Assembly: GCF_024758005.1 (NCBI RefSeq)
Contig: NZ_CP103288.1
Coordinates: forward strand, 3,534,001-3,598,000
Direction of reading: 5' to 3'
DNA length: 64,000 nucleotides
DNA from: Pseudarthrobacter sp. NS4
GTDB taxonomy: Bacteria > Actinomycetota > Actinomycetes > Actinomycetales > Micrococcaceae
The notes beneath the pieces are model-generated. The model was not told the origin of the DNA. It worked only from the letters and a program-made list of their open reading frames with translations, and did not search any database. The translations under genes and the position numbers were made by a program. This document shows, in pieces, positions 1 through 64,000 of this stretch (position 1 is its first letter; every line of letters begins with the position of its first letter).

Positions 1-845
1 ACCCGGACGATGTTGGGCTGGATGATGTCCACTGCCTCCGCATCAATAAAATCGCGGAAACGGTAGATGGTGTGCAGGTTTTCGCCGAGGGCGATGGGCA
101 CCGGCGAATGTTTCCGGAGCCTGCGGTAGGCCCACAGGTCGTCGGCGCGGATGGGCTCCTCCAGCCATTCCAGTCCGAATTCCGAGAGGACATCCAGGGC
201 GCGGAAGGTGGTGGGCAGGTCCCAGCGCTGGTTCGCATCGATCATCAGCTTCCGGTGCGGGCCCAGGACGGAGCGGACGGCTTCCACCCGTTCGGCGTCT
301 TCACGCAGATCCGGCTTGCCCACCTTGATCTTCACCGCCTGGTGCCCGGCAGCAACCCACCGCCGGGTCTGGGCAACAAGTTCTTCCAGCGTGTAGTGCA
401 GGTTTACACCGGATCCGTAAACCTCTGCCGATTCGTGCCGCTGGCCCAGGAGGCCGGTGACGGACGTGCCGGCACGGCGTGCCTGCAGGTCCCACAGGGC
501 AAGGTCGACGCCGGCCATGGCGATGGTGGTGAGCCCTCCCCCGCCGGCTTCGTGCAGCCGCTTCCACAACGCGTCCCACACCGTTTCGGGTATCGCCGGC
601 AGGCCGGTGATAAACGGGGCGATGTCGTAGTCCAGCAGCGCCTTGACTGCGTGCGGGCCGATGGTCGGGGTCCAGGAAAATCCGTATCCCGCGCCGCCGT
701 CGTCGGTGTGGATCCCGGTGACGATCACATGGTTTTCCGGTGCCTCAACACCCCAGCTGCGGCGCAGCGGAACGGTGATGAGCCGGGAGGAAAGATGCGT
801 GATCCGGGGAACGGTGCGGACGGCCTCGGCCGCCGGGGCACTCAT
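1..845 (-). CDS. enolase-superfamily sugar-acid dehydratase (mandelate racemase/muconate lactonizing type), 3' end beyond window
   Basis: The first 281 codons are visible and the C-terminus lies beyond base 1. The translation carries the family's KIKVGK motif (the KxK catalytic lysine pair) followed by the metal-binding stretch MIDANQRWD, then WLEEPI and ALGENLHT. These are the order and spacing of an (alpha/beta)8 mandelate-racemase-group dehydratase that abstracts a proton alpha to a carboxylate. Its ATG shares one base with the TGA of the upstream kdgD-like gene (TGATG), so the two are probably translationally coupled. With a KdgD homologue and a uronate-dehydrogenase-like gene upstream, a glucarate, galactarate or other aldonate/aldarate dehydratase is likely. 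The exact substrate cannot be read from sequence. Confidence 0.85.
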   Translation of the reverse strand, partial: MSAPAAEAVRTVPRITHLSSRLITVPLRRSWGVEAPENHVIVTGIHTDDGGAGYGFSWTPTIGPHAVKALLDYDIAPFITGLPAIPETVWDALWKRLHEAGGGGLTTIAMAGVDLALWDLQARRAGTSVTGLLGQRHESAEVYGSGVNLHYTLEELVAQTRRWVAAGHQAVKIKVGKPDLREDAERVEAVRSVLGPHRKLMIDANQRWDLPTTFRALDVLSEFGLEWLEEPIRADDLWAYRRLRKHSPVPIALGENLHTIYRFRDFIDAEAVDIIQPNIVR

Positions 846-1750
846 CAGCGGCCGGCCAGCTCGTAGCCCTTGGCGAGGATGGCCTTGAGCTCCAGCTGCT
901 GGTCCTCCGTGGGGTCCACCAGGGGCGGACGGACCGGGCCAACGGGAAGTCCGCCCAGCCGAAGCCCTGCCTTGATCAGGGAGACACCGAAGCCGGGGGT
1001 CTGGTCGCGAAGGCGGACCAGGGGTGCGTAGAAGCCCTCAAGCAGGGCGTTGCGGCGCTCCTCGTCCCCCGAGATGTACGCGTCGTAGTAGGCCTTGGCA
1101 ATTTCCGGCGCCATGGCGAACGCGGCCGAGGAGTAGAGCGGAATGCCCAGGCCACGGTAGGCGCCCTGGGTCAGTTCTGCGGTGAGCAGTCCGTTGAAGA
1201 AGGCGAAGTCCTCGCGGCCGGTGGCCTTGACGGCGGACACAATCTCCTGCGCCAGTCCAACGTCCCCCAGGCCATCCTTGAAGCCGACCACCTTGGGGTT
1301 GGCTGCCAGCCGGGCCATGGAGGCGGCCGTGAACTTTGCGTTGCCGCGGTGGTACACGATGACCGGCAGGCTGCTGGCAGCGGCGACGGCTTCGATGTAG
1401 GCCACCAGGCCGTCAGCAGGGCCGGTCACCAGGTAGGGCGGCAGCACCAGGAGGGCATCGGCTCCGGCTTCCTCGGCCACCCGGGCCGTGGCCAGGGCGT
1501 GCCCCAGCGGTCCGCCGGCTCCGGCGACCACGGGGACCTTTCCGGCCACAACCTCGACGGCGGCCGTCACCACGGTTCGGACCTCCTCAAGGCTCAGCGC
1601 GTGGAATTCGCCGGTGCCGCAGGCCGGGAACACTCCGCCGGGTTCGAACGGCAGCCGTGAGCTGATGTGCTCCTTGAGGAGCTCTGTGTCCACCGTGCCC
1701 TCGGGCGTGAACGGGGTGACGGGGAAGAACAGTACGCCGTCGAATTTCAT
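845..1750 (-). CDS. kdgD: 5-dehydro-4-deoxyglucarate dehydratase (DapA family)
   Basis: A 301-residue class I aldolase-fold protein. It has FPACGTGEFHALS near residues 41-53, a Tyr at about 133 (VYHRG) and the Schiff-base lysine in GFKDG at about 158, all typical of KdgD. KdgD dehydrates and decarboxylates 5-keto-4-deoxyglucarate to 2-oxoglutarate semialdehyde. The ATG was chosen because AAGGAGA lies just upstream and the ATG overlaps the previous gene's TGA as ATGA; the open frame extends further upstream but only through the preceding gene. It sits third in a four-gene minus-strand operon. The DapA superfamily is broad, but the N-terminal FDGVLFFPVTPF signature favours KdgD over dihydrodipicolinate synthase. 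Confidence 0.87.
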   Translation of the reverse strand: MKFDGVLFFPVTPFTPEGTVDTELLKEHISSRLPFEPGGVFPACGTGEFHALSLEEVRTVVTAAVEVVAGKVPVVAGAGGPLGHALATARVAEEAGADALLVLPPYLVTGPADGLVAYIEAVAAASSLPVIVYHRGNAKFTAASMARLAANPKVVGFKDGLGDVGLAQEIVSAVKATGREDFAFFNGLLTAELTQGAYRGLGIPLYSSAAFAMAPEIAKAYYDAYISGDEERRNALLEGFYAPLVRLRDQTPGFGVSLIKAGLRLGGLPVGPVRPPLVDPTEDQQLELKAILAKGYELAGR

Positions 1751-2712
1751 GGTGTCTCCTTGGTTCCGCTGCCGGCGCTGACCAGCGCGGAGGTCTCGTC
1801 GTTGAGGGTGGATTGGGACTTGAGTTCCGTGCGCCAGCTGCGCTTGGGCTGCCAGCCAAGGAGTTCCTGGGCCTTGGCGATGGAGAAGGCGGGGCTGGTG
1901 CCCGTCAGAACCGTGCTCAGGGCTTCGCTTCCGGGCAGGAACCGGGGCATGAGCTCCGCCAGGGGTGCCGTGGCCAGCGCGTCTGCAGCGCCTACGAAGA
2001 AGGTTTCCCCGTTGGGAATGGACTCCATTTTCTGCAGGAGCAGGTCCAGGAAATCCGCAACGTCCCGGGCATCCACGTAGTTGAACAGTGCCGGGGCGGA
2101 CAGGGATGGGTCGGCGAGCCGCTCGGACAGGGTGTGGCCCTGCTGCGTGGGCGCGCCTTCCCACTCCTCGGGGGAGATGACATAGCAGGGACGGAACGCC
2201 GCGTAGCGGATCTTTTCCCCCTGCGCTGCCGCGAACATCTGCATGGTCTCTTCCGCGATGAGCTTGGACAACGCGTAGGCGTTCCAGGGGCGCGGAGTAG
2301 TCCGTTCATCCAGGGGAAAGGCGGCCGGAAGCCATCCGGCAGGAGAACCGTAGCCAAGAACCGTAGGGCTGCTGGCCGTGACGATCTTCGGCACTCCCAG
2401 TTCCGTGGCGGCGCTGATGACGGCGAAGGCGAGCCGGGTGTTGGTGGCGAAAATGACGTCCTCGGGCGCGCTGAACGGGACGGCGATCGCTGCAAGGTGG
2501 ATGACGGCGTCGGGCCTGGTCTCCCGGAGCAGGCGCAGGGCCTCACCGGGTGCCAGGAGGTCTGCGGTTTCCTGAACTGCGCCCGCCGGCAGCTGCTCCG
2601 CCGGCACGGCGTCCCTGTCCACCGAGATGACGTGGTGGCCGGCTTCGGCGAGACCCGCCACGACACTGCGTCCCAGCCGGCCGGAGCCGCCGGTAACAAA
2701 AATCCTGCTCAT
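1747..2712 (-). CDS. NAD-dependent epimerase/dehydratase, uronate dehydrogenase-like
   Basis: A 321-residue extended short-chain dehydrogenase. The N-terminal Rossmann motif is GGSGRLGR (residues about 8-15), and the catalytic YxxxK appears as YALSK about halfway along. The ATG follows AGAAGGAAAAACC. It starts 25 bases after the Gfo/Idh gene and overlaps kdgD by 4 bases. By context (KdgD plus an enolase-superfamily dehydratase) it may oxidise a hexuronate to the aldarolactone, like uronate dehydrogenase. It is longer than typical Udh (about 265 residues), so a different sugar-nucleotide or sugar substrate is possible. Confidence 0.75.
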   Translation of the reverse strand: MSRIFVTGGSGRLGRSVVAGLAEAGHHVISVDRDAVPAEQLPAGAVQETADLLAPGEALRLLRETRPDAVIHLAAIAVPFSAPEDVIFATNTRLAFAVISAATELGVPKIVTASSPTVLGYGSPAGWLPAAFPLDERTTPRPWNAYALSKLIAEETMQMFAAAQGEKIRYAAFRPCYVISPEEWEGAPTQQGHTLSERLADPSLSAPALFNYVDARDVADFLDLLLQKMESIPNGETFFVGAADALATAPLAELMPRFLPGSEALSTVLTGTSPAFSIAKAQELLGWQPKRSWRTELKSQSTLNDETSALVSAGSGTKETP

Positions 2713-2737
2713 GGTTTTTCCTTCTGGTCCGGGCCGG

Positions 2738-4192
2738 TCAGTTGCCGCGGCGGAGGTCGACGCCGAGGTCCAGGTCCTCGATGCGAACGGGCAGGGACGA
2801 TTCAAGCGAGCGGTTGCCGGCGATGCCCACGGATACGGAACGCAGTCCGTCCAGGTAGCCGGAGGGCCGGCCCAGCGGATCCTCGCCCGGCCCGTTGAAG
2901 AGGTCGGAGAGCAGCAGCTCGTCGCCGCCGCCGTGACCGCCCTCGCCGTTGACGATCGGCACTTCGTAGGCAGCCTCCCAGTGGCGCTGGACCACGAGCC
3001 GTTCACCGTTGCGGCGAATGGCGTCGTCTTCCTCTATGGGGGTTGCGCTGGGGTCAACCACGGTCTTCTTATCCGTGCTGCTGGTGACGGCGGCGCGTTC
3101 CACGACCTCCAGCTCGGCACGGCCCTCAGTGCCGTTGACGGCCACGCGGTAGCCCTCCCACGGGCTGTGGGCGTTCAGCGAGTAGCTCAGGCGCGGGCCA
3201 CCCTGGTACTCCACTACCAGCGCGAGGTTGTCCTCGATGGTGATTCCGCCGGTGAAGACGTCCTGGTCGCGGCGGTAGCCGTCGTAGTGCTCGTTGTCCA
3301 GGAACAGTGCCTTGAGCCGCTCATCCTCGCGGAGGTCCAGCGTGAACGGGTCTTTTTCGGCAGTGGCCGGGGCGTCAGCCGCGGGCGTGCCGCGTTCGGG
3401 ACGGGGACCCAGGCCGCGCTCCGCCGCGTTCTTGTCACCATAGAATTTCAGGCCGCCGGAGGCGAAGACCCGCTCGGGGACGTCGTCGATCCACCAGTTG
3501 ACCAGGTCGAAGTGGTGCGAGGCCTTGTGGATCAGGAGGCCGCCGGAGTTCTTCTTCTCGCGGTGCCAGCGGCGGAAGTAATCTGCACCGTGGACAGTGT
3601 CCAGGACCCAGCTGAAGTCGATGGAGGTGACCTTGCCGATAACGCCGCTCTGGATGATTTCCTTGAGGGCACTGTTGCGCGGCGAGTAGCGGTAGTTGAA
3701 CGTGACCACCACGTTGCGTCCGGTTTCGTGCACGGCCTTGGTGATGCGGCGGCAGCCCTCGGCATTGATCGTGAGCGGCTTTTCCACCACGACGTCGGCC
3801 CCGGCACGGAGTGCTTCCACGATGTAGTCGGCGTGGGTGTAGTCCGGGGTGGTCACCACCACGCGGTCAATATTGTTGGCCTGGATGAAGGAGGTGAGGT
3901 CGGCGGGGTCAAACGAGGCAACCGGCCCCGGCGCACCCAGTTCCTGGATGAGCTTCTGGTAAAACTCCACGCGGCCCGGATTGACGTCTGAGAAAGCCAC
4001 CAGCTCTGCGGTATCGGCGTGCCTGCCGAAGATCGCCCGGATGTACATCTCTGAACGCCCGCCGGTGCCGATCAGGGCGATGCGGGTCTTGCCTCCGCCC
4101 TTCGCGGCGGGGGCTGCAGCAGTTGCGGTGCCGGCGGCAGCACCGGTCTGGGATACCGCTGCTGCTGAACTCGGCTCGGCTGTGTTGACCAT
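2738..4192 (-). CDS. Gfo/Idh/MocA family oxidoreductase
   Basis: A 484-residue NAD(P)-dependent sugar oxidoreductase and the first gene of the sugar-acid operon. After a roughly 35-residue Ala-rich extension comes the Rossmann motif ALIGTGGRSEMY, followed by the hallmark VVEKPLTIN (the EKP lysine of the family) and a C-terminal beta-sheet domain. The ATG has AAAGGGA upstream. The substrate is not predictable. The family oxidises or reduces sugars, inositols or glycosides, which fits the neighbouring sugar-acid genes. Expression is probably controlled by the divergent LacI regulator through operators in the 362-base intergenic region. Confidence 0.8.
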   Translation of the reverse strand: MVNTAEPSSAAAVSQTGAAAGTATAAAPAAKGGGKTRIALIGTGGRSEMYIRAIFGRHADTAELVAFSDVNPGRVEFYQKLIQELGAPGPVASFDPADLTSFIQANNIDRVVVTTPDYTHADYIVEALRAGADVVVEKPLTINAEGCRRITKAVHETGRNVVVTFNYRYSPRNSALKEIIQSGVIGKVTSIDFSWVLDTVHGADYFRRWHREKKNSGGLLIHKASHHFDLVNWWIDDVPERVFASGGLKFYGDKNAAERGLGPRPERGTPAADAPATAEKDPFTLDLREDERLKALFLDNEHYDGYRRDQDVFTGGITIEDNLALVVEYQGGPRLSYSLNAHSPWEGYRVAVNGTEGRAELEVVERAAVTSSTDKKTVVDPSATPIEEDDAIRRNGERLVVQRHWEAAYEVPIVNGEGGHGGGDELLLSDLFNGPGEDPLGRPSGYLDGLRSVSVGIAGNRSLESSLPVRIEDLDLGVDLRRGN

Positions 4193-4273
4193 TGGGTCCC
4201 TTTCGAAAGCTCAAATACCCGGCCGTTCTGGTGGCCGTTCAGGTGTGGTGCCGGCGCACTGCTGCACCGCCGT

Positions 4274-4289
4274 GAGAAAGCGTTTTCTC
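4274..4289. promoter_or_regulatory. LacI-type operator 1 (GAGAAAGCGTTTTCTC)
   Basis: A 16-base dyad with 6-base perfect arms (GAGAAA/TTTCTC) around a CG centre, the form bound by LacI/GalR proteins. It lies 82 bases upstream of the Gfo/Idh start, between that operon and the divergent LacI gene. Confidence 0.7.
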
Positions 4290-4350
4290 GGTTCGCTATA
4301 AGATTTGTATCAACCAGAGCAGCGATCCGTCAACCATTCTGGGCGTTGAA

Positions 4351-4365
4351 AGAAACCGTTTTCTC
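4351..4365. promoter_or_regulatory. LacI-type operator 2 (AGAAACCGTTTTCTC)
   Basis: A second copy of the GAAANCGTTTTC core seen at 4274-4289, in the same orientation, about 76 bases away (roughly seven helical turns). This spacing would suit looping or cooperative binding by a tetrameric LacI protein (inference). Confidence 0.65.
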
Positions 4366-4406
4366 AGTAGTCAGGCGTCCCCGCCGGGTTCACCGCGGAA
4401 AATAGC

Positions 4407-4426
4407 TGGGAAAACATGGGAAAACA
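4407..4426. repeat. tandem 10-bp direct repeat TGGGAAAACA x2
   Basis: Two exact adjacent copies at 4407-4416 and 4417-4426 in the LacI-operon intergenic region, just before operator 3. Each copy contains GGGAAAAC, similar to one half of the nearby operators, so they may be extra half-sites. Confidence 0.6.
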
Positions 4427-4429
4427 GTA

Positions 4430-4442
4430 GAAATCGTTTTCC
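4430..4442. promoter_or_regulatory. LacI-type operator 3 (GAAATCGTTTTCC)
   Basis: A third, slightly degenerate copy of the GAAANCGTTTTC core. It lies 113 bases upstream of the LacI start, next to a TATGCT hexamer (4453-4458) that could be the LacI gene's -10, which would permit autoregulation. The rest of 4193-4554 holds no gene I can support. Confidence 0.55.
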
Positions 4443-4554
4443 CGTCCCGTTGTATGCTTTGACTCAAACACCGCCACTTCGTGGGCCGGGTGCTGCCGTA
4501 CGGCAGCAAAAGCACACCGCCCGCTGCTTTGTGGGCGCCAAGGAAGGGACCAGC

Positions 4555-5589
4555 ATGGTCAGGAAGTCGGCAACCGGCCGGATCGGCATCGCTGATGTTG
4601 CCGTTAAGGCAGGAGTTTCGCACGCCACGGTTTCCCGTGTCATGAATGGGAACTTCACGGTGGATCCTGACATTGCAGCCCGCGTCCGGGCCGCCGCGGC
4701 TGAGCTGAAGTACCAGCCCAACCCCGTAGGACGCAGCCTGGCCCTGGGCAAGACGGACACCATCGGCATCGTGGTGCCGGACCTGGCCAACCCAACCTTC
4801 CAGGCGATTCTCCGAGGCCTCAGCCGCGCCGCCGCGCAGGACGGCTACCGCGTCCTCATCGCTGACTCCTTCGAGGTCTCCAGCGAGGAGGCCATCCTCG
4901 CCGGCGAGGCCCGCCGTCGTTGTGACGGGCTGGTACTGTGCGCACCGCGCATGACGGACGCCGAACTCGAAGAGATCGCCCCCTCGCTGCATCCCCTGGT
5001 ACTGATCAACCGGACCACTGCGGCCGCGGGCGTACCCAGCCTGGTGGTCGACTACGGCCAGGGCGTGCAGGACATCGCGGAGCACCTCGTGGAACTCGGA
5101 CACACCCGCCTGGCCTTCCTCGCCGGCCCGCCCCGCAGCGCCTCGAACGGGCTCCGGCTTCAAGGGCTGGAGGCCTTCAAGGCGGCCCACCCCCAGGTGG
5201 ACGTGACAATGCTGGAGGGCGGCTCCGATTTCGACACCGGACACGAGGCGGTCGACGCGGTACTGGAGAGCGGCGCCACTGGGATCCTGGCCTTTAACGA
5301 CCTGGTGGCAATGGGCTTGATGAGCGGACTGCACGAACGCGGGCTGGACGTTCCCGGCGACATCTCCGTCACCGGCTTCGACGACATTCCCTTCGCCAAG
5401 TACACGATGCCGGCCCTCACCACCGCGGCGGTCCCCATCACGGAACTGGGCGAGCAGGCATGGCAGCAGCTGCGTGCACTCATCCGCAAGGAGGAGAATG
5501 AAGCCCCGGGCAGCCGGTACCAGCCCAGGCTTGAGGTGCGTGTCAGCTCCGGCCCGGCGAAGGCGCCCCGGTCAACCGTCCATGGTTGA
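4555..5589 (+). CDS. LacI/GalR family transcriptional regulator
   Basis: A 344-residue repressor. The N-terminal LacI helix-turn-helix reads IADVAVKAGVSHATVSRVMNG, followed by the hinge helix region NPVGRSLALGKT and a periplasmic-binding-protein-like sensor (TIGIVVPDLANPTFQ onward) ending with the usual GFDDIPFAKYTMPALTT. The ATG at 4555 has AAGGAAGGGA upstream; an in-frame ATG 35 codons earlier would add an unrelated extension and sits in the operator region. It is divergent from the four-gene sugar-acid operon, and three LacI-type operators lie between them, so it very likely controls that operon. The inducer is unknown. Confidence 0.9.
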   Translation: MVRKSATGRIGIADVAVKAGVSHATVSRVMNGNFTVDPDIAARVRAAAAELKYQPNPVGRSLALGKTDTIGIVVPDLANPTFQAILRGLSRAAAQDGYRVLIADSFEVSSEEAILAGEARRRCDGLVLCAPRMTDAELEEIAPSLHPLVLINRTTAAAGVPSLVVDYGQGVQDIAEHLVELGHTRLAFLAGPPRSASNGLRLQGLEAFKAAHPQVDVTMLEGGSDFDTGHEAVDAVLESGATGILAFNDLVAMGLMSGLHERGLDVPGDISVTGFDDIPFAKYTMPALTTAAVPITELGEQAWQQLRALIRKEENEAPGSRYQPRLEVRVSSGPAKAPRSTVHG

Positions 5590-6291
5590 CGGGTCCCGAG
5601 TCCTGGCGGAACCCAGCCCGGCCTCTTTGTAGTACCCCTCGATGTGGGCAGCCACCAGCTTGGCCGCGTGCCCGCCGTCGTCGTTCCTGATGGCGGCCAG
5701 GATGTCATGGTGCTCGGCGCGCAGGCGCGCCGCCGTGGCGTCCCAGTCCGGAAGGCTGGACGTCAGCTCGGCCGCGTAGCCCTGGATGGACTCCCGGAGC
5801 GATCCCATCATGGCGCTGACCACGGCGTTGCCCGCGGCGTCGGCCAGGGCCAGGTGGAACCGGACGTCCATTGCCAGGAAGTCACCGACCGAGAGGTCTT
5901 CCGCATCCATGCCTTCCAGCAGCGCCGCGGCATCGTCCAGTTCCGGCGCATCCGGGCTTGCCCTCGCCACGGCCCAGGACTCCAGGAGCACGCGCGTCTC
6001 CACAATGTCCGCCACCGGCAGGTGCTGGGTGGCGACGTGCAGCCGAAGGGCAGAGCCAAGCGCCGCCGTCGGATCCGAAATGACAACGGTTCCGGCGTCC
6101 GGGCCGGACCCCACGCCTGCCCGCACCACACCCATGGCTTCGAGAATCCGGATGGCCTCCCGAACGGAGGTCCGCGACACTTTCAACTGCTCGGCCAGGG
6201 TGCGCTCGGCCGGAAGGCGGCCGCCCACTGTCAGCCTGCCGGCGGAGAGCTCGTTCTCGATCCACGACAGGACAAGCTGGTGAGTTCGCAT
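5572..6291 (-). CDS. lldR: FadR-subfamily GntR regulator (LldR-like)
   Basis: A 239-residue GntR-type protein: winged HTH at residues about 5-70 (RLPAERTLAEQLKVSRTSVREAIRILEAMGVV) and an all-helical FCD ligand domain. I chose the ATG at 6291 rather than one 11 codons upstream because the upstream ATG lies inside a perfect operator dyad. A -10-like TACTAT (6303-6298) ends 6 bases before 6291, which fits a leaderless mRNA. Its 3' end overlaps the convergent LacI gene by 18 bases. It is divergent from an L-lactate dehydrogenase gene, hence the LldR assignment by context. FadR-type proteins recognise TNGTNNNACNA, and two such dyads are present. Confidence 0.8.
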   Translation of the reverse strand: MRTHQLVLSWIENELSAGRLTVGGRLPAERTLAEQLKVSRTSVREAIRILEAMGVVRAGVGSGPDAGTVVISDPTAALGSALRLHVATQHLPVADIVETRVLLESWAVARASPDAPELDDAAALLEGMDAEDLSVGDFLAMDVRFHLALADAAGNAVVSAMMGSLRESIQGYAAELTSSLPDWDATAARLRAEHHDILAAIRNDDGGHAAKLVAAHIEGYYKEAGLGSARTRDPSTMDG

Positions 6292-6307
6292 GGATAAATA
6301 GTAGTTG

Positions 6308-6324
6308 ATGTGGTTGGACCACAT
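6308..6324. promoter_or_regulatory. FadR/LldR-type operator A (ATGTGGTTGGACCACAT)
   Basis: A perfect 17-base dyad, ATGTGGT-TGG-ACCACAT, matching the TGGTnnnACCA pattern of FadR-subfamily GntR regulators. It lies 16 bases upstream of the chosen lldR start. Confidence 0.8.
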
Positions 6325-6333
6325 GGCCTAGAG

Positions 6334-6348
6334 TGTGGTTAGACCACA
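6334..6348. promoter_or_regulatory. FadR/LldR-type operator B (TGTGGTTAGACCACA)
   Basis: A perfect 15-base dyad, TGTGGT-TAG-ACCACA, centred 25 bases from operator A and 41 bases upstream of the lactate dehydrogenase ATG. The two sites probably give coordinated control of both divergent genes. Confidence 0.8.
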
Positions 6349-6388
6349 GAGGCTCCGGATACGGACCCGCCGGCCCAATGGAGGACCC

Positions 6389-7726
6389 ATGACCCACACC
6401 ATCCAGCCCAACAACCCGGAGACGACGCCCGCGCCGGACGCCACCGACATTCCCGCCGCGCCGGCACACACTCCCGCGCCGGCGTCGTCCGTTGTTCCGC
6501 CAGCATTGAAGCGCCGCATCCCCAAGTACTCGGACCTCGCTCCCCTGATGCAGTTCAAGAAGCCCGAGTTCAGCAAGGAGGCCCGGCTCAAGCGGGCCAG
6601 CACCATCTGGGAACTCCGGGACATCGCCAAGCGCCGCACCCCGCAGGCACCGTTCGACTACACGGATGGAGCAGCCGAAGAGGAAATCACCCTCCGCCGC
6701 GCGCGCCAGGCCTTCCTGGACATCGAATTCCGTCCCGGCATCCTCCGGAATGTCTCCGCCATTGACCTCAGCACCGAAATCCTGGGCAGGCCCTCCCGGC
6801 TGCCCGTCGGCATCGCCCCCACCGGCTTCACGCGCATGATGCAGTCCGAGGGCGAATACGCGGGTTCGCAGGCAGCTGAAGCCGCAGGCATTCCCTACAC
6901 GCTCTCCACCATGGGCACGGCCTCCATCGAGGACGTCGCCGCCGCTGCCCCGAACGGCCGCAACTGGTTCCAGCTGTACCTGTGGACGGACCGCGACCGC
7001 TCGCTGGAACTGATCGAGCGCGCCGCCAACGCCGGAAACGACACCCTCATGGTTACGGTCGACACCGCCGTGGCCGGCGCCCGCCTCCGCGACGTACGCA
7101 ACGGCATGACCATCCCGCCGGCATTGACCGTTAAGACCGTGCTGGACGCCTCCTACCGGCCCGCCTGGTGGTTCAACTTCCTCACCCACGAGCCGCTGAC
7201 GTTCGCGTCCCTGTCGCGCTACACGGGCACGGTGGCCGACCTGATCAACTCCATGTTCGACCCCACCCTGACGTTCGAGGATCTCGACTGGCTGCGCGAA
7301 ACCTGGAAGGGCAAGCTGGTGGTCAAGGGCATCCAGACGGCCGAGGACGCCCGCCGCGTGGTTGACCACGGCGCTGACGGCGTAGTCCTGTCCAACCACG
7401 GCGGACGCCAGCTGGACCGGGCCCCAATCCCGTTCCACCTGCTCCCGGAGGTCAAGCAGGCATTCACGGCGGACAACACCGACGCCGCGATCATGCTGGA
7501 TACGGGCATCATGAGCGGCGCGGACATCGTGGCTGCCCTGGCCCTGGGCGCGGACTTCACCCTGATCGGACGCGCCTACCTGTACGGCCTGATGGCCGGT
7601 GGCCGCGCAGGTGTGGACCGCACCCTCCAGATCCTGGAAAAGGACATGGCCCGCACCATGGCACTCCTGGGTGTCAGCAAGATCTCCGAGCTCACCCCGG
7701 ACCACGTCCGCCTGCTCAACAGGTAA
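6389..7726 (+). CDS. lldD: FMN-dependent L-lactate dehydrogenase
   Basis: A 445-residue alpha-hydroxy-acid dehydrogenase of the flavocytochrome b2/LldD family. It has [36 protein letters not shown] and the signature SNHGGRQLD, which contains the catalytic His, then [19 protein letters not shown] for FMN phosphate binding. The ATG follows GGAGGACCC; a GTG 18 codons upstream falls inside operator B and is rejected. There is a proline/alanine-rich N-terminal extension of about 40 residues. It oxidises L-lactate to pyruvate and passes electrons to the respiratory chain. It is divergent from lldR with two shared operators. Confidence 0.9.
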
Positions 7727-7742
7727 GGTCCCACCCAACTAA

Positions 7743-7790
7743 GTAGCAGCAGGTGTCGTTTTGAGCACTCGGAACGACACCTGCTGCTAC
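7743..7790. terminator. 18-bp perfect stem, bidirectional terminator candidate
   Basis: The arms 7743-7760 and 7773-7790 are exact reverse complements around a 12-base loop, placed between the convergent lldD and ArsR-family genes. There is no strong T-tract, as is common for actinobacterial hairpin terminators. Confidence 0.75.
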
Positions 7791-7807
7791 CTACTATTGG
7801 TCAAGGG

Positions 7808-8377
7808 CTACTTCTTACGGCCGAACTTGGGCAGGTTGGGGAGGTTAGCCAACAGGTCGGCGGCCCTGGTGGCCGCGCGGCCCACTGTGCGGCCGATCTG
7901 CTGCGGAACGCTGTCGTCACTCAGCGGCTCAGTGGTGCCGCCCGGGATGACGACGGCGGGACTCAGCTCCGCGCCCGCAGGTGTCAGGACGCCCTCGGAG
8001 ACGGCTTCGGCAGCCACCCTTTCGGTTGTCCCGCCGGCCCCGGCAGCGACAGCGCCCCGGGAAGCAACGTCGTCCGTGGATGCCTGGACGGCCGGAGCAG
8101 CAGCGGGAGCCTGGGATCCGACGTCGAAAGTTTCGAGCCAGCTGGCAATCCCTTCCAGCGGCTTGCGGTTCAGCGCGTAGTAGCGCTTCTGGCCCTGCGC
8201 CCGCATGCTCACGAGCTGGGCTTCGCGCAGGACTTTCAGGTGCTTGGAAATGGTGGGCTGGCTTGCTGCCAGTTCTTCAACGAGTTCCCCCACGGCCTTG
8301 TCTCCGGAACGGAGGGAGACCAGGATGTCCCGCCGGGTTGATTCCGCAATGACGGCAAATACGTCGTCTGTCACCAT
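7808..8377 (-). CDS. ArsR-family HTH transcriptional regulator with extended C-terminus
   Basis: A 189-residue protein. The N-terminal 90 residues form a winged HTH: ESTRRDILVSLRSGDKAVGELVEEL, then the recognition helix QPTISKHLKVLREAQLV and the wing QGQKRYYALN. No cysteine metal site is visible, so it is probably not an As/Cd sensor. Residues about 95-160 are low-complexity Ala/Glu/Val, and the end is basic (PKFGRKK). Start: ATG at 8377 or the adjacent GTG at 8374; GGGAGG upstream suits the GTG slightly better. It has no obvious partner gene. The target is unknown. Confidence 0.8.
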   Translation of the reverse strand: MVTDDVFAVIAESTRRDILVSLRSGDKAVGELVEELAASQPTISKHLKVLREAQLVSMRAQGQKRYYALNRKPLEGIASWLETFDVGSQAPAAAPAVQASTDDVASRGAVAAGAGGTTERVAAEAVSEGVLTPAGAELSPAVVIPGGTTEPLSDDSVPQQIGRTVGRAATRAADLLANLPNLPKFGRKK

Positions 8378-8453
8378 GCCTCCCACCCTAGCGACATATA
8401 CGCCGAAAGGCATCAACTATTTCGGCGGCTCCCGTGATTGGGACGAGGGGTGA

Positions 8454-9665
8454 TCAGTCGAACCAGGGGTCGAGTCCGTGGAGCGGGAAGATGGCCTTGC
8501 GTGTGGCCATGACGGTGCGGTCAACGGCGTCGTTGGGGTCGAAACCCACTTCCCAGGAGCGCCACCACAGCTCCACATCGTCGCCCATCAGGCCCGGTGC
8601 GGCGGTGCCAAACTTCTCCTGCACATAGTCCCGCCAGTCCTGCGGCACTGCGGTGCGCAGCGGCACCGGCCGCCCCGCCGCGATGGCCACCAGATGGCTC
8701 CAGGACCGGGGCACAACCTGCAGTACGTTGTACCCGCCGCCGCCGGTGGCGATCCAGCGGCCGCCACAGTAGCGCTCGGCGAGATGCCCGACGGCGGAGG
8801 CCGCCTCCCGCTGGCCGTCGACACTGAGATTGAGGTGCGTCAGGGGATCTGTGCGGTGCGAGTCGCAGCCGTGCTGGCTGACGATCACCTCCGGCTGGAA
8901 GGCCTCCACGAGCTGCGGCACCACGGCGTAGAAAGCGCGAAGCCAGCCGGCATCGCTTGTTCCGGCCGGCAGTGCGAGGTTGACTGCCGTCCCTTCGGCC
9001 TTCGGCCCGCCGACCTCATTCGCAAACCCTGTGCCGGGGAACAGGGTGAGGCCGGTTTCGTGCAGGGAGAGTGTGAGCACTCGGGGATCATCCCAGAAGA
9101 TACTCTCCGTCCCGTCCCCGTGGTGGGCGTCAACGTCTATATATGCCACCCTGCCGATGCCGCCGTCGAGCAGCCTCTGCACGGCAAGTGCGGCGTCGTT
9201 GTAGATGCAGAAGCCGCTGGCCCTGTCACGGGCGGCGTGGTGCATGCCGCCGCCGAAGTTGACCGCGTGCAGGACTGATCCATCCAGGATCCGGGATGCC
9301 CCCAGCAGGGATCCGCCGGCCAGCCGCGCGGCAGCTTCGTGCATCCCGGCGAATGCGGGGTCATCCTCGGTGCCAAGGCCGCGCGATTCGTCGGTCTCGC
9401 CGGGATTCTCACTCACGCGCCGTACCGCCGCCACGAACCCGGACGAGTGTACGGACTCCAGGTCGGCGTCGCTGGCCACCTCGGGAGCTTCGACGGCAAC
9501 ATGGTCCAAATCGAAGAGCCCCAGGCTCCGTGCCAGGCGGGCCGTAAGGTCCATCCGCTCCGGCGCCATCGGATGGCCGGGTCCGAAATTGTAGGCAGTC
9601 ATGTCAGGACTCCACGCCACCACCGTCGGCGGCACGGGCTGGCTGAGGCCGGGCAGGTATGTCAT
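8454..9665 (-). CDS. acuC: acetoin utilization protein AcuC (class I histone-deacetylase-like)
   Basis: A 403-residue zinc deacetylase of the arginase/HDAC fold. It shows GHPMAPERM near the N-terminus, the tandem active-site histidines in GGMHHAARD, the metal-binding YIDVDAHHGDG, QHGCDSHRTDPL, and a closing GGGGYN. AcuC enzymes deacetylate proteins; in Bacillus the acetyl-CoA synthetase AcsA is a substrate. Here acs lies 27 kb away in the same window. The ATG at 9665 is preceded by a -10-like TAGCCT seven bases upstream and no Shine-Dalgarno, so a leaderless mRNA is likely. It is divergent from the K+ uptake genes. Confidence 0.9.
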   Translation of the reverse strand: MTYLPGLSQPVPPTVVAWSPDMTAYNFGPGHPMAPERMDLTARLARSLGLFDLDHVAVEAPEVASDADLESVHSSGFVAAVRRVSENPGETDESRGLGTEDDPAFAGMHEAAARLAGGSLLGASRILDGSVLHAVNFGGGMHHAARDRASGFCIYNDAALAVQRLLDGGIGRVAYIDVDAHHGDGTESIFWDDPRVLTLSLHETGLTLFPGTGFANEVGGPKAEGTAVNLALPAGTSDAGWLRAFYAVVPQLVEAFQPEVIVSQHGCDSHRTDPLTHLNLSVDGQREAASAVGHLAERYCGGRWIATGGGGYNVLQVVPRSWSHLVAIAAGRPVPLRTAVPQDWRDYVQEKFGTAAPGLMGDDVELWWRSWEVGFDPNDAVDRTVMATRKAIFPLHGLDPWFD

Positions 9666-9769
9666 CAATCACAGGCTACCCGAGCCCGGGCCCCTGCCGG
9701 CCCGGCCATTACGCGGGCATTAGTGGTTTACTACTGAAGGAAGCAGATTCAACCGAGGATAAGCCACAC

Positions 9770-11203
9770 ATGACGCAAAGCCAGTCGAGGCCCCGGAACG
9801 CGGCCAGCTGGCATCCGGCAGCGCAGGAGCGGGAAGGCCTCTGGATCCTTACGCGGCTCCGCGACTTCGTCGACGACATTGCAAACACCTCGCCCGCCAG
9901 GCTGGCCCTCACTGTGTTCGCCGCCGTGTGCCTGCTCTTTACGTTCCTCCTCTCTTTACCCGCGGCATCAGCGGACGGGCAGTCCACTCCCCTCCACCAG
10001 GCCATGTTCACCGCAGTCTCGGCCGTCTGCGTCACGGGACTCACGGTGGTGTCCACGGCGGTGCACTGGTCCTTCTTCGGCCAGCTGGTGATCCTGATCG
10101 GCATCTTTATCGGCGGTCTCGGCACCCTGACCCTGGCGTCACTCCTGGCGCTGATGGTGAGCAAGCGCTTGGGAGTCCGGGGCAAGATCATTGCGGCGGA
10201 GTCCATGAACAACGCCGGCCGTCTGGGCGAGGTGGGCGCCCTGTTGCGGATCGTCATCACCACGTCCGTGGTGATCGAAGCGGCGCTGGCACTTATTCTG
10301 ATACCTCGGTTTCTGATCCGTGGCGAGAGCTTCTGGGGTGCGGTGTGGCATGGTCTCTTCTATGCCATTTCGGCCTTCAATAATGCCGGGTTCACGGCGC
10401 ACGCCGAAGGAATCATTCCGTTTGAAAACGACCTCTGGATCCTTGTCCCGATCATGGTCGGGGTTTTCCTGGGCAGCCTGGGCTTCCCCGTTGTGATGGT
10501 CCTGCTGCAAAACGGGCTCAACTGGAAAAGATGGAACCTGCATACCAAGCTGACAATCGAAGTCTCCCTCATCCTTTTCGCAGCAGGGAGTGTGCTTTGG
10601 GGTCTGATGGAGTGGGACAACGTTCGGACCATCGGATCGCTGACCTTCGGTGACAAGGTGCTGCATTCGGTCTTTGCTTCTGTTCAGATCCGCTCCGGCG
10701 GCTTCAACCTGGTGGACCAGAACCAGTTGGAGTCCACCACCATGCTCCTGACGGATGCCCTCATGTTCGCCGGCGGCGGTTCAGCTTCGACCGCCGGCGG
10801 AATCAAGGTGACCACCATCGCCATTATGTTCCTGGCCATCGCGGCCGAGGCGCGTGGTGATGCGGACGTCAAGGTTCACGGCCGTACCATTCCACAGGGC
10901 GCGATGCGGGTGGCTATTTCCGTTATCTTTGCAGGAGCGACACTGGTTTCCGTGGGATCCTTCCTGCTGCTCTCCATCAGTGGCGAGTCCCTGGACCGCG
11001 TGCTCTTTGAGGCAATCTCCGCCTTTGCTACCTGCGGCCTGAGTACAAACCTCAGCGCTGAGGTTCCACCGGCCGGCGCCTATGTGCTGACGGCTCTGAT
11101 GTTCATGGGACGCGTGGGGACGGTAACCCTTGCTGCTGCCCTGGCCCTGCGACAGCGCAGCCAGTTGTACCACTATCCCGAAGAGAGGCCCATCATTGGC
11201 TAG
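9770..11203 (+). CDS. TrkH/KtrB-family potassium uptake membrane subunit
   Basis: A 477-residue K+ channel-like protein with four M1-P-M2 repeats. P-loop selectivity regions are visible as AVSAVCVTGLTV, AFNNAGFT, IRSGGFNLV and FATCGLSTNLS. The length suits KtrB/Ktr-type rather than the longer TrkH. An ATG at 9770 was preferred to in-frame codons upstream that fall near acuC. It is followed at once by an RCK-domain regulatory subunit whose start overlaps this gene by 8 bases, as expected for a KtrB-KtrA pair. Confidence 0.88.
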   Translation: MTQSQSRPRNAASWHPAAQEREGLWILTRLRDFVDDIANTSPARLALTVFAAVCLLFTFLLSLPAASADGQSTPLHQAMFTAVSAVCVTGLTVVSTAVHWSFFGQLVILIGIFIGGLGTLTLASLLALMVSKRLGVRGKIIAAESMNNAGRLGEVGALLRIVITTSVVIEAALALILIPRFLIRGESFWGAVWHGLFYAISAFNNAGFTAHAEGIIPFENDLWILVPIMVGVFLGSLGFPVVMVLLQNGLNWKRWNLHTKLTIEVSLILFAAGSVLWGLMEWDNVRTIGSLTFGDKVLHSVFASVQIRSGGFNLVDQNQLESTTMLLTDALMFAGGGSASTAGGIKVTTIAIMFLAIAAEARGDADVKVHGRTIPQGAMRVAISVIFAGATLVSVGSFLLLSISGESLDRVLFEAISAFATCGLSTNLSAEVPPAGAYVLTALMFMGRVGTVTLAAALALRQRSQLYHYPEERPIIG

Positions 11204-11882
11204 TTCCTCAAGCACTCCAAACCGTCCCGCCCACAACGCACCGGTACTGGTGGTCGGACTGGGTCGGTTCGGATCGGCAACTGCCGAGCAATTGGTCAAG
11301 CAGGGACGCGAAGTGCTGGCCATCGAGCGCGACCGGACGCTGGTGCAGAAATGGGCGTCCCAGCTGACCCATGTGGTGGAAGCAGACGCCACCAATATCG
11401 ACGCGCTGCGCCAGCTCGGCGCGCAGGAGTTCAGCTCCGCCGTTGTGGGTGTGGGCACGTCCATCGAGTCTTCGGTGCTGATCACCGTTAACCTGGTGGA
11501 CCTTGGTATCGAACATTTGTGGGTCAAGGCCATCACGCCTTCGCACGGCAAGATCCTGACCAGGATCGGCGCGAACCACGTGATCTACCCGGAAGCGGAT
11601 GCGGGCGTGCGCGCCGCGCACCTGGTATCCGGGCGCATGCTGGACTTCATTGAATTCGACGACGACTTCGCCATCGTGAAGATGTACCCGCCCCGTGAAA
11701 CAGTGGGTTTTACGCTCGACGAATCAAAGGTCCGCTCAAAGTACGGCGTGACCATTGTGGGTGTGAAGTCACCGGGCGAGGACTTCACTTACGCCCGGCC
11801 GGAAACCAAGGTGTCCTCCAGGGACATGCTGATCGTGTCCGGCCACGTGGACCTGCTGGAAAGGTTCGCCGCCCGGCCGTAG
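11196..11882 (+). CDS. KtrA/TrkA-type RCK regulatory subunit
   Basis: A 228-residue cytosolic gating subunit. RCK_N carries the nucleotide-binding GLGRFGSATA (residues about 18-27) and the acidic strand end ERDRT; a RCK_C (TrkA-C) domain forms the C-terminal third. The start is the TTG at 11196, supported by AGAGAGG 8 bases upstream; the frame extends upstream only inside the ktrB gene. It overlaps ktrB by 8 bases. It binds ATP/ADP/NAD and controls K+ flux through the preceding membrane subunit. Its 3' end lies 8 bases from the convergent proC. Confidence 0.88.
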   Translation: MASSSSTPNRPAHNAPVLVVGLGRFGSATAEQLVKQGREVLAIERDRTLVQKWASQLTHVVEADATNIDALRQLGAQEFSSAVVGVGTSIESSVLITVNLVDLGIEHLWVKAITPSHGKILTRIGANHVIYPEADAGVRAAHLVSGRMLDFIEFDDDFAIVKMYPPRETVGFTLDESKVRSKYGVTIVGVKSPGEDFTYARPETKVSSRDMLIVSGHVDLLERFAARP

Positions 11883-11890
11883 GTGCCGGT

Positions 11891-12724
11891 TTATCCCAGT
11901 TGCCTGGTAATTTCTGCTGCCCGCTCGGCTGCCGCGCGTGCGCCGGCAGCGATGATGGTCGGGATACCCTGCTCGTCAAACGTGGCGATGGCGCGTTCCG
12001 TGGTGCCATTGGGGCTGGTGACCGCCTTGAGCAGGGCTGAAGGATCAGCACCGGGTTGGGCGAGCATGAGTCCGGCACCGGCAACGGTTTCGCGGGCCAG
12101 GAGCAGGGACAGATCGCTGTCCAGGCCCAGCTCCTCCCCCGCCGCGGCCATTGCTTCGGCAAGGTAGAACGCGTAGGCAGGCCCTGAGCCGCTGATGGCC
12201 GAGAGGGCGTCCACCTGTTCCTCGGGTACTTCGACGACGGTTCCCGTGCCCTTCAGGAGGTTCTTGACGTTCTGCAGCTGTTCCGGGGTGCAGTTGGTGC
12301 CGGGCGACACGGATACCACGCCACGGCCCAGTTTGGCCGGGGTATTGGGCATGGTGCGGATGACGGGCTGCCCGGCCGGAAGTGCAGCCTCAAGCTGGGC
12401 AATCGACACAGCGGCCGCCACACTGACCACCACGGTCTGCGGCGAAAGAGCTCCGCTGATTTCCCGGGCAAGGTCAGCGATGCCCACCGGCTTGACGCCA
12501 AGGATAACGACGCCGGACCCCTTGGTGGCCTGCTTGTTGTTGTCGGGTTCTTCCTCACCTGCGATGGCGGTGATGCCGTGGTACCGCTCGGCCAGTTCTG
12601 CGGCACGTTCGGCGCGGCGGACCGTGGCCACGATGTCAGCCGGATCCGTCCCCGCTTCCAGCAGGCCGCCAAGGATGGCTTCGTTCATTGATCCACAGCC
12701 AAGGAATGCGATTCGGTTGATCAT
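11891..12724 (-). CDS. proC: pyrroline-5-carboxylate reductase
   Basis: A 277-residue enzyme of the last step of proline synthesis (P5C to proline using NAD(P)H). It has the N-terminal dinucleotide-binding motif FLGCGSMNEAILGGLL, the family signature RTMPNTPAKLGRGV, and the C-terminal ALSAISGSGPAY and AGLMLAQPGADPSALLKAVTSPNGTT of the dimer/decamer domain. The ATG at 12724 has a short GGAG just upstream; the frame continues 40 codons further without homology. There is no visible operon partner. The 290-base upstream region holds two hairpins and no gene. Confidence 0.93.
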   Translation of the reverse strand: MINRIAFLGCGSMNEAILGGLLEAGTDPADIVATVRRAERAAELAERYHGITAIAGEEEPDNNKQATKGSGVVILGVKPVGIADLAREISGALSPQTVVVSVAAAVSIAQLEAALPAGQPVIRTMPNTPAKLGRGVVSVSPGTNCTPEQLQNVKNLLKGTGTVVEVPEEQVDALSAISGSGPAYAFYLAEAMAAAGEELGLDSDLSLLLARETVAGAGLMLAQPGADPSALLKAVTSPNGTTERAIATFDEQGIPTIIAAGARAAAERAAEITRQLG

Positions 12725-12914
12725 GGCTCCATCATGGCAGTTGCGCCAGTTGCGTGGAGAAATCGTGACGCCGCCCTTGAACTGATGAAGATGAGCGGAT
12801 GACATGATGAACCAGGACCACATGCATTCACAGGCGGCTCCCATGTTCAGTGCAGGTAGCTCACAAGTTCCGCTCCTACTGTAGTTATTACCTCATTGAG
12901 GGTGCGAGTGATGC

Positions 12915-12936
12915 GGCAGGCATGGGGATGCCTGCC
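12915..12936. repeat. 9-bp perfect hairpin (GGCAGGCAT...ATGCCTGCC)
   Basis: The arms 12915-12923 and 12928-12936 are exact complements with a GGGG loop, directly adjoining the larger hairpin at 12940-12995. The role is unknown; it may be part of a compound terminator downstream of the Ppx gene. Confidence 0.6.
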
Positions 12937-12939
12937 AGG

Positions 12940-12995
12940 GCACCGGCGGCCGGCAACAGGTTTTCCCCCATTTTTCCTGTTGCCGGCCCCGGTGC
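12940..12995 (-). terminator. hairpin terminator downstream of ppx
   Basis: The inner stem is 12 perfect base pairs (12949-12960 with 12976-12987) and is extended by a 7-bp outer stem (12940-12946 with 12989-12995). The loop is pyrimidine-rich. It starts 19 bases after the stop of the minus-strand Ppx/GppA gene. Confidence 0.7.
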
Positions 12996-13014
12996 TTCCC
13001 CATTTAAGCAATGC

Positions 13015-14004
13015 CTAGACGGCGGCCTCCACGACTTGCGGGGCGGCCACATGCGGTGCGGGCTCCAGCGGTCCGGAAAACACCAGCTGGTCCAGGCGGC
13101 GCAGGATGAGACCTTCGCGCAAAGCCCAGGGGCAGATTTTGAGCTTCTTGAATTTGAAGAGCTCCAGGGCAGCCTCTGCCACCAGTGCACCGGCCAGGAG
13201 CTGGTGTGCGCGCGCTTCGGAGACGCCGGGAAGATGCAGCCGGTCCTCGGCTTTCATTGCCGAGATACGTTGCGCCCAGACGCCAAGATCGTACGCCTGC
13301 AGTTCCCGTTTGACGTAGGGGCCGGCCGCGCTCGGTGCCGCCCCCGCTATCCGTGCGAGGGAACGGAACGTTTTGGATGTGCCGGCCACCACGTTGGCCC
13401 TGCCCAGGCCATCGAATTCACGGACCGCGGGCTTGAGGGTGGCCCTGATGTAGCGGCGCAGCTCCTTCACGCTCTTGGCAGAGGGAGGATCTTCGGCGAG
13501 CCAGTCCCGGGTGAGCCGGCTGGCACCCAGGGGAACCGAGGTGGCCATCTCGGGAAGCTCATCCTGGCCGAAGGCCATTTCGAAGGAGCCGCCGCCAATA
13601 TCCAGGTTCAGGATGGGGCCCGCCCCCCAGCCATGCCAGCGGCGTACGGCGAAGAAGGTCATGGATGCCTCTTCGCTTCCGGTGAGTTCCTGCAGCGTCA
13701 CGGTGGTTTCGTGCTTGACGCGGGCCAGGACTTCGGGGCCGTTGGTGGCTTCGCGGATGGCGGACGTACAGAACGCCAGGAGGTCTTCGGCCTTGTGCCG
13801 GGCAGCAAATTCCCAGGCTTCCAGGACGAACTCGGTGAGCTCGTGTTGCCCTGCGTCGCTGATGCTGCCGTCCGGTTCAAGGTACTGGACCAGGGACAGG
13901 GGGCGCTTGTGCGACGCAAAAGGAACCGGGCGCGCACCCGCGTGGGCATCCACCAGCAGAAGATGGACAGTGTTTGACCCGATATCGAGGACGCCTAGCC
14001 GCAT
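13015..14004 (-). CDS. Ppx/GppA family exopolyphosphatase/phosphatase
   Basis: A 329-residue ASKHA-fold phosphatase. It has phosphate-1 motif LDIGSNTVHLLLVD at the N-terminus, the central AIREATNG and LTGSEEA, and the second phosphate motif LDIGGGSFEMAFG. The family hydrolyses polyphosphate or pppGpp; actinobacteria usually carry two short Ppx proteins, and this length suits them. I chose ATG 14004; a GTG five codons earlier (14019) is an alternative, and neither has a clear ribosome binding site. A strong hairpin follows the stop. Confidence 0.87.
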   Translation of the reverse strand: MRLGVLDIGSNTVHLLLVDAHAGARPVPFASHKRPLSLVQYLEPDGSISDAGQHELTEFVLEAWEFAARHKAEDLLAFCTSAIREATNGPEVLARVKHETTVTLQELTGSEEASMTFFAVRRWHGWGAGPILNLDIGGGSFEMAFGQDELPEMATSVPLGASRLTRDWLAEDPPSAKSVKELRRYIRATLKPAVREFDGLGRANVVAGTSKTFRSLARIAGAAPSAAGPYVKRELQAYDLGVWAQRISAMKAEDRLHLPGVSEARAHQLLAGALVAEAALELFKFKKLKICPWALREGLILRRLDQLVFSGPLEPAPHVAAPQVVEAAV

Positions 14005-14066
14005 GCTGCCATTATTCACCGGCCCAGCCGATGGATTCCAACCGGCAGCGGTCGGTTAACCTGGCG

Positions 14067-14519
14067 TCAGTTCCCGGAGGGGTCCGTGGGGGCGTCGTCG
14101 GGCATGTCATCAGCACGCTTGAAGTCGCGCTTGATGTTGGCAACGCCCTCGGGATTGATCTCGAAGCCATAGGCGGCACCCGGGTTGATCACCATGCCCA
14201 GCTCCTCGCCGATGTTGGCGATGATCGCCGCCCCTTGGGTGCCGAGCACATTGGGGGCTGCTTCCAGGTACTGCCGGTCCACCCGGCTCGGGTGCGAGAA
14301 TACGGCAAGGACCGGATCGCCGTCGGCATTGGCCAGGACCAGGGGCTCCACCTGGGAGTCCTCACCCTCGATGCCGTCCGAGCTGATGATGTAGACCTCG
14401 CTGTTGAGGAAGGACAGGATGACGTCTACGGGGCTTGCATCAGGCTGTCCGCCCTTGGCGAGCTTCTCCTCGAGGTCGTTCAGCGGAGTCTGGTCGGCGA
14501 TGCCGGGCTGTTCAGTCAT
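14067..14519 (-). CDS. SseB-family protein
   Basis: A 150-residue soluble protein with the SseB N-terminal domain pattern: an acidic start, VDVILSFLNSEVYII, PLVLANADGDPVLAVFSHPSR and an IGEELGMVINPGAAYGFEI ending, where residues read like those of a small alpha/beta domain. The biochemical role of this actinobacterial family is not established; it is unrelated in function to the Salmonella effector chaperone of the same name. It lies between topA and ppx on the same strand with an 80-base gap to topA. The C-terminus is acidic and unstructured. Confidence 0.75.
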   Translation of the reverse strand: MTEQPGIADQTPLNDLEEKLAKGGQPDASPVDVILSFLNSEVYIISSDGIEGEDSQVEPLVLANADGDPVLAVFSHPSRVDRQYLEAAPNVLGTQGAAIIANIGEELGMVINPGAAYGFEINPEGVANIKRDFKRADDMPDDAPTDPSGN

Positions 14520-14599
14520 GCCTCTACCCGATCACGTTCCGGTGCCTCTGGCAAACGCCAATGGCCGGGCAACTGCCGGAGCAGGCCCAGCCACCATGG

Positions 14600-17326
14600 C
14601 TACTTCTTGGCCGTTGCCTTCTTTTTCACCGGAGCCTTGCGGGTGGCCGTGCGCTTGACCGGGCCCTTGGCACGCTTCTCGGCGAGCAGCTCCACGGCCT
14701 GTTCGCGGGTGAGTTCTTCCAGGGAGGTTGCACGGGGAACAGTGATGTTGGTGATCCCGTCGGTGATGTAGGGACCGAAACGGCCTTCCTTCACCACGAT
14801 GTTCTTCTCCGACACCGGGTCGGGGCCGAACTCTGCAAGCGGCGGCACGGCAGCCCGGGCGCCGCGCTGCTTTGGCTGGGAGTAAATCTCCAGGGCCTGT
14901 TCCAGGGTGATGGTGAAGATTTCCTCCTCCGAGCCGATGGACCGGGAGTCAGTCCCCTTCTTCAGGTAGGGACCGAACCGGCCGTTCTGCACGGTGATGA
15001 GGTTGCCTTCGGCGTCCTCACCCAGGACGCGGGGCAGGCTCATGAGCTGCAGCGCCTCATCCAGGGTGACCGATTCCACTGTCATGGACTTGAACAGCGA
15101 ACCGGTCCGTGGCTTGGCCTTGACCGGCTTCTTGGGCGGCTTGGGCTTGCCGTTCTTGTAGTACTCCACCGGCTGGTTGGCGATCTGCTCCTCAGTCATC
15201 TCGGGGATGATCTCGGTGACATAGGCGCCGTAACGGCCGTTTTTGGCAACGATGGTGTGCCCGGTGTGCGGATCCGTGCCCAGCACGCGTTCTTCCGGTG
15301 CCGCAGTCTCCATCAACTCAATGGCCTTGGCGGCCGTCAGCTCGTCCGGTGCGAGGTCCTCGGGCACGTTGGCGCGCGCCGATTCCACGATCTCCCCGGT
15401 CTTGGGGTCAACGGTGGCGGCGGAGCTTTCCAGGTACGGGCCGAATTTGCCAACCCTGAGCGTGATGTCGTCCGTGATGGGAATGGAGTTGATTTCCCGG
15501 GCGTCGATCTCGCCCAGGTTGTTGACGATGCTGAGCAGGCCCGGATCGGAGTCTTCGCCGAAGTAGAAGTGCCGAAGCCAGGAGGAGCCAACGGCCTGGC
15601 CGTTGGCAATCTTGTCCAGGTCGCCTTCCATGTCGGCGGTGAACTCGTAATCCACGTAGTCGCTGAAGTGCTGTTCCAGCAGGCGGATCACCGAAAAGGC
15701 GATCCAGCTGGGAACCAGGGCTGAGCCCTGCTTCCGGACGTAGCCGCGGTCCTGGATGGTGGAGATGGTGGAGGCGTAGGTGGACGGGCGTCCGATGCCC
15801 TTCTTTTCCAGTTCGGCTGTCAGCGACGCTTCGGTGTAACGCGGCGGGGGCGAGGTCTCATGGCCCACGGCGATGATGTCTGAGGCGGCGAGGGCGTCAC
15901 CCTTGGCAACGTTGGGGAGGCGGCGGGCTTCGTCGGAGTCCTCGTCGCCACGGGTTTCGTCCTTGCCTTCCTCATAGGCCGCAAGGAAGCCTGGGAACGT
16001 GATGACCGTGCCGGAGGCGGAGAACTCAGCGTCCCTGCCGTCGGCGGCAACGGAACCGAGCCGGATGGTGGCCGTGGAGCCCTTGGCATCAGCCATCTGG
16101 GAGGCGACGGTCCGCTTCCAGATCAGTTCGTACAGCCGGAACTCGTCCCCGGAAAGCTGCTTCGCCACCTGTGCCGGAGTGCGGAATGAGTCGCCGGCGG
16201 GACGGATGGCCTCGTGGGCTTCCTGGGCGTTGGCAGCCTTGCCGGAGTACACGCGCGGGGACTGCGGAACGTACTCGGGGCCGTACAGCTCGGAGGCCTG
16301 CCTGCGGGCAGCAGTGACGGCTTCATCGCTCAGCGCGGACGAGTCGGTACGCATATAGGTGATGTAGCCGTTTTCGTACAGCCGCTGGGCCACCTGCATG
16401 GTGCTCTTGGAGGAGAACCGCAGCTTGCGGCCCGCCTCCTGCTGCAGCGTCGAAGTGGTGAACGGCGCAGCAGGACGCCGCGTGTACGGCTTTGTGTCGA
16501 CTGAACGGACGCGGAAGTCGGCGCCCTGCAGCCCGGCGGCCAGGGACTCCGCCAGCTCCTGGTTAAGGTGCGCCACGTTCTTGGAGGTGAGGACGCCGTC
16601 GTCGTTGAAGTCACGGCCGCTGGCCACCTTCGCGCCGTCCACGGCGGCGAGCTTGGCCTTGAAGGAGCCGGCGTCAGCACCGAACTGGCCCGTGAGGTCC
16701 CAGTAGGACGCCGCCTTGAAGGCCATGCGTTCGCGTTCGCGGTCCACCACCATGCGGGTGACCACGGACTGCACACGGCCGGCGGACAGGCCGCGGGCGA
16801 CCTTGCGCCACAGGACGGGGGAGATTTCGTAACCGTAAAGGCGGTCCAGGACGCGGCGGGTCTCCTGGGCGTCCACCAGTGCCGTATCCACGTCGCGCAG
16901 GTTGCCCATGGCGCGCTGGATGGCTTCCTTGGTGATTTCGCCGAACGTCATCCGGTAGACCGGGACCTTGGGTTTGAGCACTTCCAACAGGTGCCACGCG
17001 ATGGCTTCGCCCTCGCGGTCCCCATCGGTTGCGAGGTAAAGTTCGTCGGCGTTCTTGAGGGCCGCCTTGAGCTCAGTCACCTTTTTCTTCTTGTCCGCGG
17101 ACACCACGTAGTAGGGCTTGAAGTCGTGCTCAATGTCGACGGCGAACTTGCCCACCGAGGTCTTCTTCAGCTCTGCGGGGAGCTCGGACGGCTGCGGCAG
17201 GTCGCGGATGTGACCAATGGAGGCCTCTACGATGAAGCCCTCGCCGAGGTACTTGGCGATGGTCTTGCTCTTGGCCGGAGACTCCACAATCACGAGTTTC
17301 TTGCCGGTTTTGGCCTTGCTTGGCAC
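14600..17326 (-). CDS. topA: DNA topoisomerase I
   Basis: A 908-residue type IA topoisomerase. The TOPRIM domain starts with LVIVESPAKSKTIAKYLG and includes ATDGDREGEAIAWHLL. The active-site tyrosine is in GYITYMRTDS. The C-terminal half holds no CxxC zinc fingers but at least four repeats of the GxFGPYL/GRYGAYV type, then a Lys/Ala-rich tail ending KKKATAKK, as in mycobacterial and streptomycete enzymes. The start is GTG 17326 with TAGGAGC upstream. It relaxes negative supercoils. The position next to a helicase and a tad locus matches the actinobacterial neighbourhood I know from M. tuberculosis. Confidence 0.95.
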   Translation of the reverse strand: MPSKAKTGKKLVIVESPAKSKTIAKYLGEGFIVEASIGHIRDLPQPSELPAELKKTSVGKFAVDIEHDFKPYYVVSADKKKKVTELKAALKNADELYLATDGDREGEAIAWHLLEVLKPKVPVYRMTFGEITKEAIQRAMGNLRDVDTALVDAQETRRVLDRLYGYEISPVLWRKVARGLSAGRVQSVVTRMVVDRERERMAFKAASYWDLTGQFGADAGSFKAKLAAVDGAKVASGRDFNDDGVLTSKNVAHLNQELAESLAAGLQGADFRVRSVDTKPYTRRPAAPFTTSTLQQEAGRKLRFSSKSTMQVAQRLYENGYITYMRTDSSALSDEAVTAARRQASELYGPEYVPQSPRVYSGKAANAQEAHEAIRPAGDSFRTPAQVAKQLSGDEFRLYELIWKRTVASQMADAKGSTATIRLGSVAADGRDAEFSASGTVITFPGFLAAYEEGKDETRGDEDSDEARRLPNVAKGDALAASDIIAVGHETSPPPRYTEASLTAELEKKGIGRPSTYASTISTIQDRGYVRKQGSALVPSWIAFSVIRLLEQHFSDYVDYEFTADMEGDLDKIANGQAVGSSWLRHFYFGEDSDPGLLSIVNNLGEIDAREINSIPITDDITLRVGKFGPYLESSAATVDPKTGEIVESARANVPEDLAPDELTAAKAIELMETAAPEERVLGTDPHTGHTIVAKNGRYGAYVTEIIPEMTEEQIANQPVEYYKNGKPKPPKKPVKAKPRTGSLFKSMTVESVTLDEALQLMSLPRVLGEDAEGNLITVQNGRFGPYLKKGTDSRSIGSEEEIFTITLEQALEIYSQPKQRGARAAVPPLAEFGPDPVSEKNIVVKEGRFGPYITDGITNITVPRATSLEELTREQAVELLAEKRAKGPVKRTATRKAPVKKKATAKK

Positions 17327-17449
17327 GGTGCTCCTACAGAAAAAGGTTGCTGGGGCAGATGAGCCCATATTGGCCTAGTTCACCATATTTTGGACAATTG
17401 TGCGCATTCCTGTGGAAAAGCCGGGACTGCGTGAAGGCGGTGCGGCCAC

Positions 17450-19114
17450 TCAATCAGCGGCTGGAATAAGGAAGCCGTCCCGGACCAGGTTTGCCACCTC
17501 GGCGAGCAGTGCGCTCCGGAAGGTAGCGGCGTCAAATCCCGCCCCTTGCCCCGTTCCGTCGAAGGTCACGCCGCCGCCGAGCAGGGCCTCCAGGGCACCG
17601 GCAATCTGGCCGGCGGACAGGTCGCCGTCGCATGCGGACACAAAGCCGGCCAGTTCAGTACTGAGCAGGTTGGTGCGGCGCAGTCCGGCGCCCTGGCGGA
17701 GCAGGATGACTCCCGGGTGTTCCGCGCCCGGCCGCTGGTGCCGCTCCTCCGTGACGTCGCCCGCCACCAGCAGGTGCGCGTCCTCCAGGTTATTTTCCGC
17801 AAGCCAGTCATTGCGTTCGACGGCGGCGCCCAGGTGGGGTCCGACGGGCTGTTCGATCGGGTACGTGATTTCCTCGAAGCGGTTGACCACTGCCTGTCCG
17901 TCAGCAGGGGGACGCCGCAGCCAGAGCATGCCGAAGCCGATCCCCTCCACTTTCCTGGATTCAAAGTCGGCGAGGTAGGCGCCGTAGGCGTCCTGGTAAT
18001 GCTGCCGGTCCCGGCTTTCGGACGCGTCCTGCAGCCATGTCTCCGCGTACTGCTCCGGGCTGACCTGCTCCCGCTGGATGAACCAGGCGTCCACCCCGGC
18101 CCGGACCCACCCCTTGGGCCGCTCGTGCCACTCCGACCCGGCCCGCACTTCCCAGTTGCCCAGCATCTGGGCTGCGCCCCCCGGCGCCAGCACGCCGGGC
18201 AGTCCCGCCACGAGCGAGGAGACGATCCCATCACCCGGCAGCCCGCCGTCACGGTACGTGAACTGCTCCGATGCCTCCTCCCCCGGCCGCCGAGGGGTGA
18301 TGACGAACGGCGGATTGGACACCACCAGGCCAAACTCCTCACCAGCCACCGGGTCAAGGAGCGACCCGAGGCGGAGGCTGACCCGGTCCGCAAACCGGGC
18401 CGGGTCAACAGAAAGGGCCTCAGCGTTGAGCAGGATATTGAAGCGCGTGAAGGCGAGGGCGCGCGGGGATATGTCGGTGGCTGTCACGTGCTCACAGTGG
18501 TGCAGGAGGTGGAACGTCTGGACCCCGCAGCCTGTACCAAGGTCCAGTGCCCGCTGCGTATGCCGGCGGATGGTGGTCTGCACCAGCGTGGTGGAAGCCT
18601 GCCCGATGCCCAGGACGTGGTCGTGGCGGAGGACTCCGGACTGCTGGTGCGCGGCGAGGTCACTGGCCACCCACAGTTCGGCGCCGCCGCTGCCGTCATC
18701 GTTCGCGTCCCAGCCATAGGGCCGAAGGTCTGCCTTGGCCGCCAACAACCCCGAACCGGGAACGGGCTGCAGCAGGCCCAGTTCCAGCAGGCCGTCAGCA
18801 CGGATGCCGGGCAGGGCGGCGTTAAGCGTTTCCCGTCCCTGGGGTTCGGCCAGGAGCCACAGACGGACGACGGCGGCCAGCGCCGCGGCGCCGTCGTCCT
18901 GCCGGACCGCCCGCTCGGTGGCGAGCAAGGCGGGGATGATCTGGTCCCGGTTCAGCGCTGCCGTGGCGGAGGGCCCGAGAAGCCGGGCGACGCCGTCGAG
19001 CGTGTAACCGAGCCGGCGCAGGTCGGCGGCGAGCGCCGTGAGAAGCTCCGGAAGGTCGCTGCGCGGGGCGTCGGGGGTGTTGCCGGCGGTGAACTCGTAT
19101 GGGGATCTAGGCAC
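17450..19114 (-). CDS. class I SAM-dependent methyltransferase with NPPF motif
   Basis: A 554-residue protein. Residues 1-180 form a helical N-terminal domain common to an actinobacterial methyltransferase group. The Rossmann-type SAM motif I is ALDLGTGCG at 189-197, followed by ATDISPRAL near 212-220 and the substrate-amide motif NPPF at 267-270, as in RsmC/RlmG/PrmC-type enzymes that methylate exocyclic amines or glutamine side chains. The C-terminal 150 residues have no recognisable motif. Start is GTG 19114. The substrate (rRNA, release factor or other) cannot be told from sequence. It lies upstream of topA on the same strand, 123 bases away. Confidence 0.8.
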   Translation of the reverse strand: MPRSPYEFTAGNTPDAPRSDLPELLTALAADLRRLGYTLDGVARLLGPSATAALNRDQIIPALLATERAVRQDDGAAALAAVVRLWLLAEPQGRETLNAALPGIRADGLLELGLLQPVPGSGLLAAKADLRPYGWDANDDGSGGAELWVASDLAAHQQSGVLRHDHVLGIGQASTTLVQTTIRRHTQRALDLGTGCGVQTFHLLHHCEHVTATDISPRALAFTRFNILLNAEALSVDPARFADRVSLRLGSLLDPVAGEEFGLVVSNPPFVITPRRPGEEASEQFTYRDGGLPGDGIVSSLVAGLPGVLAPGGAAQMLGNWEVRAGSEWHERPKGWVRAGVDAWFIQREQVSPEQYAETWLQDASESRDRQHYQDAYGAYLADFESRKVEGIGFGMLWLRRPPADGQAVVNRFEEITYPIEQPVGPHLGAAVERNDWLAENNLEDAHLLVAGDVTEERHQRPGAEHPGVILLRQGAGLRRTNLLSTELAGFVSACDGDLSAGQIAGALEALLGGGVTFDGTGQGAGFDAATFRSALLAEVANLVRDGFLIPAAD

Positions 19115-19205
19115 CGCACAAGTTTAGTCCGCCGGCTGGCGCCGCCCGGCGGTCCAGTGCAGGCCGCAGTACGGAGCTGTCCTGCCCACGGGGTAGCGTG
19201 GAAGC

Positions 19206-19700
19206 ATGCCTGTCCGACTCTCCCTCCTTCCGCGCGCCCGGCGCCGGACTGCCGCCCGTCCCGGCCTTCGGTTTCCGTCCGGCAGGCCCCTGTTGAAGGC
19301 CGGCACCGTGGTGGCCGCAGCCCTTGCCCTGGCTGGCTGCACACCCCTGGTGTCCGTCGAGAACGCGGACGTTCCACAATGGCGGGCTACGGCGCTGCCC
19401 GCTCCCCCGGGGACGGTTCTCGAGGACGCCGGCAAGATCCTCAACCGGGACCGCCTCATAAAGGAAGCGGCCAACGTTCCAGCGGGCCGCTACACCCTGT
19501 CGGCCACCTGCGAAGGCGGCGGTAAGGCCTTCTTCGCGGTCTCACTTAGCGGTGCGGAACTGGTTGACCACGGTGCAGCCTGCAACGGCAGCCTCGAAAC
19601 CACCAGGATTACGCTGCAGGAGGCCGGCACCCTGGAAATCAGTACCTCCAGCGTGGACGCTCCACTGATCTACGCCTACCACCTGGTGCCCGCAGAATAG
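19206..19700 (+). CDS. putative lipoprotein, paralogue of the next gene
   Basis: A 164-residue exported protein of unknown function. Basic N-terminus, hydrophobic segment at about 32-42 and lipobox LAGC with the lipidated Cys at 45. The C-terminal 70 residues contain the pattern GRYTLSATC...FFAVSLSGAELVDHGAAC, with Cys 102 and Cys 126 exactly 24 residues apart, and end IYAYHLVPAE. The next gene has the same pattern and the same 24-residue cysteine spacing, so the two are tandem paralogues. A disulphide between these two cysteines is plausible. It is divergent from the methyltransferase gene. No known family recognised. Confidence 0.75.
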   Translation: MPVRLSLLPRARRRTAARPGLRFPSGRPLLKAGTVVAAALALAGCTPLVSVENADVPQWRATALPAPPGTVLEDAGKILNRDRLIKEAANVPAGRYTLSATCEGGGKAFFAVSLSGAELVDHGAACNGSLETTRITLQEAGTLEISTSSVDAPLIYAYHLVPAE

Positions 19701-19750
19701 CGGGTCTTTCTGCTCTGGCCCGCCCGCGCAGGGGGGCATAAGGTCGGACT

Positions 19751-20320
19751 ATGCCCAGCGTGCGGAGATCCTCCGCGCCCCGTCCCGTACGGACAGCACG
19801 GGCGCCGCTGACGCGGAAGCCGGCGGCCGCCGTCGTCCTTGGCATTGTGCTGGCAGCAGGGATGCTGGGCGGCTGTGAATACACCTACGACGACGGCCGG
19901 GACTGGTCCGTGCCGGCGGAGACGGAGGGCACAGCCCTGCCAGGGCCGCTGTTCACGCGCGACCCGCTGCGGCGCGACCCCGTGACGGAAGCACAGCTTG
20001 AGGACTGGGTCACCCGGACGCTGCCCGACACCACGCAGCTTGTGGTCCATTCCGGAGCCGGGTTGCTGCACGCCGGGGAAGTGCGGACCGAGGCCACCCC
20101 TGTCCTTGAAACCGGCACTTATGCGCTGGCCCTGGCCTGCCGGAGCCAACGGCGGGTGACATTCACCGTCCGCAGCGAATCGCTCACCCTGGTGGACCTC
20201 GGCCTAAGGTGCGGAGTCACCAGGGAAAACGTTGTTTATCTTTCCGCGGAAACGGCCCTGAGCATCAAGGTGGAGGCCAGGACCGGCGCCAATTTTGCCT
20301 ACCGGCTGCGGCGCCTGTGA
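19751..20320 (+). CDS. putative lipoprotein, paralogue of the preceding gene
   Basis: A 189-residue exported protein of unknown function, 50 bases after its paralogue. Signal peptide hydrophobic stretch at about 25-38 and lipobox LGGC (Cys 42). The C-terminal module matches the previous gene: GTYALALAC...VTFTVRSESLTLVDLGLRC with Cys 130 and Cys 154 (24 apart) and a closing ANFAYRL. A Tyr/Asp-rich segment follows the lipid anchor. The duplication is old, as identity is confined to key positions. Probably membrane-anchored on the outer face; the binding partner is unknown. Confidence 0.75.
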   Translation: MPSVRRSSAPRPVRTARAPLTRKPAAAVVLGIVLAAGMLGGCEYTYDDGRDWSVPAETEGTALPGPLFTRDPLRRDPVTEAQLEDWVTRTLPDTTQLVVHSGAGLLHAGEVRTEATPVLETGTYALALACRSQRRVTFTVRSESLTLVDLGLRCGVTRENVVYLSAETALSIKVEARTGANFAYRLRRL

Positions 20321-20360
20321 GCGCTGCCCTTCACTGTTCAGGCGGGCGCTGAGACCCCTT

Positions 20361-21254
20361 TCAGGCCGCGCAGCCCTCCGGGCAGCGCAGGGTCTCCGGG
20401 CTGGAGGCGCACCCGGCACAGTACAGCGTGAGGGTGCGGCAACTGGGATTGGAGCAGTTTTCGAACTTGCTGGTGGGCGCTGAGCAGCGGACGCATTCGC
20501 CGATGGTCTTGGCGTCCTCGCTGAATTCGAGGTGCATGCGCTTGTCGAAGACGTAGAGGGAGCCCTCCCAGAGGCCCTGGTCCTTGAAGGTTTCGCCGTA
20601 CCGGACGATGCCGCCATCCAGCTGGTAGACCTCTTTAAAGCCGCGGTTCACCATCAGGCTGGAGAGCACCTCGCAGCGGATGCCTCCGGTGCAGTACGTA
20701 ACCACGGCTTTGTCCTTGAGTTCGTCGTACTTGCCGGACTCAAGTTCCTTGATGAAGTCGTGGGTGGTGGCGACATCGGGGACCACAGCGTCCTTGAACC
20801 GGCCGATCTGGGCTTCGAAGGCGTTCCGGCCATCGAAGAAGACCACCTCCTCGCCGTCCTTTTTCTTAGCGTCCACCAGTTCGTGCAGATCTTCGGGCAA
20901 CAGGCGCGTCCCGCCTCCGACGACCCCGTTGGCGTCTACCCGGAGTTCACCGGGTGCGCCGAAGGAGACGATCTCGTCGCGCACTTTGACGCTGAGCCTC
21001 GGAAAGTCTTCCGCACCGCCTTCGGACCACTTAACGTCGATGCCGTGGAAGCCCTTGTACTCCCGGGTGGTCTTGACGTACTGCTTCACGGCTCCGATTT
21101 CGCCGCCCACGGTGGCATTGATGCCGTCCTTGGAAATGATGATGCGCCCGGTAAGTCCCAGCTTCTCGCACAGGGCCCGCTGCCAGAGCCGCACGGCGTC
21201 GGGGTCAGCGATGGGGGTAAAGCCGTAAAAAAGCACAATTCGGTTCAAAGCCAC
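20361..21254 (-). CDS. trhO: tRNA uridine(34) hydroxylase (rhodanese-domain TrhO/YceA family)
   Basis: A 297-residue protein: N-terminal acylphosphatase-like domain ([15 protein letters not shown]), a central rhodanese domain with the active-site loop YCTGGIRCE, and a C-terminal cysteine-rich end (CVRC...CSNPSC...CAGC...CPEGC) suggesting a metal site. The family makes 5-hydroxyuridine at tRNA position 34. I chose GTG 21254, where homology begins; TACCCT seven bases upstream could be the -10 of a leaderless transcript. An ATG 18 codons earlier adds a proline-rich stretch without homology. Confidence 0.88.
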
Positions 21255-21423
21255 GTATTTAAGGGTACCGGCTGGGGGCCGGGGAGCTGATCGGGACCGG
21301 CATGGCACGGGAGGATGCGGCTGGGCGCCGGATTGCGTCGGTGCAGCGGCCCTGCATCACAATTGCATAAGCACCCCTGCCACCCCCTGTTGCTGGCGAA
21401 CGGGCTGGAATAGTGTTCATGCC

Positions 21424-22116
21424 ATGAGTCCGGAAACCATGATTGAAGACATCACTGGCCTTCTTGAAGTGTGGGTGGCCGGCTGGGCCGGTTGCCGCGG
21501 GTACCAGACATCTGCGGAGGGCCGCTTTCCCGCTGCCCTCCGGGCCGACACCAGTGGTGAATGGGAATACTTCGCCTCCGACCCCACCGACGACGAATTC
21601 GCTTCCCTGGCCGCCAGGACGGCAGAAGCCCCTGCCCGGGGGCTGACGATCCTCACCAACGACATTGAGCGCTACTCAGCGCTCGCCGGCAGGCATGGAC
21701 TGAATATCACCTCTTATTCACAAACCATGATGATCGTGGACATGGAAACGCAGGACGCCGAAGACCCCTGGCTCTCTGACGATGACCTCGAACTCTTCCT
21801 TTCCGAGCAGAATGGCGTGCATTACGCCGAGGTACGCTCGGGCGACACTGTCGCTGCCAGCGGGCGGGTGTTCGTGGTGGGCGATACCGCCGTGTTCGAC
21901 AAAATCATCACCGAACCGGGCTTCCAGCGCCGCGGGCTGGGCAGTTTCATTATGCGGGCCCTTGCTGCCCAGGCCTTCGAGCATGATGTGGAGACCGGGT
22001 TGCTGCTGGCCTCCGTTGACGGCCAGAAGCTCTATTCCCACCTGGGATGGAGCACGGTCTCGCGGGTGCTCATGCTCTCGGCATCCCACAACGGCGCCGA
22101 CCTTTCGCTCAGCTGA
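21424..22116 (+). CDS. GNAT-family N-acetyltransferase
   Basis: A 230-residue protein whose C-terminal half carries the acetyl-CoA pyrophosphate loop QRRGLGSFIMRAL preceded by DKIITEPGF, and the typical C-terminal YSHLGW strand. The N-terminal 100 residues resemble a degenerate acetyltransferase half, so a tandem-GNAT fold is possible. The acceptor is unknown. TAGTGT nine bases upstream of the ATG could be the -10 of a leaderless message. Monocistronic between trhO (divergent) and the helicase gene. Confidence 0.8.
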   Translation: MSPETMIEDITGLLEVWVAGWAGCRGYQTSAEGRFPAALRADTSGEWEYFASDPTDDEFASLAARTAEAPARGLTILTNDIERYSALAGRHGLNITSYSQTMMIVDMETQDAEDPWLSDDDLELFLSEQNGVHYAEVRSGDTVAASGRVFVVGDTAVFDKIITEPGFQRRGLGSFIMRALAAQAFEHDVETGLLLASVDGQKLYSHLGWSTVSRVLMLSASHNGADLSLS

Positions 22117-22140
22117 GTCCTTTCTCCAGGCAATCCCCTC

Positions 22141-22179
22141 GGCCGGGCCGGTTTCCCCCTTCGGCGAACCGGACGGGCC
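22141..22179 (+). terminator. possible hairpin terminator after the GNAT gene
   Basis: A GC-rich dyad: CCGGTT (22148-22153) with AACCGG (22167-22172), extended imperfectly by flanking GGCC arms. It lies 25 bases after the GNAT stop and 30 bases before the helicase start. Confidence 0.4.
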
Positions 22180-22208
22180 GGGCCCCTGCCGGGTGAAACA
22201 ATGTTGGA

Positions 22209-24596
22209 GTGAACCCCCATGACTCCCTGATTCCGCTGCTGGGCCGCGGCCCGGACCCGGAACAGCTCCGTCATGTGCGCACCATCCCGGCCCGCCCGGC
22301 AGTGTATGAGCAGTGGCCGGACTGGGTCCACCCTGACCTGGTGGCCGCGTACGGTTCCCGGGGCATCCAGGAGCCATACCGGCACCAGGTGGAAGCGGCG
22401 AACGTTGCCCACGGCGGCGAACATGTCGTGGTGGCCACGGGGACTGCATCCGGCAAGTCGCTGGCGTACCAGCTTCCGGCCCTGGATGCCATCCACCGTT
22501 CGGAACTGCGCGTCCTTGCAGACCCCGGAAAGATCCATGACGACGGCGCCGTCACCCTTTATCTCTCGCCCACCAAGGCGCTGGCCGCCGACCAGCTGAA
22601 TGCCATCCGGGCCCTGAAACTGCCCACCGTCCGGGCGGAAACGTACGACGGCGACACGGATCCTGCCTCCCGGCGCTGGATCCGGGACCACGCCAACTTC
22701 ATCCTGGCCAACCCGGACATGCTGCACTTCGGCATCCTGCCCAACCACGCCTGGTGGGCCGGGTTCTTCCGCCGCCTCCGCTACGTGATCGTGGACGAAG
22801 CCCACAGCTACCGCGGCGTGTTCGGGTCCCACGTGGCCAACCTGATGCGGCGGCTGCGGCGCATCTGCGCCTACTACGGAGCCGGGACCGCCTACCCGGA
22901 ACCTGTGTTCATTGCTGCGTCAGCCACCGCCTCAGACCCTGATGCCTCCTTCTCCCGGCTGATCGGCGCACCCGTCAAGGCCGTCTCCCGCGACTGTTCG
23001 CCGCATGGTGCCACCACCGTGGCGTTCTGGGAACCCGCGTTGACGGAAGTTCGCGGCGAGAACGGCGCCAGGGAGCGGCGCACGGCAGTGGCCGAAACGG
23101 CAGACCTGCTGGCCAACCTGGTGTCAGCGCAGATCCGCACCATCGCCTTCATCAAATCGCGCCGCGGGGCAGAAACCATCTCCTCCATCACCAAACGGCT
23201 CTTGGACGAGGTGGATCCAAGCCTGCCGCAGCGGGTGGCTGCCTACCGCTCCGGCTACCTGCCCGAGGAACGCCGTGCGGTGGAGAAAGCCCTCCGGTCC
23301 GGCCGGCTGCTGGGAGTTTCCAGCACCTCGGCGTTGGAGCTGGGCATCGACATCTCCGGGCTTGACGCTGTTCTGGTGGCGGGCTGGCCCGGAACCCGGG
23401 CTTCCCTTTTCCAGCAGATCGGGCGGGCGGGCAGGGCCGGGCAGGAAGCCATCGCCGCGTTCGTTGCCGGTGACGACCCCCTCGACACGTTCCTCGTGAA
23501 CCATCCGGAGGCAATTTTCGACGTCTCCGTTGAAGCCACCGTTTTTGACCCGTCCAATCCTTACGTGCTGGGTCCGCACCTGTGTGCCGCGGCGGCGGAA
23601 CTTCCGCTGGGCACGGGCGAGCTGGACCTTTTCGGTGGAACGGCGGAGGGACTCCTGGACAAGCTGGTGGCGCAGGGCTATCTTCGGCGCCGGCCGGCCG
23701 GCTGGTTCTGGACGCACTCCCAGAGCGCCGCCGCCATGGTCAGCCTGCGCGCCGACGGCGGTGGTCCTGTCAGCATTGTGGACGCCGACACCGGCTCCCT
23801 CCTCGGAACGATGGATTCGCCGCAGACCCACTACCAGGCGCACAACGGCGCGGTCTACATCCACCAGGGTGACAGCTACGTGGTGGAGGACCTGAACGAA
23901 GACGACCACTGCGTGGTGGTCCGCCGTGCCAACCCCGACTACTACACCACCGCCCGGGATGTCACACAGATCGAAGTCCTGGAGACCCAGCGCACCACGC
24001 AATGGGGAGACGTCACAGTCCACTTCGGCGACGTGAAGGTCACCACGCAGGTGGTTTCGTTCCAGCGCAAAGCCCTGATTTCCAATGAGATCCTCGGCGA
24101 GGAACCACTGGACCTGGGCGCCCGGGAGCTGTTCACCAAGGCCGTATGGTTCGTGGTGGACAACCGGTCACTGACAGCAGCCGGCCTCATCGAAGCCCAG
24201 TTCCCGGGAGCCCTGCACGCCGCGGAGCATGCAGCGATCGGCCTCCTGCCCCTGGTGGCGTCCAGTGACCGCTGGGACATCGGCGGGGTGTCGACTGCCC
24301 TGCACGCCGACACTGGAGTGCCCACTATCTTTGTGTACGACGGACACCCCGGCGGCGCGGGTTTTGCTGAACGGGGCTACGACAAGGCGAAGGTATGGCT
24401 GGCGGCCACCCGGGACGCGATCAAGGCCTGTGAGTGCGACTCCGGCTGCCCGTCCTGCGTGCAGTCCCCTAAATGCGGGAACAAGAACAACCCGCTGGAC
24501 AAGGCCGCCGCCGTGACCCTCCTGGACGTCCTGTTGAAGGATGCGACGGAGATGACTCCAGTGAGCGAGCCGAGCGGAGGCTTCCGGCCCGCCTAA
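22209..24596 (+). CDS. MrfA/YprA-like DEAH superfamily II DNA helicase with DUF1998 domain
   Basis: A 795-residue helicase. Walker A ATGTASGKS near residue 76-84, DEAH at 196-199, motif VI-like QIGRAGRAG, and a C-terminal DUF1998 domain with a four-cysteine cluster CECDSGCPSC followed by CGNKN. The same architecture is seen in Bacillus MrfA (YprA), which works in repair of mitomycin-type DNA damage with a separate nuclease, and in the mycobacterial Rv3649 protein next to topA. No MrfB-like nuclease is visible here. Start GTG 22209. The last 4 bases overlap the convergent tadG-like gene. Confidence 0.87.
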   Translation: MNPHDSLIPLLGRGPDPEQLRHVRTIPARPAVYEQWPDWVHPDLVAAYGSRGIQEPYRHQVEAANVAHGGEHVVVATGTASGKSLAYQLPALDAIHRSELRVLADPGKIHDDGAVTLYLSPTKALAADQLNAIRALKLPTVRAETYDGDTDPASRRWIRDHANFILANPDMLHFGILPNHAWWAGFFRRLRYVIVDEAHSYRGVFGSHVANLMRRLRRICAYYGAGTAYPEPVFIAASATASDPDASFSRLIGAPVKAVSRDCSPHGATTVAFWEPALTEVRGENGARERRTAVAETADLLANLVSAQIRTIAFIKSRRGAETISSITKRLLDEVDPSLPQRVAAYRSGYLPEERRAVEKALRSGRLLGVSSTSALELGIDISGLDAVLVAGWPGTRASLFQQIGRAGRAGQEAIAAFVAGDDPLDTFLVNHPEAIFDVSVEATVFDPSNPYVLGPHLCAAAAELPLGTGELDLFGGTAEGLLDKLVAQGYLRRRPAGWFWTHSQSAAAMVSLRADGGGPVSIVDADTGSLLGTMDSPQTHYQAHNGAVYIHQGDSYVVEDLNEDDHCVVVRRANPDYYTTARDVTQIEVLETQRTTQWGDVTVHFGDVKVTTQVVSFQRKALISNEILGEEPLDLGARELFTKAVWFVVDNRSLTAAGLIEAQFPGALHAAEHAAIGLLPLVASSDRWDIGGVSTALHADTGVPTIFVYDGHPGGAGFAERGYDKAKVWLAATRDAIKACECDSGCPSCVQSPKCGNKNNPLDKAAAVTLLDVLLKDATEMTPVSEPSGGFRPA

Positions 24597-25024
24597 GGCG
24601 GAGGTCCGGCACGGGCATGGCCGTTCGCCGGGCCCAGCAGCGACCGCTCCCCCAGCTCTGTCCTGACCTCAAGTATCTGTCCTGGACCTTCAACGCAACT
24701 GAGTACAGCGGCGGCGTGGCGGGCTGCCACCTCAACAGCCACCGCGCAGGGTTCGCCGTCTGTGATGCCGCGCAGCGCGTCGGCTCCGGCAAGAGCGGCC
24801 AGGTCAGCGGCGGAGGCTGCCCTGCTCGCCAGCACGGCCGCCTGGGCCAGCAACAACATCATCGCCATCACCATCATGACCACCAGTGCAAGACCTGCAG
24901 CCAGGACCGTGCCGGAGCCCCTTTCACGGGTGTCCGCCGGGCCCGGCTTCACCCTGTACGGCCCGCACTGCCCCCTCCACCCAAAGTTCCCCGCGGGAAC
25001 AGCGTCCGGGGATCCGCCGGTCAC
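24593..25024 (-). CDS. TadG/Rv3654c-like small pilus-locus protein
   Basis: A 143-residue protein. A basic stretch is followed by ERGSGTVLAAGLALVVMM, a hydrophobic helix (about residues 33-55) like that of TadE/TadG minor pilins, then an Ala-rich region AASAADLAALAGADAL typical of the 'secretion/helicase neighbourhood' TadE-like family. It lacks the Glu at +5 after the glycine. Start GTG 25024 overlaps the TGA of tadE (GTGA) and has AGGGGGAAC upstream. Last gene of the tad operon; it overlaps the helicase stop on the other strand by 4 bases. Confidence 0.78.
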   Translation of the reverse strand: MTGGSPDAVPAGNFGWRGQCGPYRVKPGPADTRERGSGTVLAAGLALVVMMVMAMMLLLAQAAVLASRAASAADLAALAGADALRGITDGEPCAVAVEVAARHAAAVLSCVEGPGQILEVRTELGERSLLGPANGHARAGPPP

Positions 25025-25506
25025 CTGTTCCCCCTGCCCTCGGTCAGGCCACTGGCCTGGCTTGCGGCAGCTGACTCGCTGCGGGTGGAAGCGAGGGCAG
25101 TGAGAGTCCATGGAAACGAGGAACCAAGGGGGCCAGCCACCCGGTCGCTTACTGTGATGCTGAACCACCCATCCTCGGCCGCGACCGAGGCCGAGGCAGT
25201 GCCGCCGGCCAGGGTCCTGACTGTACTTTGGACATTGGCAGGATCCTCACCCCTCGCCAGTGCACGTGCGCCGGCACGCGCTCCCTCTTCGATCCGCAGC
25301 TGCGTGACGCCTGCAGCGGCACCAGCCAGGAGCATGGCCAGCAGAGTCACGACAGCAGGCAAGGTGACGGCAAACTCGGCTGTTACGGCACCTCGGGATT
25401 CCTTCCAGGCATCACTTCCGCCGAACAATCCGGTGTTGAGGAATCCCGTGCATCCGCGGCGTCTCGCGGGCTTCGAGCCCCGCAGTGGCGCACCCCTGCT
25501 GGTCAC
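25021..25506 (-). CDS. TadE-family minor pilin-like protein
   Basis: A 161-residue protein with an N-terminal prepilin-like site SRG-AVTAE (Gly 39, Glu 44 at +5) followed by the hydrophobic helix FAVTLPAVVTLLAMLLAG, then TQLRIEEGARAGARALARGED typical of TadE. It is likely to be processed by a prepilin peptidase encoded elsewhere. GTG 25506 overlaps the stop of the pilin gene (GTGA), so translation is coupled. It sits between the pilin and tadG-like genes, as in the Rv3656c-Rv3654c order. Confidence 0.82.
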   Translation of the reverse strand: MTSRGAPLRGSKPARRRGCTGFLNTGLFGGSDAWKESRGAVTAEFAVTLPAVVTLLAMLLAGAAAGVTQLRIEEGARAGARALARGEDPANVQSTVRTLAGGTASASVAAEDGWFSITVSDRVAGPLGSSFPWTLTALASTRSESAAASQASGLTEGRGNR

Positions 25507-25853
25507 GGCAGCGCCAGCGCGGCACGGATCAGGGTCAGCAGGAAGCCGCGGACCTCGTCACTGCGGAGGATGAAGACGAGGAGCCCGGCAAAACCTACTG
25601 CTGCCAGCGTGGCGATCGCGTATTCGGCAGTAGCCATCCCGGTTTCAGACCCCATCAGCCGCACGGGCCCGCGGTTCGGGAGGAGGCTTGCACCCGGGTA
25701 CAGCTCGACAACGTTACCTGGCAAGGTACTGCCCGCCTTGCCGTCGTGCGTCGCGTTGCGGTGCCGGTTGTCGCTCTGTCCCCTGAAGTCCCTGCGGGAA
25801 GCTGCCGGCACGGCAGGGGCGGCAAAGTAGCGGCGGTGGTGGTTCATGGACAT
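25503..25853 (-). CDS. Flp-type pilin (DUF4244 family) with a long leader
   Basis: A 116-residue prepilin. A type IV-like cleavage site lies far inside: Gly 72 followed by MATAEYAIATLAAVGFAGLLVFIL, with Glu 77 at +5. The mature subunit would be only 44 residues. The 72-residue leader is unusually long and rich in Arg/His/Asn. The ATG at 25853 has AAAGGAAA upstream, whereas the internal ATG at codon 67 has no ribosome binding site, so I keep the long form. It is preceded by a 249-base gap with an 11-bp inverted repeat and overlaps tadE by 4 bases. It probably forms the Flp fibre. Confidence 0.8.
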   Translation of the reverse strand: MSMNHHRRYFAAPAVPAASRRDFRGQSDNRHRNATHDGKAGSTLPGNVVELYPGASLLPNRGPVRLMGSETGMATAEYAIATLAAVGFAGLLVFILRSDEVRGFLLTLIRAALALP

Positions 25854-26016
25854 GTGGTGTTTCCTTTCCTGGGACCGGTGGTGTTGCCGGCTGTCCTGAC
25901 TCTTCCGCGCCGTGCTTTGGCCGGTAAGGCTGTTGGTTCCCTAAGTGGAAAAGCCCGGCCTCTTTCCTGGTGTGGAGGACAAGACCGGAGGGCGGGCACG
26001 GAGGGACAACAACAAG

Positions 26017-26064
26017 CAGACGGATCCGGAGCAACAGGGACCCGTCAGTGAGGGGATCCGTCTG
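26017..26064 (-). promoter_or_regulatory. 11-bp inverted repeat between tadC and pilin genes
   Basis: The arms CAGACGGATCC (26017-26027) and GGATCCGTCTG (26054-26064) are exact complements around a 26-base loop. They lie in the 25854-26102 gap, the only sizeable gap inside the tad operon. It could attenuate read-through or stabilise the pilin mRNA. No promoter for the pilin gene was convincing. Confidence 0.55.
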
Positions 26065-26102
26065 TGAGGGGACGAGAGCACGGCGCCGAAAACCTCCTTC
26101 GG

Positions 26103-26717
26103 TCAGGAGCCGGACGGAACCAGGGCCAGCAGCACGGGAACCACGCCCAGGCAAATGAATGCCGGAAGCGAACACAGGCCAAGCGGAACCACCAGCTTCA
26201 CCCCGAGTGAGGCTGCCCGCTTCTCCGCAGCCCGGAACCGTTCACGGCGGAGCCTGGCGGCCTGCGCGTAAAGGATGGCCGACGACGGCGCGCCGGTCAG
26301 CGCCGCGAACCCCAGGGCGTCCCGCAGTTCCAGGATCTCGGGGAGGCGGACGGCCGAGCTGCGCCAGGCTGTGTCCCAGTCGGCGCCAATGGCCAGAGCC
26401 GATACAACCGGCCGGAGCGAATCGCTGTACCGGTCTGATGCCGAGGCTGCCACCAGTTCCAGGCTGCGGCCGATGCTGGAACCTGCATCCAGCATCGCCG
26501 CGACCAGTTCAAGCATCATGGCCGTGTCTTTGAGGCCGGGTCCTCCCCGCTTCCTCGTGATTGCGGCTTCGTCCCCCACCCGGTCTGCGTCATTCCTCAC
26601 GCCAAGGGGCAGATTGTGGAGGCGGTTCCTTACCGCCCCCCGTCCGGCGCAGCCGAGGCAGACAGCAGCGGCGAGGGCCAGGAAGACGGCGAAGGCCAGT
26701 ACCTGATTTTCCGTCAT
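26103..26717 (-). CDS. tadC: TadC, Flp pilus assembly inner-membrane protein
   Basis: A 204-residue type II secretion F-domain protein. Hydrophobic segment at about 4-25, a cytoplasmic stretch with MMLELVAAMLDAGSSIGRSLELVA and LRDALGFAALTGAP, and C-terminal hydrophobic segments (KLVVPLGLCSLPAFICLGVVPVLLALV). ATG 26717 overlaps the tadB stop (ATGA). With TadB it forms the membrane platform on which the TadA ATPase acts. It is shorter than proteobacterial TadC, as in other actinobacteria. Confidence 0.85.
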   Translation of the reverse strand: MTENQVLAFAVFLALAAAVCLGCAGRGAVRNRLHNLPLGVRNDADRVGDEAAITRKRGGPGLKDTAMMLELVAAMLDAGSSIGRSLELVAASASDRYSDSLRPVVSALAIGADWDTAWRSSAVRLPEILELRDALGFAALTGAPSSAILYAQAARLRRERFRAAEKRAASLGVKLVVPLGLCSLPAFICLGVVPVLLALVPSGS

Positions 26718-27550
26718 GCCGCCCCCGCACCGGCCGCCGCCGCCACAAGCCGCGCGGACCATATCCTTCCGGCCACAGTCAGTGTGATCCCGGCCGCCAG
26801 GGCTGCCAGCCCGAGGGGTGTGCCAAGCAGGATGGCGACCGGATCCACCCCCAATGCCGCTCCGAGCCCCAGCCCCATAAGCGGGAGCCAGGTCAGGAGG
26901 GTCACCGTGGCTTTGGGTCCGGCCAGGGCGGTCTGCCGCGCTGCGTCGGCGTCGTCCTCCACTTCGAGCTGGGCGGCAAATCTGGTGAGGACGTCGGCCA
27001 GGGGACAGCCGCTTGCTTCAGCAATGTCGAGGCATGCGGCCAGCTCGGACCAGATCCGGGCCTCCCGGTCCCCGCCGACGGGCGGGAGCGTCCTCCGGAT
27101 TGCCTCCGAAACCGGAGTGCCGCTTGCTGCCGCCGCGCGGGCAGAACCCAGCACCGCAACAGAGCAGGCAGACAAGCCGCCGGAGGAGGAAGGCGGCGGG
27201 GACTTCGAGGGGTGGAATGGCACAGGTGCGGAGTGCAGGCGTAGTGGTTGCGTGGGCTGGCCTGCAACCCCGTACACCACCCACAGCTCGTCCCACAGCC
27301 GTGCAGGTGTTCTGCCGCCTTTGAGCAGCGCCGCGAGCTGCTGGACCACAAGGGTCATCGGCGATGTCCGCAGGTTTGTGCCTTTCCTGGCCCTGGGCCT
27401 GCCCCAAGGACTGAACCGACTTCCCGCGGAGCTGAATGCAAACGCCTGGCCCTGCCCTGCTGCACGCCGCAGCCTGGCCGCCGCTCCACCAGGCGGCTTG
27501 AGCATCAGCACCGCGGCCAAGCACAGGGCCACGGCCAGGAGGAAAATCAC
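26714..27550 (-). CDS. tadB: TadB, Flp pilus assembly inner-membrane protein
   Basis: A 278-residue T2SSF-domain protein: N-terminal membrane helix (residues about 1-20), a cytoplasmic F domain with WSELAACLDIAEASGCPLADVLTRFA, and two C-terminal membrane helices (LLTWLPLMGLGLGAALG and LGLAALAAGITLTVAGRI). The GTG start at 27550 overlaps the tadA stop (GTGA). A Ser/Pro-rich linker lies near residues 105-125. It partners TadC. Confidence 0.83.
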   Translation of the reverse strand: MIFLLAVALCLAAVLMLKPPGGAAARLRRAAGQGQAFAFSSAGSRFSPWGRPRARKGTNLRTSPMTLVVQQLAALLKGGRTPARLWDELWVVYGVAGQPTQPLRLHSAPVPFHPSKSPPPSSSGGLSACSVAVLGSARAAAASGTPVSEAIRRTLPPVGGDREARIWSELAACLDIAEASGCPLADVLTRFAAQLEVEDDADAARQTALAGPKATVTLLTWLPLMGLGLGAALGVDPVAILLGTPLGLAALAAGITLTVAGRIWSARLVAAAAGAGAA

Positions 27551-28929
27551 GGCAAGTCCGCCGGGTCCAGTCCCAGGCGGGCAGCCAGCGCCGGCCATGC
27601 CGGGCCAGGAACACCTGCCGCCATTTGCAAGCCAGGGACGACAATGAGCCCGTCCGGGCCGTCGCCGATGATACCCACGCACGCTACCTCCCGGCCCCGG
27701 GGTGTCCGCTCGACGTGGATGACCACGTCAAGGGCGCTGGAAGCCTGGAGCCTCACGGCGTCGGGACCCAACCCTGCAAGGGCACCGAGGGCAGTCAGCC
27801 GGGCCGGAACAGCGGTGGCTGTATTCGCGTGGATGGTGCCGCCCCCGCCGCTGTGGCCGGTGTTCATGGCAGTGAGAAGCTCGCGGACCTCCGCGCCGCG
27901 GCATTCACCCACCACCAGCCGGTCCGGACGCATGCGTAGTGCCTGCCTGACCAGTTCGCCAAGGTCCACCTCCCCGCCACCTTCCAGGTTCCCGTGGCGG
28001 GATTCCAGCGATACGACATGTGGATGGACAGGGTTCAGTTCAGACGCGTCCTCGATCAGGACCAGCCGCTCCTCCGGGGAGCACAGCCCCAGCAGGGTGG
28101 AGAGCAACGTGGTCTTCCCGGATCCGGTGGCACCACTGATCAGGAAGCTCAACCTGTGCTCCACGATTTTCTCGAGGACTATCTGCAGCCGCGGGCCGAA
28201 CAATCCGGCCGCGCCGAGTTCGCTCATGGTGAAAACCTTTTCCCGCCGGATCCGGATGCTGAGCAGGGTCCCTGCGGTGGAGACCGGCGGCAGCACGGCG
28301 TGGACACGATAGCCGCCGGCCAGCCGCACATCGACGCAGGGCGAGCCGTCGTCCAGCCGTCGTCCGCCGGCTGCGACCAACCTGCAGGCCAGCGCCCGCA
28401 ACTGGGCTTCACCGTCGAAGACCAGCGGCGTCCGCTCGATGCCCTGGCCCCTGTCCACCCAGACTGAATCAGGGGCATTCACGAAGATGTCCGTCGTGGC
28501 GGGGTCGCGGGTAAGCTCCTGCAGCGGTCCCAGCCCGTTCAGTTCAGCGCTGATCCGTTCCGCTGCGGCCAGGGAGCCTGCGGTACCCAGGAGCTTGCCG
28601 GTGGCCTGCACAGCTGCGGCTACCCGGGACGGGGTGACCGCCCCGGCGTCCGCCATCATGGTTTCGCGGACCGATTCGAGAAGCCCGGCATCAACGGCAC
28701 GCCTGTTCCGGACGTCCTGTCCGCGGCCGGCCCGCCTGCGTTCGCCCACACTCGGGCCGCTGGTTCGCCCGGCACCAGGTGGGCCCTTCACGCCGGGACT
28801 GTCCTGATGCGGTGCACCCTGGTAGGCGTCCAGAATCCGCGCGCTGCGCCGGGAACCATTGCCGGATCCGGGTAGGCCACGTCCTGCGGTGTCAGGTTGA
28901 GGTGGTTCCACTTCGGGGTGCTGCCTCAT
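27547..28929 (-). CDS. tadA: TadA, secretion ATPase for Flp pili
   Basis: A 460-residue GspE/PilT-family ATPase. A disordered Gly/Arg/Pro N-terminus of about 75 residues precedes the ATPase N-domain; Walker A SGATGSGKTT is near residue 268, then the Asp box LVLIEDASEL, Walker B-type MRPDRLVVGECRGAE, and the His box HSGGGGTIHANTA. It powers pilin extrusion with TadB/TadC. ATG 28929 overlaps the ssd stop (ATGA). Second gene of the seven-gene operon. Confidence 0.93.
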   Translation of the reverse strand: MRQHPEVEPPQPDTAGRGLPGSGNGSRRSARILDAYQGAPHQDSPGVKGPPGAGRTSGPSVGERRRAGRGQDVRNRRAVDAGLLESVRETMMADAGAVTPSRVAAAVQATGKLLGTAGSLAAAERISAELNGLGPLQELTRDPATTDIFVNAPDSVWVDRGQGIERTPLVFDGEAQLRALACRLVAAGGRRLDDGSPCVDVRLAGGYRVHAVLPPVSTAGTLLSIRIRREKVFTMSELGAAGLFGPRLQIVLEKIVEHRLSFLISGATGSGKTTLLSTLLGLCSPEERLVLIEDASELNPVHPHVVSLESRHGNLEGGGEVDLGELVRQALRMRPDRLVVGECRGAEVRELLTAMNTGHSGGGGTIHANTATAVPARLTALGALAGLGPDAVRLQASSALDVVIHVERTPRGREVACVGIIGDGPDGLIVVPGLQMAAGVPGPAWPALAARLGLDPADLP

Positions 28930-30110
28930 GCCATCCCGCCCACCGGCATATCGTCTCCGAGCGAATTAAGTACGGACGCAGCAAACTGCCGGACACCCCG
29001 CCGCTTGCCCAGGTCAAGAAGCCGGCCGGATTCCATGGCTGCGGCGACTCCGCGCAGTTCAGGTACCCGTCCCTGAACAGGCAATCCGATGGACCCGGAG
29101 AGCAATGAACCGTCCAGTGCGGCACCGGACTTTCCACGGACCAGGAGGGCAGCCTCAACCGGGGGAAACTCCTGCAGCAGACGCACCGATGCGACGGCTG
29201 CCTGCAGCTGTGCGGGGACCACCAGCAGGATGCGGTCGCAGTCCCAGGCGAAGGTCTGGAGCGGCTCTGTCCTGCGGCCGATATCCACGACCACCAGTTC
29301 GTACCCCCGCCGGGCAGCGTCCAGTACACCTGCAGCGGTAGCAGCCGCCACTGCAACGGACTGGTCCCTGCCGGCAGGCCACGATAGGAATGAGAAACCG
29401 CCGGCAACGGGCAGGGAATCGGAGAGTTGCACCGGATCGATACTGCCCCTCGCCTCGGCGAGATCGGGCCACCGGAGGCCCGGGCTCTCCTCTGCGGCAA
29501 TGGCAAGTTCCACCCCGCCACCCCAGGGATCGCCGTCGACAAGCAACACACGGGCTCCGAGTCCTGCCGCTGCCTGTGCTATCCAGACAGCAGCCGTGGT
29601 TGCCCCGGCGCCGCCGCATCCTCCGGTTACGCCAAGGACGAGCCCGCCGGGCCCTGGTGAACGGGACCGGCTGAGGTGGTCGGCCAGCCACGCCGCGGCG
29701 TCCGGCAGGACAGCCACCCGTTCTGCTCCCAGGGCGGCGGCCAGATGCCACAGGCTGTCACCTTCACCGTCGAGCCCCACCAGCACCGCGGGTGCCCGGC
29801 GCCGGGGCGGCAGTTCACGGATATCACTTCCCACCAAAACTGCGCCGGCCGCGTCCCAATGCCTGCCGGCCTCGGCTGCGTCACCCGCGACACGCAGGTG
29901 GGCACCGGCGGCAGCAACAATCCGTTCCACCTCGGCACGGAGAAATGCCGATGACGTCACCAGCAGCACCTCATCCGATCCATCGGGCAGCCAGGCGTCA
30001 ATGTCACCATCCCCCGTACCTGTGCCAGCGGGATGCGCAGTCCCCATGCCGGCTGACCGTGGTGAGCCGCCAGGCCCGGTGTGGGAAGGGGTCAACTGGT
30101 GCCTGCTCAT
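28926..30110 (-). CDS. ssd: Ssd/TadZ-like MinD/ParA-family protein
   Basis: A 394-residue protein, first gene of the tad operon. An N-terminal receiver-like domain (EVLLVTSSAFLRAEVERIV) is followed by a MinD/ParA fold with a deviant P-loop TGGCGGAGATT that lacks the usual lysine, then VLLVDGDPWGGG and ELVVVDIGRRTEP. This is the arrangement of septum site-determining protein Ssd (Rv3660c) and of TadZ, which place the pilus machinery at a cell pole or septum. The ATG at 30110 is supported by GGAGAG; two upstream in-frame ATGs lack a site. Confidence 0.82.
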   Translation of the reverse strand: MSRHQLTPSHTGPGGSPRSAGMGTAHPAGTGTGDGDIDAWLPDGSDEVLLVTSSAFLRAEVERIVAAAGAHLRVAGDAAEAGRHWDAAGAVLVGSDIRELPPRRRAPAVLVGLDGEGDSLWHLAAALGAERVAVLPDAAAWLADHLSRSRSPGPGGLVLGVTGGCGGAGATTAAVWIAQAAAGLGARVLLVDGDPWGGGVELAIAAEESPGLRWPDLAEARGSIDPVQLSDSLPVAGGFSFLSWPAGRDQSVAVAAATAAGVLDAARRGYELVVVDIGRRTEPLQTFAWDCDRILLVVPAQLQAAVASVRLLQEFPPVEAALLVRGKSGAALDGSLLSGSIGLPVQGRVPELRGVAAAMESGRLLDLGKRRGVRQFAASVLNSLGDDMPVGGMA

Positions 30111-30240
30111 GAAGCCACTCTCCATGGCCAGCCTGAACCGCATAAGACACCGCACCCGCTATGTGGAAAAGCCCGCCAGTACCCGCCGGAAGAAGCCAGG
30201 CCGCACATGGGAACCCCCGGGAGCAAGGCACAATTGGAGC

Positions 30241-31959
30241 ATGTACCTGCTGCTTGCCGCCCACCCCCATGGCGCGGCACTCCAGGAACTCACACAGGCC
30301 GGACTCCCCCAGCCCGCCAACCCCGAACCCCGCCTGGTCGCCCGGGGCGACCTGGCCGCCGTCGTCCGCGAACTCGAAAACAAGCGGCCCGGCGGACAGC
30401 CGCCCCGCTGGATCTGGCACCGCACGCAGGACTGGTACCCGGACCTGCTCGCGGCCGGGGTGGAACTGGAGCGGTGCCATGACATCAGCCTCTGCGGAAA
30501 CATCCTTGCCTTTTCGCAGTTCACTGCCCACACCGAGTACGCGCGCAACACCGGCAGGATCCCGGTGGATGATCCTATGCTCCCGCCAAAAGCGCTCCTG
30601 CCGCCTCGGCCGCCGGCAGACCAGGGTGCCCTCTTCGAGGAGCCTGGCGCCGGTCCCGCACCCCGCTGCACGCCCGCCGAACTAAGGTCTGAATATGCCG
30701 CCCAGCAGGCTGCGGTCGCGGCGGTGGACACCGGGGAGAACCGACGCAACCGGCTTCTGCTGCTGTTGGCTGCGGAATCGGCCGGGGCGATGATTGCCGC
30801 GGAGATGCAGCACGCCGGCGTTCCCTGGCGGGAAGACCTGCACGAAAAGATCCTTGCCGAACACCTGGGGCCCCGCCCGCCTCTGGGCCACCGGCCGGCC
30901 AGGCTGGAAGCCCTGAGTTCGGAGCTCCGGACGCTGCTGAACTCACCCGCGCTTAACCCGGATTCCCCGCAGGACCTGATGCGTGCCCTCCACCGCAACG
31001 GTATCGAGGTGAAAAGCACCCGGAAGTGGGAGCTGAGGGAATCAAGCCACCCCGCCATTACGCCGTTGCTTGAGTACAAGAAGCTGTCCCGGCTGCACAC
31101 AGCCAACGGCTGGGCCTGGCTCGACGCGTGGGTGGCCGGCGGCAGGTTCCGGCCCGAATACGTGGTGGGCGGCGTGGTGTCAGGCCGCTGGGCGTCCCGA
31201 GGTGGCGGCGCCCTGCAGATCCCGCGCCAGGTCCGCGGCGCGGTCCATGCCGATCCGGGCCACAAACTTATCGTTGCGGACGCCTCGCAGCTGGAGCCGC
31301 GCGTCCTCGTGGCCCTGGCCCAGGACTCCATCATGGCTGAGGCTGCCCGGGACCAGGACCTGTACGCAGGCATCGCCGCCAAGGGTTTCGGCGGCGACCG
31401 GGCGAAGGCGAAGATGGCCCTGCTGGGCGCCATGTACGGCGCCACATCGGGCGAAGCCGGACGCCTCATGCCCCAGCTTGCCCGGACGTATCCGCGGGCA
31501 GTGGACTTCGTGGAGCGGGCAGCGCGCGCGGGCGAGTCAGGCGGAACGGTGACGACGCGGCTGGGCCGCAGCAGCCCGCCGCCGTCGGACCTCTGGTTCC
31601 AGAGCCAGCGCTCCGCCACCGCGGAGGAGCAGCGCCGGGCGGAGTCCATTGCCCGCTCCCGGGGCCGCTTCACGCGGAACTTCGTGGTCCAGGGCTCGGC
31701 CGCTGACTGGGCGGCGTGCTGGCTTGCGGAATTACGACGGCGGCTGCGCGCCCTCCGGACGGCAGGCACCGTCAGCGCCGACCTGGTCTTCTTCCTCCAC
31801 GACGAAGTGATGGTCCATGCACCCGCGGACGGGGTGGAGGCCTGCATCAAGGCCATCGAAGACGCCGCCAGGGCCGCCAAAGAGCTGTTGTTTGGCCCAA
31901 TTCCGGTGGAGTTTCCGGTGAGCATCGCGGTAGTCGATTCCTACGACCACGCGAAATGA
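30241..31959 (+). CDS. family A DNA polymerase lacking the 5' nuclease (bifunctional 3'-5' exonuclease/polymerase type)
   Basis: A 572-residue protein. The polymerase module has motif A LIVADASQLEPRVLVALAQD, the O-helix region RAKAKMALLGAMYG and motif C FFLHDEVMVHAP with the catalytic HDE. The N-terminal 190 residues resemble a reduced exonuclease-like domain. No 5'-3' FEN domain is present, so this is not the main PolA but the second family A enzyme typical of high-GC actinobacteria. ATG 30241 has GGAGC directly upstream; an open frame runs on far upstream but lies antisense to ssd. Divergent from the tad operon. Confidence 0.87.
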   Translation: MYLLLAAHPHGAALQELTQAGLPQPANPEPRLVARGDLAAVVRELENKRPGGQPPRWIWHRTQDWYPDLLAAGVELERCHDISLCGNILAFSQFTAHTEYARNTGRIPVDDPMLPPKALLPPRPPADQGALFEEPGAGPAPRCTPAELRSEYAAQQAAVAAVDTGENRRNRLLLLLAAESAGAMIAAEMQHAGVPWREDLHEKILAEHLGPRPPLGHRPARLEALSSELRTLLNSPALNPDSPQDLMRALHRNGIEVKSTRKWELRESSHPAITPLLEYKKLSRLHTANGWAWLDAWVAGGRFRPEYVVGGVVSGRWASRGGGALQIPRQVRGAVHADPGHKLIVADASQLEPRVLVALAQDSIMAEAARDQDLYAGIAAKGFGGDRAKAKMALLGAMYGATSGEAGRLMPQLARTYPRAVDFVERAARAGESGGTVTTRLGRSSPPPSDLWFQSQRSATAEEQRRAESIARSRGRFTRNFVVQGSAADWAACWLAELRRRLRALRTAGTVSADLVFFLHDEVMVHAPADGVEACIKAIEDAARAAKELLFGPIPVEFPVSIAVVDSYDHAK

Positions 31960-32122
31960 AGGCACGCCAGCCGGGTTTCTGTGCCCCTTCACGTCGAGGA
32001 AAGTAATCTACTCGGCAGTAGCTCGACGGGCCGCGTGACGGGCGTTACAGTTCATAGCGGTGACTGAGGCAGATCGGTGCCGAAACTGATGCAATGACGC
32101 ATACCCAGGGGAGATCCGGCAT

Positions 32123-32314
32123 ATGGCGGGCAGATTTGAAATTCATCATGTAGGGGACGAGTCGTACCGGCTGCGGCTCACGGACGCTGAGGGCAACATC
32201 GTTGCCGTCTCACCCAATTTCAAGTCATTAAATACGGTGCTGGACGGCGTCAAAGCGATGCGGGAGAACGCAGCGACAGGCATAGTGGTGGATCTGCGGC
32301 AGCAAGAGGCCTGA
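32123..32314 (+). CDS. YegP-family (DUF1508) small protein
   Basis: A 63-residue protein forming one YegP/DUF1508 repeat: FEIHHVGDESYRLRLTDAEGNIVAVS, then a helix LNTVLDGVKAMRENA and a final strand. GGGGAGA precedes the ATG. The family is a small beta-alpha-beta fold of unknown function. Monocistronic, closed by a hairpin. The preceding 163 bases (31960-32122) hold no other gene I can support. Confidence 0.8.
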   Translation: MAGRFEIHHVGDESYRLRLTDAEGNIVAVSPNFKSLNTVLDGVKAMRENAATGIVVDLRQQEA

Positions 32315-32329
32315 TCCCCGCATAATCAC

Positions 32330-32351
32330 GGGTGCCCCGGCAGGGGCGCCC
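32330..32351 (+). terminator. hairpin terminator after the DUF1508 gene
   Basis: GGGTGCCCC (32330-32338) pairs with GGGGCGCCC (32343-32351) with one G-T pair and a 4-base loop, 16 bases after the stop codon. Confidence 0.65.
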
Positions 32352-32402
32352 GCACGAGACCGGGCAGCCGCGCTCAAAGGCGCGCGTGGCTTCCCTAATT
32401 TT

Positions 32403-33080
32403 TTACACGCCCATCGGGTGCAGGCGGGTGCTGTCCCACGGAACAGACCAGCCGAGCTGGTCGAAGAGTCCGCTGAGGACGATCCCGGTGAACCCCCACA
32501 CCACCACGCCGTTGACGGTAAAGGCGGGGCTGTCAAAAGTACGCCCCGCCCTGTGGACGGTGGCCATCACGCGGTTGTCCGGGTCCAGCAGGTCACGGAC
32601 GGGGATCCGGAAGACCTGCGCGGATTCGGCGTAGTCCACCACCCTGACGGGCGACGGCGACCGCCACCACCCGAGCACCGGCGTCACGAGGAAATTGCTG
32701 TGTGCCAGCCCCAGCTGCTGGAGGGTGCCGAGTACTTCGACGCCGCCTGTGTCGAGCCCGGTTTCTTCCTCGGCCTCCCGAAGGGCTGCCTCGACAGGGG
32801 ATTCCTTCGCGTCGATACCGCCCCCGGGAAAGGCCACCTGCCCTGGATGCGACCCCAGCGTGTGGGCGCGTTCCAGGAGCAGGACGTCAAGGTCGGCCGG
32901 CGCCAGGGGCTTGCCGGAGACAGCTGGGACGTCGTCGAGCGCGCCGAAGAGCAGGAGCACCGCAGCCCTGCGCGCGCGTTCCTTGTCCACCGTCAAGGCA
33001 GCCCAGCGGGGATCAGGGGCAGAACCATCACCTGATTCCGCCCGGCGGGCCAGCTCCAGCAGGTCCTCGCGGGCGCTCAC
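32403..33080 (-). CDS. CoA-type NUDIX hydrolase
   Basis: A 225-residue pyrophosphatase. The UPF0035/CoA-specific signature [15 protein letters not shown] precedes a complete Nudix box [23 protein letters not shown]. This pair marks coenzyme A diphosphatases. GTG 33080 overlaps the nth stop as GTGA, so the two genes are coupled. In M. tuberculosis a homologue (Rv3672c) sits between nth and marP, supporting common ancestry of the region. Confidence 0.88.
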
Positions 33081-33934
33081 AACGGTCTCTTCCTGGAGGC
33101 CATCCGGATTTCGGCCGCCCTGGCAGTATCTGCCAGCAGCTCGGCCAGCAGCTCCTCGCTGCCGGGGGCGAGCTCGTACTTCAGGAGCTTGGCTGCCTTC
33201 ACCGGATCCGTTTCGCCCAGCCCGTAGCTCGGGCACCAGTTCGCCACCGGGCACACCCCGCAGGCGGGCTTCCGGGAGTGGCAGACACGCCGTCCGTGGA
33301 ACACCACGCGGTGCGAGAGCATGGTCCAGTCCTTCGGCTCGAACAGCTCCGCTACGTCGGACTCGATCTGCACGGGGTCTTCCGATTGCGTCCAGCCGAA
33401 CCGGCGGGCAAGCCGCCCAAAGTGGGTGTCCACCGTGATGCCGGGGATGCCGAAGGCATTGCCGAGCACCACGTTGGCGGTCTTGCGTCCCACTCCAGGC
33501 AGGGTGACGAGGTCCTCGAGCCGGCCGGGCACTACCCCGTTGTACTCATCCACCAGCCTGGTGGCCAGGGCGATCAGGTTCCGGGACTTGGCGCGGAAGA
33601 AGCCGGTGGGCTTAATGATCTCCTCAAGCCGGGCAGGGTCTGCCTCGGCCATGGACCGCGCGTCCGGGTAGCGCTGGAAGAGCAGCGGCGTGATCTGGTT
33701 GACGGTGACGTCGGTGGTCTGGGCCGAGAGGACGGTGGCCACCAGCAGTTCGAAGGGGTTGGTGAAATCCAACTCCGCGTGCGCGTAGGGGTACTTCTCG
33801 GCCAGGGCCCTGTTGATACGCCGTGCGCGCCGCTTCAACGCGAGCACCGACTCGGAGGAGACTACCGGCATCCCGGCTGCCTGGCCGGCGGAGGTGGCAC
33901 CTCCGCCGGCCCTGTCGGCACGGGGCGCTGCCAT
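33077..33934 (-). CDS. nth: endonuclease III
   Basis: A 285-residue base-excision DNA glycosylase/AP lyase. Helix-hairpin-helix [18 protein letters not shown] with the catalytic Lys, the catalytic Asp in [13 protein letters not shown], and the [4Fe-4S] cluster C-x6-C-x2-C-x5-C ([17 protein letters not shown]). It removes oxidised pyrimidines. ATG 33934 follows the previous stop by 5 bases without a clear ribosome binding site; ATG at codon 22 (33871) is the alternative start. Part of a three-gene minus-strand unit with the NUDIX gene and the membrane protein. Confidence 0.95.
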
Positions 33935-33939
33935 GGGTG

Positions 33940-35301
33940 TTAGCCGCGCTCGATGTTGCTGAGGTCGCGCAGGACGCCCAGCCGCCCGTCGGTGTGCTGG
34001 ACCAGGAACTCGTGGCCCCGGTCCTCAAGGGCAAGGACCCAACCACCCGGTTCAATGACGAAGGCCGGCGCACCGGTGCGTGGATCATAGGCGGTGCGGT
34101 GCTGGGCGACAGCGAACCAGAACGCCTCATGGATGGGCTGCTCGTCCGACTCGTCGTGCCGGCTGGCGGGGTCCACCGTGGCCCCGATCGGTTCCTCGGC
34201 GCGGACCTGCTGGTGCACTGCGGTTGCCGCCGGGGGCTCCCACGTGCTGCGCTGAGCAGACCCAGCCGGCTGCGCAGTGCCGTCATGATGCGGCGCTGCA
34301 GAGGATCCATTTGCTCCACCGCCCCTCACGGGGACGTCCCCGAACTGCGTCTCTTCGGCGGCGGACGCGGAGCCGGGGCGTACGACGTCGGCTGCCTGGG
34401 TTGGCGGGCCGGCGTCACCTTCGGGAGCACGGTCTGAAGCTTCGGGGGCCGTGGACATGGGACCGCCCGTTGCGGGCCGGGCGGCCGCCGGAACGCCGGC
34501 GGTGGGGACAGCAGCAGTGGCCGGAGTGTGGGCCGCGGCTGCCGAGGGGACCGCCGCAGTAGCCTGTGCATGGTCCGACGCCCCCGGCTTGACCGCCGAG
34601 GATCCTCCACCGGCACCGCCAAAGAGTTTGCCGCCGGCAGCGCCCAGCAATTTCCCGCCCCCTGGCTTGGAGGCCGACTCAGGCTTGGGCTGCTTGGGTG
34701 CGCGGGGTTTCTGGAACGGAACAGCGGCTTCACGGGCCACTACGTGGGCGGGCACTTCCGTGCGCCCCTGGAAGTCGCCCGAAAGATATGGCAGGAAGCG
34801 GCCCAGGACCGTCGCCGCGAACAGGACCAGGGAGCCGACCAGGCCCACCATCAGGCTGGGCACGTAGGCGCCGGCCACGGACAGGAAGAAGAAAGCGACG
34901 GCGAAGCAGGCCACCACAGACGCGAACTGGTCAATGGAAAGGGAGCCGATGCGGATCCTGGTGGTGGGGGCCAGCCTGCGGGCGGCGAAAAGGGCGCTGA
35001 CGATCAGGGGAAGGACAATGCCCAGGCCCAGGAAGAAGAGGTTGTTCAGGTTCCACAGGTTGTAGCGGCCGCCGAAGATTGGCAGCAGCGAAGCGATGAA
35101 CAGGATGAGGGTGGCGGCAAACACGGCCAGGTCCCGCACGGTAAATGGACCCAGCACTGTCTGGTTGGCGTCCTTGGCAAGGCCTGCGGCTGAGGGCTTG
35201 CCCGCGGACGTGGCCTGCTGGCCTTCCCCGGTGGCAGGCCCGGCGCCGGAACCTGTTGCCGTGTCGGGGCCGGTTTTCTGGCCGAAGCTTTGCTGGTTCA
35301 T
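33940..35301 (-). CDS. four-helix membrane protein with long low-complexity linker, unknown function
   Basis: A 453-residue protein. After a roughly 45-residue polar N-terminus, four hydrophobic segments span residues about 55-190 ([69 protein letters not shown]). Residues about 200-380 are low-complexity Ala/Pro/Gly/Ser. The last 70 residues look folded ([20 protein letters not shown]...[21 protein letters not shown]). AAGGAGAACAGA precedes the ATG. It lies directly upstream of nth, spaced by 5 bases. I do not recognise a characterised family. Confidence 0.75.
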
Positions 35302-35544
35302 TCTGTTCTCCTTAGCGTGGCGGCACCGGGGCCGGTGGCCCCGACATCGTGCCGTCGTAACACCGGTTCCCCTGCGGCCAAGCGCTGGCTATGCCTGTCC
35401 GCAACGGTCCGGTGTGAAGTCACAATTCCATTTCAGCCTAGTCAAGAGCCGGGCTGATCACTAGCTGAACGGAGGCCGCCGCAGCGCCTCCGCGACGTTG
35501 GACAAACCATTCACCGCTTAATGGACGCCGTTCGCGGGTACGTC

Positions 35545-35560
35545 TGTGACACGGCACACA
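35545..35560. promoter_or_regulatory. CRP/GlxR-like site (TGTGACACGGCACACA)
   Basis: Matches TGTGA-N6-TCACA at 9 of 10 defined positions. It lies 150 bases upstream of the acs start inside the 408-base acs/membrane-protein intergenic region, which has no other feature I can support. A crp gene lies 5 kb downstream. Confidence 0.5.
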
Positions 35561-35709
35561 TACCCGCCCGGGCAAGCATTAGTCTTGATTCCGGAACAGC
35601 TCTTTGCGGTATGTCCGTGATCGGCCGGTGCCCAATGCCGTGCATGCGGCGGAGCCCGGCCGGTGCTCAGCATCCCGCGCAGCAAAGATCGATGAATGAT
35701 GAGGTTCAC

Positions 35710-37710
35710 ATGTCCCAGGACACTCCAAGCTCCACGGCAACCGTTTCCGCAGGCTCGGCACAGCAGGGCGATGCCTTTGAAAACCTCCTCCATGAGACCC
35801 GGACCTTTCCGCCTTCGCCGGAGTTCGCTGCCAACGCTGTCGTCACCGCGGAGGAGTATCAGGAGGCCGACGCCGACCGGCCGGCTTTCTGGGCCCGGCA
35901 GGCGCGGGAGCTGCTGAGCTGGAGCAAGGATTTCGATGAGGCACTGGACTGGTCCAACCCGCCGTTCGCCAAGTGGTTCGTTGGCGGGGAGGTCAACGCG
36001 GCGTACAACGCGCTGGACCGGCACGTGGAGAACGGCCGGGGGGATCGGGTGGCCATCTATTTCGAGGGCGAACCGGGCGACACCCGCACCTACACCTATG
36101 CACAACTGACCGATGAGGTGAAGAAGGCGGCGAACGCGTTCGAGTCCCTCGGTGTGGCCAAGGGCGACAGGGTGGCGGTGTACCTGCCGATGATCCCCGA
36201 AGCGGTGATCACGCTGCTGGCGTGCGCCCGGATCGGCGCCGTGCACTCGGTGGTGTTCGGCGGCTTCTCCGCCGATGCCCTGCGTTCCCGCATCGAGGAT
36301 GCCGAGGCCAAGCTCGTGGTGACCGCGGACGGCACGTACCGCCGCGGCAAGCCCAGCGCCCTCAAAACGGCCGTCGACGACGCCCTTGCCAGGGACGGCC
36401 ATACGGTGCAGAACGTGGTGGTGGTCAAGCGCAACGGCCAGGACGTGGACTGGACCGAGGGCCGGGACCACTGGTGGGCCGACACCGTGGAGGCCGCCTC
36501 CGCCGAGCACACCGCCGTGGGCCACGATTCCGAGCACCCGCTGTTCATCCTCTACACCTCCGGGACCACGGGTAAGCCCAAGGGCATCCTGCACACCACC
36601 GGCGGCTACCTCACCCAGACCGCCTACACGCACAAGGCCGTGTTCGACCTGCACCCGGACACGGACGTGTACTGGTGCACGGCCGACGTCGGCTGGGTCA
36701 CCGGCCACTCCTATGTCACCTATGCCCCGCTGATCAACGGCGCCACCCAGGTGATGTACGAGGGCACCCCGGATTCCCCGCACCAGGGCCGCTGGTGGGA
36801 GATCGTGGAAAAGTACAAGGTCTCCATCCTCTACACCGCACCCACAGCCATCCGGACGTTCATGAAGTGGGGCCGGGAAATCCCGGACAAGTACGACCTG
36901 TCCTCCCTCCGGGTCCTCGGCTCCGTGGGCGAACCCATCAACCCCGAAGCCTGGATGTGGTACCGGAATGTCATCGGCGGGGACAGGACCCCCATCGTGG
37001 ACACCTGGTGGCAGACCGAGACCGGCGCGCAGATGATCGCCCCGCTGCCCGGCGTCACCGCCGCCAAGCCCGGCTCGGCGCAGGTCCCGCTGCCGGGCAT
37101 CGCCGTTGACGTGGTGGACGAGATGGGCGAATCGGTGCCCAACGGCCATGGCGGGTTCCTGGTGATCCGCGAACCCTGGCCCGCAATGCTCCGCGGCATC
37201 TGGGGTGACCCGCAGCGCTTCAAGGACACCTACTGGTCCCGGTTCGAGACCATGTACTTCGCCGGTGACGGCGCCAAGAAGGACGAGGACGGCGACATCT
37301 GGCTCCTGGGCCGGGTGGATGACGTCATGAACGTCTCCGGGCACCGGCTCTCCACCACCGAGATCGAGTCCGCCCTGGTCTCCCACCCCGCCGTGGCCGA
37401 AGCCGCCGTCGTCGGTGCTGCGGACGAAACCACCGGCCAGGCCGTCGTCGCGTTCGTCATCCTCCGCGGCGACGCCGTGGACTCGGGCGACGAAATTGTC
37501 CAGGAACTCCGCAACCACGTGGGCAAGGAAATCGGCCCGATCGCCAAACCCAAGAACATCCTGGTGGTCCCCGAATTGCCCAAGACCCGCTCCGGGAAAA
37601 TCATGCGCCGCCTGCTCAAGGACGTCGCCGAAGGCCGCGACCCCGGCGACGCCACCACCCTCTCCGACCCCACGATCATGCAACAGATCGCGGCGTCTCT
37701 CCGGAAGTAA
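35710..37710 (+). CDS. acs: acetyl-CoA synthetase (AMP-forming)
   Basis: A 666-residue ligase that makes acetyl-CoA from acetate, ATP and CoA. AMP-binding motifs [15 protein letters not shown] (P-loop) and WQTETGAQM, hinge [19 protein letters not shown], and the C-terminal [11 protein letters not shown] whose lysine is the known acetylation switch. AcuC, a likely deacetylase for it, is in the same window. ATG 35710 with GAGG upstream was preferred to in-frame ATGs further upstream. A CRP-like site lies 150 bases upstream, and a strong hairpin follows the gene. Confidence 0.96.
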
Positions 37711-37734
37711 GATCCGGAGGTAGGAAACGACGAC

Positions 37735-37768
37735 GACGGCGCAGCCCACCACAGTGGGCGGCGCCGTC
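37735..37768 (+). terminator. hairpin terminator after acs
   Basis: An 8-bp stem (37735-37742 with 37761-37768) continues after one mismatch into a 6-bp stem (37744-37749 with 37754-37759) with loop CACA. It begins 25 bases after the acs stop. Confidence 0.8.
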
Positions 37769-37816
37769 GCCGTATGCTGGGAGCAGACACGCCCCCTGCC
37801 CCGAAGGATCGCCCTG

Positions 37817-38605
37817 ATGCTCGCCGTCGCACGCCACCAGGCCATTTTGGATGCTCTTCAGCGCGAGCGGGTTGTCCGGGTTTCGGACCTGGCGCAGCAG
37901 CTAGGGGTTTCCCTGATGACAGTCCGCAGGGACATCGAGGTGCTGGAGGAAGGCGGCCGGCTCGAACGGATCCACGGCGGTGCCAAGGTCCCGGGCGACA
38001 CCAGCACCCACGAGCCCGGTTTCGACCTGAAGGCCACCCAACTGACCGCAGAGAAGCGTGCCATCGCCGTTGAGGCGGCCACCCTGGTGCAGGAGGGGAT
38101 GGCGGTGGGCCTCAGCGCCGGAACCACCACCTGGGCACTGGCCAAGGAGCTCGCCAACGGGCCCCGGATCACTGTTGTCACAAACTCGGTGCGCATTGCT
38201 GACTTGTTCCACCACGCTGCGTCCACCGGTTCAGCCCGCTACCCGTCCACAGTGATCCTGATCGGCGGCGAGCGCACGCCGTCGGACGCGCTGGTGGGGC
38301 CCATCGCCACCGCGGCGTTGAAGCAGCTGCACCTGGACGTGCTGTTCCTCGGGGTTCACGGGATGGATGCCGACGCCGGGTTCACCACCCCGAACCTGCT
38401 GGAGGCCGAAACAGACCGGGCCTTCGTTTCCGCCGCCCGTAAGACTGTGGTGCTCGCGGATCACACCAAGTGGGGACTGCTGGGCATCAGCTCCATTGCC
38501 TCCCTGGAGGAAGTCGATGAGGTCATCAGTGATCCCGGTCTTGGTGCCGAGGCACAGCGCATCCTGCAGGAAAAAGTGGGCCGGCTGAGGCTCGCCTCCC
38601 TCTAG
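37817..38605 (+). CDS. DeoR-family transcriptional regulator
   Basis: A 262-residue regulator. N-terminal DeoR winged HTH (RVVRVSDLAQQLGVSLMTVRRDIEVLEEGGRLERIHGGA) and a C-terminal phosphosugar-sensing DeoRC domain with LSAGTTTWALAKEL, VVTNSVRIAD and VLADHTKWG. AAGGA lies 10 bases before the ATG. Such proteins usually control sugar or carbohydrate-phosphate genes; none adjoins it here, so the target is unknown. It stands alone between acs and aroQ. Confidence 0.88.
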   Translation: MLAVARHQAILDALQRERVVRVSDLAQQLGVSLMTVRRDIEVLEEGGRLERIHGGAKVPGDTSTHEPGFDLKATQLTAEKRAIAVEAATLVQEGMAVGLSAGTTTWALAKELANGPRITVVTNSVRIADLFHHAASTGSARYPSTVILIGGERTPSDALVGPIATAALKQLHLDVLFLGVHGMDADAGFTTPNLLEAETDRAFVSAARKTVVLADHTKWGLLGISSIASLEEVDEVISDPGLGAEAQRILQEKVGRLRLASL

Positions 38606-38768
38606 GGGGCCGCTCTAAGGTCAGCCGCAGGACTGCCGGACGTGCAGCTTCGCGGGAAAAATCCAGTGCCGGGGCTTCTCCTTCACATGTTGCTCGAAAC
38701 AATCGTGAGGGGTCGCCCACGCTGCAGAGGATGACGCCGATTATGGCCCACCCGATAGATTGTCATCC

Positions 38769-39233
38769 ATGACTGAAGCCTCCTCCGCCGTCGATGCCGG
38801 CCGCGGCACCATTCTTGTGATCAACGGCCCCAACCTGAACCTCCTTGGCACCCGCGAGCCGGAAAAGTACGGCACCTCAACTCTTGCCGACGTGGAGCAG
38901 TTGGCCGTAACGGCAGCGGAAGCACACGGCTTCAGCGTTGAATGCGTCCAGTCCAACCATGAGGGCGTCCTGCTGGACGTCATCCACGCGGCCCGGGGCA
39001 CCGCCGCCGGCATTGTCATCAACGCAGGCGCCTTCACGCATACGTCTGTGGCGCTCCGTGACGCCCTCGCCGCGGTGCAGCTCCCCGCCGTCGAAGTCCA
39101 TATCACCAACGTCCACCAGCGTGAGGAATTCCGGCACCACTCCTACCTGTCGCCGGTGTGCGCGGCAGTGATTGTGGGTGCAGGCGTCACCGGATACCGG
39201 CTGGCCATCGACTACCTGGCCGAAGTCCTCTAG
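38769..39233 (+). CDS. aroQ: type II 3-dehydroquinate dehydratase
   Basis: A 154-residue dodecameric-type dehydroquinase. N-terminal [18 protein letters not shown] holds the catalytic Tyr and Arg loop; NAGAFTHTS and [17 protein letters not shown] carry the substrate-binding and catalytic His residues. It is a shikimate pathway enzyme. TAGATT ends seven bases before the ATG with no Shine-Dalgarno, so a leaderless message is likely. The 163 bases upstream hold no other gene. Convergent with marP. Confidence 0.95.
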
Positions 39234-39251
39234 CGCACAACCACGCGCCGA

Positions 39252-40436
39252 CTACTTCTGGATGCACTGCCCGGATGAAACAGGCGCACTCAGTGCCGGG
39301 GCCTGTGCGGCTACCGGATTCAGGTCATCCATGGTGATGGCGAATCCCATCTCCGTGTCCGAGGTGGCTTTGGCGAAAATCACGCCCGCCACCTGGCCGT
39401 CCATGGTCAGCAGCGGCCCGCCCGAGTTGCCCGGCTGCACATCGCCCGCCAAGCGGTAGATCTCCTCCGGGGATGGGTTGCTCCCGTAGATGTCCGGAAC
39501 CAGCACCGTGGTGATGTCCTGGATGGTGGCCGGTTTTGACTGGAAGGGACCACCGTGCGGGTAGCCGGCGAAAGCGGCCGCGCTGCCACCGGGAAGGTCG
39601 GCGCTCAGGGGCAGCGGCTCGGACGGAAGGTCCTCGACGGCCAACACCGCGAGATCGCGCTTCGTGTCGAAATAGACCACCCGCCCGGGCATCGCGCCGC
39701 CGTCGGGCAATTCCACCACGGGCTCCGACACGCCCGCCACGACGTGGGCGTTGGTCACCACGCGGTCCTCAGAGACAACAAACCCTGTACCCGTCTGGTT
39801 TTGCCCGCACTGATAGGCCGTCCCGGCGATTCTTAGGACGGACTGGGCTGCCCTGTTCAAGGCGGGGGTATCCGTGCTGGCGTTTGGTACCGGCACCGTG
39901 GGGCCCTGTTCCAGCCCTTCCAACAGCGTGGGTATGCCGTTGCCGATCACCGTGGAGCGCAGCTGCGCCATCGTGGCTTTGACGGGGTCGGGGGTCAGCC
40001 CGTCAATGAACCTGATGACCTTGGACTGGGCCAGCTGCTGGGACACGAACGGCACACCCAGGGAGCTGATGCTGAAGGCCAGCATGGACATCACCAGCGC
40101 GGAAACCGCCACATTGACGGCGCCGCCCACAAGCCGGTCCACCGCCCGCAGGGGCCGGATCCGCACGATGCCGCGGATTTGCCGTCCCACCATGGTCCCC
40201 AGGCCGTGTCCCAGGACCACCAGCACGACGGCGGCCGCCACAATGGCGGTCAGCCTCCATCCCGGATCCTCAACAAAGCCACTCACCAGGGGAACTGCGA
40301 AAAAGGCAGCGACTGCGCCGGCAGCGAATCCGGCGATGCCCCCTGCCGTCACAAGGAAACCGTTGCGCAAGCCGTAGACCAGGTAGGACAGCAAAGCCAG
40401 GATCAGGATCAGATCCAGGACAGTCAAGCCGACCAC
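39252..40436 (-). CDS. MarP-type membrane serine protease
   Basis: A 394-residue protein. A CvpA-like N-terminal part with four membrane helices (within residues about 5-125) is followed by a periplasmic chymotrypsin-fold protease with the triad His in TNAHVV, Asp in TKRDLAVL and Ser in GDVQPGNSGGPL. Cys in AYQCGQ and GQCIQK flank the protease domain and could form the disulphide that activates M. tuberculosis MarP (Rv3671c). Start GTG 40436 with AAGGAG. MarP is needed for acid and oxidative stress survival in mycobacteria. Divergent from crp, with 253 bases between. Confidence 0.9.
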   Translation of the reverse strand: MVGLTVLDLILILALLSYLVYGLRNGFLVTAGGIAGFAAGAVAAFFAVPLVSGFVEDPGWRLTAIVAAAVVLVVLGHGLGTMVGRQIRGIVRIRPLRAVDRLVGGAVNVAVSALVMSMLAFSISSLGVPFVSQQLAQSKVIRFIDGLTPDPVKATMAQLRSTVIGNGIPTLLEGLEQGPTVPVPNASTDTPALNRAAQSVLRIAGTAYQCGQNQTGTGFVVSEDRVVTNAHVVAGVSEPVVELPDGGAMPGRVVYFDTKRDLAVLAVEDLPSEPLPLSADLPGGSAAAFAGYPHGGPFQSKPATIQDITTVLVPDIYGSNPSPEEIYRLAGDVQPGNSGGPLLTMDGQVAGVIFAKATSDTEMGFAITMDDLNPVAAQAPALSAPVSSGQCIQK

Positions 40437-40689
40437 GAAGGCTCCTTATAACAGTTGAAACCTCATTCTAATAGTGGTGGCTGACAATCCCCTGAGGGAC
40501 CAGCTCCTGTTGCTACCGGTTCCCCGCGCACTCCCGGACCTGCCATCGCGGCCCAGTCAAAATACCGCCGATCATGACGTCGAGGCCCGTCATAGGGGCG
40601 TTTCGGGTGCCAAGTTCGTCACAGAACCTTGAAAATTCTGAAACAATGGCACAAGCCGCCACAGCCGACACTTTTATTCAGGAGATTTT

Positions 40690-41367
40690 ATGGACATCGA
40701 GGTACTGCGCCGAGCACCCCTTTTTGCCACGCTCGACGACGACGCATTCCGTCTGCTGACGGATGAGCTCACCGAGGTGGACCTTTCCCGCGGCGCATCA
40801 GTGTTCCGCGAGGGCGACCAGGGTGACCAGCTCTACTTCATCGTCTCCGGCAAGGTGAAGCTCGGCCGCACCTCCCCCGATGGCCGCGAATCGCTCCTCG
40901 CCATCCTTGGCCCGGGTGAGCTCTTCGGCGAAATGGCACTGTTCGATCCCAGCCCCCGCACCGCCACGGCAACCGCGGTGTCCGAGACCCGGCTGGCAGG
41001 ACTGAAGAACGAGAGCCTGAACAACCTCCTCCGCACCCGTCCAGAGGTCTCAGCGCAGCTTCTGCAGGCCTTGGCCCGCCGCCTGCGCCGCACCAACGAT
41101 TCCCTGTCGGACCTGGTCTTCTCCGACGTCCCCGGCCGTGTCGCCAAAGCACTGCTTGACCTCGCCGACCGTTTCGGCCGACCGGCCACGGACGGTGTCC
41201 TGGTGGCTCACGAACTCACCCAGGAAGAGCTGGCCCAGCTGGTGGGCGCCTCCCGCGAAACCGTGAACAAGGCCCTCGCCGAGTTCGTCCAGCGCGGCTG
41301 GCTCCGCCTGGAAGCCCGGGCCGTTGTCATCCTGGACATGCAGCGCCTCCGCCAGCGCTCCCGCTAG
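40690..41367 (+). CDS. crp: Crp/Fnr-family regulator (CRP/GlxR orthologue)
   Basis: A 225-residue regulator. The cyclic-nucleotide domain has GELFGEMALFDPSPRTATATA, the cAMP phosphate-binding cassette with Glu and Arg, and the C-terminal HTH ELTQEELAQLVGASRETVNKALAEF. Length and sequence fit the actinobacterial CRP (Rv3676)/GlxR group, which responds to cAMP and controls carbon and respiratory genes including acs. AGGAGA precedes the ATG. Neighbours (MarP upstream, nth nearby, ponA2 downstream) match the mycobacterial locus. A T-poor but perfect hairpin follows. Confidence 0.92.
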   Translation: MDIEVLRRAPLFATLDDDAFRLLTDELTEVDLSRGASVFREGDQGDQLYFIVSGKVKLGRTSPDGRESLLAILGPGELFGEMALFDPSPRTATATAVSETRLAGLKNESLNNLLRTRPEVSAQLLQALARRLRRTNDSLSDLVFSDVPGRVAKALLDLADRFGRPATDGVLVAHELTQEELAQLVGASRETVNKALAEFVQRGWLRLEARAVVILDMQRLRQRSR

Positions 41368-41377
41368 GGCAACAGCG

Positions 41378-41403
41378 AAAGGCCGCCCTTAGGGGCGGCC
41401 TTT
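41378..41403 (+). terminator. hairpin terminator after crp
   Basis: An 11-bp perfect stem AAAGGCCGCCC / GGGCGGCCTTT with loop TTAG, 10 bases after the crp stop. Confidence 0.85.
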
Positions 41404-41420
41404 AGCGTACCGTCCCACGG

Positions 41421-41556
41421 AGCCTCTCTCACATCCTGCCGCCCTTCGGGGAAGCCTCTCTCACATCCTGCCGCCCTTCGGGGAAGCCTCTCTCACATCC
41501 GGGGGCGAAGGTGAGAGAGCGTCCGCCAAAAACCGGCGAAAGGTGAGAGAGCGTCC
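41421..41556. repeat. 32-bp tandem repeats with inverted CTCTCTCAC/GTGAGAGAG copies
   Basis: Period-32 units start at 41421, 41453 and 41485. Each begins AGCCTCTCTCACATCC; the first two continue identically through CTGCCGCCCTTCGGGG and the third diverges at 41501. Two reverse-orientation cores, GGTGAGAGAGCGTCC, follow at 41510-41524 and 41542-41556. The forward and reverse cores can pair. It sits between the crp terminator and a small membrane-protein gene and has no coding potential I can support. Confidence 0.85.
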
Positions 41557-41601
41557 AGGGTCAGGGCAGCCGCACGGCGGTAAAATTAAGCCACGAGGTG
41601 C

Positions 41602-41790
41602 ATGGCGATGTCTGTGGCTTTGGCTGTCCTGTTAATCCTGCTGGGACTGGTGTCTTTGGCTGCCATAGCCGGGACGGTGGTCCTGGTAATCCGTGACGGC
41701 CGCGGCGAAATCCCGCCGGAGCCCTCGATTCGGCCCTGGACCGCAGGGACATTTCCCAGCGTCCCCTACTCCACGCTCCGCAGGATCTAG
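41602..41790 (+). CDS. small single-span membrane protein, unknown function
   Basis: A 62-residue protein with one hydrophobic helix (residues about 4-30, LAVLLILLGLVSLAAIAGTVVLVI), a short basic-acidic turn RDGRGE and a C-terminal PxxP-rich tail ending YSTLRRI. GAGG lies 4-5 bases before the ATG; a second ATG two codons on is possible. No known family. The stop overlaps the convergent NUDIX gene end by 4 bases. Confidence 0.55.
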   Translation: MAMSVALAVLLILLGLVSLAAIAGTVVLVIRDGRGEIPPEPSIRPWTAGTFPSVPYSTLRRI

Positions 41791-42698
41791 CGTTCCCGCT
41801 GGGGATCGCCGGGTACGGTCTTCGCAGCCTCCACCTCAAGGAGGAGCCGGCCGTCCTCTTCAACAAGGCTGGGCTGGTAGACATGGGCCTTGCGCTTGTA
41901 GCTCAGGTACGCGATGCAGCCGTTGGAAGAGGCCATCTTCTCGAGCATGATTTCGGAACCGGGCACCAGGAGTTCGCTGAGGGTTCGGCCAACCGTGTTC
42001 TCCTGCCCCACCTCGTCGCCGAGGTCGGTGGTGTCACGTCCGGCGATGACATCGGCAGCGTTCACCCACCTGCCCCACACCCCTCTTCCTTCCAGCAGCG
42101 TGGGCTGCTGGTTCAGGGGCACGGTGGCAGCGAAGTAGCGGGTGTCGAACCTGCGGTGTGCGAAGTCCGGGCTGCGCCAGTTCACGAGTGACTTCAGCAG
42201 GTCGGTCCGGACGGACAGCCCACGCTTGGCGAGGACTTCCGGAAAGGTCTTCTCCTGCTCGGCAACTGCAAGCCGGGCACGCATGTACTCCGGCGTGGAC
42301 GTCGCCTCAACCGTGCTCGACATGTCGGCGCCGGCCAGCAGCACGCCTGTCTCCTCGAAAAGTTCCCGGATTGCGCCCACCACGTGACGGCGCGCCAGCC
42401 CGACGTCGTCCGTTCCCATCTGCTCAGCCCAATACTGCGGTGACGGGCCCAGCCAGCCGACGGGGTCATCGTCGGCTGCATCAAGGGAACCGCCGGGGAA
42501 CGCAAGAACCCCCAGCGGCGAGGAACCGGGCCGGTAGGCCAGCCACGTTTCCAGGCCGGTGGGGGAATCCCGCAGCAGGACCACGGATGATGCAAGGCGC
42601 GCGGCCCGGGGGGTCCGTTCACCGTGTTCGAGCCAGCTCTGCGCCGCCCCTTCAAGATCCTGGGGTAGTGCAAAAAGGCGTCGGGCGAGCTGAGGCAA
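41787..42698 (-). CDS. NUDIX hydrolase with a split (insert-bearing) Nudix box
   Basis: A 303-residue protein. AFPGGSLD opens a Nudix box, but about 35 residues intervene before the second half GAIRELFEETGVLL, so the usual 23-residue box is interrupted, as in NUDT19-type proteins. The catalytic REL.EETG residues are present. The substrate is unknown; CoA or acyl-CoA derivatives are possible. The start is uncertain: TTG 42698 is the first in-frame start after the ridA-like gene, with AGGA about 13 bases upstream. It lies 15 bases after the RidA-family gene on the same strand. Confidence 0.72.
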   Translation of the reverse strand: MPQLARRLFALPQDLEGAAQSWLEHGERTPRAARLASSVVLLRDSPTGLETWLAYRPGSSPLGVLAFPGGSLDAADDDPVGWLGPSPQYWAEQMGTDDVGLARRHVVGAIRELFEETGVLLAGADMSSTVEATSTPEYMRARLAVAEQEKTFPEVLAKRGLSVRTDLLKSLVNWRSPDFAHRRFDTRYFAATVPLNQQPTLLEGRGVWGRWVNAADVIAGRDTTDLGDEVGQENTVGRTLSELLVPGSEIMLEKMASSNGCIAYLSYKRKAHVYQPSLVEEDGRLLLEVEAAKTVPGDPQRER

Positions 42699-42713
42699 GG
42701 GAAGCGACCGGTC

Positions 42714-43247
42714 CTAGCTGAATTCTGCGATCAGTTCGACTTCTACGGGAGAGTCGAGCGGGAGGACAGCAACGCCGACGGCGGAACGGGCGTGCTGGCC
42801 CGCGTCGCCGAGGACTCGTCCCAGCAGTTCCGACGCGCCGTTGACGACGGCCGGCTGTCCGGTGAAGGACGGGTCCGAGGAGACGAAGCCGACCACTTTG
42901 ACGATGCGGGTGATGCGGTCAAGGTCCCCGATCACGCTCTTCACAGCCGCCAGCGCATTGACCGCGCACACGGCAGCGTAACGCTGCGCGTCTTCCGGCG
43001 AAACCGTAGGCTCCTCGGCGAACCCTTCGGTGCCCGCCGAAACCTTGCCGGTGGCTTCGAGTTTGCCGTTGATGAAGGGGAGCTGCCCGGAGGTGTACAC
43101 ATGGCTGCCGGAGATCACGGCCGGGACGTAGGAAGCCACCGGAGCGGCCACCTCGGGAAGTGTGATTCCGAGTTCGGCAAGGCGCTGCTCAACAGCGGAA
43201 ATGGGGCCGGCGGCCGTGCCGGACTGGGCTTCTGCGGGGATGCTCAT
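42714..43247 (-). CDS. RidA/YjgF-family protein
   Basis: A 177-residue Rid-superfamily protein. After about 30 N-terminal residues the domain runs VISGSHVYTSGQLPFING, AAVCAVNALAAVKSVIGDLDRITRIVKVVGFV, and the closing ARSAVGVAVLPLDSPVEVELIAEF. The arginine in the HARSAVGVA segment matches the position that binds the carboxylate in imine deaminases. RidA hydrolyses reactive enamines/imines. A homologue (Rv3678c) is found near crp and ponA2 in mycobacteria. It starts one base after the stop of the DUF4177 gene. Confidence 0.85.
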   Translation of the reverse strand: MSIPAEAQSGTAAGPISAVEQRLAELGITLPEVAAPVASYVPAVISGSHVYTSGQLPFINGKLEATGKVSAGTEGFAEEPTVSPEDAQRYAAVCAVNALAAVKSVIGDLDRITRIVKVVGFVSSDPSFTGQPAVVNGASELLGRVLGDAGQHARSAVGVAVLPLDSPVEVELIAEFS

Positions 43248-43248
43248 G

Positions 43249-43404
43249 CTACTGCTTCTCCCTCTTCAGGTAGGCAACCAAGCCGTTTCCGTCAGGTCCG
43301 GGAACAACCTGGACGAGCTCCCAGCCGTCCTCTCCCCACTGGTCCAGAATCTGCTTTGTGGCGTGAATAATGAGCGGAATCGTCGCGTACTCCCATTTGG
43401 TCAT
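43249..43404 (-). CDS. DUF4177 small protein
   Basis: A 51-residue protein with the DUF4177 pattern WEYATIPL...LDQWGEDGWELVQVV...LVAYLKRE. Small globular protein, unknown function. The stop is one base before the RidA-family ATG, so the two are coupled. Its 37-base gap to the divergent ponA-type gene must hold both start regions, favouring short or leaderless leaders. Confidence 0.75.
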   Translation of the reverse strand: MTKWEYATIPLIIHATKQILDQWGEDGWELVQVVPGPDGNGLVAYLKREKQ

Positions 43405-43441
43405 GAGAGAAAGACTAGTCCTTGCCGGTAAAGTGGAAAAC

Positions 43442-45781
43442 ATGGCGACTCGTAAGAACCCCTTATTCGATACTGCCACCACCCTCGGAAAGATCCTCGT
43501 TTTCCTTGGCGTGAGTGCGATTTGTGGTGTCCTGGTAGCCGGCCTGCTGGTTCCCGCGGCAGCGGTATCGGGCAGCGCAGCCAGCGGTTCGATCGAGTTC
43601 TTCGACACACTTCCGGCCGAGCTGAAGGTTGATCCGCCCAACCAGACCACCAGGATCCTGGCAGCGGACGGCAGCGAGATCGCCAGCGTCTACACGGAGA
43701 ACCGCACCAGGGTTGCCCTGGACCAGATTTCGCCGTTCATGAAGGACGCTGTCATCGCCGTCGAGGACAGCCGTTTCTATGAGCACGGCGGCGTGGACAC
43801 CACGGGTATCCTCCGCGCCCTGGTCAGCACGGCGCGCGGCAACAGGCAGGGCGCCTCCACCGTCACCCAGCAGTACGTGAACAACGTCCTCAACGCCAAC
43901 CTCGCCGCCGAGGGCCGGGACGAAGACATCAAACTGAACGGCGTCAACAAAGGCGTAGGCGACAAGCTCCGCGAGATGAAGCTCGCCATTGCCTTGGAGA
44001 AGGAGTTCAGCAAGGAGCAGATCCTTGAGGGCTACCTGAACATCGTGTTCTTCAACCGTGACGCCTATGGCGTTGAGGCCGCCTCCAGGTTCTTCTTCAG
44101 CACCTCTGCCAAGGACCTCACGCTTCCGCAGGCTGCGCTGCTCGCCGGGCTGGTCAACAGCCCCTCTGCGTTCGACCCCATCAGCAACCCGGAGAGCTCC
44201 AAGCAGCGCCGTGACCTGGTTCTTGGTTTGATGCTTGACCAAGGCAAGATCACCCAGGCCGATCACGACGCCGCCGTCGCCACCCCCGTGGAAACCAAGA
44301 TCACCCCGGCGCGGCAGGGCTGCGCGTATGCCTCCACAGCACCGTACTTCTGCGACTACGTGCTGCACCTGCTGGAGAACAACCCTGCTTACGGTGCCGA
44401 TGCCAAGGAACGCCAGCGCCTCATCTATGGCGGCGGCCTGACCATCACCACCACGCTGGACCCGGCCGCCCAGGCCGCCGCCCAGGAACAGGTCAACGCC
44501 TCCGCCGGCGCCAACCCGGACAAGTGGGGCGCTGCCATGGTCTCCGTGCAGCCCAACTCCGGCAAGATCGTCTCGATGGCCCAGAACACCTCCTTCCTGC
44601 CTGCTGAAGGTGCTTTCGACTCCCAGGTGAACTTCAACGTGGACAAGCTGGACAAGGACGGCAACGACCTCAATGGCCTGGGCGGAGCACAGCCCGGCTC
44701 CACCATGAAGCCGTTCACGTTTGCGCAGTGGCTTAACGAGGGCAAGTCCATGAACACCGTTGTCAACGCAGCGCAGCGCCGCTACCCCTTGAACTTCCCG
44801 TGGCGCAACTCCTGCGGCGAGGTCACCGGCGCCTACAACACGGCGCAGAAGGCTCTCGGCGCCGCTGATGACCTGCAGAACGCAGAACCCCAGTGGTACC
44901 GGCCCCTGTCCGTCCTTGAAGGCCTCTACAACTCCATCAACACAGTCACCTTCGCTTCAGCGGCACAACTGGACTTCTGTGGAATCCAGAAGGTTGTGGA
45001 CGCAGTGGGACTTCATGGCGGGCTGCCCGCGAACGGCGAGCCCAACCCGAAAATCAACATGTCCACACTGGCCAACCTGCTGGGTTCCACCCAGACCGCT
45101 CCGCTGACCATGGCCAGCGCTTTCGCGACGTTCGCCAACGACGGGAAGTACTGCGAGCCCATCGCCATCACAGCGGTGACTGACCAGACCGGGGCCGCCC
45201 TGCCGGCGCAGTCCAGCAACTGCCGGGACGCGCTCAAGCCTGAAGTCGCCCGCGGCGTCAACTACGCCCTGCAGGAAACGCTGAACCGCGGCTCCGGCGC
45301 GCTGATCCAGCCCAGGATCTCCACCCGCACCAGCTTCCCCATTGGCGCGAAGACCGGTACGTCAAACAACAACGGCTCCACGTGGGTTGTTGGACACACC
45401 ACCGGCCTGGCAACTGCTGCCTGGTTCGGTGACGCGCTGGGCGCCCAGGACCGTGCCGGCCAGAACATCACCGTCAACGGGAAGTTCTACCAGGGCATCG
45501 ACGGTTACATGATCGCAGGCCCCATGTTCTCGAACTTCATGTCCCGGATTGCGCCGGCATACGGCACCGAGCCGTTCCCCGCCCCGCCCAGCAACCTGCT
45601 GAACGGTGGCGGCGGCACCAACACGCGCACCCCGGCTACCACTGCTCCCAGGGCTCCCGCAGCTCCCCAGGCCACCCGCGCACCCCAGGCGCCGGCCCCC
45701 GCGCCCCCAGCGCCGGCCGCCCCGCAGCCCGCCCCCGAGCCGAGCAACAACGGGAACGGCAACGAAAACGGGAACGGCTAG
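43442..45781 (+). CDS. class A penicillin-binding protein (PonA2-like)
   Basis: A 779-residue bifunctional peptidoglycan synthase. One N-terminal membrane helix (about residues 20-45), a glycosyltransferase domain (EDSRFYEHGGVD, GASTVTQQYVNN, EGYLNIVFF) and a transpeptidase with PGSTMKPF (active Ser), YNSINTVT (SxN) and GAKTGTSNN (KTG). The C-terminus is a Pro/Ala-rich tail followed by an Asn/Gly-rich end; no PASTA repeats are visible. It polymerises and cross-links the cell wall. A metallophosphoesterase gene follows after 6 bases, as in Rv3682-Rv3683. Confidence 0.93.
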   Translation: MATRKNPLFDTATTLGKILVFLGVSAICGVLVAGLLVPAAAVSGSAASGSIEFFDTLPAELKVDPPNQTTRILAADGSEIASVYTENRTRVALDQISPFMKDAVIAVEDSRFYEHGGVDTTGILRALVSTARGNRQGASTVTQQYVNNVLNANLAAEGRDEDIKLNGVNKGVGDKLREMKLAIALEKEFSKEQILEGYLNIVFFNRDAYGVEAASRFFFSTSAKDLTLPQAALLAGLVNSPSAFDPISNPESSKQRRDLVLGLMLDQGKITQADHDAAVATPVETKITPARQGCAYASTAPYFCDYVLHLLENNPAYGADAKERQRLIYGGGLTITTTLDPAAQAAAQEQVNASAGANPDKWGAAMVSVQPNSGKIVSMAQNTSFLPAEGAFDSQVNFNVDKLDKDGNDLNGLGGAQPGSTMKPFTFAQWLNEGKSMNTVVNAAQRRYPLNFPWRNSCGEVTGAYNTAQKALGAADDLQNAEPQWYRPLSVLEGLYNSINTVTFASAAQLDFCGIQKVVDAVGLHGGLPANGEPNPKINMSTLANLLGSTQTAPLTMASAFATFANDGKYCEPIAITAVTDQTGAALPAQSSNCRDALKPEVARGVNYALQETLNRGSGALIQPRISTRTSFPIGAKTGTSNNNGSTWVVGHTTGLATAAWFGDALGAQDRAGQNITVNGKFYQGIDGYMIAGPMFSNFMSRIAPAYGTEPFPAPPSNLLNGGGGTNTRTPATTAPRAPAAPQATRAPQAPAPAPPAPAAPQPAPEPSNNGNGNENGNG

Positions 45782-45787
45782 CCGCCG

Positions 45788-46732
45788 ATGACCATCGATA
45801 CGCTGGCCAGCCGCGCCCGGACCATGGGGCGCGGCTTTGCCGTCACCGCAGGAACCGGGGCGGCTGCAGGAATGGCCGCCTTTGCCTATGGACTGTGGGA
45901 AAAAGACCAGTTTGTCCTGCGCGAGGAAACGCTGGACATCCTGCCACCCGGCCGGAGCCCGTTCCGCATCCTTCACCTGAGCGATATCCACTTCGTTCCC
46001 GGCCAAAAAAAGAAGGCCGCCTGGCTGGCGTCCCTGGCAGACCTGGAACCGGACCTGGTGGTCAACACCGGTGACAACCTGAGCCACGGGAAAGCGGTGG
46101 ATCCCCTCCTGGCCGCCCTGCGCCCGCTGTTGGAGTTCCCGGGTGTTTTTGTCCCCGGCTCCAACGACTATTTCGCGCCCAGCCTGAAGAACCCCGCCCT
46201 GTACCTGCTGGGTCCTTCCAAGCTGAAGCCCAAGCCGATCCCGCTGGACTGGCCGCGGCTGCGCTCGGGATTCGGCATGAGTGGCTGGGTGGACCTGACC
46301 AACCGCCACCAGTCCCTGGTGCTGAAGGGCATGCGTTTTGATTTTTCCGGAGTGGATGATCCTCACCTGAACCGTGAGCGCTACGCAGGCTGGCCCCGCG
46401 GAACCGTCAACCAGGACTCGAACGACCACCTCAAGGTTGCGGTAGTCCACGCGCCGTATCAGCGGGTGCTGGACCACTTCACCGGGAACGGGGCGGACCT
46501 CCTGCTGGCCGGCCACACCCACGGGGGCCAGTTGTGCATCCCCGGTTACGGTGCGGTCATTGCCAACTGCGACCTCCCCACGTGGCGCGCCAAGGGCCTG
46601 AACGACTGGCAGAACAACGGGCGTACGACGCCGGTGAACGTCTCGGGCGGTATCGGCACCTCGCGCTTTGCCCCGGTGAGGATTGCCTGCAAACCCGAAG
46701 CCGTCCTGCTGACCCTCACTTCCCGGGCGTGA
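45788..46732 (+). CDS. membrane-anchored metallophosphoesterase
   Basis: A 314-residue calcineurin-like phosphoesterase. Short hydrophobic N-terminal segment, then metal-binding motifs HLSDIHF, NTGDNL, a modified third motif GSNDYF (where GNHD is usual) and AGHTHGGQLCIPG. The substrate is unknown; the YkuE/YaeI-type group acts on phosphodiesters or lipids at the membrane. It follows the PBP gene by 6 bases, so cell-envelope work is likely. Confidence 0.87.
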   Translation: MTIDTLASRARTMGRGFAVTAGTGAAAGMAAFAYGLWEKDQFVLREETLDILPPGRSPFRILHLSDIHFVPGQKKKAAWLASLADLEPDLVVNTGDNLSHGKAVDPLLAALRPLLEFPGVFVPGSNDYFAPSLKNPALYLLGPSKLKPKPIPLDWPRLRSGFGMSGWVDLTNRHQSLVLKGMRFDFSGVDDPHLNRERYAGWPRGTVNQDSNDHLKVAVVHAPYQRVLDHFTGNGADLLLAGHTHGGQLCIPGYGAVIANCDLPTWRAKGLNDWQNNGRTTPVNVSGGIGTSRFAPVRIACKPEAVLLTLTSRA

Positions 46733-46739
46733 AACCGCG

Positions 46740-46905
46740 GCTTGCCCTGTCACTTGGCGCTCTTAGACAAGATTCATAGGAGCCCTAAGTAACAGGGCAT
46801 GCGGGGCGCTGAGGGCCAAACCGCTATTACGGAGTGCAATAAGTGGGCAAGCCTGCCGAGAGGCTTCCATTCCTGTGAATCGTCTCACCCCTTGGCATAA
46901 GGTTG
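46740..46905 (+). other. gap rich in inverted repeats upstream of the ABC exporter genes
   Basis: The region between the phosphoesterase and ABC genes holds GCCCTGT/ACAGGGC arms (about 46753 and 46793) enclosing CTTAG/CTAAG arms, then AAGCCT/AGGCTT about 60 bases downstream. It could be a structured leader or the terminator of the preceding gene. No gene is supported here. Confidence 0.35.
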
Positions 46906-46949
46906 TTGCTACGGGAAACTACATTCGATTTAGAGCTTGAGAAGCGGGC

Positions 46950-48758
46950 ATGGCCAAGCAAACTCCATTCTTCAGATCCATCAGCCGTCTCTATCCCCAT
47001 GTCCGGCCCATCATTCCGCGGCTTCTGCTCGGGCTTCTGTGTGCGCTCATGGCCAGCGTTGTTGCCCTGGCCATTCCGCAGATGCTGCGGGTCCTCATCA
47101 ATGAATCGCTGAAGCCAGGCGGTGCAACCGACGCGGTGTGGATTTCGGCCGGAATCATCCTGGTCCTCGGCGTGGCGGAGGCCGGATTGGTCGCCCTCCG
47201 CCGGCAGTTCGTCATCAACCCCGCCACGTCAGTCGAAACCCGGATGCGGGTGTCGCTGTACGGCCACCTGCAGGACCTGACTGTTTCCTTCCACGACCGC
47301 TGGGGCTCCGGACAGCTGCTCTCCCGCGCCATGACCGACCTGAACTTCCTGCGCCGCTGGATGGCCTTCGGAGCCATCATGCTGGTGGTCACCACACTCA
47401 CCGTCATCATCGGCATCTCGGTCATGTTCGCCATGAGCTGGCAGCTCGCCCTCATCTTCCTTGCCGCCGCAGTGCCCATCATGGCGTACAGCTTCCGGTT
47501 CCGGACCCGCTTCAGCAAAGTCACCCGCCGCAGCCAGGACCAGGCCGGCGATCTTGCCACCACAGTGGAGGAATCGGTCCACGGCATCCGCGTCCTGAAA
47601 GCCTTCGGCCGGAGCCGTGAAGCGCTGGAAAACTTCAACGAACAGGCCGAGGAACTCCGGCAGACGGAGATTGAAAAAGCGCGCCACCAGGCAATGTTCT
47701 CGATGGTGGTCACGCTCCTGCCCGAGCTCGCCCTCGGCGCCGGACTGGTGGTTGGCGTCATGCTGTGTGCCGGCGGCGAGCTGAGCATCGGCGCCCTGGT
47801 GGCGTTCTTCGCCACGGCAGCAGTCATGGCCGCCCCCGTGGAGTTCTCCGGAATGCTGCTGGCCATGGCACTCACTGCCAAGACCGCCGTCGACCGCCAC
47901 TACGAGGTGATGGACTCGGAGAACACCATCACCAGTCCCCCTGAACCGCGCCGGCCCCGCCGGCTCACCGGTTCGCTGCGTTTCAGCAACGCATCCTTTG
48001 CGTTCGCGGATGCTCCGGATAAGCCCATCCTGAAGGACATCAACCTTGAGCTCCTGCCCGGTGAAACCATGGCCCTGGTGGGGATTACCGGAAGTGGCAA
48101 GAGCGCCCTGATCCAATTGGTGCCGCGCCTTTACGACGTCACCGAGGGCTCCATCACCATCGACGGCTTGGATCTGAGGGATTTCGACGTCGAGGAACTC
48201 CGGAGCATCGTGGGTGTGGCCTTCGAGGACACCACGCTGTTCTCCAGTTCGGTCCGGGACAACGTCCTGCTGGGCGCCCGGGAGCGGACTGATGAAATCC
48301 TGGAAGAAGCACTGGACGTGGCCCAGGCCCATTTCGCCTACTCGCTGCCCGAGGGCCTGGACACCCTGATAGGTGAGGAAGGGCTCAGCCTGTCCGGCGG
48401 ACAGCGGCAGCGGATTGCCCTGGCGCGCGCAATCGCAGCCCGCCCGAAGGTCCTGGTCCTGGATGATCCGCTGTCCGCCCTGGACGTCCACACCGAGGAG
48501 CTCGTCGAAACCCGTCTCCGGGAAGTGCTGAAGGACACCACCACCCTCATCGTGGCCCACCGGCCGTCCACCGTGGCCCTGGCTGACAGGGTGGCTCTGC
48601 TGGCGGACGGCCGGATCACCGCCGTCGGAACCCACACAGAACTGCTCGCCACCAACCACCACTACCGCTATGTCATCGCAAGCCTCGACCAGGAACCCCG
48701 GGACCTGGACTCCGAACTGTCGGTGCTCGAGGACCACGCAGAGGAGGTGACCCGATGA
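46950..48758 (+). CDS. ABC exporter half-transporter, subunit with degenerate Walker B
   Basis: A 602-residue type IV ABC exporter: six membrane helices (residues about 20-310), then an ATPase domain with Walker A GITGSGKS, signature LSGGQ and Walker [13 protein letters not shown], where the catalytic Glu is replaced by Asp. The partner gene overlaps by 4 bases (ATGA). The pattern is that of heterodimeric exporters such as TM287/288 or Rv1273c/Rv1272c, in which one nucleotide site is inactive. Transported substrate unknown (drug or lipid). Confidence 0.9.
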
Positions 48759-50581
48759 GCACCGCGACCTTCGGCACGGCCAACGAAGACAACGCCCACC
48801 TCAGCAAAAGTGACAGCAGGGCAGTACGACGGCGGTCGCTCGCCCTGCTGCGCTCCCTCATCCGTCCCGTGCGGGTACGGTTCTGGCTGACCATCGCCAT
48901 GGTGGTCCTTTCCCAGGCCGCGCGCGTCGCCGGCCCGGCACTCATCGCCTTTGGCATCGACCACGCGCTGCCTGCGCTGCGCGCCGGGGACAACCTTCCC
49001 CTGGTGTTCACGGGGGTTGCCTACCTTCTCGCGGCCATCGCGACGGCAGGGCTCACGGCCCTGTACGTCACCTCCACCGCGAAGCTCAGCCAGTCCATGC
49101 TGCTGGACCTCCGGGTCAGGGTGTTCCGGCATACGCAGCGGCTCAGCCTCGAATTCCACGAGAAGTACACGTCCGGGCGGATCATCGCCCGGCAGACCTC
49201 CGACCTCGAAGCCCTCCGCGAACTCCTTGATTCAGGCGTGAGCTCATTGGCTTCGGGCCTGCTGTTCATGATCTTCACAGCCATCACCGTTTTCGCCCTG
49301 GACTGGCGCAGCGGGCTGCTGGTACTGGCCGCCGGCGTTCCCATGTTCTTCCTGGCCCGCTGGTACCAGAAGCACTCCCAGATCACTTTCCGGGAATCCC
49401 GGGTGGTGTCCGCGCGGCTGATCGTGCACTTCGTTGAGACCATGACCGGTATCCGGGCCGTCAAAGCCTTCCGCAAGGAGAAGGAGAACGCGCAGACCTA
49501 CGGGCAGCTGGCCGAGGACTACCGGCTGGTGACAGTACGCTCCATCAACCTGAACGGCATCTTCCAGCCCGGGCTGGTGCTCATTGGCAACGTCTGCGTC
49601 GCCGTGGTCCTGCTCTTCGGCGGGTTCCGCGTACTCACCGGCGACCTGGCGGTGGGCGTGCTGCTGGCACTGATCCTTTCCACCAAGCGCTTCTTCCAGC
49701 CCGTGGACCAGATGGCCATGTTCTACAACTCCTTCCAGAGCGCGCAGGCCGCCCTCGAGAAAGTCTCCGGGCTCCTCGAGGAGGTTCCCACGGTCCGGCC
49801 GCCCAGGAATCCAGTTGCCCTGCGGAGCGCCAAGGGCGAAATCGACTTCAAGAACGTGGAGTTCGGCTACGGCGACGGTCCGGTCATTGTTCCCACCCTG
49901 AACCTGCACATCCCGGCGGGGCAGACTGTGGCGCTGGTGGGCCAGACAGGCGCCGGAAAATCCACGCTGGCGAAGCTGATTGCGCGCTTCTACGATGTCA
50001 GTTCCGGTTCGCTCACCCTTGACGGGGTGGACCTGCGGAACCTCAGCACCACCGATTTGCGGCGGAACATCGTGATGGTTACCCAGGAAGCCTTCCTGTT
50101 CAGCGGCTCGGTTGCTGACAACATCGCCCTTGGCCGTCCCGAGGCCTCCCGCGCGGAGATCGAGGAGGCTGCCAAGGCAGTGGGCGCCCACGAGTTCATC
50201 CTCGAACTGCCGGAGGGCTACGACACCGACGTCAACAAGCGCGGCGGGCGGGTGTCCTCAGGCCAGCGGCAGCTTATCAGTTTTGCCAGGGCCTTCCTGG
50301 CCCGCCCGGCCGTGCTGGTTTTGGACGAAGCCACCTCCTCCCTGGACATCCCCTCCGAACGGCTGGTGCAGACCGGACTCGCCCGGCTGCTCGCCGGCAC
50401 AGACACCGCAGGCAGGACTGCGCTGATCATCGCCCACCGGCTGTCCACCGTGGAGACCGCCGACCGAGTCCTGGTGGTCCACGACGGCCGCATCGTGGAG
50501 GACGGCAGCCCTGCCGACCTCATCGGCGGTGGTGGACGCTTCGCCGACCTGCACGGCGCCTGGAAGGATTCGCTGGTGTGA
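48755..50581 (+). CDS. ABC exporter half-transporter, subunit with degenerate signature
   Basis: A 608-residue type IV ABC exporter subunit. Six membrane helices, Walker [10 protein letters not shown], canonical Walker [13 protein letters not shown] with the catalytic Glu, but signature VSSGQ instead of LSGGQ. In the heterodimer this defective signature faces the defective Walker B of the partner, so one composite site is consensus and the other degenerate. It starts inside the end of its partner gene; GGAGG precedes the ATG. Confidence 0.9.
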
Positions 50582-50811
50582 GCCTGTCCGGGAACGCGGC
50601 GAAAAGTCCTTCCGCCCGGGCAAATGCAGAGGGAGCCTTTGACCTGCACATGCAGGGGAAGCCGTTTGTCGATGCTCCGCTGCCGGAAAAGTTGCCGCCG
50701 GTGCTGATCCGTAACCCTGAACGGGACACGCGTGACATGTGGCTGGAACACCAGGATTTCGCATCGGGACACCCGATCGGCTATTCTTGTAAAGTTGCTT
50801 TTGCAGCGGAT

Positions 50812-50888
<77 letters not shown>

Positions 50889-50893
50889 TAACG

Positions 50894-50927
50894 AAAAGAG
50901 GGTCTCCTTACAGAGGCCCTCTTTTTT
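50894..50927 (+). terminator. Rho-independent terminator after tRNA-Pro
   Basis: AAAAGAGGGTCTC (50894-50906) pairs with GAGGCCCTCTTTT (50913-50925), one T-G pair, loop CTTACA, followed by a T-tract. Confidence 0.92.
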
Positions 50928-51002
50928 GTTCCCGCCCAAGCCTGTTCGTTACCTTTCCCTGGCTCCCGGGGCACCCAGACGGAACGTGGCGGCGTAAAGG
51001 AA

Positions 51003-51030
51003 CAGCCCCGGAGCAGATGCTCCGGGGCTG
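51003..51030 (-). terminator. hairpin terminator after the small secreted-peptide gene
   Basis: A 12-bp perfect stem CAGCCCCGGAGC / GCTCCGGGGCTG with loop AGAT. It lies 27 bases after the stop of the minus-strand peptide gene. Confidence 0.8.
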
Positions 51031-51057
51031 CTGTCGCCTCCTGTTATGAGGAAGCTT

Positions 51058-51273
51058 TTACATCGGGTCAGGCCAGTTACCGGTGTAGGTGGTGTAACTC
51101 TTGTCGTCTTTATCCTTGGAAGGCTTTGACATAGGGTCCGGCCAGTTGCCGGTCCTTGCTACAGATACACCTTCGGCGTCGGCAATGGAACCCGCAGACA
51201 GGACGGCCGGAGCCGCAGCAGAGAAAGCCAGGGCCCCTGCCAGGGCGGCCGCGGCTGCAATCTTCTTCAACAT
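51058..51273 (-). CDS. small secreted peptide precursor with repeated octapeptide TGNWPDPM (candidate signal peptide precursor)
   Basis: A 71-residue protein. Residues 1-27 form a Sec signal peptide (LKK, then a run of Ala/Leu ending ...AAAPAVLSA). The octapeptide TGNWPDPM occurs at 41-48 and again at 64-71, where it forms the exact C-terminus; the spacer SKPSKDKDDKSYTTY is polar and charged. GAGGA lies 9 bases before the ATG, and a perfect hairpin follows the stop, so it is a complete monocistronic gene. It is divergent from an XRE-TPR regulator with a shared 10-bp dyad. Arrangement and repeats resemble Phr/PapR/SHP-type pheromone precursors; function is inferred only. Confidence 0.7.
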   Translation of the reverse strand: MLKKIAAAAALAGALAFSAAAPAVLSAGSIADAEGVSVARTGNWPDPMSKPSKDKDDKSYTTYTGNWPDPM

Positions 51274-51345
51274 ATAAGTTCCTCAATACGAGTCGGATTC
51301 GTTACAAAGCCAGCACTGTCCTTGTTGACATACATTGTAAAATGT

Positions 51346-51377
51346 TTTCCACAGAGGCTGTCAAGCTTCTGTGGAAA
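51346..51377. promoter_or_regulatory. 10-bp dyad operator candidate between peptide gene and XRE-TPR gene
   Basis: TTTCCACAGA (51346-51355) and TCTGTGGAAA (51368-51377) are exact complements with a 12-base spacer. On the minus strand a -35-like TTGACA (51364-51359) and -10-like TACAAT (51339-51334) with a 19-base spacer flank the left arm, so a bound regulator would sit inside the peptide-gene promoter and also cover the region just upstream of the regulator start. Confidence 0.65.
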
Positions 51378-51403
51378 GAAATGTTCGGAAAGGAGGAAAA
51401 CCC

Positions 51404-52669
51404 GTGGGCAACGGATTTGGGGAGAAGCTCCGGGCGGAGCGGCTTGAACGTGGGCTCACGCAGGCCGAGCTCGGCAAGGACCTGTACTCCCCCAGCTATA
51501 TCTCACTGCTCGAGACTGGCCGCAGGGAACCGACCGCGGAGGTGATCGACGAGTTGGCGAAGAGGCTGGAGCTGGCGCCGAAAGCGCTGGAGGCCTGGAG
51601 CCAGCCCATTACCGTCAGCGACGCAGAATATGTTCTGGCAGGGCTGTACGCACGCCAGGCCTGGGACCTCAGGGATTACCCGCTGGCGGCGAGCCACGCA
51701 GCCACAGCGGCAAAGATCGCCCTGGAAGGAAAAAACACCAGCGCGTGGTGGAACATGTCCTACATGCAGGCGGAGTGTCTCATGAAGCATGGCGACCTGC
51801 AGGAGTGCCAGGACATCATCGAGCGCCTGCTGGAACATCCCATGGCAACGGAATCGGTGGGTCTGGGTGTTCGCGCCAGGCAAATGCTCGCCACCGTGTG
51901 CCAGCGTCAAGGACAGTTGTCCATGGCCGTGGACTACGCGCAGGAAGCGATGAGACTGTCGCAGCAGCTGCCCAGGAATTCAACAATCATCGTCGGTGCC
52001 CTGCGGGTCCTGATCGGCGCCTTGGCTGAGACCGGCCGACTGGACGAAGCCTGGGCCTCGTGCCAGGACCTGCTCGCCCGGGTGGATGAGAATTCGATGT
52101 CGCAGCTTGCAGGCGAGGTGGCCTGGGTAGTCGGGAATGTCGCCTTTATGCGGCACGACTACGCCGAAGGGGTCAAACATCACGAACGGGCAGCCAAGCT
52201 TCTGTCCCCCGCCAACGACATAGAGCTCTGGGCCCGGTTCAATAAAGCCTCGGCCGCAGTGCGTTTGTCATCAGGCATCGTTGAACCCGAAACTCTTTCC
52301 TCCATCGAGCGCGCCGAGCTGGCGTTCTCGATCGTGGGCGGGACTAAGAGCGACGAGCTGGAAGTCGCCTTTATTCGCGCCCGGTGGCTGTACCTGACCG
52401 GGGACATTGTTGCCGCCGTCGAAAAGCTGCGGGAGATCCATGCTGAACGCAGCGCCCTTGCCAAGCACACAGCCGGGGAAGTGTCGCTCCTGCTGGGCAA
52501 ATCCCTCAAGGCAGCAGGCGAGCCCGAAGAAGCCCTGGTGCATCTGGAAGAAGCGCAGAAAGCCTTTAGCGCCGCAGGCGCCGGGGACCGCGTCCAGCAG
52601 GCAATGGACGCGGTCCTGGAAATAAAGCTGGCGCAAAAGCGCGCGGCAGCCGCCGCGAAAGCCAGCTAG
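51404..52669 (+). CDS. XRE-family HTH regulator with TPR domain (RRNPP-like)
   Basis: A 421-residue protein. An N-terminal HTH (about residues 4-58, LRAERLERGLTQAELGKDLYSPSYISLLETG) is followed by helical TPR-like repeats to the C-terminus (for example MLATVCQRQGQLSMAVDYAQEAM and EVSLLLGKSLKAAGEPEEALVHLEEAQ). This is the architecture of Rgg/PlcR/NprR/PrgX-type peptide-binding regulators. GTG 51404 is preceded by AAAGGAGG; a GTG 11 codons upstream falls inside the dyad. Divergent from the TGNWPDPM peptide gene. No peptide importer (Opp) is in the window. Ligand not known. Confidence 0.82.
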   Translation: MGNGFGEKLRAERLERGLTQAELGKDLYSPSYISLLETGRREPTAEVIDELAKRLELAPKALEAWSQPITVSDAEYVLAGLYARQAWDLRDYPLAASHAATAAKIALEGKNTSAWWNMSYMQAECLMKHGDLQECQDIIERLLEHPMATESVGLGVRARQMLATVCQRQGQLSMAVDYAQEAMRLSQQLPRNSTIIVGALRVLIGALAETGRLDEAWASCQDLLARVDENSMSQLAGEVAWVVGNVAFMRHDYAEGVKHHERAAKLLSPANDIELWARFNKASAAVRLSSGIVEPETLSSIERAELAFSIVGGTKSDELEVAFIRARWLYLTGDIVAAVEKLREIHAERSALAKHTAGEVSLLLGKSLKAAGEPEEALVHLEEAQKAFSAAGAGDRVQQAMDAVLEIKLAQKRAAAAAKAS

Positions 52670-52705
52670 TTACAACGCCGTTCGCCGGGAGCAGCTGGGG
52701 CTCCG

Positions 52706-53644
52706 TCAGGCGAAGGTTTTCCCGGTGATTTTCTCGTAGGCCTCAACGTAGCGGCTGCGGGTACGCTCAACAACCTCAGCAGGCAACGCCGGTGGCGGCG
52801 AATCCGAGGACCTGTCCCAGCCCGATTCGGCTGATGTCAGCCAGTCCCGAACGTACTGTTTGTCGTAGGACGGCTGTGCCCTGCCCGGCTGGTACGTGGC
52901 GGCGTCCCAGAACCGGGAGGAATCGGGCGTCAGCACCTCATCCCCGAGCGTGATGGAGCCGGAGACGGCATCGTACCCGAACTCCACTTTCGTATCAGCG
53001 AGGATAATGCCCCGCTCCCGCGCGATCTGCTCGGCAGTCGTATAGATCTTCAACGTGAGCTCGCTGAGCCGGGCGGCGATGTCGTCCCCCACCATGGCCA
53101 CCACGGCGTCGTAGGTGATGTTCTCGTCATGCTCACCTACCTCTGCTTTGGCGGAGGGCGTGAAGATAGCGTGGTCCAGCCTGGAACCGTCCACCAGGCC
53201 CTCGGGCAGCGGAATGCTGCACACCGTGCCTGAAGCTTTGTACTCCTGCAGCCCGGACCCCGTGAGGTAGCCGCGGGCGATGCACTCCACCGGGAACATG
53301 TCCAGCTTCTTGCAGATCATTGCACGGCCCTCAACCTCTGCCGGCACACCGTCCTCCACCGTGGAGCCCAGCACGTGGTGCTCAACGTCCAGCTGGTCGA
53401 ACCACCAGAGGCTCAGCTGGGTGAGGATGCGTCCCTTGTCCGGAATCTCACTGGAGAGCACATGGTCGTAGGCGCTGATCCGGTCGCTGGCCACCACCAG
53501 CACGCATTCCTGGCCGGCCCGCTGCAGGACGGACTCGTCGGCCGGCTCGTAGAGGTCCCTCACCTTGCCCGAGTAGATGTGCTTCCATCCCGGCAGATCG
53601 AGTGTCTGGGTGCTGAAGCCGCGGGGCGCGGGTGTTTCCGTCAT
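52706..53644 (-). CDS. purC: phosphoribosylaminoimidazole-succinocarboxamide synthase
   Basis: A 312-residue SAICAR synthetase of purine synthesis. Signature motifs: YSGKVRDLYE near the N-terminus, LVVASDRISAYDHVLSSEIPDKG, VECIARGYLTGSGLQEY and the C-terminal ADTKVEFGYD. Length suits the monofunctional long form. It begins one base after the purD stop, so the two genes form an operon. Confidence 0.96.
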   Translation of the reverse strand: MTETPAPRGFSTQTLDLPGWKHIYSGKVRDLYEPADESVLQRAGQECVLVVASDRISAYDHVLSSEIPDKGRILTQLSLWWFDQLDVEHHVLGSTVEDGVPAEVEGRAMICKKLDMFPVECIARGYLTGSGLQEYKASGTVCSIPLPEGLVDGSRLDHAIFTPSAKAEVGEHDENITYDAVVAMVGDDIAARLSELTLKIYTTAEQIARERGIILADTKVEFGYDAVSGSITLGDEVLTPDSSRFWDAATYQPGRAQPSYDKQYVRDWLTSAESGWDRSSDSPPPALPAEVVERTRSRYVEAYEKITGKTFA

Positions 53645-53645
53645 G

Positions 53646-54962
53646 CTAGGCCTTCGCTTTCGTCACGGGCAGGGAGCTGGTCGCCGCGGACGGGACCTTG
53701 ATTTCGCCGCGCGCGGCTTTGCCGCCAATGTCGCTGCGGAACTGGGAGCCTTCGAGCTGGACCAGCTCCACGCCGTCGTACGCCCTTTCGCGCGCCTCCA
53801 CGAGGTCGCTGCCGAGCGCAACGACGGCGAGCACGCGCCCACCGGCGGAGACCACCTTGCCGTACTCGTCAAAGGCGGTGCCGGCGTGGATCACATGCAC
53901 GCCTTCGAGCTCTTCCACTTTCTTAAGCCCGCGGATGCGGTCGCCGGTCCGCGGGGTGTCAGGGTAGTTTTCGGACGCGACGACGACGGCGACGGCGGTC
54001 TCCTTCGCCCAGCGCAGCTCTTCAGCCTTGTCCAGTTCCCCCTTGGCCGCTGCCAGCAGCAGGGCACCGAGGGGCGTCTTGAGCCGGGCGAGGACCGCCT
54101 GGGTTTCCGGGTCGCCGAAGCGGACGTTGAATTCGATGACACGGGTGCCACGTGAGGTCAGTGCGAGTCCCACGAACAGGACGCCCACGAAGGGGGTGCC
54201 GCGACGCGCCATTTCGTTGACGGTGGGCTGGGCCACGCGGTCGATGACCTCCTGGACCAGGCCTTCGGGTGCCCATTCAAGCGGCGTGTAGGCGCCCATG
54301 CCGCCGGTGTTGGGGCCTTCGTCGCTGTCGAAGATGCGTTTGAAGTCCTGGGCCGGTGAGAGCGCCACGGTGTTGTGCCCGTCGCAGAGCACAAACAGGG
54401 AGACCTCGGGCCCGTCCAGGAATTCCTCGATGACCACCGAGCCGCCGGCGTCGAAGCAGGACTGCGCGTGGGCAAGCGCTTCCTCGCGGTTCCTGGTGAC
54501 CACCACACCCTTGCCGGCTGCGAGTCCGTCATCCTTCACCACGTAGGGGGCGCCGAAGGTATCGAGCGCCGAGGCGGCTTCTTCAGCGTTGGTGGCCACC
54601 ATGGCCATCGCGGTGGGTACTCCGGCTTCGGCCATGATTTCCTTGGCGAACGCCTTTGAGGCCTCAAGCTGCGCGGCGGCCTTGCTGGGCCCGAAGACGG
54701 GGATCCCGGCCTCGCGGACGGCGTCGGACACGCCTGCGGCGAGCGGAGCTTCGGGGCCCACTACAACCAGGTCAACGGTGAGCTTGGTTGCGAGCGCGGC
54801 GACGGCGTCCGGATCGGTGGCGTTGATGCTGTGGGTGGGGACCAGCTTGCTGATGCCGGCGTTGCCAGGCGCCGCATGGACTTCGGACACGTTGGGGTCG
54901 GCGAGCAGGGAGCGGACAATGGCGTGTTCGCGGCCTCCGGGGCCGATGACGAGTACCTTCAC
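53646..54962 (-). CDS. purD: phosphoribosylamine-glycine ligase
   Basis: A 438-residue GAR synthetase. N-terminal VLVIGPGGREHAIV, ATP-grasp motifs VVKDDGLAAGKGVVV and EEFLDGPEVS, the purD signature RFGDPETQA, and metal-binding EFNVRFGD. GTG 54962 lies downstream of TTGGAGACT; the open frame extends upstream to 55691 but only antisense to the next gene. First gene of the purD-purC pair; divergent from the molybdopterin oxidoreductase gene, 99 bases away. Confidence 0.95.
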   Translation of the reverse strand: MKVLVIGPGGREHAIVRSLLADPNVSEVHAAPGNAGISKLVPTHSINATDPDAVAALATKLTVDLVVVGPEAPLAAGVSDAVREAGIPVFGPSKAAAQLEASKAFAKEIMAEAGVPTAMAMVATNAEEAASALDTFGAPYVVKDDGLAAGKGVVVTRNREEALAHAQSCFDAGGSVVIEEFLDGPEVSLFVLCDGHNTVALSPAQDFKRIFDSDEGPNTGGMGAYTPLEWAPEGLVQEVIDRVAQPTVNEMARRGTPFVGVLFVGLALTSRGTRVIEFNVRFGDPETQAVLARLKTPLGALLLAAAKGELDKAEELRWAKETAVAVVVASENYPDTPRTGDRIRGLKKVEELEGVHVIHAGTAFDEYGKVVSAGGRVLAVVALGSDLVEARERAYDGVELVQLEGSQFRSDIGGKAARGEIKVPSAATSSLPVTKAKA

Positions 54963-55061
54963 AGTCTCCAAGGGTACTTTGTGCACCCTGCCGCTTCCTA
55001 AGCTGTGTCCTTGGCGGCCCGCTGTGACAATCCGGGGCAGTGTCCGCTCCGAACAACAACC

Positions 55062-56633
55062 ATGACAAAGCTTCGGAACTGGCTCAAGGCTCCCGCCACC
55101 ATGGCTGCACTGGCAGGCGTGGTGGCGGCCGCCGTCGTCCTTGCCGTTGCGGAGCTGATCGGTGCATTCTTCACCGCACGGGCTACCCCGCTGTTCGCCC
55201 TGGGATCGACCTTCATCGACTTCACCCCCTCCTGGCTGAAGGATTTCGCCATTGCCACGTTCGGCACCGGTGACAAAGCGGCGCTGTTCGTTGGTATGGG
55301 CCTGACCATCGCCGTGCTCGCATGCGTGTTGGGCGTGGTGGCGTACCACAAATGGGCCCTGGGCGTCCTGGGCGTCCTGTTCATGGGCACCGTCATCATT
55401 GCAAGCGTCGTGACCCGCGCCGGCGTGGACCCGGTGGATGCGTTCCCCAGCGTGCTCGGAACGCTCGCGGGCCTCGTAACCCTGCGGCTCCTGATAGCCC
55501 CGCTGTGGGGACTGAAGGCCTGGCCTGAGGCGCCCGCCGATGTTGCCGACGGCCGGCACCCCGCAACCACCCGGCGCCGGTTCTTTGCGGCAACGGGAAT
55601 CACCGCGGCAGCAGCGGGAATTGCGGCAACGGGTGGCCGGCTCCTCAGTGCCGCCCGGAGCAACATTGCCCAAGCGAGGGAGGCCCTCCAACTGCCCTCT
55701 CCTGCCAAGGCCGCACCCCCCGTACCCGCAGGCGTCCAGTCAGCGGTGGCAGGCGTTCCGCCGTGGACAACGCCCAACGGCGACTTCTACCGCATCGATA
55801 CCGCCCTCAGCGTTCCGGAGATCAACGCCGATGACTGGGAACTCCGGATCCATGGACTGGTGGAGGAGGAAGTGCGCCTCACCTTCCAGGACCTGCTCGA
55901 CGCCGACCTGATCGAATCACACGTGACCCTCACCTGCGTCTCCAATCCGGTAGGCGGAAACCTGGCAGGCAACGCCAAGTGGCTGGGCCTGCCCATCCGG
56001 GAGGTCCTCAAGCAGGCCCGGCCCAAGGACGGGGCGGACATGGTGCTCTCCACCTCCATCGACGGCTTCAGCGCCTCCACTCCCCTGGAAGTACTCCAGG
56101 ATGACCGTGACGCCATGCTGGCCATCGGCATGAACGGCGAGCCCCTTCCACTGGAGCATGGCTACCCCGTGCGGATGGTGGTTCCCGGCCTGTATGGTTT
56201 CGTCTCCGCCACCAAATGGGTGGTGGACCTGGAGGTGACCCGTTTCGCCGACAGCAAGGCCTACTGGACAGAGCGTGGCTGGTCCGAACGCGGACCCATC
56301 AAAACGATGGCGCGGGTGGACGTGCCCAAGTCCTTCGCCAAGGTGCCTGCAGGAAAGGTAGCCCTGGGCGGCACTGCATGGGCGCAGACCCGGGGCATCA
56401 CCAAGGTGGAAATCCAGGTAGACGACGGGGACTGGGCCGAGGCCGAACTGTCCACCGAGGCGTCGCTCATCACCTGGCGCCAGTGGTCCTATGAGTGGGA
56501 CGCCGCGCCCGGTGCCCACTACATCAAAGTCCGGGCCACTGACGGCTCCGGTGAGGTGCAGACGGACCAGCGCGCAGACCCCGTCCCGGACGGTGCGTCG
56601 GGCTGGCAGTCCGTGATGGTGACGGTGGAATAG
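55062..56633 (+). CDS. membrane-bound molybdopterin-dependent oxidoreductase (sulfite-oxidase family)
   Basis: A 523-residue protein. Four hydrophobic segments within residues about 10-150, a mid-protein twin-arginine-like motif TTRRRFFAATG at about 169-179 that begins a fifth hydrophobic stretch, then a molybdopterin-binding domain with the Mo-coordinating Cys 292 in TLTCVSNPVGG, and a C-terminal Mo-co dimerisation (Ig-like) domain. The catalytic part would face outside. The natural substrate is unknown; the group includes YedY-like and sulfite oxidases. ATG 55062 is the first Met of the homologous region; no clear Shine-Dalgarno. Confidence 0.85.
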   Translation: MTKLRNWLKAPATMAALAGVVAAAVVLAVAELIGAFFTARATPLFALGSTFIDFTPSWLKDFAIATFGTGDKAALFVGMGLTIAVLACVLGVVAYHKWALGVLGVLFMGTVIIASVVTRAGVDPVDAFPSVLGTLAGLVTLRLLIAPLWGLKAWPEAPADVADGRHPATTRRRFFAATGITAAAAGIAATGGRLLSAARSNIAQAREALQLPSPAKAAPPVPAGVQSAVAGVPPWTTPNGDFYRIDTALSVPEINADDWELRIHGLVEEEVRLTFQDLLDADLIESHVTLTCVSNPVGGNLAGNAKWLGLPIREVLKQARPKDGADMVLSTSIDGFSASTPLEVLQDDRDAMLAIGMNGEPLPLEHGYPVRMVVPGLYGFVSATKWVVDLEVTRFADSKAYWTERGWSERGPIKTMARVDVPKSFAKVPAGKVALGGTAWAQTRGITKVEIQVDDGDWAEAELSTEASLITWRQWSYEWDAAPGAHYIKVRATDGSGEVQTDQRADPVPDGASGWQSVMVTVE

Positions 56634-56669
56634 CGCCGGTTTCCAAGGGGCGGCCCCTAGACTGGCACC

Positions 56670-57689
56670 ATGCCGCACAATCCACATGCCACCTTCACCG
56701 TGGACTCCGCCGTCGAACTGGCTGTGATCGAGCGCAGCGGGTTTGTGGAGTCCCGGCACATCGGTTCAGCCGTCCTCCTGTCCGCGGACGGTTCCGTGGT
56801 CACCGAACTGGGGGACATCAATACGCCCATTTATGCCCGGTCCGCCCTGAAGCCTTTCCAGGCGCTGGCGGCCATGCAGTCCGGCGTTCCGCTGCGGGGA
56901 GCCCAGGTGGCAGTTGCCTGCGGCAGCCACACCGGATCACTGGACCACATGGACGTGGTGGCCGGGATGCTGAAAGCGGCAGGCGTCCGCGAGGACCAGC
57001 TTCAGTGCCCCGAAGCGTGGCCGCAGGACGAGACTGCCCGGAACTGGCTGGTACGTTCCGAAAAGGGGAAGTCCCGGCTGGCGTTCAACTGTTCAGGCAA
57101 GCACGCGGCCTTCCTCTGGGCGTGCACCGAAAACGGCTGGGATACCCACAGTTACCTGGAGCCCAACCATCCACTGCAGCAACGGATCCGCAGTGTGATC
57201 GAGGAATACGCGGGCGAGAAGATCGCCCACCTGGGCATCGACGGGTGCGGGGCGCCAGTGGCAGCAGTGTCGCTAAAGGGCCTGGCCAGGGGTTTTTCGC
57301 ATCTGGCGAAGGCTCCGGGTGACCAGAGTTTCAGTGCCCGCGCCGCAACCATCGCAACCTCCATGCTGGACTACCCATGGGCGGTCCAGGGCCGCGGCGA
57401 GGCCAACACGATGGTGATGGATGAGCTGGAGATCATTGCCAAGATCGGGGCCGAGGGAGTCCTGGCCATGGCCACCCCGCAGGGCGTGTCCGTGGCCGTC
57501 AAAATCCTGGACGGAAACGTCAGGGCAACCTCGCTGGTGGCCCTGACGCTCCTCGCCGCTGCCGGTGCCGTGGACATTCCTGGTGTTGCCAGCGTCCTGG
57601 AGAAAGTCGTGGAACCGGTCATGGGCGGCGGACAGCCGGTGGGCAAGATCCGGCTGGGCCCGGCCGTTTCCGCGCTCCTGGACCAATAA
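56670..57689 (+). CDS. L-asparaginase II (Rhizobium etli type)
   Basis: A 339-residue asparaginase of the type II thermolabile family. It has ARSALKPFQA near residue 55-64, ACGSHTGSLDHM, and FNCSGKHAAFL with the zinc-linked Cys and nearby Lys, then IDGCGAPV. Such enzymes hydrolyse asparagine to aspartate and ammonia and differ from E. coli asparaginase. The SCP2-like gene follows 35 bases later, probably in one operon. Confidence 0.88.
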   Translation: MPHNPHATFTVDSAVELAVIERSGFVESRHIGSAVLLSADGSVVTELGDINTPIYARSALKPFQALAAMQSGVPLRGAQVAVACGSHTGSLDHMDVVAGMLKAAGVREDQLQCPEAWPQDETARNWLVRSEKGKSRLAFNCSGKHAAFLWACTENGWDTHSYLEPNHPLQQRIRSVIEEYAGEKIAHLGIDGCGAPVAAVSLKGLARGFSHLAKAPGDQSFSARAATIATSMLDYPWAVQGRGEANTMVMDELEIIAKIGAEGVLAMATPQGVSVAVKILDGNVRATSLVALTLLAAAGAVDIPGVASVLEKVVEPVMGGGQPVGKIRLGPAVSALLDQ

Positions 57690-57724
57690 CCCCACACGAA
57701 CGTTCACAAGAGGAGGCCGGAAAC

Positions 57725-58102
57725 ATGGCCGTAGCCCGCCGTCGTATTGACGTCGAGGAAGGCGCAGCGGCGCTGGCATCATGGCGGAAAGCCGCCGAAT
57801 CGCCGTCGGACGCGCCCCTGCCCCGGGCCGTCCTGGCTACCGCCGTGCGCTACTCGCTCGAGGAAGTAACCGCCCGGGCACCGGGAAACTCCGTGGAAGT
57901 CCGCGTCCCGCCCTTCGGCGTCACGCAGTGCGTGGAGGGGCCCCGCCACACCCGTGGCACCCCGCCCAACGTTATTGAGTGCGACGCCGCCACCTGGCTG
58001 GCGATGGTGACCGGCCAGTTGGGCTGGGCGGACGCCGTCGGGGCGGGCAAGGTGGCTGCCTCGGGGCTGCGGGCAGACCTGTCGCAGCTGTTGCCGCTCT
58101 AG
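57725..58102 (+). CDS. SCP2-like sterol carrier family protein
   Basis: A 125-residue protein with the pattern of the bacterial SCP2-like fold: VRYSLEEVTARAPGNSVEVRVPPFGVTQCVEG, HTRGTPPNVIECDAATWLAMVTG, and a closing SGLRADLSQLLPL. AGAGGAGG lies just upstream of the ATG. It may bind hydrophobic ligands; function unknown. It follows the asparaginase gene and converges on the SDR gene. Confidence 0.78.
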   Translation: MAVARRRIDVEEGAAALASWRKAAESPSDAPLPRAVLATAVRYSLEEVTARAPGNSVEVRVPPFGVTQCVEGPRHTRGTPPNVIECDAATWLAMVTGQLGWADAVGAGKVAASGLRADLSQLLPL

Positions 58103-58169
58103 GTGTACTAAGTCAGGCGGGAGGGCCCTCATTAGCTGGTGGTCCCGCTTGGCTGGATGGTCCCCCCGC

Positions 58170-58931
58170 TTAGCCGCGGCCGATGAAGGGCATCCCCGCC
58201 GCGGTCACCACGACGGAGCCCACACTGGCCGTTGGTGGCATGTTGGCCATCATCAGCACGGCGCTGGCCGCGTCGGCCACCGGAAACATCGGCTCAACCC
58301 GGCGGCTGCCATCCGCCTGCAGCGCGCCTGAGCCCACCCCGATGGTGTCCATGATGTCGGTGGCCGTATTGCCGATGTCGATCTGGCCGCAGGTGATCCC
58401 GAAGCCACGCCCGTCCAGCTCGATGCTTTTGGTGAGGCCCGTCATCGCGTGCTTGGTCACCGTGTAGGCCACGGTCCGCGGGCGCGGCGAATGCGCAGAG
58501 ATGGAGCCGTTGTTGATGATGCGACCGCCCTGCGGTTCCTGGGCCTTCATGGTCCTGACGGCGGCCGCGGCGCACAGTATGGAACCCGTGAGGTTGACCG
58601 CTACCGTGGCGTTCCAGTCGTCCACACTGATCTCGTCCACGCTGGCGGCCGGGCCGAAGATGCCCGCGTTGTTGAACAGCACATCCACCCGTCCCCACTT
58701 CTGCCGGGCGGCTTCGAAAAGCCGTGCGACGTCGTCGGGCAGGGTAACGTCGCACGGCACCACCAGCGCGTCCGGGTGACCGTCCGCCGTCTCCAGCAGC
58801 TGCGCCTCCCGCCGCCCGGCCAGGGCAACCCGGTACCCGTCGGCCAGCATCTGCCGGGCTACCTCCCGGCCTATACCTGAGCCGGCACCGGTGACGACGG
58901 CGACGCGTCCGGCGGGCTGGGGATTGTTCAC
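58170..58931 (-). CDS. short-chain dehydrogenase/reductase
   Basis: A 253-residue classical SDR: coenzyme motif [12 protein letters not shown], and the catalytic Ser region [10 protein letters not shown] with YTVTK (YxxxK). Acidic-residue recognition of NAD versus basic for NADP cannot be settled; GRR after the second strand favours NADP. GTG 58931 is the start. It is the last gene of a permease-racemase-SDR cluster, 73 bases after the racemase gene. Substrate unknown. Confidence 0.85.
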
Positions 58932-59004
58932 GCTGTTCTCCTGGAATTGCTGATGCTTGCCGTTTGACGACGACGCTGATGTCGGCGCCGGTGCCGGAAA
59001 GGCG

Positions 59005-59748
59005 TTAGAGCGACGCCGGCACGGCGTTGCTGTTCAGCGGCCAGCCTATGACGGTCTTGGGCCGCGGCGCAGCGTAGGTCCGGACTTTCGAGGTGGACAG
59101 GCCCATCCGGACCAGGGACTCGGCGATGGTCACCGCGGACGCCACGCCGTCCACCACGGGGACGCCGGCCCGCTGCCGGATCTGCTCGTCCAGGCCCGCC
59201 ATGCCTCCGCAGCCAAGCACAATGACCTCGGCCTTGTCCTGGCTGACGGCCTGCAGGGCCTGGTTGATGATGGCTTCCACGGCACGCTCCGGTTCCTCCT
59301 CGAGTTCAAGGACGGCCATGCCGCTGGCCCGGACCGAGGCACAGCGGGCGTCCAGACCCGCAAGCTTGAGCCTGTCTTCGATCAGCGGGACGGTCCGGTC
59401 GAGGGTGGTGACCACGGAGTATTTGTGGCCGAGGAACATGGCGGTGCTGGCCGCGGCCTCGGTCATGTCCACTACGGGAACGTCAAGCAGTTCCTGCAGT
59501 CCCTCCCGACCGTGCTCGCCGTAGCCGGCCTGAACGACGGCGTCGAAGGGCTCGGCGTAGGAGGTCACGGCGTCCATCACGGCGATGGCCGCCAGGTAGC
59601 TTTCGAAGTTGCCTTCGCAGGAATCGGCACCGAACCGGGGCGTGATGCCCACGATTTCCGTTCCCGGCGCCGCGATGCTGCGGGCTTGGGCGGCTATGGA
59701 GTCCGTCATGGACGTGGTGGTGTTGACGTTGGCGACGAGTATGCGCAT
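59005..59748 (-). CDS. Asp/Glu/hydantoin racemase family protein with an altered first active-site position
   Basis: A 247-residue protein. N-terminal [14 protein letters not shown] is typical of hydantoin/allantoin racemases. The second catalytic Cys is present in [10 protein letters not shown], but the first motif, normally with Cys in CFGDPG, reads QAGYGEHG, so it lacks Cys. This suggests one-base chemistry or a non-racemase activity. AAGGA precedes the ATG. It follows the NCS1 permease gene by 10 bases and precedes an SDR, so uptake and processing of a hydantoin, allantoin or similar compound is likely. Confidence 0.78.
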
Positions 59749-59758
59749 TGAGGTGTCC

Positions 59759-61327
59759 TTAGTGGGTGCTGGCGATGGCGATGGTCTCGCCGTCGCGGTC
59801 TTCCAGCCGCTGGGTGCGGTCTGCGATGAAGAAATACACCACCGCTGCGATGCCTGCTGCGAAGAACCAGGCAAAGGGTGCTGCGGATGCCAGGGTGGGG
59901 ACGAACGCGATCAGCAGTGCCACAGCGGCGGCGGGGACCATGGCGGTGATCGCCTTGGGGTTGACGCCGTTTTTGTAGTAGTAGGCTCCGGCCGGGGAGG
60001 CGGTGTAGAGCTGGGGGACGTTGACCTTGCCGCGGCGGATGAGCCAGTAGTCGGCCATGACGACGCCGAACAGGGGGCCGAGCAGGGCGCCGAGGCCGCC
60101 GAGGAAGTACACGATGACCAGCGGGTTGTTGTAGAGGTTCCAGGGCAGGATGACCAGGCCGATGATGCCGCTGACCCACGCGGCCTTGCGGAAGTTCAGG
60201 TGCTTGGGGAACAAGTTGGTCAGGGCGTAGACGGGAGCCACGAAGTTGGCCATGAGGTTCACGGCGATGGTCAGGATCAGCAGCGCAAGGCAGGCCAGCA
60301 CCAGGAACAGGGTGTTGGGGATCGTCTGGACAATGTCCGAGGGGCTTTGGATGATGGTGCCGTTGATTTTGAATTGCCCGCCGGCCATGACGACGACGAT
60401 GGCGCCGAAGACCAGCATGTTGATGGGGATGCCCCAGAAGTTGCCCCGGACCACGGCCTTCTTCGAGACGGCGGAGCGGGTGAAGTCACAGAAGTTCAGG
60501 ACGAAGGTGCCGTAGATGGAGACCCACAGTGCACCGCCGGCGAAGATGGTGAGCCACATTTGGGGCCCCTCCAGCGCGTTGTCCGAGGACCATGCGATGG
60601 CGCCGCCGGCCTCGATGAAGATCCAGATGGCGATGGCCGCCATGGTTACCAGGATGACGGGTCCGGCGAATGCTTCATACTTGCGGATCATTTCCATGCC
60701 GAAGCTGACGATGACCAGTTGGACAACCCAGAGGATGATGAAGGCGATCCAGCCCAGCGTGGACAGCCCCAGGGTGGAGTCTTTGTCCATTGCAGCGAGG
60801 GCAGGGAACATTGCCACGAGCATGACACGGAAGACCACGGAGGCGAGGTAGGTCTGGATGCCGAACCAGGCCACGGCGACGGCGCCGCGGAGGAGGCTGG
60901 CGATCTGGGCGCCCCTGATTCCGAAGCTGATTCGGCTCATGACCGGGAACGGAACGCCCGTCTTTACCCCCATGAAACCGGAGAGGTTGAGGAGGCCGAA
61001 CAGCAACGCCGCCCCGATGCCGAGTGCAAGAAGGATCTGCCATCCACCCAGGCCCAGGGCGAACAGCCCGATGGCGAAGGCATAGTTGCCCAGGCTGTGC
61101 ACGTCGTTGGCCCAGAGGGTGAAGATGCTGTAGCCGGACCAGCTGCGGCCGGCCCGCTTGGTGGGGGCAAGATCTACGTTGTAAAGGGTGGGGCTGATGC
61201 TCTGGCCTGATGCTGCGCTGGCTGATTCGCACAGTGCTTCAACGCCCACGGAGGGATGGGTGGAAGCAACTGACGGCGCTGTCAGGTCCGGAGCCGCGTC
61301 AACGCCGACCGGTGGAGGGGTCTGCAT
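59759..61327 (-). CDS. NCS1-family nucleobase/hydantoin permease
   Basis: A 522-residue secondary transporter with about twelve hydrophobic helices. N-terminal NVDLAPTKRAGRSWSGYSIFTLWANDVHSLGNYAFAIG is the NCS1 signature shared with the hydantoin transporter Mhp1 and allantoin/uracil permeases. ATG 61327 follows TGGAGAGCCCC and is preferred to an ATG 22 codons upstream, whose leader has no Shine-Dalgarno. It starts a three-gene cluster and is divergent from aceE. Confidence 0.85.
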   Translation of the reverse strand: MQTPPPVGVDAAPDLTAPSVASTHPSVGVEALCESASAASGQSISPTLYNVDLAPTKRAGRSWSGYSIFTLWANDVHSLGNYAFAIGLFALGLGGWQILLALGIGAALLFGLLNLSGFMGVKTGVPFPVMSRISFGIRGAQIASLLRGAVAVAWFGIQTYLASVVFRVMLVAMFPALAAMDKDSTLGLSTLGWIAFIILWVVQLVIVSFGMEMIRKYEAFAGPVILVTMAAIAIWIFIEAGGAIAWSSDNALEGPQMWLTIFAGGALWVSIYGTFVLNFCDFTRSAVSKKAVVRGNFWGIPINMLVFGAIVVVMAGGQFKINGTIIQSPSDIVQTIPNTLFLVLACLALLILTIAVNLMANFVAPVYALTNLFPKHLNFRKAAWVSGIIGLVILPWNLYNNPLVIVYFLGGLGALLGPLFGVVMADYWLIRRGKVNVPQLYTASPAGAYYYKNGVNPKAITAMVPAAAVALLIAFVPTLASAAPFAWFFAAGIAAVVYFFIADRTQRLEDRDGETIAIASTH

Positions 61328-61576
61328 GGGGCTCTCCAGTTCTGGGAGTGGTTCGCGGGTGGTGAGCCGGGGACCGGTACTGTTATTCCACATCGCGAAA
61401 ACAAGATATTGAATAGTGAAATAAGAGTATGACCCCCATCACCCCGGGTCAAGGGTGTGCCGCCGGTCCCCTCGGTCACAATCCGTTCGCAGAGGCAGCA
61501 AGGCGAGGTCGGCCCCCTGCAGCGCCTGCCCATGTTGACCGCACCACTCGCGTCTCGCTAATCTCATATTGCAAGA

Positions 61577-61601
61577 ATGTTTTCTCACAATACGAAAACA
61601 T
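61577..61601. promoter_or_regulatory. 8-bp inverted repeat upstream of aceE (ATGTTTTC-N9-GAAAACAT)
   Basis: Exact complementary arms 61577-61584 and 61594-61601. The half-site GAAAACA also occurs near 61397 on the permease side. It ends 29 bases before the aceE GTG; the 303-base divergent region (61328-61630) holds no gene I can support. Likely a regulator site. Confidence 0.6.
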
Positions 61602-61630
61602 GAGCCATTCGACGATGAAATGAGGCTCCC

Positions 61631-64000
<2,370 letters not shown>

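Follow-up and report, generated by a model that had tools for sequence, protein, structure and literature searches.

A probable tryptophan-proline peptide pheromone and its neighboring XRE-TPR receptor in Pseudarthrobacter and related Actinomycetota

Results

The precursor and receptor genes

The window analyzed here is a stretch of 64,000 nucleotides from Pseudarthrobacter sp. NS4 (contig NZ_CP103288.1, positions 3,534,001 to 3,598,000), and coordinates refer to positions within it. It contains a small gene for a repeat-bearing precursor and, divergent from it and facing it across an intergenic region, the gene of an XRE-TPR regulator, the putative receptor. The features are as follows.

51003..51032, minus strand: GC hairpin 3' of the precursor gene, found by folding, a possible terminator
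51058..51273, minus strand: gene of the 71-residue putative pheromone precursor, ATG start, stop at 51058-51060
51061..51084, minus strand: C-terminal copy of TGNWPDPM, residues 64-71, ending the protein
51130..51153, minus strand: internal copy of TGNWPDPM, residues 41-48
51193..51273, minus strand: region of the Sec-type signal peptide (about residues 1-27), assigned by inspection of the sequence
51280..51284, minus strand: GAGGA ribosome-binding sequence of the precursor, just 5' of the ORF
51325..51364, minus strand: conserved promoter/operator-like element of the precursor
51325-51330, minus strand: TGTCAA, 3 bp after TACAAT
51334-51339, minus strand: TACAAT (-10), 19 bp after TTGACA
51359-51364, minus strand: TTGACA (-35)
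51346..51377, no strand: exact 10-bp dyad with arms at 51346-51355 and 51368-51377, not conserved
51404..52669, plus strand: XRE-TPR receptor/regulator, 421 residues
51416..51595, plus strand: XRE helix-turn-helix (HTH) domain, residues 5-64 (HTH_31, E 3e-11; HTH_3)
51614..52576, plus strand: TPR superhelix, residues 71-391 (TPR_12, E 2e-10; AF2 model)
51782..51907, plus strand: receptor residues 127-168, including 127, 129, 132, 167, and 168, which co-vary with peptide position 1
51986..52009, plus strand: receptor residues 195-202, with 195, 196, and 202 co-varying with peptide position 8

The precursor ORF (51058-51273, minus strand) translates to MLKKIAAAAALAGALAFSAAAPAVLSAGSIADAEGVSVARTGNWPDPMSKPSKDKDDKSYTTYTGNWPDPM. 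The 71-residue precursor, its TGNWPDPM copies at residues 41-48 and 64-71, the ribosome-binding sequence and the promoter hexamers described in the initial annotation are all confirmed in the sequence, and the DNA of the two copies (ACCGGCAACTGGCCGGACCCTATG and ACCGGTAACTGGCCTGACCCGATG) shows three synonymous differences. The terminator that had been assigned to the precursor holds in part, as a strong, GC-rich hairpin follows the stop codon, but its tail is T-poor and the terminator scan did not score it. The precursor ORF exceeds chance expectation, since the same small-ORF detector gave 0/622 on control stretches of the window; on stretches of the family's loci compared below it gave 3/964, all three being themselves such precursors. 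The export signal of the precursors was judged from hydrophobicity. A tRNA-like sequence, recognized by eye, lies at 50813-50889 between ABC exporter genes and the precursor; among the loci, whose fetched flanks were mostly too short to judge this by, such exporter genes were seen only in some.

The receptor likely starts at the GTG at 51404, with AAAGGAGG upstream, because the orthologues align from this codon; a start at 51371 is disfavored for the same reason. The AF2 model of the receptor has a mean pLDDT of 86, with a poorly predicted HTH (residues 1-27 and 58-64 under 50). Residues 112-129, 152-169, and 194-210 form the first helices of successive TPR pairs in this model, and we take them to be the inner helices, which would place the co-varying residues at helix ends on neighboring repeats. 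In structure comparison the modeled fold resembles Rap, NprR, and AimR, and the TPR superhelices of APPBP2, MalT, APC, and LGN match it as well or better. A profile match to PlcR (E 3e-7) spans residues 4-208, matches to Rgg (residues 1-92) and ComR lie chiefly in the HTH, and a single-sequence search with the receptor found no named RRNPP member.

Conservation and selection on the peptide

The regulator is present in 37/37 genomes of the genus examined (source genome included), and all 37 lie opposite a small secreted peptide ORF, which in L056 has one degenerate copy, SGNWPYPV. Hence the conservation of the octapeptide and of the gene pairing in relatives, on which the initial annotation had staked its reading, holds across these genomes. 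The best 80 of 329 relatives from a scan of named genomes were analyzed; all are Arthrobacter, Pseudarthrobacter, Paenarthrobacter, or a Micrococcaceae bin, 78 of these best 80 match a strict precursor pattern, and the other two also carry the precursor gene, one of them shortened after the first copy. In a database search the precursor matched 319 proteins; among the 120 matches listed, those that bear a name are mostly called hypothetical or low-complexity.

The 114 distinct precursor genes carry one (4 genes), two (69), three (22), or four (19) copies. In 111 of these genes the protein ends exactly with the last copy, the exceptions being L077, L180, and L192. Of 284 copies, every one has the Gly, the Trp, and both Pro, 279 have the Asn, and 281 the Asp. 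The seven-residue core is identical across copies in 109/110 multi-copy precursors, in 105 of which the DNA of the copies differs, and the eighth residue is identical in 104/110. For 68 two-copy genes, pN/pS is 0.10 in the last copy, 0.08 in the first, 0.19 in the first 25 codons encoding the signal peptide, and 1.14 in the spacer, the last value coming from a rough alignment. The low ratios in the copies relative to the spacer, together with identical cores encoded by differing DNA, indicate that selection holds the residues of each GNWPDP copy and not merely the gene.

Two kinds of irregular precursor were also seen. Those of L180, L189, and L192 stop after the first GNWPDPM copy, so that the last copy is lost, and their receptors match at full length. 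In L018, L083, and L186 a near-copy, GNWAD, precedes three GNWPDPM copies and may be a decayed or decoy repeat.

The promoter element

The TTGACA/TACAAT promoter noted initially is present upstream of the precursor with a spacer of 19 bp; a promoter scan that allowed spacers of 16-18 found none. TTGACA-N19-TACAAT-N3-TGTCAA is kept between genera and most of the surrounding promoter sequence is not. This pattern, which was built from the conserved precursor promoters themselves, occurs in 137/138 XRE-type loci with a secreted WP peptide (116 in the genus and 21 outside), L238 being the sole exception, and in 0/50 XRE-type loci without a peptide, 0/13 leaderless loci, and 0/31 HTH-less loci. These 137 are every match in the loci on both strands, and the 138 include L116, L118, and L119, which an ATG-only detector had listed as peptide-less and whose precursors are nevertheless evident. 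Shuffled upstream regions gave 0/4580. Since its presence tracks both the HTH and the peptide, the element would seem to be the operator of the XRE domain. Genome-wide, the TTGACA-to-TACAATG part has one site within 3 mismatches, the precursor's own promoter; further operator sites sought at this threshold gave none, and thus no regulon was found beyond the loop.

The 10-bp dyad (TTTCCACAGA/TCTGTGGAAA) that had been suggested as an operator is exact in the window, but it occurs in only 1/111 distinct orthologous intergenic regions, so it is taken for chance and rejected in that role.

Peptide-receptor co-variation

The peptide varies at position 1 (T, I, V, or S) and position 8 (M, A, or V). 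Background-corrected mutual information over 57 receptors ranked columns 132, 167, 127, 168, and 129 top for position 1 and columns 196, 202, and 195 top for position 8, where A accompanies I202 in 8/9 and V195 in 8/9. When all precursors (n = 114) were compared, each scored by its commonest first residue, I corresponded to M127, L132, H167, Q129, and G168 in 66/66, V to I127, W132, Q167, Q129, and G168 in 31/31, and T or S to H129 and R168 in 16/17, the exception being the degenerate L056. Full separation of I from V is achieved by just three of the 209 variable columns, namely 127, 132, and 167. In L159, copies starting with I and with T lie beside an I-type receptor, and the association of receptor column 230 with peptide position 3 is weak, involving two lineages only.

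On a receptor tree from which 13 columns of this co-varying kind were left out, 10 changes of position 1 are counted. V and W132 change in the same direction in 4/4 supported independent pairs, and I and H167 agree in about 5/6, with one undecided; the sign tests (p 0.125 and 0.0625) have too few independent pairs to reach significance. Among the pairings listed, the other pairs are weaker (T/S with R168, about 1/2; A8 with V195, about 2/3; M8 with I196, about 3/5, with an occasional opposite change). The co-variation of octapeptide and TPR domain proposed as a check by the initial annotation is therefore borne out, with parallel switches on the tree.

The sister loci L071 (I peptide) and L075 (V peptide) differ at 18 receptor residues, all within 127-187; their DNA divergence climbs to 22/60 in this segment and is mostly 0-8/60 elsewhere, with a second peak of 23/60 past the 3' end of the precursor. 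We read this confinement of the differences, and the divergence peaks, as probable local recombination of a specificity segment. Among receptors lacking a peptide, a threshold test found that only A304 and E359 lose conservation, and N245 stands at 0.43 in peptide-less receptors of genus g53 vs 1.00 in those of the same genus with a peptide; a loss of conserved residues in peptide-less receptors is suggestive only.

A wider family in the Micrococcaceae

By these comparisons the peptide/receptor system is much wider than the initial annotation proposed. Precursor repeats in other Micrococcaceae include IGNWPDPM, VGNWPDA, PGIWPD, TGNWPN, VWIWPD, VGEWPH, VGDWPH, and others, with none in some loci, and the copy number rises from up to 4 in the genus to up to 8 in other genera. 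An export-signal-like start is found in 138/151 XRE-type loci with a peptide. Apart from L088-L096 and L106, nearly all of the receptors in L084-L133 and L141-L143 occupy the same place, next to purC, and of 201 XRE-type loci 50 have no recognized peptide, the receptor being beside purC in many. The purC-adjacent XRE-TPR genes of L109-L114, L117, L120-L133, and L141-L143, for which neither a peptide gene nor the element was found, are candidates for orphan or eavesdropping receptors; the second XRE-TPR paralogues found in genus g28 (L088, L090-L096) lie away from purC and lack a peptide. In genus g53, leaderless ORFs of 19-23 residues lie opposite the XRE-TPR gene in 15/29 XRE-type loci fetched (L254-L282), with a variable N-terminal part and little conserved but the final VG[ND]WPD.

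A sister clade of receptors lacks the HTH. Their precursors end in or repeat GWWPN, GWWPD, IGDWPN, or IDDWPH, and a secreted WP precursor is present at 25/31 such loci examined. Each of the 17 HTH-less loci of the genus (L034-L050) has a GGDEF-EAL gene in its neighborhood, on either the upstream or the downstream side, and 8 of the 17 also have a GAF-HisKA histidine kinase gene close by, and further GGDEF-EAL genes accompany HTH-less receptors of other genera (L137, L234, L235, L237, and L283); the fetched flanks of L134, L135, L136, and L139 contained none. In L038 (1537-2604) the GGDEF-EAL start overlaps the stop of the HTH-less TPR paralogue, and in L137 (1-4800) two HTH-less TPR receptor genes stand in tandem with a KVGNWPD repeat precursor right after the first.

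Relatives outside the family and on plasmids

A class-wide search with the receptor profile (E 1e-20) matched 11/394 genomes, 7 of them outside the family, and receptor relatives are present in 17/81 genomes of one genus outside the family. These outside matches, their relatives, and plasmids gave 35 Streptomycetaceae-like loci. In 13 of them a small secreted ORF repeats I-[DES]-W-P or I-G-W-P or has it at its end; this motif was chosen after the first examples had been seen, and the count includes both L297 and L320, whose protein is the same. Simulated loci gave such an ORF in 0/350. The detector found no match in the remaining 22/35, among which L293, L295, and L321 do have such a peptide that it missed. 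Examples are WP_328698352.1 with four [ND]IGWP copies (Streptomyces sp. NBC_00342 and NBC_01259), the WP-peptide precursor WP_329572843.1 (Kitasatospora sp. NBC_01266), and two proteins ending in DVEWP, WP_328973789.1 (Streptomyces sp. NBC_00239, about 2.3 kb from the receptor gene) and WP_158709179.1 (S. parvus, about 1 kb).

A plasmid search matched 40 records, all from Streptomycetaceae and under 60% identity. In the plasmid loci L297, L320, L300, L293, L295, and L321 of this family the XRE-TPR gene is close to genes for secreted proteins that repeat [ND]IGWP or DVEWP and bear the annotation hypothetical, and SARP-type activator genes are upstream in L297, L320, and L321. Within the same order, loci L240, L241, and L291 of another family gave no peptide; also of another family, L239 has a secreted ORF with three VGGSWPT repeats at +1242, just 3' of the XRE-TPR gene on the same strand. 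Carriage by phages or viruses was considered and rejected, with no match in phages and 58 pattern matches but no relative in viral contigs.

Discussion

Proposed mechanism and alternatives

We propose that the two genes are very probably a peptide pheromone and its receptor that work like the RRNPP systems of Bacillota. This was the reading of the initial annotation, and the conservation, pairing, and co-variation established by comparison support it, as do selection on the peptide, the shared operator-like element, and the fold. For export, processing, import, binding, the direction of regulation, and a density-dependent response we infer the following course. The precursor would be exported by Sec, and trimming would free x-G-N-W-P-D-P-x, the C-terminal copy by one N-terminal cut and the internal copies by two. 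The peptide would then re-enter through an oligopeptide permease, which is possible given that the genome encodes 11 SBP_bac_5 proteins as candidate peptide-binding proteins, and bind the concave face of the TPR superhelix, with peptide position 1 lying by the ends of A helices two and three (residues 127-132 and 164-168) and the final residue by the beginning of A helix four (195-202). Binding would alter the action of the XRE domain on TTGACA-N19-TACAAT-N3-TGTCAA in the precursor's own promoter. Given the long spacer (19 bp), we consider positive feedback, with the peptide needed for activation, slightly more likely than relief of repression. Pherotypes (T/I/V/S at position 1 and M/A/V at position 8) would shift together with receptor residues, at least one shift having apparently occurred by local recombination. 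Several observations weigh against this reading, namely the single element in the genome, the sign tests short of significance, the 50/201 XRE-type loci with no recognized peptide (many of them with the receptor beside purC), the other TPR superhelices that match as well as or better than Rap, NprR, and AimR, the poorly predicted HTH, and the mixed I and T copies beside the I-type receptor of L159.

The peptide might instead bind the receptor only to inform the cell that makes it, as a probe of secretion, protease activity, or import. The only recognized element in the genome is the precursor's own promoter, and the short g53 ORFs ending in VG[ND]WPD have no export signal, both of which fit such a role, but the export-signal-like start is otherwise so widely kept (138/151 XRE-type peptide loci), and the multi-copy precursors (as many as 4 copies in the genus and 8 elsewhere) and pherotype switching so resemble intercellular systems, that we consider it unlikely. 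Regulators beside bacteriocins are common, and a small, secreted, repeated protein could be an antimicrobial or surface peptide that its neighbor merely controls; the short invariant core, its residue-by-residue match with the neighbor's TPR domain, and the pairing of HTH-less receptors with the same kind of peptide leave this idea with almost no credence.

Shared descent calls for separate consideration, as the locus is inherited beside purC and hence some peptide-receptor association would be expected even if it passed on as a block with no contact between the products, and few independent switches can be counted. Against this, about 10 changes at position 1 were accompanied by changes in one and the same set of receptor residues, the associated receptor columns are few and clustered, and L071 and L075 differ in amino acid sequence only within segment 127-187, which makes descent as the sole explanation very improbable.

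A WP peptide language in Actinomycetota

Taken across the loci, it seems reasonably likely that Actinomycetota have a large pheromone language of their own, built on a WP core and read by neighboring TPR receptors, in which XRE-type receptors lead to transcription, HTH-less receptors with GGDEF-EAL proteins lead to cyclic-di-GMP, and pherotypes arise by segment swap. Its candidate core motifs are x-G-[NDWIE]-W-P-[DNH] in Micrococcaceae and [VI]-[DE]-W-P or [ND]-I-G-W-P in Streptomyces and Kitasatospora, and its precursors would be Sec-type or leaderless, often with several copies. In the account of PMC10075063, cytoplasmic receptors for peptide pheromones are a trait of Bacillota, and Actinomycetota typically signal with enzyme-made small molecules. 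The pair described here would mean that peptides carry signals between cells in bacteria that are not known for this kind of signaling. A conserved peptide/TPR code in relatives of Arthrobacter, with related forms in Streptomyces, would extend peptide quorum sensing to a phylum that includes soil bacteria and producers of antibiotics. The receptor code at 127/129/132/167/168 with peptide position 1 predicts which swaps should alter specificity, and the GGDEF-EAL-linked receptors suggest a path from peptide signal to cyclic-di-GMP.

Comparison with known systems

The pair resembles RRNPP/RRNPPA systems (Rap-Phr, Rgg-SHP, NprR-NprX, PlcR-PapR, PrgX, and AimR-AimP) in that the gene of a TPR receptor adjoins that of a short exported precursor carrying the peptide at its C-terminus, that most receptors (all but Rap) have an N-terminal XRE-type HTH, here in residues 5-64, and that the TPR domain has a predicted fold like that of Rap, NprR, and AimR and a profile match to PlcR. 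It is unlike them in belonging to Actinomycetota, in the tryptophan-proline core of its peptide, and in being unmatched in phage and viral collections. The RRNPP survey in PMC10075063 covers Firmicutes and viruses and that in PMC9765709 Firmicutes, and Actinomycetota are absent from both as far as the coverage described there goes. Tandem pheromone copies are described in PMC11343458 for the Rap-Phr systems of phages phi3T and phi105, and in its account of phi105 identical internal and C-terminal copies are kept by selection, as they appear to be here. A literature search, the scope of which took in neither preprints nor most subscription journals, found no paper on the GNWPDP peptide or the pairing.

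Rap acts without a DNA-binding HTH, and the HTH-less receptors are alike in this respect. Unlike Rap-Phr, those of the genus adjoin GGDEF-EAL (17/17) and histidine kinase (8/17) genes, and precursors elsewhere have up to 8 copies. ComR-ComS and others are leaderless peptide systems, which the 19-23 residue ORFs of g53 with their C-terminal VG[ND]WPD recall; the peptide is different, and the same receptor family elsewhere pairs with Sec-type precursors.

To our knowledge, the identity of the signal imported by BldK in Streptomyces is unsolved, and it is no more than speculation that the BLD261 signal might be related to I-[DE]-W-P peptides. The re-import proposed here has a likeness in an actinobacterium, as the BldK ABC permease is described in PMC11303876 as importing an extracellular oligopeptide (BLD261) in Streptomyces.
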